A DNA stretch of 41,471 nt. Source: a bacterium BMS3Abin11. GTDB lineage: Bacteria; Pseudomonadota; Gammaproteobacteria; BMS3Bbin11. Each line of letters starts with the position of its first letter. Position 1 is the stretch's first letter. The position numbers were made by a program, and so were the translations under genes. The DNA is taken from the NCBI GenBank assembly GCA_002897635.1, contig BDTD01000008.1:1-41471 (forward strand). Reading direction: 5' to 3'. This document shows, in pieces, positions 1 to 41,471 of this stretch. The notes beneath the pieces were generated by a model, which worked only from the letters and a program-made list of their open reading frames with translations, did not search any database and was not told where the DNA came from.

Positions 1-1
1 T

Positions 2-151
2 CATATTGAAGATATTCATCTCGACTATGAACTGACGACAATGAATGTGAATGAGTGTTTTTTTGTACCAATCTTGCAGGCTTCCCTGCGGTACACTTAC
101 GGAACACCTGCCAGTTTTGGCTACCTGCGCCAACCTGTATTAACCTGTTGA
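2..151 (+). CDS. Possible 3' end of a gene entering from the left
   Basis: This is the only + frame open from the left edge. It runs to TGA at 149–151, and its last ~27 codons lie inside the first tRNA-Phe-associated repeat. The first part encodes an acidic stretch (EDIHLDYEL). I do not recognise a family. It could be the C-terminus of a cargo gene lying upstream of the window, or a chance open frame. In the second repeat copy the cargo gene stops just before the repeat, so an ending near position 60–70 would also fit. Confidence 0.22.
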   Translation, partial: HIEDIHLDYELTTMNVNECFFVPILQASLRYTYGTPASFGYLRQPVLTC

Positions 152-199
152 ATTAACACAATATTCCCTGACTGTACCTAACGTACCCTTTTCCAGGAT

Positions 200-218
200 A
201 ATCAGTAAATTATTGATT
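200..218. repeat. Palindrome in att repeat, copy 1
   Basis: AATCAGTAA and TTATTGATT flank one central base, with one mismatch between the arms. The same palindrome is perfect in copy 2 (1067–1085). It lies ~10–15 bp before the tRNA-Phe segment, a position suited to binding by a recombinase or a recombination directionality factor. The role is inferred. Confidence 0.55.
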
Positions 219-228
219 TTACTGGCTC

Positions 229-272
229 TGAAAATCCTCGTGTCGGCAGTTCGATTCTGTCCCTGGCCACCA
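229..272 (+). other. 3' half of tRNA-Phe(GAA), attachment-site remnant
   Basis: The segment begins in the anticodon loop (TGAAAA, anticodon GAA). It continues with the anticodon-stem 3' strand TCCTC, a T arm whose stem strands GGCAG and CTGTC pair around TTCGATT, the acceptor 3' strand CCTGGCC, discriminator A and an encoded CCA (270–272). It matches the 3' half of bacterial tRNA-Phe. The 5' half (acceptor, D arm) is absent upstream, so this is not a functional tRNA. Crossover in the anticodon loop of a tRNA is typical of tyrosine integrases. Confidence 0.78.
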
Positions 273-497
273 TATTTTCTTAGACTTACTTCACTACTTA
301 TCAGTCTCATTTCACTTTGTGAGATACCTGTGAAACACACTCACCTGGACATACCCTGCTACATTTAAGTGGCCTTTAAAATATTAAGTGCTCCTCTTCT
401 ATAAGAAGACTTCCATCCAAAGAAGAATTACATGTTGTGCATGTGGGTGTGTATGTGTAATATATAACCATTACCGTTAAATATCTGAGGTATTCTC

Positions 498-776
498 ATG
501 ACAGCTCAAACGCAAGAAAACCTGATAAGGAAACAATTCCTGGTTTCTCAATCAAATGTTAAAAAGCTAGAACAATTTGCATCGAAACAGGGCAAGTCGG
601 CTGCTCAGATTGTTCGCCAGGCTATTGATGCTTATGATCCACAGGGTGCTGAATCTATGGATTCATCAGAACTGATGAAGCTAGTATCTACCAAATTGAA
701 GGAAGCCATCAAATCCACGCAGAAGGCCAACAAAAAAGTAGCCGTTACTCTGAAAAAACTGGAAGGTAAGCGCTAA
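498..776 (+). CDS. Ribbon-helix-helix (CopG/Arc-like) protein
   Basis: A 92-residue protein. Residues ~12–45 have the ribbon-helix-helix pattern: a β-strand RKQFLVS, helix 1 (NVKKLEQFASKQG) and helix 2 beginning SAAQIVRQAIDAY. The C-terminal half is a lysine-rich helix (KLKEAIKSTQKANKKVAVTLKKLEG) that could bind nucleic acid or a partner. A good ribosome site (TGAGG) lies 8 bases before the ATG. The stop overlaps the start of the next small gene (TAATG), so translation is probably coupled. RHH proteins of this size are usually antitoxins or operon autorepressors. The partner here does not look like a known toxin, so I do not call a toxin-antitoxin system. It is cargo between att-like repeats 1 and 2. 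Confidence 0.7.
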   Translation: MTAQTQENLIRKQFLVSQSNVKKLEQFASKQGKSAAQIVRQAIDAYDPQGAESMDSSELMKLVSTKLKEAIKSTQKANKKVAVTLKKLEGKR

Positions 777-946
777 TGGCTGGCTGGAAGGATATTCTTG
801 TCGATACGTTGAAATTAACCGATGAAGTTAAACGGCTTAATGAAAAAACCGAAAAACTTTCTGATCGTACCCTTGATATTGATAAAAGAGTAGTACGACT
901 GGAAACCATGGTTGAACTTGCCCAAAAAAGCCTGCCCAGTAAATAA
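776..946 (+). CDS. Small coiled-coil protein overlapping the RHH gene
   Basis: A 56-residue protein whose ATG overlaps the RHH stop codon (TAATG, 774–778), the arrangement of a co-translated partner. It starts MAGWKDILVDTLKLTDEV. From about residue 11 it shows a heptad-like pattern (LKLTDEVKRLNEKTEKLS, then IDKRVVRLETMVELAQ), so a single long helix or coiled coil is predicted. It has no catalytic motif or membrane segment. The stop sits immediately before att-like repeat 2. It may be a structural partner or modulator of the RHH protein. I do not recognise a named family. Confidence 0.6.
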   Translation: MAGWKDILVDTLKLTDEVKRLNEKTEKLSDRTLDIDKRVVRLETMVELAQKSLPSK

Positions 947-1066
947 GCCCCACTGCGGTACACTCACGGAGCACCACCCAGTTTTGACACCCTGCGCCAA
1001 CCTGTATTAACCTGTTGAATTAACACAATAAACCCTGACTGTACCTAACATACCCTCTTCTAGAAT

Positions 1067-1085
1067 AATCAATAACTTATTGATT
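1067..1085. repeat. Perfect palindrome in att repeat, copy 2
   Basis: AATCAATAA-C-TTATTGATT is a perfect 9-bp inverted repeat around one base. It corresponds in position to 200–218 in copy 1. Copy 3 lost this segment in a deletion. Confidence 0.6.
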
Positions 1086-1093
1086 TTTCTGGC

Positions 1094-1139
1094 TTTGAAA
1101 ATCCCCATATAGGCAGTTCGATTCTGTCCCTGGCCACCA
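1094..1139 (+). other. 3' half of tRNA-Phe(GAA), second remnant
   Basis: It carries TTGAAAATCCCC followed by the same T arm (GGCAG TTCGATT CTGTC), acceptor strand CCTGGCC and ACCA as the remnant at 229–272. The variable loop has diverged (CATATA against GTGTC). No 5' half is present, so it cannot fold as a tRNA. Confidence 0.75.
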
Positions 1140-1416
1140 TTTTTTCAATGACTTACGATCACAACGATCTGTCTTTGACTCAGGCTGTGGCCATATTGTA
1201 CTCTCCAGCCTTCTCCAAAATCTCATCTATGTAATCGCGGATCTTTTCTCGGGGTTCTGGTTAGAGCTTTCCATTATTATTCCGACTGGTTTGTTTCATG
1301 GTACTGAGTGTACCCAATAGATGCGTAATAGTGTAAGTGAATACGGGTTTTTTCCTGTACTGAGTAAAACTACTCAATGATGTAATAATATTAGTGCGCG
1401 TACTTGGCCAACTGGT

Positions 1417-2652
1417 TTAGCTTGTTTGCTCTGGAAATAATCCAGGCATCCATCTTGAAGCCAGTGAGGCTGGAAAGACCAGTTTCCATGGTGCTCTACT
1501 GGTATCAGATTTAATTATTCCAAATTCACTTAATGCTTCTGTGACCCTGCGTGCATGACGTGTGCTGGCACCAAGAATACCGGCTACTTCACTGCGAGGT
1601 AGCATTCCTCTATATAAGATTGGCTCAAGAATGCTTTTGGTCGGTTTGGGAAGTTTCCCTAATGCGATTTCTTCGTCAACCCATAACAGAATGCGAGTTC
1701 TTAATTGATCTGGCTTAATCAGCTGCTCCATAAAATCAACCTGATCAAGGCAGACTTCTAGAAAGAATTTTGTAAAGGCAGCCAAAGCCTCTTCACTAAG
1801 GTTCCCTCGCCCATCCAGATCATTACGCCGTGTCAGGTCACAAGCTGACAGATGCTTTTTGTATTCCGCCTCGTTCCGTGCTAGGCCACGGGATATAGAC
1901 CATATACTACCTGTATCAAGTGTTTTCAGGAACATGGCATGGGACATAAGCCGAGCAACACGTCCATTTCCATCAAGAAAGGGGTGTATCCATAATAAAC
2001 GATGATGCGCTGCTGCTGAGGCAATGATTGTCTCTGATATTCCCAGGCGGCCATAGACATTACTAAATCGCTTCATAAATTCTGGTACCACTGCGGGACT
2101 AATTGCTATGTGCTCACCAACCTGAACATCTCGTTTGCGTAGCTCACCAGGTGTTATTTTTATTTTCTTTCCGGTCCTGGGATCTTTCACCCATTGCAGT
2201 TCTTCTGGTAGATGCTCACAGAAGCGCTGGTGCAATGCACAAATTCCTTCAGTTGATGCCTCGTTACCACTAAGCCCTCCCTTGTCAATCCATAGCTGCA
2301 CTTCAATGTGCGCTCGGGCTTCCAACTGCAAATTTCTTTTTTTACTATCGGTGCTGTAATCGTTGCGAAGTGCCTTCTCAATATCCACGGGATGGGTGCT
2401 GTGACCTTCGATCAAATTGCTGTAATAGCAGTTCATGGAACGAACTAAATCAGCCAGTGCTGTAGCCAGACCCTCAGGCAGGCTGTGGTAAAAGCCAGCG
2501 GACCGAGCAGCTAATTCAACGGCCAGATCAGCAAGTACAGGCCTATGTCTGGATTGCTCCGAGATTAATAAGGGCTCCATCATGCTGACAGTTTCGTGGC
2601 CATCTTTGACCTCAATAATGTCCGCTTCCTTGTCCGTTTTAGTATCTTTCAT
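1417..2652 (-). CDS. Fic family protein (AMP-transferase type), winged-helix C-terminus
   Basis: A 411-residue Fic-domain protein. The catalytic motif HPFLDGNGR lies at residues ~223–231, with the His, Asp, Asn and Arg needed to transfer AMP (or another nucleotide group) to target hydroxyls. An upstream SNLIEG (78–83) matches the (S/T)xxxE(G/N) inhibitory helix, so it is probably self-inhibited. The C-terminal ~70 residues (LPRSEVAGILGASTRHARRV…) form a winged helix-turn-helix, as in many stand-alone Fic proteins. A start at MMEPLLISEQ (residue 24) is possible, since relatives often begin there. The gene sits alone between att-like repeats 2 and 3, as defence or toxin-type cargo. The target is unknown. 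Confidence 0.92.
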   Translation of the reverse strand: MKDTKTDKEADIIEVKDGHETVSMMEPLLISEQSRHRPVLADLAVELAARSAGFYHSLPEGLATALADLVRSMNCYYSNLIEGHSTHPVDIEKALRNDYSTDSKKRNLQLEARAHIEVQLWIDKGGLSGNEASTEGICALHQRFCEHLPEELQWVKDPRTGKKIKITPGELRKRDVQVGEHIAISPAVVPEFMKRFSNVYGRLGISETIIASAAAHHRLLWIHPFLDGNGRVARLMSHAMFLKTLDTGSIWSISRGLARNEAEYKKHLSACDLTRRNDLDGRGNLSEEALAAFTKFFLEVCLDQVDFMEQLIKPDQLRTRILLWVDEEIALGKLPKPTKSILEPILYRGMLPRSEVAGILGASTRHARRVTEALSEFGIIKSDTSRAPWKLVFPASLASRWMPGLFPEQTS

Positions 2653-2792
2653 ATAATCATTAATATCATATGGTTATATTAAATACAAGAAATATATGAC
2701 CGATATATAGTCCGGTTTAATGACCGTTTTATGATGGGTATTGCTGTATAGAAGGTGCCCTAAGAAACAGTCAGAATTAGGATAATTCTAAT

Positions 2793-2905
2793 GTGCCAAC
2801 CTCGCAGGCATACTGCGGTACACTCACGGAATACCTCTCAGTTCTGACTACCTACGCTTACCTGTATTGACCTGTTGAATTCCACCATTTTTTCAATAAG
2901 TTATT
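2793..2905 (+). repeat. Att-like direct repeat, copy 3 (internally deleted)
   Basis: It keeps the left part (CAACCTCGCAGG…GCGGTACACTCACGG…CCTGTATTGACCTGTTGAATT). It then jumps directly to CCACCATTTTTTCAATAAG, the sequence that follows the tRNA-Phe segment in copy 2. About 100 bp, including the palindrome and almost all of the tRNA-Phe half, are missing. It marks the right border of the Fic module. Confidence 0.65.
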
Positions 2906-3106
2906 TTCCCTCACCACTCACGTTAATGGCGCACCATCAGCGCTCTAAACTGGCAACCCCTTCTTCAAAACTTCGACTTATCCATTGCTGCTAACAAATA
3001 GTGACACGATTTTTAAAATTTTTTATTGAAACACACACCACTATTTCAATAAGCGTCTATATTATAAGGGAACAAGACAAAAAAAATCATTTTTGAGGTG
3101 TAGATC
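2906..3106. other. AT-rich intergenic stretch after the last repeat
   Basis: I see no gene here. It contains a direct repeat of CACTATTTCAATAAG-like sequence near 3040–3055 that echoes the end of repeat copy 3. The ribosome site for the next small ORF (GAGGTG) lies at its right edge. Confidence 0.5.
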
Positions 3107-3313
3107 ATGGTCGCTTACAGTAGCTCAACGGGGAAATACCAGGCATCACTCCATATACCGATAAAGTTCGTCTTTCTGGGTGAATACAAGTCATATAAAG
3201 AAGCTGAAATGGAGAAAAAGCAGCTACTGGAGACCAATGTGGTCTATGTAAAGACAAAACAGTGTCAACATTTTGACGCGTTCAGTCATGATTTAAGTTT
3301 AAATGCCCTATAG
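3107..3313 (+). CDS. Small hypothetical protein, possibly AP2-like fold
   Basis: A 68-residue protein with a good ribosome site (GAGGTG, 7 bases before ATG). Residues ~9–40 (GKYQASL…FVFLGEYKSYKEAEMEKKQ) resemble the three-strand plus helix pattern of AP2-type DNA-binding domains and integrase arm-binding domains (GKWRA…HLGxFxTxEEA). That resemblance is by eye only. The C-terminal 20 residues show no pattern. It follows the third att-like repeat and may be a further piece of accessory cargo. Confidence 0.45.
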   Translation: MVAYSSSTGKYQASLHIPIKFVFLGEYKSYKEAEMEKKQLLETNVVYVKTKQCQHFDAFSHDLSLNAL

Positions 3314-3350
3314 CATTGAACTCTATCTATCCACTCCTGATTAGCGAAAC

Positions 3351-3530
3351 GTGAAAAACCCAATTGAAATTAATTTACGAGCAGAAATTGAATTCTGGCT
3401 ATCGCTTATAGATGACTGGAAAAACACTCGAAATGAACCTGTTAATTCCCGAATTGAAGAAGCCTTAGCGCTGGCTGAATACAAGCTTCTGCAATATGCG
3501 TCTGCAAATGCAAAAATTAAATTGCATTAA
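3351..3530 (+). CDS. Small hypothetical protein (GTG start)
   Basis: A 59-residue frame starting at GTG, VKNPIEINLRAEIEFW…, ending in TAA. The composition is a plausible soluble α-helical protein (SRIEEALALAEYKLLQYASANAK) rather than a random AT-rich frame. The ribosome site is weak. It lies 37 bp after the 68-residue ORF on the same strand. I recognise no family. It could be a remnant. Confidence 0.35.
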   Translation: MKNPIEINLRAEIEFWLSLIDDWKNTRNEPVNSRIEEALALAEYKLLQYASANAKIKLH

Positions 3531-3630
3531 ATTTAAGTATCCCCTTAAGGTGAAAGTATAAAAATACACCTGGTATTTCTACCATGCATTCATTTATGAA
3601 TGAAATTCAATAATGAAAGAATAGAGCCAG

Positions 3631-3897
3631 TTATTCTTCCATTTCAAACGTACGGTTAATGCCCGTATCGATATCATAAAGTTCTATCTGAACCGATTTA
3701 CCATATCCGTAAACAGAAGTAATTTCTGCTGTGCGGTATTCTTTTTTACTGTAATCGTAGTAGATGATTTCTTTACCCGGGGTGGCTATACTTCGGCTGC
3801 TGAGCATAATATTTGTTCCTTGCTCTGTATCCTGCCCGTTCCATGCTAGTGCTGGCGTTACCAGAAATGCCAAAAGAAAAATTGATAGTGCTTTCAT
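3631..3897 (-). CDS. Small secreted protein, DUF5334-like
   Basis: An 88-residue exported protein. The start chosen is the ATG at 3895–3897 because it has a GAGGG ribosome site and opens directly into a signal peptide (MKALSIFLLAFLVTPALA, cleavage after ALA). The longer frame to 3924 adds nine residues before the signal. The mature part begins WNGQDTEQG and has short β-strand-like segments (KEIIYYDYSKKEYRTAEI…), resembling the DUF5334 pattern of a small β-barrel. Function is unknown. There is no lipobox and no cysteine in the mature chain. Confidence 0.6.
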   Translation of the reverse strand: MKALSIFLLAFLVTPALAWNGQDTEQGTNIMLSSRSIATPGKEIIYYDYSKKEYRTAEITSVYGYGKSVQIELYDIDTGINRTFEMEE

Positions 3898-4067
3898 TGC
3901 TATACCCTCATTTTGTGGCAGCAATATGGCTATTTTTTACTATCTTTTTTTACCATGTACATTATTTGCCGCTATGCTAATTTTAGTATCATTAACAACA
4001 TATGCAAGATTTATAATGATATTTGCATAAATCATCCCTATTATATGATGTTTAACAAAGACGTACA

Positions 4068-4757
4068 TCAAGTGATAAATGCACTCTGATCGGAGATAAC
4101 TTCTGTTTTTCCCTGTCCCCTGACCATACTCACAGGCAGCTGTGTACCATTCCGCCATTGAGCTATGGCCCCGGCTTTTTCCCTGCCTGTAATGATGAAC
4201 AGTAATTGCCGACATCTGGCTAGCGCTTCCGTGCTCAAACTAACCCGTTCTGCCGGTAATTTTGGCGAATCATAGATAGCCAGGACACTTTCACCTGCCG
4301 GGTGTGTATGACCCGGGAACAAACTGGCTGTATGGCCATCCTCACCCATCCCTAGCAGCACCATGTCGAACAATGAAACACATTCCAGACTCTTTGCATA
4401 CTGCTTCGCTGCCAGCTCAGGCCCTAATTCAGCAGGAATCACATGTATCTGCTTTGCAGGGACAGCCACCTTGCCGGAAAGTGCTCTCTCTACCATCACA
4501 CTATTGCGGTCAGGGTGATCACGCGGCAGGCAACGTTCATCGCCGAACCAGAGATGCCAGCGCTTCCAGTCACACTCTGCCGCTGCAAGCAGCCCATAGG
4601 TTTTTTCCGGGGTACTGCCGCCTGCCAGAACGATATGAAATTCGCCACGATCTGTAATGGCCCGTTTCGAGGCCTGTACTATACGCTCGCATGCCGTGCG
4701 CGCAACTGCATCAGGATTTTCCAGAATAGTCCATTTCATATTAGAATCATCATCCAT
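4068..4757 (-). CDS. pgl: 6-phosphogluconolactonase
   Basis: This enzyme hydrolyses 6-phosphoglucono-δ-lactone to 6-phosphogluconate, the second step of the oxidative pentose-phosphate pathway, in the cytosol. The DevB/Pgl signatures are clear: LAGGSTPEKTY near the N-terminus, WFGDERCLP, and LLGMGEDGHTASLFPG. The length (~229 residues) is normal. The start is uncertain. The ATG at 4757 has AAAGGG 11 bases upstream, the frame extends to 4799 without a ribosome site, and an ATG at 4739 gives a family-typical N-terminus. zwf, which makes its substrate, is 1.4 kb away on the same strand but separated by two other genes. Confidence 0.93.
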   Translation of the reverse strand: MDDDSNMKWTILENPDAVARTACERIVQASKRAITDRGEFHIVLAGGSTPEKTYGLLAAAECDWKRWHLWFGDERCLPRDHPDRNSVMVERALSGKVAVPAKQIHVIPAELGPELAAKQYAKSLECVSLFDMVLLGMGEDGHTASLFPGHTHPAGESVLAIYDSPKLPAERVSLSTEALARCRQLLFIITGREKAGAIAQWRNGTQLPVSMVRGQGKTEVISDQSAFIT

Positions 4758-4895
4758 TCCATTGTTTGCCCTTTGATTGTTGTTTAAAATCTTCAACAAA
4801 ACTCGAATAGCCTATAGAATTAGCCTCTAATCATTTCATAAGGTCTGTTTCTATTCCATTATTTCGTTAAGCTACTGGCCATACTGGAGATTCAA

Positions 4896-5522
4896 ATGAG
4901 TGATGCACTAAACTATTTAATTGCAGCCCGTCCCAATACTGTGCTGCCCTATTTCAAAATGCTCAAAGAGGCCGGTAAACACCTGGACACCCGCACACGT
5001 GACCTGATTTCGATAATAACCAAGGTAGACGCACAAACCGAAGGCGGGTTTCGTCAGTACCTGACCCGAGCCCTGCGAAATGGTGCCACTGCTAACGAAG
5101 TGCTGGATGCCTTGTTTATGGCACTGCCAACACTGGGCTTTGCCAAGATTGTCTGGGCTGCTGAAATACTGCTGGAAATGGATATTCCGGAATTTCATCC
5201 AGATAATTTAGACGCAGTACCGGAGTGGCACACCATCGGACCCATTAATGACTTTCCTGCCGGCGAAATTACCTATGTTGATAATGGCGGTCGCAACCTC
5301 TACATCTATCGAGATGGTGATGACTTCCGGGTTTACGACAGCCGTTGCCCGCATCAGGTCACCAACATACCGCATCTGGCACTGGAAGGCACGCAATTGA
5401 CCTGCCCGAAACATCACTGGGTATTTGAAGTCACCACCGGAGAATGCACCGATGTCGGAAACCGGCCGCTAAATGAATTCAAACATGAAGTTGAAAATGG
5501 AACACTCAAGGTGTTTTGGTGA
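4896..5522 (+). CDS. CMD-like domain fused to a Rieske [2Fe-2S] domain
   Basis: A 208-residue protein of two domains. Residues ~8–95 resemble the carboxymuconolactone decarboxylase/AhpD all-helical fold (TRTRDLISIITKVDAQTEGGF…RNGATANEVLDALFMALPTLGF) but lack the CxxC pair of AhpD peroxidase-reductases. Residues ~107–208 are a Rieske ferredoxin domain with C151-P-H153 and C170-P-K-H173, the complete two-Cys, two-His set for a Rieske cluster. A soluble electron carrier tied to a CMD oligomerisation domain is the likely architecture. The redox partner is not evident. It is transcribed divergently from pgl and converges on the HdeD-like gene. Confidence 0.85.
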   Translation: MSDALNYLIAARPNTVLPYFKMLKEAGKHLDTRTRDLISIITKVDAQTEGGFRQYLTRALRNGATANEVLDALFMALPTLGFAKIVWAAEILLEMDIPEFHPDNLDAVPEWHTIGPINDFPAGEITYVDNGGRNLYIYRDGDDFRVYDSRCPHQVTNIPHLALEGTQLTCPKHHWVFEVTTGECTDVGNRPLNEFKHEVENGTLKVFW

Positions 5523-5532
5523 TCATCTGCTT

Positions 5533-6096
5533 CTAAAGCTGTATATCTCCACTCCGAAGCTTTTTCGCTGCCAGTCCGATCATAATCATACCCCAGCCGT
5601 TTAAGATCAGTTCAATGGCAACGAACATGCCTATCACCCACAGGCTGGATTCGGGCCAGTTATTTAGAATCATAATGCCGAGCGCAATAGCGGCGATACC
5701 ACCAATCAGGGTCCATATCCATCCGGGAACACCTTTCAGGCGAAATGCTATGATCAGGCGCATGATGCCAATTGCGATCAGCGCCCAGGCAATAAGCAGT
5801 GTCAGGGTTGCAGATGCCAGCAGCGGGTTCTTTACCATTGTATAGCCGACCGCACCATAAAGCAGAGCGATAAGGATATTACCAACCAGCGACCAGCCTT
5901 TATGGCGAAATGCATTCACCAACTGGAAACCGCCACCAATTAAGATCAAAAACCCGAAAAACGTTACTGTCGTCAGAGTCAGAGCAAAGGTGACACCAAT
6001 GCCTATCGTTCCAAGAATCGCCATAATAATACCGATTGCAAGAAACCAGCCCCATTTCCGGCTGATTTCATTCATCGCAACCGTTTCAAGACTCAT
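5533..6096 (-). CDS. HdeD/DUF308 family membrane protein
   Basis: A 187-residue integral membrane protein with about six hydrophobic segments, rich in Gly, Ile and Leu (FLAIGIIMAILGTIGIGVTF; FFGFLILIGGGFQLVNAF; ALIAIGIMRLIIAF; LIGGIAAIALGIMILNNWP). The arrangement matches DUF308 (HdeD-type) proteins, linked in enterobacteria to acid resistance. The role in this organism is unproven. The start ATG at 6096 has a purine-rich site (AGGAGG) a few bases upstream. Confidence 0.85.
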   Translation of the reverse strand: MSLETVAMNEISRKWGWFLAIGIIMAILGTIGIGVTFALTLTTVTFFGFLILIGGGFQLVNAFRHKGWSLVGNILIALLYGAVGYTMVKNPLLASATLTLLIAWALIAIGIMRLIIAFRLKGVPGWIWTLIGGIAAIALGIMILNNWPESSLWVIGMFVAIELILNGWGMIMIGLAAKKLRSGDIQL

Positions 6097-6178
6097 TCTG
6101 TTTCCTCCTTTATCATTCTCGTTTTTCGATTAATTTTATAACAGTTTCCAGCATCAGAATGCTATCGAATTTTCATTA

Positions 6179-7678
6179 TTACACGGGATCAAGACTATGT
6201 CGCCATCGTGTGACTGCTTTATCGAAAATCACTCTACTCTCCGGCGGGCCCCAACTGCCTGCCGGGTAGCTTTGTAATGGTTGTACATCCTTCGACCAGG
6301 CATCAACCACCTGATCCACAATTCGCCAGGCATATTCTACTTCATCATCGCGCAGGAAAAGGGAGCGGTCACCGCCCAGTACATCTAGCAGCAGACCTTC
6401 ATAAGCATCAACCTTTACCTCACCTTCGTCCAGCAGTGACGCGTTGAGACTTACCTGTTGCGTGTTCATTTCCAGACCGGGTTGTTTAGCAGTCACTTCA
6501 ATACGAACACAGTTACAGGGCTGAATACCCAGGATCAACCAGTTTTGTTTCATCCCCTCTTTACTGACATCACGGAAAAGCTGCTGAGGAGGATGACGAA
6601 AACAGATGGAAATCATTGACTGGCGTCGTGCCATACGTTTGCCGGTACGCAGATAAAAAGGTACACCCCGCCAGCGCCAGTTATCGATGTAAAGCTTCAG
6701 CGCAGCATAGGTTTCGGTATTGCTGGTGGACGGCACATCCCGCTCATCGGTATAAGCCGGAACCTTTACATCTCCGATATTACCAGCAGCATACTGCGCC
6801 CGGAATGCCCGTGTTGATAAATCTTCTGCTGTAATAGGGCGTATGCATTTCAACACTTTGACCTTTTCATCACGCAGATCTTCAGCATCCATCGTCGCGG
6901 GGGGCTCCATCGCAACCAGTGTCAGCAACTGCAGCAGATGACTTTGTATCATGTCACGCATGGCACCACTGCCATCATAGTAGGCGGCACGAGTTCCGAC
7001 CCCCGCCGTTTCCGAATGTGTGATCTGTACGTGATCAATATAATTTCGATTCCACAGCGGCTCCAGCATGGTATTGGCGAAACGGAACACATTGACATTT
7101 TGTACCGTGCCTTTACCCAGATAATGGTCAATACGAAATATCTGCTCTTCCTTAAGATGCTGGCTGATCTCCAGTTGCAGTTTCTGTGCGCTTTGTAAGT
7201 CATAGCCAAAAGGTTTTTCGATGACGACGCGGCGCCAGCCTGTTGTTTCATGCAGCAACCCATTGTCACCCAGGCCATCAACTACCAGGCCAAACTCTGC
7301 AGGTCGGATCGCCATGTAGAACGCGATGTTGGCAGACAGGGTTCCAGCTGAAATTCTCTCTTCCAGCTGCTGCTTTAATGATGGCCAGATATCTGCCTGG
7401 TTATAATCGACTCGGATGTAGCTAAGCCTGCATGCAAAACGTTTGAAAGTATCCTCATCAAAACGGCCTGCCACACTTTCTTCAATCCAGCTTCGTACTT
7501 CAGCAACACATTTTTCGTTATCCCAGTCACGTCGACCGGTAGCAATGATTTTTGTCTCAGGGCATAGTTGACCTGCTTTTTCAAGCAAGTACAGCGCCGG
7601 CATCAACTTGATTTTCGATAGATTCCCCGTGGCTCCAAAGATGACCAGAGTAGACGAATCCATTTTCATAACTGACAT
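6179..7678 (-). CDS. zwf: Glucose-6-phosphate 1-dehydrogenase
   Basis: A 499-residue enzyme oxidising glucose 6-phosphate to the lactone with NAD(P)+. It has the nucleotide-binding GATGNL (15–20), EKPFG (154–158) and the active-site signature RIDHYLGKG (182–190). In most family members the last residue is Glu (GKE), and here it is Gly. The catalytic His and Asp are kept. The GAGG ribosome site of zwf lies in the tail of the truncated gnd-like frame 3 bp upstream, so translation may be coupled to it. With pgl it completes the oxidative branch to 6-phosphogluconate. Confidence 0.96.
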   Translation of the reverse strand: MSVMKMDSSTLVIFGATGNLSKIKLMPALYLLEKAGQLCPETKIIATGRRDWDNEKCVAEVRSWIEESVAGRFDEDTFKRFACRLSYIRVDYNQADIWPSLKQQLEERISAGTLSANIAFYMAIRPAEFGLVVDGLGDNGLLHETTGWRRVVIEKPFGYDLQSAQKLQLEISQHLKEEQIFRIDHYLGKGTVQNVNVFRFANTMLEPLWNRNYIDHVQITHSETAGVGTRAAYYDGSGAMRDMIQSHLLQLLTLVAMEPPATMDAEDLRDEKVKVLKCIRPITAEDLSTRAFRAQYAAGNIGDVKVPAYTDERDVPSTSNTETYAALKLYIDNWRWRGVPFYLRTGKRMARRQSMISICFRHPPQQLFRDVSKEGMKQNWLILGIQPCNCVRIEVTAKQPGLEMNTQQVSLNASLLDEGEVKVDAYEGLLLDVLGGDRSLFLRDDEVEYAWRIVDQVVDAWSKDVQPLQSYPAGSWGPPESRVIFDKAVTRWRHSLDPV

Positions 7679-7681
7679 TAA

Positions 7682-7795
7682 TCAGACCTCATGTTTGCCG
7701 GATACCATATCCTTTATGCTATGTTCATTCATACTTAGGGCAAGATCCTGGCCCATAACGGCAAGACCGATAAGTCCAATGTCTGCCTGTGGCAT
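7682..7795 (-). pseudogene. gnd: Truncated N-terminus of 6-phosphogluconate dehydrogenase
   Basis: A 37-codon frame with a strong ribosome site (AGGAG, 9 bases before ATG). It opens MPQADIGLIGLAVMGQ and continues DLALSMNEH, the Rossmann-fold N-terminus of 6-phosphogluconate dehydrogenase (GLIGLAVMGQNLALN in relatives). After ~25 residues the similarity ends (SIKDMVSGKHEV), then a TGA falls 3 bp before the zwf start. The rest of the ~480-residue enzyme is missing from the window. It is best read as the stub of a gnd–zwf operon after a large deletion. It could survive as a leader that couples translation into zwf. Confidence 0.75.
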
Positions 7796-8027
7796 AATAG
7801 TAGCTCCTGTTACGTATTCATTGCATAAATTAGTTCATACAGATTCTAACGTAAATATCAATTCAGTTTTTCGCACGGTATACGAATTCATTTTTTTGTG
7901 CTGGCACACAGTTATGGATCTCATCTTTCATGGCTAGTTCCTTTCCTTTTTTATTTTTTCCAGAAAACATCACATTCAATTGAAACTATGCGATTATCTT
8001 TATAGGATGTTACATTGCTTATCATTT

Positions 8028-8102
8028 CGAAATAAAGGGGTCGGAGTCGAAGTGCGACTCCGACCCCTTTATTTCGCACTTCGACTCCGACCCCCTTTAT
8101 TT
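8028..8102. repeat. REP-like palindromic repeat cluster
   Basis: AATAAAGGGGTCGGAGTC occurs once forward and twice in inverse form (GACTCCGACCCCTTTATT and CGACTCCGACCCCCTTTAT), with AAGTGCG/CGCACTT between. The DNA can form alternative long hairpins. It ends 18 bp before the next gene. Shorter relatives of the AAAGGGGTC motif occur near 41068. Such GGGGTC palindromes are common intergenic REP-type elements. Confidence 0.7.
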
Positions 8103-8119
8103 CTACCAGGACTAGACAG

Positions 8120-9082
8120 ATGAAAAATAAAATTACAGTCATTCTACTTCTTCTAATTTCATTCTCTGCCACCAGCAGAGCCAGCGCACCGCAACTGGGT
8201 GAATGGCAATTGTTGTTTGATAATGATGATGGTCGTGCTGTTGCTATAGATGTCTATCGTGAAACACCCGTTATCCTCGATAAAGAAGGGCATATTTACT
8301 TCCTTAATAAGGAAATCGGTAAGGAAGCAACGGGTGACTGGTTTGGTGAAGTCTACGAAAACTGGCAGAAAGTCTCAGGTGGTGGTGAAGCCATGGATAT
8401 CAGCATCGACGACGATGGTGTGCCATGGGTGGTAGGCCTTAAAAGTAACAAAATCTATCACCTGGATGGTGATTTCGCCGGCCCGAATCGAGGATGGATA
8501 GAGTACCCGGGTAACGGAAAAGCAAAACGCATATCCGTCTCCAGGGAAAATAGAACACCCTACATGATTGGTGCCGTCAGTGGCCGGATATTCAAGGGTG
8601 AAAATAATGGCTGGACTGCTCTCGATGAAAAACTTCTCGATTCATCCGGCAAAGAAATATCTGGCACATTAAATGCGCTGGATCTATACGCCATGTCATA
8701 CAATGCTGTGGGTAATGATAAACCCGAATGGCGTGACCTTGTTTTTGCCATTAATCAGGATAAACGAATCTTCCTTCACGTGCCAGAAAAAAAAGCCTGG
8801 TTAGAATTACCCGGAAATGCGCGTGCTTCAGCCGTTGTAGCCTCCGGCAAGCTAGTTTACATCATAGGTGAAGACAATAAATTTTACGGTCTCGACCTAT
8901 CTGATGGCAAAATATGGGATACTGCCGGCGCAGGAACAGGCCAGGATCTTGCTTTCAGTCAGGTAAATATTTTCCAGCCATTTATTCGTCAAAATGGTAA
9001 AAGTATCCCCTCTTCAACCTACCGCTATATCTGGACTATTGGTGATAAAGGACGAGTATATAGAGCCTTTGTTGCCTACTGA
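8120..9082 (+). CDS. Secreted tectonin-like β-propeller protein
   Basis: A 320-residue protein with a signal peptide ([21 protein letters not shown]). The mature part has repeats of ~40–50 residues ending in patterns such as GVPWVVGLKSNKIYHL, RTPYMIGAVSGRIFKG and KLVYIIGEDNKFYGL. This is the W/G-rich blade pattern of tectonin (TECPR) β-propellers, which bind carbohydrates or surfaces. There are no catalytic residues. It is followed by a 9-bp-stem hairpin (9079–9110), then a lipoprotein gene on the same strand. It probably acts in the periplasm or outside the cell, with unknown ligand. Confidence 0.75.
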   Translation: MKNKITVILLLLISFSATSRASAPQLGEWQLLFDNDDGRAVAIDVYRETPVILDKEGHIYFLNKEIGKEATGDWFGEVYENWQKVSGGGEAMDISIDDDGVPWVVGLKSNKIYHLDGDFAGPNRGWIEYPGNGKAKRISVSRENRTPYMIGAVSGRIFKGENNGWTALDEKLLDSSGKEISGTLNALDLYAMSYNAVGNDKPEWRDLVFAINQDKRIFLHVPEKKAWLELPGNARASAVVASGKLVYIIGEDNKFYGLDLSDGKIWDTAGAGTGQDLAFSQVNIFQPFIRQNGKSIPSSTYRYIWTIGDKGRVYRAFVAY

Positions 9083-9110
9083 CCTGCAGCACAAACAAAT
9101 GGCAGGTCAG
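9079..9110 (+). terminator. Hairpin after the propeller gene
   Basis: CTGACCTGC and GCAGGTCAG form a perfect 9-bp stem around a 14-base loop, overlapping the stop codon of the propeller gene. No T-run follows, so it may act as an mRNA 3' stabiliser or a weak terminator. Confidence 0.45.
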
Positions 9111-9228
9111 TTGCATGAAAAACATGGTATGAAATCAGAGCCTCCCTGGCAAAAGACGTGACCTGTGCTATGATAATCAGACAACAGGGAACAAATAGAC
9201 GCCGAGATGCAATGATACTGCACCGACT

Positions 9229-9795
9229 ATGAAACGACTTTTCATCCTTACTGCACTGGGCTTCTTCCTGGTCGGTTGCGCCACAAACCAGAACAGTGTA
9301 AAGAAGAGGTTCCTGTCTGATGTAAAAGCTGGTAGCACCCTCAGAGTCAACAGTCCTTTGACAGTCCCTGCGGGTGAAGTTCGCGCATCCCTCCAGTTCA
9401 GTAAGCAGTTGAGAACCCCGGGGGAAGTAAATAAATGGGAGCCATACTGCCAGATGGTCGTCAATACGATAGACAAACAGGATAAAGAGATTCCCGCTAT
9501 CGACTTTCGCATCACGCGTGTAGTTCGCGACCAGGAACCCTTTACCCGCATAAAAAATTCAAAGAGGACAATGATTGCATCAACGTCGGATGATCTCTCA
9601 TTTTTGTCTAGCAGTGCGATTACCACATGGCTGATAAAAACCTATCTATATCTCGAATCAGACCAGTATCCTGATATATATCGCCTTGTTTGTGGCCAGG
9701 CCTGGGACAGTTATCTTTCCAGGCGAATGTACATGGAAGAATTTAATGACGCCGTAGGAACGTACTTAAGCATCCTGCCTGCTGAGTCGAAATAG
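9229..9795 (+). CDS. Hypothetical lipoprotein
   Basis: A 188-residue protein with a clear lipoprotein signal (MKRLFILTALGFFLVGC, lipobox LVGC, C17). The mature chain has β-rich stretches (RVNSPLTVPAGEVRASLQF, CQMVVNTIDKQDKEIPAIDFRITRVV) and a final helical part containing CGQAW. I recognise no domain. It sits between two other exported proteins on the same strand, suggesting an envelope role. Confidence 0.75.
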   Translation: MKRLFILTALGFFLVGCATNQNSVKKRFLSDVKAGSTLRVNSPLTVPAGEVRASLQFSKQLRTPGEVNKWEPYCQMVVNTIDKQDKEIPAIDFRITRVVRDQEPFTRIKNSKRTMIASTSDDLSFLSSSAITTWLIKTYLYLESDQYPDIYRLVCGQAWDSYLSRRMYMEEFNDAVGTYLSILPAESK

Positions 9796-9970
9796 CCTGT
9801 TTAGGATAAAATTTTGGCACGTTAAGTCAAGATATATACGCATATACAGGTAAACTGTGTCATCCAGTCTTTCAACTGGTGGCTTGTAAAAAATGTCATG
9901 AAGACCATATAGTAGAAGATTGCGTTGGTTGATACAAAATCATGCTCAATCACAAAACCAGGTATTTTAA

Positions 9971-10891
9971 ATGAGAATTATATTTAGATATAAAAAAAAA
10001 TTTGTTGTTGCTTCGGCTGTCGTTACAGGTACAACAGTACTGGTATCTGGCTGTGTAACAGTTCCGGAGCAAACACAAATCGTCAAAAAGGAACTGGATA
10101 AAGATCGTTCAATTAGCATCAACAATTGCGATATCGAACAGGCTCAATTTTATTCTGATAAAAAGCGCGAAGGTGAAAATGAACTGGATGCAAACAATAT
10201 TACGATACTGAACTGGAATATCTATAAGGGAGAGAAAAGGAACTGGGCAAAAGATTTTCGCCAGCTTAGTAACGGCAAGGATCTTGTGATTATTCAAGAG
10301 GCGCGCCTGACCTCTGAGGTAAAAGAAACACTCAAAAAACAAAGCATACACTGGACACTGAACACCGGTTTTTATGTCAATGATGAGGCCACAGGTGTTC
10401 TTACCGGCTCCAGAGTTAAACCTGTTTCCAGCTGTGGCATGAGAACCACCGAGCCATTTCTGAGACTACCAAAAACAGTCCTGGTCAACGAATACGATCT
10501 TTCAGGTACTGATGAAAGACTCCTGGTCGCCAACATACACAGTATCAATTTTACGCTAGGAACCAAGGTATACGGCAAACAGATTGACGAACTAAAGGCC
10601 GCCATCAACAATCACCAGGGTCCGGTTATCGTAGCAGGTGATTTCAATAGCTGGAGCGATGGCAGGAAAGAGATCGTCGACAACATGGTCACCGATCTTT
10701 CTCTAAAAGCTGTCACCTACAAAAGTAAAAACCGGATTACCATATTCGGCAATGAAATCGACCACGTTTTCTACCGTGGCCTGGAGTCTGTCGCAAGCGA
10801 AGCCAAGCGGGTCACTTCATCGGACCACAATCCAATCAGGGTCACGTTTCGTGTTCCGCCTGATGAAAGGAAAGTAGCTCAGGTAAACTAG
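9971..10891 (+). CDS. Endonuclease/exonuclease/phosphatase (EEP) family lipoprotein
   Basis: A 306-residue protein with a likely lipobox (LVSGC, C28). It has the EEP metallo-hydrolase motifs in order: ILNWNIYKG (~79–87), LVIIQEA (metal-binding Glu ~110), VIVAGDFNSW (Asp/Asn pair), and the terminal SSDHNPI (catalytic Asp-His). EEP enzymes cleave phosphodiesters in nucleic acids, phosphoinositides or sphingomyelin. A membrane-anchored periplasmic form suggests a nuclease or phosphatase acting outside the cytosol, and the substrate is unknown. The stop codon TAG lies inside the terminal repeat of a MITE-like element (10888–11105), so the natural C-terminus may have been altered. Confidence 0.88.
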   Translation: MRIIFRYKKKFVVASAVVTGTTVLVSGCVTVPEQTQIVKKELDKDRSISINNCDIEQAQFYSDKKREGENELDANNITILNWNIYKGEKRNWAKDFRQLSNGKDLVIIQEARLTSEVKETLKKQSIHWTLNTGFYVNDEATGVLTGSRVKPVSSCGMRTTEPFLRLPKTVLVNEYDLSGTDERLLVANIHSINFTLGTKVYGKQIDELKAAINNHQGPVIVAGDFNSWSDGRKEIVDNMVTDLSLKAVTYKSKNRITIFGNEIDHVFYRGLESVASEAKRVTSSDHNPIRVTFRVPPDERKVAQVN

Positions 10892-11105
10892 GGAACCTCT
10901 GATCAATTCATGAACTCGTATCTTACGCCTAAAATATCCAGTTTTTTCGTTGCAAACCTTCGCAATAGCTAGCTATTACGAAGCACATGGATGTACAAGT
11001 GCCGCGATGACAGGATGTCATTGAGCGGCCTTGCGATTTGCGCCTCAAACCTGAATATTTTAGATCGCAATCTACTTCGTCCAGAATTAATCAGAGGTTC
11101 CCTAG
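10888..11105. mobile_element. MITE-like element with ~16-bp terminal inverted repeats
   Basis: The left end CTAGGGAACCTCTGAT is the exact reverse complement of the right end ATCAGAGGTTCCCTAG. Near-matching AATTC/GAATT lies just inside. The ~218-bp element has no gene. It holds an internal palindrome (CTTCGCAATAGCTAGCTATTACGAAG-type, ~10963–10985). Partial relatives of the terminus (TAAGGAACCTCTG, TAAGGATACCTCTATC, TAAGGGTACCTCTA) occur at ~29428, ~32177 and ~38999. It overlaps the stop codon of the EEP gene. Confidence 0.7.
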
Positions 11106-11181
11106 GTTTACGGTTTACGGTTTACGGTTTACGGTTTACGGTTTACGGTTTACGGTTTACGGTTTACGGTTTACGGTTTAC
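11105..11181. repeat. Heptanucleotide tandem repeat (GGTTTAC)11
   Basis: There are eleven perfect head-to-tail copies of GGTTTAC. They begin at the edge of the MITE-like element and end 38 bp before the cti stop codon. Further degenerate copies in the opposite orientation (CTAAACC, GTAACAC) follow. The same heptamer in reverse complement appears three times between thiS and thiG (17076–17096). A 7-bp unit is prone to replication slippage, so copy number probably varies. Confidence 0.9.
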
Positions 11182-11219
11182 GTAATACCTAAACCGTAAC
11201 ACCTAAAACAATCTTTTTA

Positions 11220-13637
11220 TCACCTGTTCTGATATCGATTCAAATCAAACAACCCTGACTGCACTGGTTTTTCCTGTCGGTACTTAGCCTGAAACCAGTC
11301 TGCGACCTGCCAGAGTTTTTGATTAGTTCTCCGCAAACCATAGATACTAACGAAACGTTCATAATCCTGCCTGTTTTTCAGGTTAGCGTAACGCTCAGCA
11401 AATTTATCAATATTTTCAGCCTTTACCTCAAAGAAGAAGTTTGGGTAAGACCCTTCCAACCAGTCAACCACAGTCAATGAATCTTTGCTGTAATCCCTGT
11501 TCTTGCTGTCATCTTCATTACTGAACATAGATGTCACATTTTTATAGGCCTTATTTCGAATGATAGTGAAAGCCAAATCATTTTCTGCTTTCCCACCCAT
11601 TCTGACACGTACAAAGGCCAGGTCTGGAAAGGCAATGAGTACTAAACCATTTATCTTTGCTATTTTTTGCATGGCGATATTTACTCGATGCCTGGCACTG
11701 CTCTTTTTATATCTGCAATTAGCGTTCCCACAGCGGTTTATTGCATCACCTCGTACCAATACCGGTGCCAACTTCTTCTCAATATGCTGGAATAGCTCGA
11801 CCTGAGGATCATCTGTTTTATAACCGGTAACAACATCCTTCTTCATCCAGGTATCATTACTGTTAAGATCTCTTTCCATTCCCGCACGCATACCTTTGTA
11901 CCAACTGTCGCGAATTTCTCTCCGATGGCTGGCTGGCAAAAAAGAAAGATACATATCCTCACCTTCCATGCGCAGAAAATCCATATACAAACGTGTATTC
12001 AGCTGATGTTTTAAATTCCCGAAGACGTTAAAACCAGCAACCAGCAGGTAGTGGATTCGTTCAAAATTTGGGTAATCCAGTACCCACGCGGTCTCAGGGT
12101 AATCTCCAACAAATCCAAAATCAACAGAGGCTGAGTCAAAATGCCTGAAAATAGTCAGTGCTGCATTGGGATTCTTCCCATCTCCGTCCCATAAAAAATT
12201 CATGGCATCCTTGATGTCATGTTGTTTCATTTTTTCAAAATATTGGAATCTTTTTGATACATACTCCTGCTCAAGCTTCAGATATTTCTTCCAGCTAGCA
12301 AACAACCTGACATTGCCTTCCTGGGAAGAAGGGATAGTCAGATAATCTGACACATTCATCAGAAAATCTGGGTTCACCAACATGCTATCTTTTTTCGGGT
12401 CGAGGAAAACCACCCAGAAACGATCTTCAATTACATTCAGTGCAATCATACCGCGGCAAACCGGGCCCTTAATGAAACCTTCGATAAAGAACCGTGCGTT
12501 ATCCAGTAAAAACTCGTAGCGTGAAACCGGTGGTATAACAGCGTAGGTCTTAAATGGATTTGAAGCAACTTTGGGGTCCCAGGAGGGCAACTGCGTGACC
12601 TTGTAAGTCGGCTTTATAAACAGCTCTTTTATTCGCTTCAGGCGTTGTTCAGACAATTCATAAACCACATGGTTTTTAGCGACGATGCTCGCAGGATAGC
12701 GCAGTAACCGATAGTAAAACTTACCGCCAGGATCACCATAGGGACGAACGGTAGAAATTTCATCTATCTCCTGACCTGCAGGTGTCTTCGAACGCACCAA
12801 CCGATAAAATTCACGCACACCCGTACCTTTTATATGTAGATGCCCCTGAAATAAATGCTCATAAAGGTAACGACTAACCAGTTGTTGTTTTAGATCTTTG
12901 CCATTTAGAAAAGACTCCCAGACTTTTATCCGCCTTGACGCCACTGCTGATGGTTTTTTATCTGCCGGTACGGGAGCACCCTGCGCCAGCCATTGCACAA
13001 GAGTACGGTATTCTTCATCACTCAGATTTGGCATAGCAAATGGCATACCCTGGTGGGGAAATTTTTGCTGATACTCATCAAATTCTTTCAGAGTCGGACA
13101 GGCTTGCTTACGATCAAGAGAAATATCTATCTGGTCAGACAGCATGCCCACCCTTGCTTGAGGGGTGATCTGTTTCATCCTGAGCATACGATAAAATACA
13201 GACTGGGTCAGGTTCGCAGCAGGCTCGTTGTCACTTTCATTAAGTACTGCGTGGAAATCCTTCTGGCGCCATTCTTCTGTTGTTTTAGCATCAATCCCCA
13301 GACGTGTCGGTGCCGCGGTTTTGAAACGAGCACCGTTATACACCTTTATCTTACTACTACCTCGCTCGATTCCTGCTGGCGATGACAGCTTCAACTGGCA
13401 TGGCGCATCATAGCAACCATGACATACCACGCAGCGATTTTGTAATATTGGCTTTACCTTATCATCATAGGATATTTTCTCTTTTGGCAAGGTTTGCAAT
13501 AGATCCAGATCAATCGCTGCTTGCTGGGCGGTGATGGATTCATTTTTTCCTGAACAGGATGAAAGAATGAATATTGAACTGATAAATAACAGAAAAACAA
13601 TAGTGGAAGAAGGTTTCTTCAGGTGGCTGATGCGCAT
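11220..13637 (-). CDS. cti: Fatty acid cis/trans isomerase, haem-containing lipoprotein
   Basis: An 805-residue enzyme that converts cis-unsaturated membrane fatty acids to trans forms in the periplasm, a fast membrane-stiffening response to solvents or heat known from Pseudomonas and Vibrio. The c-type haem motif C69-V-V-C72-H73 lies in the diagnostic context CVVCHGCYDAPCQLKLSSP. The N-terminus has a signal with lipobox-like LSSC (C28), so it may be lipid-anchored, whereas Pseudomonas Cti has a plain signal. The length fits the family. It is transcribed divergently from asmA and reads toward the heptamer repeat. Confidence 0.93.
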   Translation of the reverse strand: MRISHLKKPSSTIVFLLFISSIFILSSCSGKNESITAQQAAIDLDLLQTLPKEKISYDDKVKPILQNRCVVCHGCYDAPCQLKLSSPAGIERGSSKIKVYNGARFKTAAPTRLGIDAKTTEEWRQKDFHAVLNESDNEPAANLTQSVFYRMLRMKQITPQARVGMLSDQIDISLDRKQACPTLKEFDEYQQKFPHQGMPFAMPNLSDEEYRTLVQWLAQGAPVPADKKPSAVASRRIKVWESFLNGKDLKQQLVSRYLYEHLFQGHLHIKGTGVREFYRLVRSKTPAGQEIDEISTVRPYGDPGGKFYYRLLRYPASIVAKNHVVYELSEQRLKRIKELFIKPTYKVTQLPSWDPKVASNPFKTYAVIPPVSRYEFLLDNARFFIEGFIKGPVCRGMIALNVIEDRFWVVFLDPKKDSMLVNPDFLMNVSDYLTIPSSQEGNVRLFASWKKYLKLEQEYVSKRFQYFEKMKQHDIKDAMNFLWDGDGKNPNAALTIFRHFDSASVDFGFVGDYPETAWVLDYPNFERIHYLLVAGFNVFGNLKHQLNTRLYMDFLRMEGEDMYLSFLPASHRREIRDSWYKGMRAGMERDLNSNDTWMKKDVVTGYKTDDPQVELFQHIEKKLAPVLVRGDAINRCGNANCRYKKSSARHRVNIAMQKIAKINGLVLIAFPDLAFVRVRMGGKAENDLAFTIIRNKAYKNVTSMFSNEDDSKNRDYSKDSLTVVDWLEGSYPNFFFEVKAENIDKFAERYANLKNRQDYERFVSIYGLRRTNQKLWQVADWFQAKYRQEKPVQSGLFDLNRYQNR

Positions 13638-13771
13638 AGTTTCTCGGATTTAAATGTTCTGTTCGAAAAGATTACATCTCGATCTTTTACAATGACTCTG
13701 CGAAACTGAATACTAACAGGTTTTACCCAACTTTCTAATGAAATGAAACTGTAGAAACTGGAAGGCGATAA

Positions 13772-16240
13772 ATGAAATATATTAGACTCATTCTCCTGGC
13801 CCTCATTGTTCTGACTGCGCTGATTTCGGCAATGATAGGCATGCTATCCTACGCAGAGATTACATTGCCACTGGAAAGTGCACGTAAACAATTTATCAAA
13901 AAAGCCTCTGAGCTTACCGGTAGCGAGGTGCGTATTGATGGGGAAGTGCGTCTTGCCATAAGTTTTTTTCCTACACTGGTCGTTGATAACCTGCATATTG
14001 CAAACAAGCATGGATGGAAAGCTGAAGATATTCTCAGTGTCGCAGAAACACGTGTGCAAATAGCCCTGCTACCGTTATTCTCCGGCCAGCTGAAATTTCT
14101 TGAAATTTCGGCTTCAACGATATGGATCAACCTTCAACAGGCTAAAGATGGACGTCAAAACTGGCAATCTTTTCTCCCTTCTGAAAAAAAGACAAAAGAA
14201 AAAGCTATAACCCCGGAAAGCACACAAAACAGTGTCAAAAAATTCTGGATTGAGGAATTCAGGCTAACTGATGTAACGTTGAATTATATTGATGATAGTC
14301 TAAGTCAGGAGTTTACCCACCAGATAGATATGCTGGTCATAAACACTCATGATAAAAATCGCCTGACAGCGAGCATTCAGGGAACGAGTAAAGATATCCC
14401 TTACACTTTTACAGCAACGTCGAACTTACTGCGCAATCTCATCAGTAACAAACCATGGCAACTGGATATGCAGGGCCAGGTGGCTAACAGGCCCTTGAAG
14501 CTCGACATAAGCATTGGCCAAACAAAGCCAGCTCTCACGGGGACAGTCAGGTTTGATGCTAAAGAAGTTGAATTCGGTAAAATATTATCATGGCTTAAGC
14601 TTGCAGACGATCTTGATGTCTATAGCGATTCCATTTCTTTCACTGCAGAGCTTGCAGGGAACAATTTAAAAAGCCTTCTTGAACAATCGGCTTTTGCATT
14701 ACGGCTAAATGATGGTTACTGGAAACTGCATGACCCTGCAGGTAAAGATTTTAAAAAAATTACCTTCGCGACAGCAGCAATACTTTCAAAAAAGAATTCG
14801 CCTGTAAGCCTGGATTTTTCGGGTGATCTGAATGGCGAAGCGATACAAATGGAGTTATCAACGAATAAGCTTAGTGCTTTTTTCACAGAGCTGAAAAAAA
14901 TTCACCTGGATATTACTACGAATATTGCAAAATCAACCATCGATCTAAAAGGCGATATAGATCTTCCAATAAGCCAACAGTCCTTCATAATAGATGTGGA
15001 TGTCAAAGGGCAAAAACTTGACGACTGGGATGGACTATTAAAAAGTTCCATACCGCCATTCGGCCCCTATAGACTCAGAGGCAGCTTCAGGGCTAACCAG
15101 AAAGGTTTTCGTATAAAAAACGTCAGGCTGAAGATTGGCAACAGCGACCTTGGCGGCCAGATTATTATTAACACCATTGATAAACGAACGCACTGGGCTC
15201 TGGATCTTGTCAGCCAGACATTTCAGATAAATGACTTTAAAACGGAAGACTATTCCTTGTTTCCGGGTAAAGGTAAGGAACCCGGCGAACCCGGTGTCAA
15301 ATCAGAATCAGTATTGACAGATCAACAGGGAAGTAAAGGTAGATCTGGGACAACAGCTACTTATCCAAACACTAGCGCGACACTGAATCTTGAGGCCAGA
15401 CAGGTTCTTTCTGGCAAAGATAATCTCGGCGGTGGCAAACTACATATAAATTTAACCGGCGATTCTTTATCGGTTGATGACTTTAATCTGAACATACCCG
15501 GTGGCTCTGTTGAAGGAGCTTTGACCCTTCAGCGAGTTGAAGATGGACTAACGGGAATATTAAAGCTGAATATGGATAAATTCGATTATGGCGTTCTATA
15601 TAGATATATTAAGCCTGATTCTACCTATGACGGCCTGATTAGTACCCGGGTAAATCTAAACCTGGCCGGCTATGATGCCATGCATTTACTTGACCATGCC
15701 AATGGCACAATTGATTTCGTTATCTGGCCAAAAAAAATTGGTGCAGGTATCCTTAATATCTGGTCTGTTAATCTGTTTCTTGCCATTCTACCCGAACTGA
15801 AGAAGAAGGAATCAAAACTTAACTGCGCAACGGCACTGCTTGATATAAAGGATGGGCAATTAACTGAAGAGCTTATTTTCATTGATACGACAAAAATCTG
15901 GATGGAGGGGAACGTTGACATTAATTTCCCTGAAGAAAAAGTGGAGGTAACGCTCTATCCAACTGCAAAAAAAGCCAAAATATTTGGACTACAGGTGCCT
16001 ATTCGCCTAAAGGGCTCGTTTTCTGATATTGGAGTTAAAGTAAAGCCCTTTGACCTTGTAAAAGCCTATGCTTCATTTATCACCAGCCCTCTACACGCCC
16101 CTTTTCGGCGGGCCTTTGGTAAAAAAACTGGGGATAATCTTAGTGTGTTTTGTGGCCAACTACTTGATCGGAATTTTCTTAAGGCGATGCTTGACGAGAT
16201 AGAAAAAAGAACGCCAACCATCGATGAAATGTACAAGTGA
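13772..16240 (+). CDS. AsmA family protein
   Basis: An 822-residue protein with one N-terminal membrane anchor (IRLILLALIVLTALISAMIGML) followed by the AsmA N-terminal signature (SELTGSEVRIDGEVRLAISFFPTLVVDNLHIAN). A long β-rich periplasmic region and a C-terminal AsmA domain (…FGLQVPIRLKGSFSDIGVKVKP) complete it. AsmA-like proteins form β-groove bridges that move phospholipids between the inner and outer membranes. The ribosome site GGAAGG precedes the ATG. It is divergent from cti, which also acts on membrane lipids, and ends 6 bp from the convergent thiG. Confidence 0.88.
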   Translation: MKYIRLILLALIVLTALISAMIGMLSYAEITLPLESARKQFIKKASELTGSEVRIDGEVRLAISFFPTLVVDNLHIANKHGWKAEDILSVAETRVQIALLPLFSGQLKFLEISASTIWINLQQAKDGRQNWQSFLPSEKKTKEKAITPESTQNSVKKFWIEEFRLTDVTLNYIDDSLSQEFTHQIDMLVINTHDKNRLTASIQGTSKDIPYTFTATSNLLRNLISNKPWQLDMQGQVANRPLKLDISIGQTKPALTGTVRFDAKEVEFGKILSWLKLADDLDVYSDSISFTAELAGNNLKSLLEQSAFALRLNDGYWKLHDPAGKDFKKITFATAAILSKKNSPVSLDFSGDLNGEAIQMELSTNKLSAFFTELKKIHLDITTNIAKSTIDLKGDIDLPISQQSFIIDVDVKGQKLDDWDGLLKSSIPPFGPYRLRGSFRANQKGFRIKNVRLKIGNSDLGGQIIINTIDKRTHWALDLVSQTFQINDFKTEDYSLFPGKGKEPGEPGVKSESVLTDQQGSKGRSGTTATYPNTSATLNLEARQVLSGKDNLGGGKLHINLTGDSLSVDDFNLNIPGGSVEGALTLQRVEDGLTGILKLNMDKFDYGVLYRYIKPDSTYDGLISTRVNLNLAGYDAMHLLDHANGTIDFVIWPKKIGAGILNIWSVNLFLAILPELKKKESKLNCATALLDIKDGQLTEELIFIDTTKIWMEGNVDINFPEEKVEVTLYPTAKKAKIFGLQVPIRLKGSFSDIGVKVKPFDLVKAYASFITSPLHAPFRRAFGKKTGDNLSVFCGQLLDRNFLKAMLDEIEKRTPTIDEMYK

Positions 16241-16246
16241 GTGCAA

Positions 16247-17038
16247 CTAACCAATCAACCCACTCTCAGGTGATGATGCAGAAGCATAAGCCTTCCGTGC
16301 CATACGTCCAGCCAGCCATGCCTGACGACCGGCCTCTACTGCTTTTTTCATTGCGGAAGCCATTAACACAGGCTTGTTGGCAGCCGCTATCGCCGTATTC
16401 ATCAGCACGCCATCGACACCAAGCTCCATGGCAACAGCCGCATCACTGGCGGTTCCAACACCGGCATCGACCAAAATGGGAACAATCGCTTCTTCGACAA
16501 TAAAGCGTATATTATGCGGGTTGCGCACACCGAGACCCGAGCCTATCGGTGCTGCCAGCGGCATTACTGCCACACAACCCATTTCTGCCAGACGTTTCGC
16601 CAGTATGGGATCATCATTCATATAAACCATGACTTCAAAACCGTCCTTAACCAGTATCTCGGCCGCTTCCATGGTGGCAGGCATATCCGGGTAGAGTGTT
16701 TTTTCATCGCCCAGCACTTCCAGTTTGCAAAGCGCATGACCGTCCAGCAATTCACGCCCCAGCATACAGGTTCTAACAGCATCCTTCACGGTATAGCAAC
16801 CTGCAGTATTGGGTAAAATTGTATATTTTTCCGGCGTTAATACATCAAGGATATTCGGCTCATCCGGGTTCTGCCCGATGTTCGTGCGTCGTATGGCGAT
16901 AGTAACAATCTCTGCCCCACTGGCCTGAATAGCAGTATCAGTTTCAGCCATATCTTTATATTTACCCGTACCCAACAGCAGTCTGGATGTATATTCAACC
17001 CCCGCAATAACTAGCGGATCATTTTTATTCTGCGACAC
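16247..17038 (-). CDS. thiG: Thiazole synthase
   Basis: A 263-residue TIM-barrel enzyme that makes the thiazole phosphate of thiamine from deoxyxylulose 5-phosphate, dehydroglycine and ThiS thiocarboxylate. Characteristic segments are [16 protein letters not shown]-like [27 protein letters not shown] (carrying the Schiff-base Lys), [14 protein letters not shown] and [21 protein letters not shown]. It is the last gene of the thiC–thiS–thiG unit. A 64-bp gap before it contains three heptamers of the GTAAACC type. Confidence 0.97.
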
Positions 17039-17075
17039 ATTCCCACCTATAAAAGAATTTTAGAATTTGTTTCAC

Positions 17076-17096
17076 GTAAACCGTAAACTGTAAAGC
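17076..17096. repeat. Three heptamers GTAAACC/GTAAACT/GTAAAGC
   Basis: There are three adjacent 7-bp units in the thiS–thiG gap. GTAAACC is the reverse complement of the GGTTTAC unit repeated eleven times at 11105–11181. Confidence 0.65.
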
Positions 17097-17102
17097 AACG
17101 AT

Positions 17103-17315
17103 TTAACCCCCGCCAATCGCCCCGACGATCTCCACTTTGTCACCTGTAGATAGCTCGTAACTGACATGCTGACTGGCCGGAACTATCTCACCATTCACTT
17201 CGACAGCAAACCGTTTCCCCTGTAACGCCATGATTTCTGTCAGATCCACGATGGTAGAAGGTGAACTAAGCTCGCGGTTGTCACCGTTGACTGTAATATT
17301 AATAGAGGTACTCAT
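17103..17315 (-). CDS. thiS: Sulfur carrier protein ThiS
   Basis: A 70-residue ubiquitin-fold protein ending in the diagnostic Gly-Gly (VEIVGAIGGG). Its C-terminus is adenylated and thiocarboxylated to deliver sulfur to ThiG. It begins MSTSINITVNGD and has the expected RFAVEVNGEIVP strand. It lies 7 bp after thiC and before thiG, so co-transcription is likely. The final three Gly residues match family members. Confidence 0.96.
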   Translation of the reverse strand: MSTSINITVNGDNRELSSPSTIVDLTEIMALQGKRFAVEVNGEIVPASQHVSYELSTGDKVEIVGAIGGG

Positions 17316-17322
17316 ATGTTAA

Positions 17323-19209
<1,887 letters not shown>

Positions 19210-19239
19210 TCATAAATAGTACAGGGACAGGACAAGCGG

Positions 19240-19330
19240 CGGCGGGCCAGCTTTCCTACGCCAGTACAGACTGGATCAGGTTCAAAGGGTGTGTCTCAGC
19301 CCCATACTTTGCGGGCACCCCCAGCTGAAA
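19240..19330 (-). promoter_or_regulatory. TPP riboswitch (THI element)
   Basis: Read on the minus strand, the element carries GGGGGTGCCC, GGGGCTGAGA and ACCCTTTGAACCTGATCC, followed by CTGGCGTAGGAAAGCTGG. These are the conserved parts of the thiamine-pyrophosphate aptamer, ending ~40 bp before the thiC start. The stretch between the aptamer and the ATG would carry the expression platform. It should control the whole thiCSG unit. Confidence 0.95.
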
Positions 19331-19435
19331 AGAGGCCACGATAATGGAATGTGCGGGGCGGGTCAAGTGAGGCCTGCAGATTACGTTATTTCTACCCGCA
19401 GGAGCGTCGCTCGGCGCGATTCTTTTTTGGTATTA

Positions 19436-19540
19436 GACGAAGGACGCGGGACTAAGGACAAAAGATAGACAAAATAACAACTACAGGTGCCTTTATCTCT
19501 ATTCTTTAGTCACTTTATCCTTTGTCCCGCATCTTTCATC
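19436..19540. repeat. Long imperfect inverted repeat between thiC and acs
   Basis: GACGAAGGACGCGGGAC-TAAGGACAAAAGATA on the left pairs imperfectly with TTTATCCTTTGTCCCGCATCTTTCATC on the right, with ~45 bp between. The arms contain GACTAAG/GACAAAA heptamers like those after cyaY (30037–30120). The repeat lies just beyond the acs stop codon and may form the 3' end of its transcript. Confidence 0.6.
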
Positions 19541-19545
19541 TGAAG

Positions 19546-21483
19546 TTATTTATTCGCCCGATTTTCCACCAGATGATCTACCACAGCTGGGTCTGCCAAC
19601 GTAGAGATATCGCCAAGGTTATCAACCTCATTCTCCGCCACTTTACGCAGGATACGGCGCATGATTTTACCTGATCGTGTCTTAGGCAGACCCGGCGCCC
19701 ACTGCAGTATATCAATAGTAGCAATGGGGCCTATTTCCTTACGTACAAATTGCACCAGCTCTTTACTTAATTCATCTGACTCATCCACCCCAGCCATCAA
19801 TGTCACAAAGGCATATATACCCTGTCCTTTGATATCATGTGGGTAACCCACAACCGCCGCTTCCGCAACATTATTATGCAGTACCAGTGCTGATTCTATC
19901 TCGGCAGTTCCCAGCCGATGCCCGGAAACATTCAGCACATCATCGACGCGGCCAGTAATCCAGTAATAACCATCGGCATCCCGGCGACAACCATCACCGG
20001 TAAAGTAATTTCCTGGATAGGTAGTGAAATAGGTATCGATAAAACGCTGGTGGTCACCATACAGAGTACGCATCATACCTGGCCAGGAAGACTTTATTAC
20101 CAGATTCCCGGAGCATTCTCCTTCAAGCTCATTACCCTGTTCATCGACAATAGCCGGTTGTACACCAAAGAAAGGTTTACAGGCAGACCCCGGCTTTAAA
20201 TCTGTTGCACCCGGTAAGGGTGTGATCATTTGAGCACCAGTTTCAGTCTGCCACCAGGTGTCCACAATCGGGCAACGTGCCTCACCCACAACATGGTAAT
20301 ACCATTCCCATGCCTCGGGATTGATCGGCTCGCCCACTGTGCCGAGAAGCTTTAGACTACTGCGCGAGGTTTTCTTTACCGGCTCTTCACCTGAGCGCAT
20401 CAGGGCGCGTATGGCCGTAGGTGCAGTATAAAACTGATTGACTTTATGCTTGTCGATCACCTGCCAGAAACGGGAGACATCCGGGTAAGTAGGTATGCCT
20501 TCAAACATCAAAGTCGTCGCGCCATTGGCCAACGGCCCGTAAACGATGTAGGTATGGCCAGTGACCCAGCCGACATCGGCGGTACACCAGTAAATATCAC
20601 CATCGTGGTAATCAAACACATATTTGTGAGTTATCGCGGCAAACAATAGATAGCCGCCAGTTGTGTGCAGGACGCCTTTTGGCTTACCGGTCGACCCCGA
20701 TGTATAGAGAATAAACAGCGGATCTTCAGCATCCATTTCTTCTGCTGGACAATCTGTTGACGCATCGGCCATCAGTTCGTCATACCAGATATCTCTACCT
20801 TCCTGCCAGCCAATATCACCGCCAGTCCGACGGATCACTATACAGGTATGCACATTCGGACAATCTGCCAGGGCCTCGTCTGCATTCTTTTTTAAAGCTA
20901 CGGCCTTGCCGCCACGCACAGCTTCATCGGCAGTAATCAATATCTGGCAGTCAGAATCGAGAATCCGGTCGCGCAGCGAATCGGGTGAGAAGCCACCAAA
21001 AACGATTGAATGCACGGCGCCTATACGTGTACAGGCCAGCATTACCACAGCTGCCTCAGTCACCATCGGCATATAGATACAAACGCGGTCGCCTTTCTTA
21101 ACGCCACGTCCCTTTAAGACATTGGAAAACCTGCAGACTTGTTCGTGTAATTCACGGTATGTAATTTTTTTATCAACCGCCGGATCATCACCTTCCCACA
21201 GCACTGCCACCTGATCACCACGTGTGTCGAGATGACGATCCAGACAATTGTAGGACACATTCAGCTTGCCGCCTTCAAACCATTTTATATTTCCAGTCTT
21301 GAAATCCGAATCCTGAACTTTGTCCCAGGTCTTCGTCCAGTCAAGAAACTCCTTCGCCTGTTCCGCCCAGAAAGCATCAGAATCTTCAATAGATTGCTTA
21401 TACATGCTCTCATAGCGCTCTTTGTTGATATACGCATTTTTGGCAAATTCACTCGGGACCGGGTAGATTTTAGATTCAGGCAT
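19546..21483 (-). CDS. acs: Acetyl-CoA synthetase
   Basis: A 645-residue AMP-forming ligase joining acetate to CoA. Motifs: [11 protein letters not shown] (P-loop-like A3), WWQTETG (A5), [20 protein letters not shown] (hinge and A8), and the C-terminal [11 protein letters not shown] with the catalytic Lys that is regulated by acetylation in homologues. The start [10 protein letters not shown] at 21483 is chosen for its TGGAG ribosome site and family-like N-terminus. The open frame continues to 21618 only through AT-rich, heptamer-containing leader DNA. No sirtuin or acetyltransferase gene is nearby. Confidence 0.97.
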
Positions 21484-21506
21484 GTTTTGCTCCAGTTGGC
21501 TTCGGT

Positions 21507-21534
21507 TTTTGACTTTTGACTTTTGACTTTTGAC
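21507..21534. repeat. Heptamer repeat (TTTTGAC)4 in the acs leader
   Basis: There are four perfect copies of TTTTGAC, or GTCAAAA on the acs strand, beginning 24 bp upstream of the acs start codon. They would be in the 5' untranslated region of the acs mRNA, or next to its promoter. Confidence 0.85.
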
Positions 21535-21614
21535 TAAATAGTGAATCAGTTTCCTAACTTTATCAACTGAGAACTGAAACTGAAAACCTGTGTTTAAATC
21601 GCGAAATAAAAAAA

Positions 21615-22358
21615 TCACTCCGCTACATTAAAGAACGCCTTCCTACTCATCGATCCCATATGAAAATCACCCAGCAGGATATTCCCATTAAGATCACGTG
21701 CATGGACCCTCCAGCCATAATAACCACCCGGCAACAATTTTCCCTCGGGGATTTTTATATTATTGCTGCTGATCAGTTTTGTCTCAAATACCATCTCGCC
21801 TGTCCATTCATCTCTGACGAAGACCATGTAGAAACCGGCACCTGGCACCTTGCTCCAGGTCAGGGTGACGGGTAATGAAAATGAACTATCTTCAGATGAT
21901 GGGGCCATTTCTGTTGTGCGCTTAATTCGGACCATCGGCACATAGTCTCTGGCCGTATATTCCTTACCATCAGTAGTTTTAACCTTTATCGAATACCATC
22001 CAGCTGTTGCACTATCCGGCATATCCATATCCACTATAAATACCCATTTTTCTGGTTTTTTCTTGCGCACAAGTTTCTTGAACCGGCTTTTCTGTAAAAC
22101 AGTCAGACTGTCCCCAGAAGGATTAAAGACCTCCATCTCGGCAATATCCATAAATTTTTCTGTAGAAAACAGTATCTTGAAAAAATGCTGGCGCTCTGGC
22201 CAGTTGCAGATATGGATATCGAAAAAACCAATTTTGTTCCTGTGTGGATCCTGATCAAGTACTGGTGCGTCCTCAGCGAATGCAGAAGACGCCAGCAGCT
22301 GAAATATGAAAAAGATCATATATATGGGCGTGACAAATATAGTTTTTATTTGATTCAA
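21615..22358 (-). CDS. Secreted hypothetical protein with Ig/Fn3-like domains
   Basis: A 247-residue exported protein with a signal peptide (…[15 protein letters not shown]). The most upstream start is a TTG at 22358, and an ATG at 22319 is possible. The mature part reads as β-sandwich repeats: [60 protein letters not shown]. The last two resemble fibronectin type III strands. I recognise no catalytic motif. It starts 11 bp after the cyclic-nucleotide-binding gene, so it is probably the third gene of that operon. Confidence 0.65.
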
Positions 22359-22369
22359 GGTAATTTTTT

Positions 22370-22810
22370 TTAATTGGAGTTTTTCAGGTTGGCCTTTCTT
22401 AAGCGCAGACTCAGGCCTTTCAGCATGCCGAGACTTAACTCTGGATAGTTGATGATCAACCCTCGTAGGCGAGATTTTTCCAACGACAGAACTATGGAAT
22501 CTTCAAGCACGTGTGCAGACGCAGAACGTGGCAACTCATCCAGAAGATTCATTTCACCGAAACATTCTCCAGAAACAAGTTCTACGATGAACTCATTTAT
22601 CGTTGGATCAGGGTTTAAAGAAATACCAATCCTCCCACTCTGCAGGATATACATAGAATCGCCATGCTCATTTATATCAAATATTCGATCGCCGATAAAA
22701 TAGCTTTCCTCTTCGAGCATTTGCGCCACTATCCTGAGGTCTTCAGTAGAGACCTCTGAAAACATCGGCGATTGCTTTAACAATAGTATACGTTCAAACA
22801 GGTCAGGCAT
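22370..22810 (-). CDS. Cyclic-nucleotide-binding domain protein
   Basis: A 146-residue stand-alone CRP-type sensor domain. It begins ILLLKQSPMFSEVSTEDLRIVAQ and contains the phosphate-binding cassette GECFGEMNLLDELPRSASA (Gly-Glu, then Arg-Ser). This pattern contacts the cyclic phosphate in CRP/PKA domains. There is no DNA-binding helix-turn-helix or enzymatic domain. The ATG overlaps the last codons of the transporter-HEAT gene by 8 bp, so the two are probably translated together and may work as one complex. Confidence 0.85.
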   Translation of the reverse strand: MPDLFERILLLKQSPMFSEVSTEDLRIVAQMLEEESYFIGDRIFDINEHGDSMYILQSGRIGISLNPDPTINEFIVELVSGECFGEMNLLDELPRSASAHVLEDSIVLSLEKSRLRGLIINYPELSLGMLKGLSLRLRKANLKNSN

Positions 22811-25493
22811 AGCTTTTGCTACTCAGTGTGGTGTTAAGATATGCAGCACACTCGTTCAACCATGGATCAGTCCCATCAGCTATCCATTTAAGTATGTCAT
22901 CAATCGATGTGAAAACATCTTCTGCCGTCCCAGGATGGCTATCTCCTGTTCCCTCAAATATATGCATCAGTAATGATATCAATCTCCCATGGCTAATCAT
23001 CGACAGTAGTTCACAGGCATTAGAAAAATGACGCCTGTCCCGGCTCTTCAGACCAGCCCGGATGACTTCAATATCGCTATCATGAGTGGAAGATTGCAAA
23101 GCCAGTAGAGAAAGATCGATGAGTTCATGCATTCGCTCTTCTATTGCATGACGTAGCAGTATGATGCCCGGTGTGAAGTGGCCCTCCTCTTCGTCGAGCA
23201 ACTTGATGGCATTATGCATCTGCAGCGCATTTTCAGCCATGGCAACAGAAATGGATTGCAAAACCTCCGCAGATGTTCCGTATTCAATAAGGTATTCAAT
23301 CATCGCCTGCCTGGCACGAGGAGAACCAAACTGGCACTCGCTCAGAATACTGATGAGCCATTGCCGCGGGTCAGAATAACGAGCAGCCATGCTCTTTACT
23401 GACGCCTCCCGCACATCTGGATGGTGATCTTCAATTGCCCGATGAACAATCTCTTCATGTTCATCATAGGACAGAATGTGTGAAGCATGGATGACCTCTC
23501 TCCTTACCTTCCAGTCTTCGTGTTCAGACAACTTTATTACACTTGCCTGGGCAGCCTTAAAATTGTCTGTAGGCCAGTTAGCAATCATCTTCAGGGCAGC
23601 AATCTGAAAACGACTGATAGGTTGATCCAGCATTTGTACCAGGACCTGCTGGATCATGCCAAAGAACGGTTCCCTGAGATAGTAATTCTCCATGCCCGGT
23701 ACTGCCAGTTCAATACCCGGAATATAATACTCTGGTCTTGAGTCACTGAGAAGTTTGACCCATTCTTCCTTTGCCTGTTCGCATAATTCCGGTACTGGAT
23801 AGATCAGGACACCAAGAATGCCAGCAGCGCACAAACGGGGTGATTCGCTCCGTAGCAGACCTGTAAGCTTTTGCTGCGCTACCTGATCACCGGATTCAAA
23901 CAGGGCCTTGTACAGGGTGGCATCAAGATGAGTATCTCCATGGCCGATTTCTCTGCGCAATTTGTCACATAGTTTCTCAGACCCGAGTGGCTGAAGCATT
24001 CTTATCATCTTATCTTTTGTCGCGACAGATGCACTCAGCATTCGCCGGGGCAGCAAGGTGACCGCACGTTCAGGTTTCGCTTTGCTCAATACACTTGAAT
24101 AGGCAATCGATATTTCTTCATCCTCCTGCAGCACGCCTTTTTCTATATCTTTCAACAATGTATTGTCTGCGCCATCAAGCACTCCCAGCATTTGATGTTC
24201 TGGTACAAACAGTCTTTGCTTCAGGTTCTTCACAATCTCTCTTGCATAGGCTTTGTTCATCTTGCGATTGAACCAGAGATAAACCAGTGCCGCCAACAGG
24301 CCGGGGAACAGGAATAGAGAAGGATTTTCGGCCTTTTGTGCGAACCACAAAAAAATCCCGGCGGTGGCCAGTGCCAGGGGCAATACAACCACTATCGACA
24401 TAGCTCTGGCTCGACCCTGTATCTGCATCGGTAAGGAATCCATGAAGATATTTCTTACCGGCCTGCGAAAGGCCGGCATGATGGAATCCTTGTTAAAACT
24501 GCCTATCAGTGCAAAAGGCAAAGTAAAACTGAACATTAGCCCCAGATAGACCATAAAGCTGGTGACCGGGTAGACAAGATTTACTTTTTTCACGCCAAAT
24601 CGCCGAATCACACGATTTGAAATAAAAATCTGCATAATCAATGCCAGTGCGCTGGTCATGGCTGTCAACAAACCGAAGAATGAACCGAGCGCCACTTCTG
24701 TTTCAAAAGTATCTGTATAGATACGGTTTAGTGTGTAACCAAGTACGTAGGTTAATATCACCATAAAAAACAGCGCAAATGAAGACACCTTTAATAATTG
24801 AGATGTCTTCATGAATTTCAAACCCTGAGTAACCTGATTAATAGATTGCCGTAGCCTGGATCTCTCCTTACGACCTGCCCGGAAATACGGTGAGACACCT
24901 TTTTTACTGTGCCAGACTGTTATTATGGCTAAGGTAACCGCCAATAGGAGTGCCCAGACCAGCAGCATATTCTGTACACCAAGGACCCGTGACATGCCGG
25001 CCAGAAAAAGTCCGCCTATGATCACGCCCACCTGACTGCCTGCAAGAATTATGGGCATTAGCCGTTTTGATTGGGTCTGCACCAGATTCTGCCCCAGATA
25101 GAGTGCGCTGTGCACAAGAAATAATTCAGATGCAATCTCATACAATAGAAAATATGCCGGATAAACCATGTCACTCGCACCGAGGCGTATCATAAACCAG
25201 TTACCCAGCAACAGGGCAATCATGAGGGCGAAGATGATTTTAAAAAACCGCTCAGATGGAAGTGCGTCAACAAAGGCGGCATACATTACACTGATGGCAC
25301 TTAACAGGACACCAACCAGGACAAACATCACGGGCAGGTATTCTATGCCGTATCGCTTGAAAAATAGCGCGTCAGCTGTCCCCCGGCCCAATGCTATTCC
25401 AGCCCCCATCAAAATGAACACAATCAGTAAGTAGCTGAGCTGCTGCCGTTCATCTTTGTAAACCAGCAGTAAATTGGAAATATGATCAAGCAT
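22803..25493 (-). CDS. MFS/nucleotide-translocase-like transporter with HEAT repeats
   Basis: An 896-residue protein. Residues ~20–420 hold ~10–12 membrane segments resembling the ATP/ADP translocase (Npt/Tlc) branch of MFS transporters (LGRGTADALFFKRYG, LAGSQVGVIIGGLFLAG, RRPVRNIFMDSLPMQIQGRARA). Residues ~450–890 are soluble and helical with HEAT-like repeats (KVRREVIHASHILSYDEHEEIVHRAIEDHHPDVREASVKSM is one region). The gene overlaps a cyclic-nucleotide-binding gene. The substrate cannot be read from sequence. Homologues outside intracellular parasites need not carry nucleotides, and a sensory or scaffold role is possible. Confidence 0.8.
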   Translation of the reverse strand: MLDHISNLLLVYKDERQQLSYLLIVFILMGAGIALGRGTADALFFKRYGIEYLPVMFVLVGVLLSAISVMYAAFVDALPSERFFKIIFALMIALLLGNWFMIRLGASDMVYPAYFLLYEIASELFLVHSALYLGQNLVQTQSKRLMPIILAGSQVGVIIGGLFLAGMSRVLGVQNMLLVWALLLAVTLAIITVWHSKKGVSPYFRAGRKERSRLRQSINQVTQGLKFMKTSQLLKVSSFALFFMVILTYVLGYTLNRIYTDTFETEVALGSFFGLLTAMTSALALIMQIFISNRVIRRFGVKKVNLVYPVTSFMVYLGLMFSFTLPFALIGSFNKDSIMPAFRRPVRNIFMDSLPMQIQGRARAMSIVVVLPLALATAGIFLWFAQKAENPSLFLFPGLLAALVYLWFNRKMNKAYAREIVKNLKQRLFVPEHQMLGVLDGADNTLLKDIEKGVLQEDEEISIAYSSVLSKAKPERAVTLLPRRMLSASVATKDKMIRMLQPLGSEKLCDKLRREIGHGDTHLDATLYKALFESGDQVAQQKLTGLLRSESPRLCAAGILGVLIYPVPELCEQAKEEWVKLLSDSRPEYYIPGIELAVPGMENYYLREPFFGMIQQVLVQMLDQPISRFQIAALKMIANWPTDNFKAAQASVIKLSEHEDWKVRREVIHASHILSYDEHEEIVHRAIEDHHPDVREASVKSMAARYSDPRQWLISILSECQFGSPRARQAMIEYLIEYGTSAEVLQSISVAMAENALQMHNAIKLLDEEEGHFTPGIILLRHAIEERMHELIDLSLLALQSSTHDSDIEVIRAGLKSRDRRHFSNACELLSMISHGRLISLLMHIFEGTGDSHPGTAEDVFTSIDDILKWIADGTDPWLNECAAYLNTTLSSKSYA

Positions 25494-25834
25494 AGTAGAT
25501 CTTATCCCTGAGCGGAAACATGTCGATGCAGATCTTCATTCTCCCCTGGTATTGCTTTGGTACAGAACTAATAGCATTCTTTGTGCAGGCGCTTTATAAC
25601 TGTTATTTCGCGTCGAGTATAACTTAGCGGGAGCATTCCATCCCTTATTTCTTCTTTGTCTATAAAATTTGACACAAACAACACCATAACGAAATAATTA
25701 TCCAAATTTGCTATCCTACTTCCATGAATTCTCATCCGACAGGATATAAACGGCGATGAAGAGTTTATTGTTGCGATAACTCCAGATAGTTATTCACAAC
25801 TCCCGACAATCCAATACTCAAGGAGATCTTGGTT
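25494..25834. other. Intergenic region with a possible promoter for the repeat protein
   Basis: I see no gene here. TTGACA at 25669–25674 is a good −35 candidate with an AT-rich −10 candidate about 17 bp downstream (near 25692). A strong ribosome site AGGAG (25821–25825) serves the sulfur-globule-like gene. Confidence 0.45.
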
Positions 25835-26275
25835 ATGAAAAAACTTACACGTTTTTTTGCAGCAGCGCTGATTGTCAGCGGTTTGTCACTGGCACCAGTC
25901 GCTGATTCTGAAGCATGGTTTAATATGAACGGGCCATGGAACAATGGTTCTGGCTGGGGTGGTAACCCGTGGAATGGTGGCTGGGGTGGTAACCCGTGGA
26001 ACAATGGTTCTGGCTGGGGTGGCAACCCGTGGAACAATGGTTCTGGCTGGGGTGGTAACCCGTGGAACAATGGTTCTGGCTGGGGTGGTAACCCGTGGAA
26101 CAATGGTTCTGGCTGGGGTGGTAACCCGTGGAATGGTGGCTGGGGCGGCAATCGCTACTATGGCGGCCAGCCATACTATGGCGGTGGCGCACCGTATTAC
26201 GGCGGATATCCAAACTACGGCGGCGGCATGATGGGCGCTCCTGCCGCTACACCGGAAACCACACCTGCACAGTAG
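25835..26275 (+). CDS. Secreted Gly/Asn/Trp tandem-repeat protein, sulfur-globule-protein-like
   Basis: A 146-residue exported protein. The ATG at 25835 is preferred because AGGAG lies 9 bases upstream. The signal peptide ends near ADSEA. The mature chain has five perfect WNNGSGWGGNP units, two short WNGGWGGN units, then a Tyr/Gly tail (YYGGQPYYGGGAPYYGG) and TPETTPAQ. Low-complexity Gly/Asn/aromatic secreted proteins of this size coat periplasmic sulfur globules in sulfur-oxidising Gammaproteobacteria such as Allochromatium. Assignment rests on composition and layout, and an unrelated Gly-rich surface protein is the main alternative. A strong terminator follows, so it is monocistronic and probably highly expressed. 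Confidence 0.75.
   Translation: MKKLTRFFAAALIVSGLSLAPVADSEAWFNMNGPWNNGSGWGGNPWNGGWGGNPWNNGSGWGGNPWNNGSGWGGNPWNNGSGWGGNPWNNGSGWGGNPWNGGWGGNRYYGGQPYYGGGAPYYGGYPNYGGGMMGAPAATPETTPAQ
25937..26152 (+). repeat. In-frame 33-bp tandem repeats
   Basis: The repeats encode WNNGSGWGGNP five times with very little nucleotide divergence, framed by two 24–27 bp units encoding WNGGWGGN(P). The near-identity at DNA level points to recent expansion or homogenisation. Confidence 0.9.
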
Positions 26276-26294
26276 AAGAATTTACTATGCGAAT

Positions 26295-26325
26295 AAAAAA
26301 GGGCCGCACTCAGCGGCCCTTTTCA
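26295..26325 (+). terminator. Rho-independent terminator after the repeat protein
   Basis: GGGCCGC and GCGGCCC form a 7-bp GC stem around ACTCA. It is flanked by AAAAAA and TTTT, so it can act in both directions. Confidence 0.9.
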
Positions 26326-26434
26326 GTTTTTCGATATTCCTGTGCTCTCTAAAAGAAACCCGTCGTTGTGAGCGAAGCGCGGCAATAACAGGCAAATAAG
26401 AACCCTCCTAACAATTATGAAGTCCCTGAGCAAT

Positions 26435-27238
26435 TCATAAAGGATATACCGGATGTGGTTTTTGTTCTTCGTAGTAGGGCATCATGCGTGGAACAAGGGC
26501 ATCAAGGGCCTCGATACGTTTCCCGGATGATGGATGGGTGCTGAGAAAATCAAATGAGGAAGCGCCAGATTCCTTGCTCATCTTCTGCCACAAGGTGACA
26601 GCTGCACGGGGGTCATATCCCGCCCGGGCTGCCAGCTCCAGCCCTATCTGGTCAGCCTCTGTTTCTGCAGTCCGGCTGTTAGGCAGTGTTATCGCTACCA
26701 ACGCCGCCGCTGATGCACCCATAGCAGCACCACGATTATCTGTTGCCATCGCTACTGCTAAAGCCCCTAACGAAGTCGCTATTGCCACTGACATTTTTTC
26801 AGCAGTATGTTTAGCAAGCGCGTGGGAAATTTCATGTGCCAGTACCTGCGCCAGCTCATCATCAGTAGGTTTTATTTTTTCTATCAGTCCGCTGTAAAGG
26901 GCCATACGACCACCTGCCATTGACCATGCATTGACCGTCTTCGGATCGTTGATAACTTGCATACTCCATTGCCATTTCCTGGTATCCGGCCGCATAATAA
27001 GTGCTTCGTAGATCAGCCGTCCCGTTATCAGGTTCACCCGGTTAATCAGTGCCTGATCGTGAGAGATCTGGCCCTTTTTCGCATAGCCGTTCATTACCTG
27101 TGCATATGCATGGGCCGACTGGGCAATCGCTGATTCTTCCGAAATCATCATAAATTGACTTCGACCAGTCGGTGATGTTGCACAGGCTGCAAGCAATAAA
27201 GGTATTAGCAAAGTAAGGAACAGATGGACTGTCTTCAC
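26435..27238 (-). CDS. M48 family metallopeptidase lipoprotein
   Basis: A 267-residue periplasmic zinc peptidase. The lipobox is LLAAC (C19), followed by TSPTGRSQFMMIS as in the LoiP/YcaL/BepA-type group. The zinc motif H135-E-I-S-H139 is complete, with the downstream Glu in AETEADQIGLELAARAGYDP. The C-terminal LSTHPSSGKRIEALDAL is the usual M48B ending. These enzymes degrade misassembled outer-membrane proteins. The start codon overlaps the stop of the upstream NolW-like gene (ATGA), so the two are co-translated. Confidence 0.92.
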   Translation of the reverse strand: MKTVHLFLTLLIPLLLAACATSPTGRSQFMMISEESAIAQSAHAYAQVMNGYAKKGQISHDQALINRVNLITGRLIYEALIMRPDTRKWQWSMQVINDPKTVNAWSMAGGRMALYSGLIEKIKPTDDELAQVLAHEISHALAKHTAEKMSVAIATSLGALAVAMATDNRGAAMGASAAALVAITLPNSRTAETEADQIGLELAARAGYDPRAAVTLWQKMSKESGASSFDFLSTHPSSGKRIEALDALVPRMMPYYEEQKPHPVYPL

Positions 27239-28146
27239 CTGCTTGCACCCTTAATTTCCTCAACCTTGACGAATATTTGTGACGCAATTGTCTGCTGTTG
27301 CCGGTAGTCAGATCCAATGCCGCCCTGGCGGGAGGACCTGGATTGATCCATACCGCCAATTTCAATCCATTCGCCCAGTTTACCGCGCGCAGTAGTACTG
27401 ATATTCTCAACAGCTATACTTGAACGTGACTGCCACCCCTGCTGTGGATGACGACCATTAATTCCTGGATTATTTAGATTATTACGCTGGCGGCTGATCG
27501 TGTTTATTTCCAGAAATACATCGTCACCGTTCAGTCGTGGAATTGCATAAAACCCGGTGACTGCAGGATAATAAGCCGTATTGTCATAGCCATAAACACC
27601 ACCAGGCCCTATGACTGTGCCGCGATTCCTGACCAGAATTTCTTCACCCGCCGAAATATAGGCCTCACGCCCCTCAAGCACCTGCACCTGCTGGGTGATA
27701 CTGGATTGTCCGTTTTGACTATTTGATTTCATCTTTACTGACAGGGAATTCTCTTCCTCATTATGGTGACCGGGATGTCTGTCACCTATGACGACTCCAC
27801 CGTTATTGATAGACAGATTACCGGCCCGCCCCTGAACAGAAGCTGAACCCTGCTTGCCAATACTGCTGTTTCCGCGTTTGACACTGATCAGTAGTCGGGC
27901 AGGTGCCTTATCCAGTGTCGCAAGCAACTTGCGGACTTCTGCCATTTTTTGTGGTGTTGCGGAGATCACAAGCTGCCCCTGCAAGCCATTTACAGAACCC
28001 CCAGGGGAAACCAGCGGACGGATTATCGGGACAATTTCATTAGCTGACCGGTAGCCTAGCGGAATCACCTCGGTCACCATTTGCTGTGCCTGGACAAGGC
28101 TGATTGCGGCAGTATAAAACAGCAATATCAGACAAAATCGCTTCAT
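27235..28146 (-). CDS. Secreted protein with secretin N-domain (NolW-like)
   Basis: A 303-residue exported protein with a signal peptide (MKRFCLILLFYTAAISLVQA). Residues ~22–85 match a secretin short N-domain (VIPLGYRSANEIVPIIRPLVSPGG…LVISATPQKMAEVRKLLATLD). The rest is Gly/Asn/Ser-rich with β-strands (SSITQQVQVLEGREAYISAGEEILV), resembling the middle of type II/III secretins, but there is no β-barrel pore domain. It is too short for a channel-forming secretin (usually 500+ residues) and may be a secretin-derived assembly factor. It overlaps the M48 peptidase gene by 4 bp. Confidence 0.75.
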   Translation of the reverse strand: MKRFCLILLFYTAAISLVQAQQMVTEVIPLGYRSANEIVPIIRPLVSPGGSVNGLQGQLVISATPQKMAEVRKLLATLDKAPARLLISVKRGNSSIGKQGSASVQGRAGNLSINNGGVVIGDRHPGHHNEEENSLSVKMKSNSQNGQSSITQQVQVLEGREAYISAGEEILVRNRGTVIGPGGVYGYDNTAYYPAVTGFYAIPRLNGDDVFLEINTISRQRNNLNNPGINGRHPQQGWQSRSSIAVENISTTARGKLGEWIEIGGMDQSRSSRQGGIGSDYRQQQTIASQIFVKVEEIKGASR

Positions 28147-28154
28147 GGCAAAAC

Positions 28155-29420
28155 TTAATCCCCAGGCAAAAGTGATTCCATCGCCATCAGGTCATCCATC
28201 ACTTCACGACGACGGACAACATGAAACTCTTCCCCATCCACCATGATTTCGGGCGGCCGCGGACGGCTATTGTAATTCGAACTCATGCTAAAACCGTAGG
28301 CGCCGGATGAGCGGATCGCCAGCAAATCTCCTTCCTGCAGTGACAGTTTGCGCTGCTTTGCCAGGGTATCGGCTGTTTCACATACCGGGCCGACGATATC
28401 CCAGAGTTTCGCGGCATCCCTGTTGCGAGGCGCTACCGCTACCACTTCCTGCCAGGCATCATAAAGTGCCGGACGCATCAGGTCATTCATCGCCGCATCG
28501 ACGATGGCGAAATGATGGCCCGGCGTATTTTTCAGGTATTCAACCCGGGTCAATAACACTCCTGCATTGCCGGCAATGGCCCTGCCCGGCTCCAGTACCA
28601 GGCTCAATTCCGTCTCCCCTCTTTGCCGCAGTCGATCGCGTAGGGCCTGAACATACTGTTCAGGTTCTGGTGGCCTTTCATTCTGATAGGAAATCCCCAG
28701 TCCACCGCCAATATCAAGGTGCCTGAGATTCACCCCTGCGTGCTTCAGCCTTTCAACTAGATCAAGAACCCGATCCAGCGATTCAATAACGGGTGACATG
28801 TCCATTAACTGTGAACCGATATGGCAATCAATACCAACCAGATCAAGCATCGGGTATTCGTAATGCGCCATGGTATAAAGCTCATACGCCTCATCAGAAG
28901 GGATACCAAACTTGTTTTCTTTCAGCCCGGTTGATATATACGGATGTGTTTTTGGATCAACATCAGGGTTTACGCGCAGAGAAGTGGGTGCACGCACTCC
29001 CAATTGGCCCGCTATACCGGCAATACGCTCCAGTTCATCAGCAGACTCTACATTGAAACACTTGATGCCGGCACGCAGGCTGGCACGAATCTCAGCGCTG
29101 GTTTTTCCTACACCCGAAAAAATGACTTTTCCGGGATCTCCGCCGGCACGCATCACACGCTCCAGCTCTCCGCCCGAAACAATATCAAAACCCGCCCCCA
29201 GTCGAGCCAGTACATTCAGTACAGCAAGATTGGAATTGGCCTTGACGGCATAACAAATCAGATGTGGAATGCCCTGCAGCGCCTGATCGAAGGCCAGATA
29301 ATGACGGCTTAATGTTGCACGCGAATAAACATAGGCCGGAGTGCCAACACTGCGGGCAATTTCTGCAAGGGGTACAGACTCAGCATGTAGCTGTCCACGC
29401 TGATAGATGAAATGATCCAT
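28155..29420 (-). CDS. lysA: Diaminopimelate decarboxylase
   Basis: A 421-residue PLP enzyme that decarboxylates meso-diaminopimelate to lysine. The PLP Lys lies in YAVKANSN (K60). Further signatures are HIGSQ, GGGLGI, EPGR in LVLEPGRAIAGNAG, CETADTLA and SGAYGFSMSSNYNSRPRPPE. The length is typical. lptM lies just upstream on the same strand with a 20-bp gap, as in pseudomonads. dapF, the usual next gene there, is absent here. Confidence 0.98.
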   Translation of the reverse strand: MDHFIYQRGQLHAESVPLAEIARSVGTPAYVYSRATLSRHYLAFDQALQGIPHLICYAVKANSNLAVLNVLARLGAGFDIVSGGELERVMRAGGDPGKVIFSGVGKTSAEIRASLRAGIKCFNVESADELERIAGIAGQLGVRAPTSLRVNPDVDPKTHPYISTGLKENKFGIPSDEAYELYTMAHYEYPMLDLVGIDCHIGSQLMDMSPVIESLDRVLDLVERLKHAGVNLRHLDIGGGLGISYQNERPPEPEQYVQALRDRLRQRGETELSLVLEPGRAIAGNAGVLLTRVEYLKNTPGHHFAIVDAAMNDLMRPALYDAWQEVVAVAPRNRDAAKLWDIVGPVCETADTLAKQRKLSLQEGDLLAIRSSGAYGFSMSSNYNSRPRPPEIMVDGEEFHVVRRREVMDDLMAMESLLPGD

Positions 29421-29440
29421 TTTGACTAAGGAACCTCTGT

Positions 29441-29632
29441 TTACTCCTTCTCCTTCGACTTAACTTTTTTTTCTACACTTTCAGTCTTTTCTGCCGTAGT
29501 ACCTTTTTCAATTTTGTTTGCCGCTGCCTCAGGGGCAGCTGCTTTCTCAAGATACAAAGGGCCTTTCTGTCCACAGGCAGACAGCAGAAACAGGCTGATC
29601 AGTAGCAGCAACCCTGTAATACGTATTTTCAT
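29441..29632 (-). CDS. lptM: LPS-assembly lipoprotein LptM (YifL-like)
   Basis: A 63-residue lipoprotein: MKIRITGLLLLISLFLLSAC followed by GQKGPLYL, the hallmark of LptM/YifL. The tail is Ala/Lys/Glu-rich. In E. coli LptM helps the LptD barrel mature. The start at 29632 places the signal correctly, while the frame continues upstream to 29743 without merit. The neighbours, lysA downstream and cyaY divergent upstream, are the classical context. Confidence 0.9.
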   Translation of the reverse strand: MKIRITGLLLLISLFLLSACGQKGPLYLEKAAAPEAAANKIEKGTTAEKTESVEKKVKSKEKE

Positions 29633-29715
29633 CGAAAACTCCAGGATAGTAGAATAGACATATTGGGTATTGGGAAGTATAACCCGTGAATCGAAGTTAC
29701 AACACCGGAAAAAAG

Positions 29716-30042
29716 ATGACAGAAACCACAAACAGCCAGGCATTTATTGAAACACTTGAGCAACTCGAAGAGCTACTGGACAACTGCGATGCTGATATCG
29801 ATTACGACACCATCAGCGATATCCTGACCATAGAATTTGAAAACCACAGCAAGATCATCATCAACTACCAGAGTGCCAATGGCCAACTATGGCTAGCAGC
29901 ACGCAGCGGCGGCTTTCATTATGACTATGATGAGGGAACTGGCCGATGGAAAAATGACCGGAACGGGGTCGAGTTTTTTGATCAGCTATCCGAACTTGCG
30001 ACAGAACAGGCGGGGGAAGGAATTATTCTGAAACCCGACTAA
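29716..30042 (+). CDS. cyaY: Iron donor protein CyaY (frataxin)
   Basis: A 108-residue frataxin-fold protein that binds iron and tunes Fe–S cluster assembly. Typical features are the acidic first helix (ETLEQLEELLDNCDADIDYD), the strands ILTIEFENHSKIIINYQ and QLWLAARSGGFHYDYDE, and the final helix. The start MTETTN at 29716 follows GGA with suitable spacing. The frame can be extended to a GTG at 29686. It is divergent from lptM, a conserved pairing. Its stop codon lies within the first unit of a heptamer repeat array. Confidence 0.95.
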   Translation: MTETTNSQAFIETLEQLEELLDNCDADIDYDTISDILTIEFENHSKIIINYQSANGQLWLAARSGGFHYDYDEGTGRWKNDRNGVEFFDQLSELATEQAGEGIILKPD

Positions 30043-30120
30043 GGACTGAGGACTAAGGACTAAGGACAAAAGACTAAGGAAGTATAGGTGGATTTTCTTT
30101 TATCCTTTGTCCTTAGTCTC
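30037..30120. repeat. GACTAAG heptamer array and inverted repeat after cyaY
   Basis: Six heptamers run from 30037 to 30078: GACTAAG, GACTGAG, GACTAAG, GACTAAG, GACAAAA, GACTAAG. The first contains the cyaY stop codon. TCCTTTGTCCTTAGTC at the right end is the near-perfect inverse of GACTAAGGACAAAAGA, so a hairpin can form between the convergent cyaY and zinc-ribbon genes. The arms match the inverted repeat at 19436–19540. Confidence 0.8.
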
Positions 30121-30129
30121 GAATCTTTC

Positions 30130-30426
30130 TTACTCCCACTCCCCTTCCGGCCTCTCAACCCTCCCCGGCATCTCACACCTCGGGCATTCAATATTGCTTA
30201 TCTCAGGATCTAGAACATCCACCTCCTCATGATAACAGTACGCGCACATTAGTGGTCTTTCACCACCCTGCCAGGCGCTGCCGAGGGAGCGACAGTTAGA
30301 GCATGAATACAGAACCATTTCCATACCCTGAAACTTGCTGGCCTGGCCTACTGCCATCAATTCAGTATCGTAGCCGCATGAACTACAGATAAATTGCCGA
30401 AACTTTCCCAGGATCACCCTCTCCAT
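30130..30426 (-). CDS. Small zinc-ribbon protein
   Basis: A 98-residue protein with four pairs of cysteines: CSSC near residue 14, CSNC near 42, CAYC near 61 and CPRC near 82. This suggests two zinc ribbons. It has no membrane segment or other motif. It starts 3 bp downstream of the argH stop and is probably cotranscribed with argH. I recognise no named family. Possible roles are RNA, DNA or protein binding. Confidence 0.7.
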   Translation of the reverse strand: MERVILGKFRQFICSSCGYDTELMAVGQASKFQGMEMVLYSCSNCRSLGSAWQGGERPLMCAYCYHEEVDVLDPEISNIECPRCEMPGRVERPEGEWE

Positions 30427-30429
30427 AAT

Positions 30430-31833
30430 TCATTTTATAGCGAATGTTTCACGCGCTCTTTTTATCGCGGCACGAACCTGATTCGGTGCAGTACCACCGA
30501 TATGATCACGCGCATTGACAGAACCTTCCAGTGTCAATACATCAAATACATCCTTATCTATCTCGTCACTGAATGATCTTAATTCATCAAGCGACATGCC
30601 TGACAGGTCATGTCCAGCCTGTTCGGCAGCCTGCACTGCCTTACCAACAATCTCGTGGGCATCGCGGAACGGGATATTTTTTCTGACCAGATAATCGGCA
30701 AGATCGGTGGCCGTAGAAAAGCCCTGCCTGGCGGCCTGGTACATGGCATCTGATTTGACTGTCAGCTGCGGGATCATTCCAGCAAACACACGAACCGCCG
30801 CTGTTACCGTATCCAGACTGTCGAACAGAGGCTCTTTATCTTCCTGATTATCTCGATTGTAGGCCAGAGGTTGACCTTTCATGATCATCAATAGAGAAAC
30901 AAGATTACCAATCACTCGACCACTTTTCCCACGCGTCAGCTCCGCCACATCCGGGTTTTTTTTCTGCGGCATAATGGAGGAACCTGTGCAATAGGTATCG
31001 GAGATGTCAATAAATCCAAACTGCGCTGATGACCAGATTATAAGTTCCTCCGACATGCGCGATAGATGAATCATGATGACTGAAGCGGTAGACATAAATT
31101 CCATCGCAAAGTCACGATCAGAAACGGCATCCAGAGAATTTTCTGCCGGTGCATCGAAACCCAGTAATTCTGCTGTGTAATGACGATCTATCGGGAACGT
31201 CGTCCCGGCCAGTGCTGCAGCACCCAAAGGCATACTATTCATCCGCCTGTGGCAATCAGACAATCGACCCAGATCGCGCCGCAGCATTTCTACCCATGCC
31301 ATCATGTGGTGTCCAAAGGTCACCGGTTGTGCCACCTGCAGGTGTGTGAATCCCGGCATAATGGTATCAGATTCCTTTTCGGCAAGATCCAGCAAGGCTA
31401 TGATCAGCACCTTTATTTCAGCGCTAAGGGATTCTATCTCCTGGCGCAGATAAAGGCGTATATCCGTTGCCACCTGATCATTGCGGGAGCGCCCGGTATG
31501 CAGCTTCTTACCGATATCACCGATATTTTCTGTTAAACGCGCCTCAATATTCATATGCACATCTTCCAGGGTGCGCGACCAGTTAAACGCACCCCGCTCG
31601 ATATCCTCAAGAATCTGATCCAGTCCCTCGATGATGGCTCTGCTTTCTTTATCAGTCAGAACGCCCACCCTGGCCAGCATGCTGGCATGCGCCTTCGAGC
31701 CTTCGATATCCACTTTATACAATCGCTTATCGTAGGATACTGACTGTGTATACTCCTCGACCAGTTGATCCGTAGCCGCAGTAAAACGACCCTTCCAGGG
31801 TTTTTCTTCTTTACCGGCTTTTTTAACTGTCAT
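30430..31833 (-). CDS. argH: Argininosuccinate lyase
   Basis: A 467-residue enzyme of the fumarase/aspartase superfamily that splits argininosuccinate into arginine and fumarate. Signatures: KPWKGRF at the N-terminus, [22 protein letters not shown], the [14 protein letters not shown] active-site segment, and the family signature [12 protein letters not shown]. The length is normal. The position next to algZ/algR is conserved with pseudomonads. Confidence 0.98.
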
Positions 31834-31960
31834 ATTACTTGTTCCTCACTTAATATGTCGCATTATACCGATACAGCAGGTATCAATAAATCCATCGAAT
31901 ATAACTATTTATAGCACCTTATAGCACCTCAAAAACCATTCATCCTTATTTTCTAACCGG

Positions 31961-31990
31961 TAGTCAGACATTTATAGCAAATGTAATAAT
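31961..31990 (+). promoter_or_regulatory. Possible σ70 promoter for RNA unit 1
   Basis: TAGTCA (31961–31966, four of six matches to TTGACA) and TAATAAT (31984–31990) are separated by 17 bp, about 15 bp before the first hairpin of RNA unit 1. Confidence 0.45.
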
Positions 31991-31997
31991 AACGACT

Positions 31998-32107
31998 AAG
32001 TTAAAGGTGAGCATTAGCTCAAACCTGGTCAGCGACCCTCATTAAACTGCACCCCCAATCCAAATGCAGACCAGATTCTAACCCCCTTTAAAAAAGGGGG
32101 TTTTTTT
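31998..32107 (+). ncRNA. Candidate small RNA, unit 1 of a sibling pair
   Basis: This is a non-coding stretch with three predicted hairpins: GAGC-ATTA-GCTC (32009–32020); CTGGTC (32025–32030) pairing with GACCAG (32069–32074), whose large loop exposes ACCCTCAT and CACCCCC; and an intrinsic terminator. A related unit with the same plan lies at 32340–32461, where the stems differ in sequence but still pair. C-rich single-stranded loops commonly base-pair with Shine-Dalgarno regions in trans-acting sRNAs. No ORF is present. It could instead be an attenuated leader for algZ. Confidence 0.6.
32080..32107 (+). terminator. Intrinsic terminator of RNA unit 1
   Basis: CCCCCTTT and AAAGGGGG form an 8-bp stem followed by seven T. 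It faces the + strand, although no protein gene lies upstream on that strand. Confidence 0.85.
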
Positions 32108-32339
32108 AACACCACATAGTTTTAACACCACATAGATTCAAATTTAGTAGACAATGGCGCAAAAGGGAGTATCACTTAAGGATACCTCTATCAATTCATG
32201 AATATGTCAGATTTAATAGGGCGCCCTTAATAGTTCATTCCAGCTTTATTCGCACTGTGAAACGTCCAATATTATCAACTTACCATTCATCTGCCCATTT
32301 CAGCCTGTAATCAGCAAGATTTCTTTAGCTGCTCTGCGG
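32108..32339. other. Spacer between the two RNA units
   Basis: I see no gene here. It contains AACACCACATAG twice near 32108–32132, and at ~32177 a fragment related to the end of the MITE-like element at 10888 (TAAGGATACCTCTATCAATTCATGAA). Confidence 0.45.
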
Positions 32340-32461
32340 GTGATAGATTTATCATCGTTAGTACAAAGCACTAACAGCCTGGTCCAGCAACCCTCATCTG
32401 ATACACCCCCGACTACTGGACTGGATAATTCAGACCCCTTGTTTTCAAGGGGTTTTTTTTT
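32340..32461 (+). ncRNA. Candidate small RNA, unit 2 of a sibling pair
   Basis: It has the same architecture as unit 1: a 5' hairpin GTTAGT/ACTAAC (32357–32375), GTCCAG (32382–32387) pairing with CTGGAC (32416–32421) around a loop with ACCCTCAT and CACCCCC, then a terminator. CCTGGTC and both C-rich motifs align with unit 1 at similar spacing. It ends 16 bp before the longest algZ frame, so it might be the algZ leader with transcription attenuation rather than a free RNA. Confidence 0.58.
32434..32461 (+). terminator. Intrinsic terminator of RNA unit 2
   Basis: CCCCTTG and CAAGGGG form a stem around TTTT, followed by a run of nine T. It lies immediately upstream of the algZ coding region. 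Confidence 0.85.
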
Positions 32462-32524
32462 GCCGCTACTGTTATCATGAACGCTGTAAGCACTGCATTT
32501 CATTCTACAAACCTGGATACTGGA

Positions 32525-33577
32525 ATGAACAAGGAACAAACAACAGCGACAGACAGCACCTCGATTTCACCAGACTACGCTGATTCTGTAACAGGTGTGT
32601 TCTTACTCGCCGCATTTCTCAGTAGCCTGGTAATCATCATTGCTCGCATCGACAACTGGAATACCAGCTATATTACTGACTTTGTGGCATTGCTCGCGGC
32701 CAGCTCCCTGATTGCACTTACTGATGCCCTCGTGCTGAAGATTTTCAACCCCTTCCTCAAATCTCTTTCTACCCGTGCAGGCCTGGCCACAGCCTATTTA
32801 TTGCTGATGGTAACCACTTTCACCATCGGCTATGTTCTTTATGCTACCGTCACCGGGCACTGGCCATTGACCGCACCCAGCAATAGAGTACTGCTTTCAT
32901 TCCTGCAGATATTTGTCTTAGCCACGGTAAACTACGCCATTGTGCTGATGATACTTCTTCATAGAGCAAAAACCAACGATATCAAAAACTCGTTTCAAGC
33001 TGCCAATCTGCAGGTACTACAGTCACGCATACGACCACATTTCATGTTTAATAGCATGAACAGTATTGCCGGCCTGATTAGAAATAACCCTGAAATAGCC
33101 GAACAGGCACTTCAAGATTTGGCTGATCTAATCCGTGTACTGATGGCTGATGCACGTAAGCTTGTGCCACTGATGGCCGAAATCGAGACATCAAAGCAAT
33201 ATCTGAAGATTGAAAAATTACGCCTCGGTGATCGGTTGAGCGTACACTGGCATTTGAAAAGTATTCCCAAGGATTGCTTTGTCCCTTCGCTTATTTTACA
33301 ACCCTTGCTTGAAAATGCCGTTTATCATGGCATAGAACCCAGTTTTGGCGGCGGCGTTATCGATATAGATATGCGTTCCGACATGCGCAGAGTTCAGATA
33401 CTTATACGCAACCCCTTACCGGAAGATGGCGAGCGTAGCCATCGCAAAGGCAACCAGATTGCCATGGATAATATTAAGCAAAGACTAATCCAGCATTTTG
33501 GCGAAGCCGCTTCGCTCAGTTCCGGTCGGCGTAATACTATTCATATAACGAAAATAATCTTTCCCATCGTGGTATAA
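32525..33577 (+). CDS. algZ: LytS/AlgZ-type sensor histidine kinase
   Basis: A ~350-residue inner-membrane kinase with four hydrophobic segments (GVFLLAAFLSSLVIIIA; FVALLAASSLIALTDALVL; AYLLLMVTTFTIGYVLYA; LLSFLQIFVLATVNYAIVLMILL). A His_kinase domain follows with RPHFMFNSMNSI carrying the phospho-acceptor His, then LQPLLENAVYHGIEP (N box). The start at 32525 (MNKEQT) has GGA at good spacing. The frame also allows 32477, 16 bp after a terminator and without a ribosome site. It is 22 bp before its response regulator. AlgZ/FimS–AlgR systems control alginate, type IV pili and small-RNA expression in Pseudomonas. Targets here are unknown. Confidence 0.9.
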   Translation: MNKEQTTATDSTSISPDYADSVTGVFLLAAFLSSLVIIIARIDNWNTSYITDFVALLAASSLIALTDALVLKIFNPFLKSLSTRAGLATAYLLLMVTTFTIGYVLYATVTGHWPLTAPSNRVLLSFLQIFVLATVNYAIVLMILLHRAKTNDIKNSFQAANLQVLQSRIRPHFMFNSMNSIAGLIRNNPEIAEQALQDLADLIRVLMADARKLVPLMAEIETSKQYLKIEKLRLGDRLSVHWHLKSIPKDCFVPSLILQPLLENAVYHGIEPSFGGGVIDIDMRSDMRRVQILIRNPLPEDGERSHRKGNQIAMDNIKQRLIQHFGEAASLSSGRRNTIHITKIIFPIVV

Positions 33578-33599
33578 AGACAGGCACACAAGGAGACGC

Positions 33600-34331
33600 A
33601 TGAAAATTCTAATTGTTGATGATGAAAGCCTCGCCAGACAGCGTATGCGAGACCTTCTTACTGACCTGGGTGAAACAGATATTGTCGGTGAAGCAGCCAA
33701 TGGCAGCGAGGCCATTGAAAAAACCGTAACACTGAAACCTGATCTGTTATTGATGGATATCCGCATGCCGGTAATGGATGGCCTGGAAGCTGCCATGCAT
33801 CTGCAAGGCATAGAAAATCCACCCTTGATTATCTTCACCACGGCTTATGACGAACATGCCCTGGATGCCTTCGAGGTGAATGCCGTCGATTATCTTTTGA
33901 AGCCTATTCGCAAAGAACGACTGGGAGCTGCCCTGCAAAAAACACAACCGGTCAGTACCCGACAGTTAAAAGAGGTCAGCCGTGCCGCTGATTCTAAAGC
34001 CACACGTAGTCATATCAGTGTTCATATGCGGGGCAGGATCACACTCATACCTGTGCATGATATCATCTACTTCATTGCTGACAATAAATATGTCACTGTG
34101 CGCACCGCCACTGAACAGCACCTGATTGAGGAATCACTGGTCAGTCTCGAAGAGGAGTTCTCTGATCGTTTCCTGCGCATTCATCGTGGTTCGCTGGTAA
34201 ATACCGACTATCTACGAGGCATGGAAAAAAATACCGCCGGCCATTGGCGGGTAATAATGAAGGGTATCGATGAAAAACTTGTCGTCAGCCGCAGGCATAC
34301 GCCGCAGGTGAGACGCTGGGTGCGGCGTTAG
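33600..34331 (+). CDS. algR: LytTR response regulator AlgR
   Basis: A 243-residue regulator. The receiver domain has D7/D8, the phospho-acceptor D53 in LLLMDIRMP, and the Lys in VDYLLKPIRK. The C-terminal LytTR DNA-binding domain spans ~135–240 (RITLIPVHDIIYFIADNKYVTV…LRIHRGSLVNTDYLRGME). The ribosome site AGGAG lies just before the ATG. It pairs with the upstream kinase, and the order argH–algZ–algR–hemC is conserved. Confidence 0.95.
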   Translation: MKILIVDDESLARQRMRDLLTDLGETDIVGEAANGSEAIEKTVTLKPDLLLMDIRMPVMDGLEAAMHLQGIENPPLIIFTTAYDEHALDAFEVNAVDYLLKPIRKERLGAALQKTQPVSTRQLKEVSRAADSKATRSHISVHMRGRITLIPVHDIIYFIADNKYVTVRTATEQHLIEESLVSLEEEFSDRFLRIHRGSLVNTDYLRGMEKNTAGHWRVIMKGIDEKLVVSRRHTPQVRRWVRR

Positions 34332-34345
34332 GAAGGGCAGACTTA

Positions 34346-34375
34346 GGGAAAACTTGCCATAATAATGGCTTTCCC
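34346..34375. terminator. Hairpin between convergent algR and the thioredoxin-like gene
   Basis: GGGAAA…GCCAT-AATA-ATGGC…TTTCCC forms a stem with an internal bulge. It lies in the 57-bp gap between the two convergent genes and probably ends both transcripts. Confidence 0.6.
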
Positions 34376-34388
34376 TCGCTACGATCAC

Positions 34389-34958
34389 CTAATTCCGACA
34401 GGCTCCAGGTAGTGATTTCCTCACCATACTAACCCCGGCTGCAATAGCCTCATCCAGATAAAAGCCATAAAAATCTTCATTGCTGATACCGATAATAGAC
34501 TTACCTGCCTGTTTTCCGTCCGGGCCAAACACCATCACAGTTGGCACCAGGTAGACACCGTAACTCGCTGCCAGCTTTCGCATTGAGACCACCTTGCCTG
34601 AAAAATCTTTGACCTGCGCATCGCTGTCTATTTCCACTTCGCGGGCGACAATACCCGGGTAGCGCTCGTCTTCCGGCAAGGGCACCATGTAAAGAGAACG
34701 TACAACACTGCAGTATGAACACTCAGACGAACCGAACATCACTACCAGCGGCTGCCCCTTACAGGCTGCCTGACGAGATTCGCGAGACAAATCACTGGCC
34801 CGGGGCAATTTATCTTTATACAGGTTTGCGTCACCCTCGAATTCTGTATCAATACCCGTGCCGGCAATGCCTTCCAGATTCGTATTCGCAGCCAGTAACA
34901 CGGCAGGTAAAGTGATACCTATCAGTAAAGAAAATAGTGAAGTATTTGTTACTGACAT
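34389..34958 (-). CDS. Periplasmic thioredoxin-fold protein (CSYC active site)
   Basis: A 189-residue exported protein with a signal peptide (SLFSLLIGITLPAVLLA). The thioredoxin-like domain has LVVMFGSSECSYCSVVR (C80-S-Y-C83), followed by the strand AREVEIDSDAQ and the cis-Pro region YLVPTVMVFGPDG. This resembles the SoxW/thioredoxin_2 group that keeps periplasmic cysteines reduced or oxidised. It is inserted, in opposite orientation, between algR and hemC. A role in sulfur-oxidation protein maintenance is conceivable but not shown, since no sox genes are in the window. Confidence 0.82.
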   Translation of the reverse strand: MSVTNTSLFSLLIGITLPAVLLAANTNLEGIAGTGIDTEFEGDANLYKDKLPRASDLSRESRQAACKGQPLVVMFGSSECSYCSVVRSLYMVPLPEDERYPGIVAREVEIDSDAQVKDFSGKVVSMRKLAASYGVYLVPTVMVFGPDGKQAGKSIIGISNEDFYGFYLDEAIAAGVSMVRKSLPGACRN

Positions 34959-35063
34959 TGCAGGAAAGCCCCCATCTCAACTATTATGTGCTGCTCGATT
35001 GGTAGTAGTAAATACCAGTGGCAAGTATAGCAGAATACCCGAACAATCAACTGGAGTCCTCTT

Positions 35064-35984
35064 TTGACCAAAATTCGCATAGGCACGCGCAAGAGCCCGC
35101 TTGCGCTATGGCAGGCATACTTTATCCGTGATGAACTTCTTGCCCGTCACCCATCGCTGAAGTGCGATATCGTAAAACTGAGTACCGAGGGTGACCGTAT
35201 CCTTGATACACCGCTGGCAAAAATCGGTGGTAAGGGTTTATTCATCAAAGAACTTGAACAGGCGCTGATCGACGAACGGGTAGATATCGCCGTACATTCA
35301 ATGAAAGATGTCACCGTTGGCCTTCCGGAGGCACTGCACATTCCGGTTATCTGTAAACGTGAAGCCCCCTGGGATGCCTTCGTTTCAAATAAACACGATC
35401 GGTTCCTCAACCTGCCACAGGGCGCCCGCCTCGGCACATCCAGCCTGCGCAGACAGATGCAGTTAAAAGCAGCGCGGCCAGATCTGGATATTGTTTCCCT
35501 GCGCGGCAACGTCAACACACGCCTGGCCAAACTTGATGCTGGTAAATTTGATGCCATTATCCTGGCAGCTGCAGGCCTGATTCGTCTGGAAATGTCTGAT
35601 CGCATTACCGAAACCCTGGCACCAGAAATTTGCCTGCCTGCCGTTGCACAAGGAGCAGTCGGCGTTGAATGCCGCAAAAAAGACGATCAGACCCTGTCGT
35701 TGCTGATGCACCTTAATCACCCACCTACACATGCCAGAGTCATCGCGGAACGTGCCATGAACGCCACGCTGGAAGGTGGCTGTCAGGTACCCATCGCGGG
35801 CTTTTCAGAAATCCATGAAGACACACTGCATCTACGCGGCCTGGTCGGCACCCCGGACGGTAGCCTGCTATTGCATGCCGATATTGCTGGGCTTACCAGT
35901 AATGCTGAAGTGCTTGGACAGGCACTGGCTCAGCAGTTACTGGCTAAGGGTGCGGGGGATATACTGGCGGAAGTATATGGTTGA
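35064..35984 (+). CDS. hemC: Hydroxymethylbilane synthase (porphobilinogen deaminase)
   Basis: A 306-residue haem/tetrapyrrole enzyme that polymerises four porphobilinogens. The dipyrromethane-cofactor Cys lies in EGGCQVP (C240), and the catalytic Asp in HSMKD (D82). [14 protein letters not shown] and LGTSSLRRQ are typical. The start is TTG at 35064, with GGAG 8 bases upstream, which gives the expected TKIRIGTR N-terminus. hemD normally follows hemC, but here the downstream DNA is a repeat and insertion-sequence region, so hemD must lie elsewhere or be lost. Confidence 0.97.
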
Positions 35985-36208
35985 TTCTTTTGGTTGTGCT
36001 GGCGCACGGCTGGGACCTCCTTATATTCAGTTTCTCTTTTTTGATTCTTTGCTAGTACTTGACTGATGGTTTCGTCCTTCATGGGCGAGTTCATTTCTTT
36101 TATACGGATAAAAGAAACAGAACCAAAGAAAAACCGCCCCATCGTGTTGGCCTACGGCTACTCTGCGCGCTTCAGTCTGAACCGGGCGCGGTGAACTCGG
36201 GCAGGTGT
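35985..36208. other. Gene-free junk/repeat region after hemC
   Basis: I see no convincing gene. Short frames on both strands have the look of reiterated intergenic DNA, for instance the minus-strand RIKEMNSPMKDET. The segment lies between hemC and a palindromic element, in the position usually occupied by hemD. Confidence 0.45.
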
Positions 36209-36359
36209 GGTATAACGACTTACCTGTACATGTCAGAGACCCACAAATGACTCAAGACAAGGCGCAGTCCGCAGTTAATGGTTGTTCCCTTAACAAGGAT
36301 TGTAACGCAGGATTGGGTCATTTGTGGGTCTCTGACATGTACAGGTAAGTCGTTATACC
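36209..36359. mobile_element. 151-bp palindromic element with perfect 42-bp arms
   Basis: The left arm 36209–36250 (starting GGTATAACGACTTACCTG) is the exact reverse complement of the right arm 36318–36359 (ending CAGGTAAGTCGTTATACC). The arms flank a 67-bp centre without an ORF. Perfect arms of this length indicate a young MITE-type element. The right arm directly abuts the candidate left end of an IS66 copy. Confidence 0.8.
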
Positions 36360-36441
36360 GTAAGCGCAAAATAAACCACACACTATTATTCTGATTCACC
36401 TTGCACGAAGCTCTCTCTGACTATTTAATCAGGAGAAAGCA

Positions 36442-36774
36442 ATGCAAGACAAGATACCATCATTAACAAAACGCCAGCAATACTGGCTAGATAAAATCGA
36501 AGACTGGAAGTCTTCTGGTAAATCAATATCGGCCTATTCACGTGAACAGGGCTTCACTGCACAGGCGATGTACGCCGGTAAAAAAGAGCTGGTTAAGAAA
36601 GGCGTTTTGCCTCGATCACAAAAGCCTCGTTTTCAGCGTGCGGCTATTAACCGTAAGGCCACTGACAATTCCTGGTGCATACAGTTACCAAACGGGTTAT
36701 CTGTAAGCTTTACCGGTGCAGCAAATGTGGCGGAATTAGCTACGGTTTTAAGCGCTGCTGCAACCATTGCATGA
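36442..36774 (+). CDS. tnpA: IS66 accessory protein TnpA
   Basis: A 110-residue protein with the IS66 Orf1 layout: LTKRQQYWLDKIEDWKSSGKSISAYSREQGF (a helix-turn-helix of the IS3/IS66 OrfA type) and the C-terminal LPNGLSVSFTGAANVAELATVLSA. The ribosome site AGGAG precedes the ATG. The stop overlaps the tnpB start (ATGATG), the usual coupling in IS66. It is intact in itself but part of a truncated element. Confidence 0.85.
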   Translation: MQDKIPSLTKRQQYWLDKIEDWKSSGKSISAYSREQGFTAQAMYAGKKELVKKGVLPRSQKPRFQRAAINRKATDNSWCIQLPNGLSVSFTGAANVAELATVLSAAATIA

Positions 36775-36920
36775 TGCGTCCATCAAATGATCTGCCGGTT
36801 GTTTTTCTGTGCCGGGACATTGTTGATTTCCGCAAAGGGATTAACGGCCTGGCGATTCTGGTTGAAGAGGCACTTGAACAGGATCCGTTCTCTGAGCGGT
36901 TGTTTGTGTTCTGCAACTAG
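36771..36920 (+). pseudogene. tnpB: IS66 TnpB, N-terminal fragment
   Basis: 49 codons, MMRPSNDLPVVFLCRDIVDF…RLFVFCN, the conserved N-terminus of IS66 TnpB (Orf2, normally ~115 residues, continuing FCNRRRDKIKIL). It ends at TAG created 1 bp before the inverted-repeat element at 36922–37430. Confidence 0.88.
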
Positions 36921-36921
36921 T

Positions 36922-37430
36922 AGGGGACACTGATGTTTTAATGCGTTAAACTCATTTAAACTCTATACTATTGTTTTTGCTATATTCTTCGCCACGTTTT
37001 ACCGCTCGACTCACACTAGATTGCGAAATATGTAGTCTAGCCCCCAATTCGGTCGAGGAGATTCCCAGACGAATATTACCCCAATAACATATTAGTGATT
37101 TAGCATGCGATATCGAGTTGTTTCGTCCCTTCATTGGCAGTTGTGTCGGCTCGATATCAAAATATTGACGCGAGACAGTCTCCGCCAATTTATCGATATT
37201 CCAGCCATTTCTTTTCAGTAACAGCGCTTCTTCCAGATTTATTTCGTCACTTTCGATAACCTGCTGCACAAAATCACTGTCGCCTAATATTCTTTCATCG
37301 CCTATTCTAGCTTCGTGATTCTTACGTTTTTTAATTATTTCTTGCCACCCTCCATAACTGCGAATCAAGCCACCTCCTGACATATTCACGACGAAATATC
37401 CATTAACGCATTATAACATCAGTGTCCCCT
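36922..37430. mobile_element. IR-flanked element with a transposase C-terminal domain
   Basis: The left end AGGGGACACTGATGTTTTAA… (36922–36949) and right end (37403–37430) are 28-bp inverted repeats with one mismatch. TGCAAC outside the left end and GTTGCA outside the right end could extend the match. Inside is one minus-strand gene (36952–37389). The ~509-bp element separates an IS66 fragment from an IS4 fragment. Confidence 0.7.
36952..37389 (-). CDS. Orphan C-terminal domain of a Y1/REP-associated-type transposase
   Basis: A 145-residue protein matching only the C-terminal part of a class of Y1 (IS200-like, REP-associated) transposases: GGLIRSYGGWQEI, DERILGDSDFVQQVI, then a DnaA-like helix-turn-helix SLICYWGNIRLGISSTELGARL…QSSVSRAVKRGEEY. 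The HUH/tyrosine catalytic domain that should precede it is absent. The longest start is GTG at 37389, and ATG at 37383 is also possible. The whole frame lies inside the 28-bp inverted repeats. It may be a decayed autonomous element or a mobile DNA-binding protein. Confidence 0.7.
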   Translation of the reverse strand: MNMSGGGLIRSYGGWQEIIKKRKNHEARIGDERILGDSDFVQQVIESDEINLEEALLLKRNGWNIDKLAETVSRQYFDIEPTQLPMKGRNNSISHAKSLICYWGNIRLGISSTELGARLHISQSSVSRAVKRGEEYSKNNSIEFK

Positions 37431-37436
37431 TGTTGC

Positions 37437-37847
37437 ATAGAGTTGGACTTGCGCAATATCAAAACAACACTGGGCATGGAAGTACTGAGCTGCAAAACAC
37501 CCGACATGGTACGCAAAGAAATATGGGTATATCTCCTTGCTTACAATTTAATCAGGCTGTTGATGGTGCGGGCGGCACTGTTAGGGGATTTATTGCCCCG
37601 ACAACTCAGTTTTAAGTATACCTTGCAATTATACATTGCCTGGAGAAAACCCAATCACGAAAACGATGACGAAAGGCTGGGTAAATTGCTTATTCTAATT
37701 GCACACAAGCAAGTTGGGAATCGTCAAGGACGTATTGAGCCAAGGGCTGTAAAACGACGACCCAAACCCTATCCTTTATTGACTAAAACACGCAAAATGG
37801 CACAGGAAGAAATCAGGAAAAATGGTCATGCAAAAAAGCTTAAGTAA
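37437..37847 (+). pseudogene. IS4 family transposase, C-terminal fragment
   Basis: A 136-codon frame without a start: ELDLRNIKTTLGMEVLSCKTP, WVYLLAYNLIRLLM, LPRQLSFKYTLQLY and GRIEPRAVKRRPKPYPLLTK. These are the end of an IS4-type DDE transposase, including the YREK-like region. The N-terminal catalytic part is missing. The left junction is the border of the inverted-repeat element. Confidence 0.85.
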
Positions 37848-37912
37848 GTGCCATTCGGATCTGACCCCAGTTTTGATTGGTCTCTTCAGACTGTGCCTTA
37901 GCTAAAGTACAA

Positions 37913-38053
37913 TTAATCCTTTTCCATCCCCAATGTGTACTTTCCATAGCGGGCAGCGCCGTTAAGGCGAGCTCGTTTGTGTAACGCATCTTGTGCAGCC
38001 TTATGGTTTTCTGCTTTACCTTGCCAGGCATGCAACGCGGGTTGTTGCAATGC
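37913..38053 (-). pseudogene. In-frame C-terminal remainder of the class I aldolase
   Basis: The aldolase frame continues past the TGA at 38054–38056 for 46 sense codons without another stop, ending in TAA at 37913–37915. The residues ALQQPALHAWQGK…AAQDALHKRARLNGAARYGKY are the expected C-terminus of class I aldolases. The residue normally before ALQQPAL is Arg, and CGA to TGA is a single-base change. Confidence 0.85.
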
Positions 38054-38935
38054 TCACCCATAGGAAAAAGAAAGTTCCCACGGTTGGTTTGTATACATCG
38101 CATTCATAGCATTCAGATTAGCGCTGGCTTCTTCATCGGTTTGCCCACCGGAAAGGAAATTTATGCTCGGAACAGCGGCGGGAACGGAACGTCGTAAAAC
38201 CTTTACCGTATTTTCCGCCACTTCTTCCGGACTGGCCCTGGTGGCATGTTCTTTACCGGGTGTCACCATGCTTGGTTTGAGGATGGTGTGTTCCAAAATA
38301 ACACCATAACGATGCAATGCGTGATAAACCGCATGTTGCACGACTTCAATCACATCGAAGCAACGTTCTATGGTGTGATCCCCATCAATGAGAACTTCCG
38401 GTTCAACAATGGGCACAATGCCCACTGACTGACAAATGGCTGCATAACGCGCCAGTACTTCTGCATTGGCTTCAACGCCTAACGGTTTCGGGTTATGTGT
38501 ATCGATGGGATAAACCTCGCGCCACTTGGCGAACCGCGCGCCTTGCTCTTTATAAACCTTCAAACGATCGGCCAGGTCATCCAGGCCCTGGGTGATCATA
38601 TCTCCCGGTGCATTGACCAAAGGGATCTTACCCTTGTCGACTTTTATACCAGGAACGATGCCCTGTTTTTCCGCCATTTTTGGTAACGGTGTCCCATCGT
38701 CGGTTTTCTGTGTGAGTGTTTCTTCGAATAGAATGACTCCACTGATGTAGTCGCCAAGCTCGGGTGTGGTTAATAACAGGCTACGCCAGATACGGCGATT
38801 TTCTTCAGTGGATTCCACATTAATGGGTTTGAAACGTTTTGCGATGGTGGGGTGACTTTCATCAATCGCAAGGATACCTTTACCCTTTTGGACCATATCT
38901 TCAATAGTGGTTTGTAGTTCGGTCTGGATACTCAT
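38054..38935 (-). CDS. Fructose-bisphosphate aldolase class I, interrupted by TGA
   Basis: A 293-residue product as read to the first stop. The N-terminus (KGKGILAIDESHPTIAKRF), SGVILFEETL, PGIKVDKG, IVPIVEPEVLIDG and the Schiff-base Lys in LEHTILKPSMV (K220) identify the metal-independent aldolase of glycolysis/gluconeogenesis. The frame stops at SFSYG, where relatives continue SYGRALQQPAL. The missing 46 residues are present in frame after a TGA. The C-terminal tail contributes to activity in this family, so the short product may be impaired. The ribosome site AGGAGG is strong. An insertion-sequence mosaic lies just downstream. Options are a recent nonsense mutation, TGA readthrough or a sequencing error. 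Confidence 0.93.
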   Translation of the reverse strand: MSIQTELQTTIEDMVQKGKGILAIDESHPTIAKRFKPINVESTEENRRIWRSLLLTTPELGDYISGVILFEETLTQKTDDGTPLPKMAEKQGIVPGIKVDKGKIPLVNAPGDMITQGLDDLADRLKVYKEQGARFAKWREVYPIDTHNPKPLGVEANAEVLARYAAICQSVGIVPIVEPEVLIDGDHTIERCFDVIEVVQHAVYHALHRYGVILEHTILKPSMVTPGKEHATRASPEEVAENTVKVLRRSVPAAVPSINFLSGGQTDEEASANLNAMNAMYTNQPWELSFSYG

Positions 38936-39180
38936 GGATCTTCCTCCTGAAAATGCCTGTTGATTTCTTCAATCAGTCTTCCACACATTTGCGAAGACTT
39001 AAGGGTACCTCTATTGGCCTGATATTTGGAGTTATTATATTAGATATTTGGGTCAGAGAAAAAATATCTCCCTTTCGTTCTAGAGTATTTACTCTGCCCC
39101 CAAATATCCATTTCTCTCTGGCACCTATTTACTTGTGGTGTATTTTCTTACCAGGGATTAATAATATATTCAGAGCAGCG
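38936..39180. other. Intergenic region with an imperfect inverted repeat
   Basis: I see no gene here. A TAAGGGTACCTCTA fragment (~38999) is related to the MITE terminus at 10888. ATATTTGGGTCAGAG (~39045) pairs imperfectly with CTCTGCCCCCAAATAT (~39094–39109). The aldolase gene and the sigma gene diverge from this region. Confidence 0.5.
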
Positions 39181-39208
39181 GGAACCAAAATCACATTCGC
39201 CGGTATAA
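39181..39208 (+). promoter_or_regulatory. ECF-type promoter upstream of the sigma factor gene
   Basis: GGAACC (39181–39186), a 16-bp spacer and GTATAA (39203–39208), followed by ACTATGGATAAG. The GGAAC −35 is typical of σE-like ECF factors. It matches the promoter at 40076–40103 in both boxes and spacer length, pointing to autoregulation by the sigma factor encoded 31 bp downstream. Confidence 0.75.
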
Positions 39209-39238
39209 ACTATGGATAAGTACTAACGCAGGGCGAAG

Positions 39239-39790
39239 ATGGACGAGTTTCAAGTCATTAAACAGGTAATTTCCGGCAATAAGCAGGCTTTTGAAAAGCT
39301 CGTTCTGCGTTACCAGACCCCCCTGCTCCTTTATTTGGGGCGCATGGGAATGGTGCAGGCAGAAGCCGAAGACATGGCCCAGGAAACTTTTATAAGGGCT
39401 TTTCGTCATCTGGGCCGGTTTGATCCACAGCAAGCACAATTCTCAACCTGGCTGTTCACCATTGCTCGACGCCTTGGGATAAATGCCATGGCACGCAGAC
39501 GGGTAAAAACGTACAGCCTTGAAGATAGCGAAGCAGCACTGGACTTATCGTACACGGATCGTTATGACGATGGCGCAACGATTAAAAGACGTATCAATGA
39601 AGCCCTGCTCCAGTTACCAATGAAGTACCGTTCCCCCATCGCCCTTGCCTATCTTGGTGACCTTGGCATGGCCGATATTGCCCGTGTCGAAGGATGCTCG
39701 GTGGGCACTGTAAAATCCCGTATTCATCGCGGTAAAAAACGCTTGCGAGAGATGCTTACCGACCTGATAGGAGACAATGACTATGCGTAA
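39239..39790 (+). CDS. ECF sigma factor (σ70 family, RpoE-like)
   Basis: A 183-residue sigma factor. Region 2 (residues ~10–80) includes LVLRYQTPLLLYLGRM, AEDMAQETFIRAFRHL and FSTWLFTIARRLGINAMARRR. Region 4 (~120–175) includes LLQLPMKYRSPIALAYLGDLGMADIARVEGCSVGTVKSRIHRGKKRLRE. There is no region 1 or 3. The next gene overlaps it by up to 14 bp and encodes a small single-span membrane protein, the usual place for an anti-sigma factor. An ECF-type promoter sits 31 bp before the start. Confidence 0.95.
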   Translation: MDEFQVIKQVISGNKQAFEKLVLRYQTPLLLYLGRMGMVQAEAEDMAQETFIRAFRHLGRFDPQQAQFSTWLFTIARRLGINAMARRRVKTYSLEDSEAALDLSYTDRYDDGATIKRRINEALLQLPMKYRSPIALAYLGDLGMADIARVEGCSVGTVKSRIHRGKKRLREMLTDLIGDNDYA

Positions 39791-40028
39791 AACGGATTTA
39801 GAATTTGATCAACTCGATTCGATTATTAATGACCATCCACCAGTCAATGTAGCGGAAGGTTTTACAGATCGTGTTATGCAGGCTGTCGAATTACAGCAAC
39901 CCTGGGTAAGTCTGTGGGACCGCCCGTGGGTACAAATGGCGGCAACAGGTATTGGACTGTCATTCGCATTATGGAGACTGCTTAGCTATATCTTCAGCGC
40001 ATGGTTAGCAATCGAGTTGGCTGGATAA
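39777..40028 (+). CDS. Putative anti-sigma factor, small membrane protein
   Basis: An 83-residue protein overlapping the end of the sigma gene (start at 39777, or 39783 for the second Met). The cytosolic N-terminus (LDSIINDHPPVNVAEGFTDRVMQAVELQQ) resembles the short sigma-binding segment of RseA/ECF anti-sigma proteins (P-x-N-F/L-x-x-R-V). One membrane segment follows (MAATGIGLSFALWRLLSYIF). It has no HxxxCxxC zinc motif and almost no periplasmic domain, so a stress signal would have to be sensed in the membrane or by a partner. Assignment rests mostly on context. Confidence 0.65.
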   Translation: MTMRKTDLEFDQLDSIINDHPPVNVAEGFTDRVMQAVELQQPWVSLWDRPWVQMAATGIGLSFALWRLLSYIFSAWLAIELAG

Positions 40029-40075
40029 TTTATGTACAACATCAGTCGATTTTCATAAGTCAGTGACATCATAAC

Positions 40076-40103
40076 GGAACCCAAATGTAACATCCCGGTA
40101 TAA
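40076..40103 (+). promoter_or_regulatory. ECF-type promoter upstream of the signal peptidase gene
   Basis: GGAACC (40076–40081), a 16-bp spacer and GTATAA (40098–40103), followed by ATGGATAAG. Both boxes, spacer length and downstream sequence match the promoter before the sigma gene. The signal peptidase gene starts 35 bp downstream. Confidence 0.75.
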
Positions 40104-40138
40104 ATGGATAAGCACAACGCAAACACAGGAAATAGAAC

Positions 40139-41068
40139 ATGACAAACATCAATACTTCGCCACGCAAACCGCTGCTCGCACTGGCCCTGTCGATAATGCT
40201 TCCAGGTCTGGGGCAAGTCTATAATGGTCAGCTGAATAGAGGAGTATTTATATTCCTGGCATTTGTTTTTATTACACTGCCATTTATCACCTTCGTGGCA
40301 CTAATATTGCCACCTGTGTGGTTATTCCCGTTATTAGTTCTGAGCCTTATTGCAACCCTGGGACTTTACGCATATTCAATATGGGATGCGTGGAGAGTTG
40401 CACGACAGCTGAGCGATTTTAATCCATATCCATGGCAACAGCCGGCTGTGTATGTTGCATTGTTACTCTTCGCATACCTGTCAGTGATAGGCAGCGCAAC
40501 CCAATATGTACGTGGGCATCTGGTTGAAGCCTTTCGTATTCCTTCTGACAGTATGTCGCCAAATGTGCTGCGCGGCGACTATCTCTTTGCTGACAAACGA
40601 GTAAATTGCCCGGGTTGTAAACGGCAGATTAAACATGGTGATATTGCTATATTTGTTTATCCAAATAACCGCACCAGGCTCTATATCAAACGCATTATTG
40701 GACTGCCCGGCGATGAAATAAAAATTCAATCACACGAGGTCTTTGTGAATGGAAAGTCACTTAAGGCTGCCACTACACAATTATCCTCGAGTAAACTCAA
40801 TGATGACGAAAAATACCTTTATGAGCGAGGTAATGCAGTTGACTACCCTGTTCTATGGGACGAAACAATTGATGCAGTCGATTTCACAATGACTGTCCCG
40901 TCCGGTCAGGTATTTGTGCTAGGTGATAACCGGGATAAGACTACTGATTCCAGGAAATTTGGAACTGTTCCACTTATGGATGTAGTGGGTCTTGCCAGAC
41001 AGGTCTGGTTTTCATATTCTCCCGATACTGGGGTACGCTGGAAACGACTGGGAATGGTACTCAAATAA
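40139..41068 (+). CDS. lepB: Signal peptidase I with extra N-terminal membrane region
   Basis: A 309-residue S26 peptidase that removes signal peptides at the outer face of the inner membrane. The catalytic Ser lies in FRIPSDSMSP (S138), the general-base Lys in LYIKRIIGLPGDEI (K184), and a conserved box in LGDNRDKTTDSR. The first ~120 residues hold about four membrane segments, starting with LPGLGQVYNG, a motif of small membrane proteins fused to S26 peptidases in some bacteria. C157-P-G-C160 after motif C resembles half a zinc knuckle. The ribosome site AGGA lies 9 bases before the ATG. The ECF promoter suggests it is a stress-induced paralogue, and a housekeeping lepB may exist elsewhere. 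Confidence 0.92.
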   Translation: MTNINTSPRKPLLALALSIMLPGLGQVYNGQLNRGVFIFLAFVFITLPFITFVALILPPVWLFPLLVLSLIATLGLYAYSIWDAWRVARQLSDFNPYPWQQPAVYVALLLFAYLSVIGSATQYVRGHLVEAFRIPSDSMSPNVLRGDYLFADKRVNCPGCKRQIKHGDIAIFVYPNNRTRLYIKRIIGLPGDEIKIQSHEVFVNGKSLKAATTQLSSSKLNDDEKYLYERGNAVDYPVLWDETIDAVDFTMTVPSGQVFVLGDNRDKTTDSRKFGTVPLMDVVGLARQVWFSYSPDTGVRWKRLGMVLK

Positions 41069-41148
41069 TAAAGGGGTCACCCAGGCCTCGAGTATTTGAA
41101 TAACTACCGGCTAAAGCCTGAATGATCGGCCATTGGTCCGATTGTTGC

Positions 41149-41170
41149 CCTCTCCCAAAACTGGGAGAGG
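41149..41170. terminator. Hairpin between the signal peptidase and transposase genes
   Basis: CCTCTCCC and GGGAGAGG form a perfect 8-bp stem around AAAACT. No T-run follows. It may be a terminator for the peptidase gene or part of the left end of the downstream insertion sequence. AAAGGGGTC, related to the REP-like motif at 8031, lies right after the peptidase stop. Confidence 0.5.
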
Positions 41171-41249
41171 ACATAAATGTACTTGCCTCTAAACAAAACT
41201 CAGCAGATAGCTTATAATACCACTAATTACAATAAGTTAGAGAACGAAG

Positions 41250-41471
41250 ATGAAAAAGGAAGAAATGAGTTTTTTCGACTGGCAAGCACGATTTGATACC
41301 GAAGAGGCGTGTAAGGAATATTTATATAAAGAAAAGTGGCCAAACGGGTTCCAGTGTTCACAGTGTGGCCATAACCACGCCCATTATCTACCCAGTCGTG
41401 GTTTGTACCAATGCAGTGGCTGCCATAAACAACACTCTGTGACGGCAGACACCGTTTTTCATTCAACCAAA
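41250..41471 (+). CDS. IS1595-type transposase, N-terminal part (runs off the window)
   Basis: 74 codons reach the right edge. The protein begins MKKEEMSFFDWQARFDTEEAC and has a zinc ribbon C-S-Q-C (FQCSQCGHNHAHYL) and C-S-G-C-H (LYQCSGCHKQHSVTADTVFH). This is the N-terminal zinc-binding domain of IS1595 family transposases (ISXO2-like), ahead of the DDE domain that would follow outside the window. Confidence 0.88.
   Translation, partial: MKKEEMSFFDWQARFDTEEACKEYLYKEKWPNGFQCSQCGHNHAHYLPSRGLYQCSGCHKQHSVTADTVFHSTK

Follow-up and report, generated by a model that had tools for sequence, protein, structure and literature searches.

Two sibling putative small RNA genes with a constant C-rich loop beside the algZ-algR operon of the gammaproteobacterium BMS3Abin11 and their probable activation by AlgR

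Between argH and an algZ-like histidine kinase gene, the gammaproteobacterium BMS3Abin11 carries two paralogous RNA units whose fold, kinship, upstream boxes, spacing, synteny and wide conservation are shown by computation. These units are best read, with a probability of roughly 0.7, as a pair of free-standing, trans-acting RNAs of about 100 nt that would be transcribed under activation by AlgR, would pair with their targets through a C-rich loop, and were duplicated in this genus. The window, that is, the whole 41,471-nt stretch of DNA analysed, is contig 8 of a 2.67-Mb genome that is 99.9 % complete, and its named relatives are uncultured gammaproteobacterial MAGs, one of them labelled Arenicellales. 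The interval singled out in an earlier, sequence-only reading leaves out the upstream boxes and promoters, which are included in the following list of features.

30430..31833, minus strand: argH (PF00206/PF14698), divergent neighbour upstream of the units
31935..31965, plus strand: tandem AlgR/LytTR-type box 1, ACCATTCATC-N11-ACCGGTAGTC, repeats 21 bp apart
31997..32002, plus strand: presumed -10 of unit 1, TAAGTT (TAGATT in relatives), from sequence and spacing
32005..32107, plus strand: sRNA unit 1, with 5' hairpin, stem, C-rich loop and intrinsic terminator with T7
32009-32012 and 32017-32020, plus strand: 5' hairpin of unit 1, GAGC/GCTC
32025-32030 and 32069-32074, plus strand: main stem of unit 1, CTGGTC/GACCAG
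32035-32042 and 32050-32056, plus strand: loop motifs of unit 1, ACCCTCAT and CACCCCC
32082-32107, plus strand: terminator of unit 1
32282..32312, plus strand: tandem AlgR/LytTR-type box 2, ACCATTCATC-N11-GCCTGTAATC, repeats 21 bp apart, in the register of box 1
32344..32349, plus strand: presumed -10 of unit 2, TAGATT with extended TG, from sequence and spacing
32356..32461, plus strand: sRNA unit 2, with 5' hairpin, 9-bp stem, loop ACCCTCATCTGATACACCCCC and terminator with T9
32357-32362 and 32370-32375, plus strand: 5' hairpin of unit 2, GTTAGT/ACTAAC
32379-32387 and 32416-32424, plus strand: 9-bp main stem of unit 2, CTGGTCCAG/CTGGACTGG
32390-32397 and 32404-32410, plus strand: loop motifs of unit 2, ACCCTCAT and CACCCCC
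32434-32461, plus strand: terminator of unit 2
32470..32478, plus strand: TGTTATCAT, possible extended -10 of algZ, a putative promoter conserved in the genus
32525..33577, plus strand: algZ/fimS-like histidine kinase (PF06580, E 1e-22)
33600..34331, plus strand: algR-like response regulator, REC + LytTR (PF00072 and PF04397)

The existence of two sibling units before algZ, as proposed from the sequence alone, was borne out, with every motif quoted found in its place and the folds as described. Unit 1 folds at -30.3 kcal/mol (z -3.60; 0 of 200 shuffles as good) and unit 2 at -27.0 kcal/mol (z -2.45; 4 of 200), and both unit terminators score in a terminator scan of the region, which yielded five terminator-like sites against 0.4 expected. 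When a covariance model was trained on unit 1 alone, from six congeneric genomes, it matched unit 2 in every member of the genus tested (E 4e-5 to 5e-3); the two units are therefore paralogues. Within the genus, the mean identity of the units is 0.80 and 0.93, compared with 0.35 for the 167-nt spacer between them. Each unit has what a trans-acting sRNA gene should have, namely a predicted (consensus) promoter, a stable fold and its own terminator with a U tail.

That stems of differing sequence still pair had been taken as a sign of real RNA structure, and this argument gains much strength from the wider family. Covariation inside unit 1 is weak at the level of the genus; over 44 distinct members, 97 % of the cells of the main stem are paired, eight of its nine pairs have changed on both sides, and the structure as a whole holds 150 double-sided changed cells versus 56 +/- 5 after shuffling. 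Because the alignments are fitted to the structure, the fairer comparison is a control in which partners are slid by +/-1, and this gives 17 to 43 cells. While the stem covaries, the loop is the most constant part of the RNA, reading ACCCTCAT..CACCCCC in the genus of the window and ACTCTCCTTTGTGCACCCCCACCCCGAAT in most of a second order (that of genome G088), in which the core TGCACCCCCACCCCGAAT is invariant over some 25 genera. The loop is predicted to be single-stranded, in a calculation that covered 41 sequences and in which the value for locus L091 reflects the terminator rather than the loop. The 5' hairpin is not universal, as several members in the second order begin at the main stem. 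The terminator stem has C's on its 5' arm and G's on its 3' arm (columns 106-110/135-139 of alignment A8), an arrangement that is kept in nearly all members across three orders and is unusually constant for a terminator.

Each unit is preceded by a tandem box that matches the published AlgR site CCGTTCGTC and the rhlI site CCGTTCATC of Pseudomonas aeruginosa, and the spacing is that of LytTR regulators, which recognize direct repeats spaced by about 12 bp (PMC4064291). The tandem consensus has only two exact matches in the 2.67-Mb genome, and these are boxes 1 and 2. Both boxes are conserved in the genus, their register is kept in other orders, and a weight matrix built solely from own-genus and literature sites gives the site before the RNA rank one or two within loci of ~3 kb in 44 of 45 members. 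From the end of the box to the predicted -10 there are 31 nt in both units and 31-33 nt in most relatives, and each 5' hairpin begins about 7 nt past its -10; in the second order the promoter is clear, running box, 9 nt, TTGTTG, 17 nt, TATGTT. AlgR-site direct repeats with LytTR spacing lie upstream of a predicted promoter in each case, and the algR product, one of two LytTR proteins encoded in the genome, is presumed to activate both units. One further tandem box, weaker than these two and close to csrA (G000:C11:41942), was rejected as an AlgR site and is taken as a mobile inverted repeat. It turns up again in G001 and G006 with different surroundings, as part of a common TAGCAGAAAAATACCATTCATCAAG repeat that is inverted in G000, where a near-perfect inverted repeat TAGCAGAAAAATACCATTCATCAAG..CTTGATGAATGGTATTTTTCTGCTA lies upstream of csrA (L036, around 1500); since the same 25-bp end recurs elsewhere in relatives, this is probably a small mobile element with an AlgR-like end.

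To the right of the units come algZ, algR, then an opposite-strand thioredoxin-like gene and hemC. The algZ reading frame opens at 32477, and translation probably starts at its second ATG, at 32525, the GGAATGARCAAG context of which is kept in all six species. The TGTTATCAT site, which sits between the unit 2 terminator and algZ, reads TGYTATYAT in most relatives. A second algZ/algR-like pair, which includes the other LytTR protein, is located at G000:C22:99348-101119; its kinase is 36 % identical, and a search upstream of that kinase gene found neither a box nor an sRNA unit. Elsewhere in the window, a TPP riboswitch scores above its gathering score at 19236-19332 on the minus strand, upstream of the minus-strand ORF 17323-19200.

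Comparison with relatives showed the family to be conserved in the genus, in the sister genus and in further orders, in the same arrangement of divergent argH, tandem AlgR box, promoter, C-rich loop on a covarying stem, terminator and algZ. The sister genus has a single box and a single unit in the same place. In the second order, the third covariance model places the RNA in 53 of 57 genomes and 25 of 27 genera, and in a third order a single genome, G330, carries it (second model), a match regarded as genuine because it lies upstream of algZ. Inspection of the regions upstream of the nearest AlgZ relatives revealed the RNA in G088, G315 and G212 as well. All 30 new loci have the tandem box in front of the RNA, 29 have argH beside it (the remaining locus being cut at a contig edge), and a tblastn search of each locus detected algZ in 28. 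In the other orders, the stretch between the single unit and algZ is variable and often hundreds of nt long. A class-wide search with the third model gave matches at E <= 0.01 in 10 of 369 genomes, eight of which were known carriers. Covariance-model matches at E 0.01-0.1 outside the carrier orders proved to be terminators without the loop and were discarded; about 80 other gammaproteobacterial algZ upstream regions showed no box with a strong terminator. The AlgZ proteins of the carriers form one clade (support 100/100), inside which there is one apparent loss, in G116/G232, and the simplest history is a single origin with the carrier AlgZ lineage followed by duplication in the genus of the window. 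Two consecutive algZ-like kinase genes lie downstream of the sRNA in G007, of the sister genus (L082 1500-3600), and similar doubling occurs in G116, G232, G088 and G315. Genome G005 has two different argH-sRNA-sRNA-algZ loci, on contigs C162 and C164, one of them nearly identical to that of G001, and is for this reason likely a mixed bin.

In the mechanism favoured here, each RNA of about 100 nt would be an independent gene, one of a paralogous pair, turned on when activated AlgR binds the tandem direct repeats immediately before a weak sigma-70 promoter. The transcript, which would end in a long U tail at its intrinsic terminator, would display a constant single-stranded loop (ACYCTC..ACCCCC) on the covarying stem, and this loop would most likely pair with short G-rich stretches of mRNA, e.g. 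Shine-Dalgarno regions, by which AlgZR control would be extended to the post-transcriptional level. That AlgZR in this lineage acts mainly via the linked sRNA, much as GacSA acts through the Rsm RNAs, with the RNA as the chief direct output of AlgR, a partner so constrained that the 18-nt loop stayed fixed over ~25 genera and the output RNA doubled in this genus, is a tentative idea and rather doubtful.

The nature of the loop's partner is the point at which the main rival arises. The C-rich loop might instead be recognized by a protein, which the RNA would sequester or guide much as CsrB/RsmZ do, but through another motif, and this reading is favoured by a long loop core held invariant over some 25 genera on a freely changing stem; the core TGCACCCCCACCCCGAAT is longer than a short seed requires, which counts against base pairing. 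The target search also weighs on this side, since the complement of the 12-nt core is not enriched in 57 genomes (18 non-self versus 25 control matches), and the algZ leader and the 5' region of argH pair with the loop no better than shuffles do. One strong value in these pairing tests was set aside as unit 1's own antisense. Because no target was found, a protein partner keeps some standing; it is nonetheless improbable, as each RNA offers a single binding loop, no known C-rich-loop-binding sponge of such shape was found, and neither loop contains the GGA motif that marks CsrA sponges, GGA occurring in unit 2 only in a stem region.

The sequence-only reading had also offered a double attenuator for algZ. 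In a cis-acting attenuator or leader of this kind, transcription from the unit promoters toward algZ would be cut at the two terminators, and the RNAs would be by-products that set algZ expression, a form of AlgR autoregulation. In favour of this, some 15 nt separate the end of the unit 2 terminator from the algZ ORF, and wherever algZ is visible in a carrier it lies downstream of the RNA; against it, unit 1 lies ~370 nt from algZ and has a box and a terminator to itself, a predicted promoter stands before each unit, and the gap between RNA and algZ reaches hundreds of nt in many carriers of other orders. No alternative antiterminator pairing of the kind that marks a riboswitch or attenuator was found: the loop has no G-rich partner, and its probability of pairing with the terminator is 0.000 in all members scored. 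A loop that is the most constant part of the RNA, together with a possible promoter for algZ itself at TGTTATCAT after unit 2, further disfavours attenuation, which is judged unlikely, whereas the paralogy, a tandem AlgR-type box per unit and conserved synteny give good support to the other half of that early proposal, duplicated sRNAs with a link to AlgZR. Finally, the weak covariation of unit 1 within the genus alone might suggest ordinary intergenic hairpins that are merely alike, but box, spacing, loop and synteny are all conserved in three orders, with E-values down to 4e-12, and chance resemblance is exceedingly improbable.

The reading as AlgR-activated, trans-acting RNAs sets the family beside several known systems. 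None of the 4227 models of Rfam 15 reaches its gathering threshold at the units. The near-misses, anti-hemB and Yfr10, fall below threshold; anti-hemB (RF02837, Burkholderia RNA 7) is alike in having a short stem and C-rich loop followed by a terminator, but recurs only weakly (E 0.005 to 0.8) and at 18-23 bits versus a gathering score of 49.5, and membership was rejected. The literature searched, which covers few subscription journals, contained no report of an argH-algZ sRNA. As far as Rfam and that literature reach, the RNA family is new, though of a known regulatory kind. To our knowledge, nearly everything known of AlgZR comes from Pseudomonas. The AlgZ proteins considered here belong to a distinct lineage, in which an sRNA that the regulator very probably switches on lies next to the operon; this suggests a cascade from two-component system to sRNA, conserved across orders of bacteria that have been little studied. 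The covariance model, fixed genomic address and predicted regulator make the family ready for direct test.

Among two-component systems with sRNA outputs, the LisRK system of Listeria has, as far as we know, a regulator, LisR, that is not LytTR-type. Its LhrC1-5 RNAs are likewise siblings under a two-component system and have C-rich (UCCC) loops that pair with Shine-Dalgarno sequences, with a responsive element at about -53 to -75 and no known consensus site for LisR (PMC4132741); they differ in carrying three UCCC sites per RNA and in their unrelated sequence. In Pseudomonas, transcription of RsmY and RsmZ rises with AlgR, an effect that may be indirect (PMC4064291), and these RNAs share with the present ones a link between sRNA transcription and AlgR but act as CsrA/RsmA sponges, carry GGA motifs and are encoded at other loci. 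In regulatory logic, the aspect compared, the likeness extends to Clostridium perfringens, in which VirR, also LytTR-type, binds two imperfect direct repeats upstream of VR-RNA (vrr), VirT and VirU (PMC4877802), and thereby controls part of its regulon via RNA; the phylum and the RNAs are different, and in the family described here the RNA adjoins the operon of its presumed regulator.
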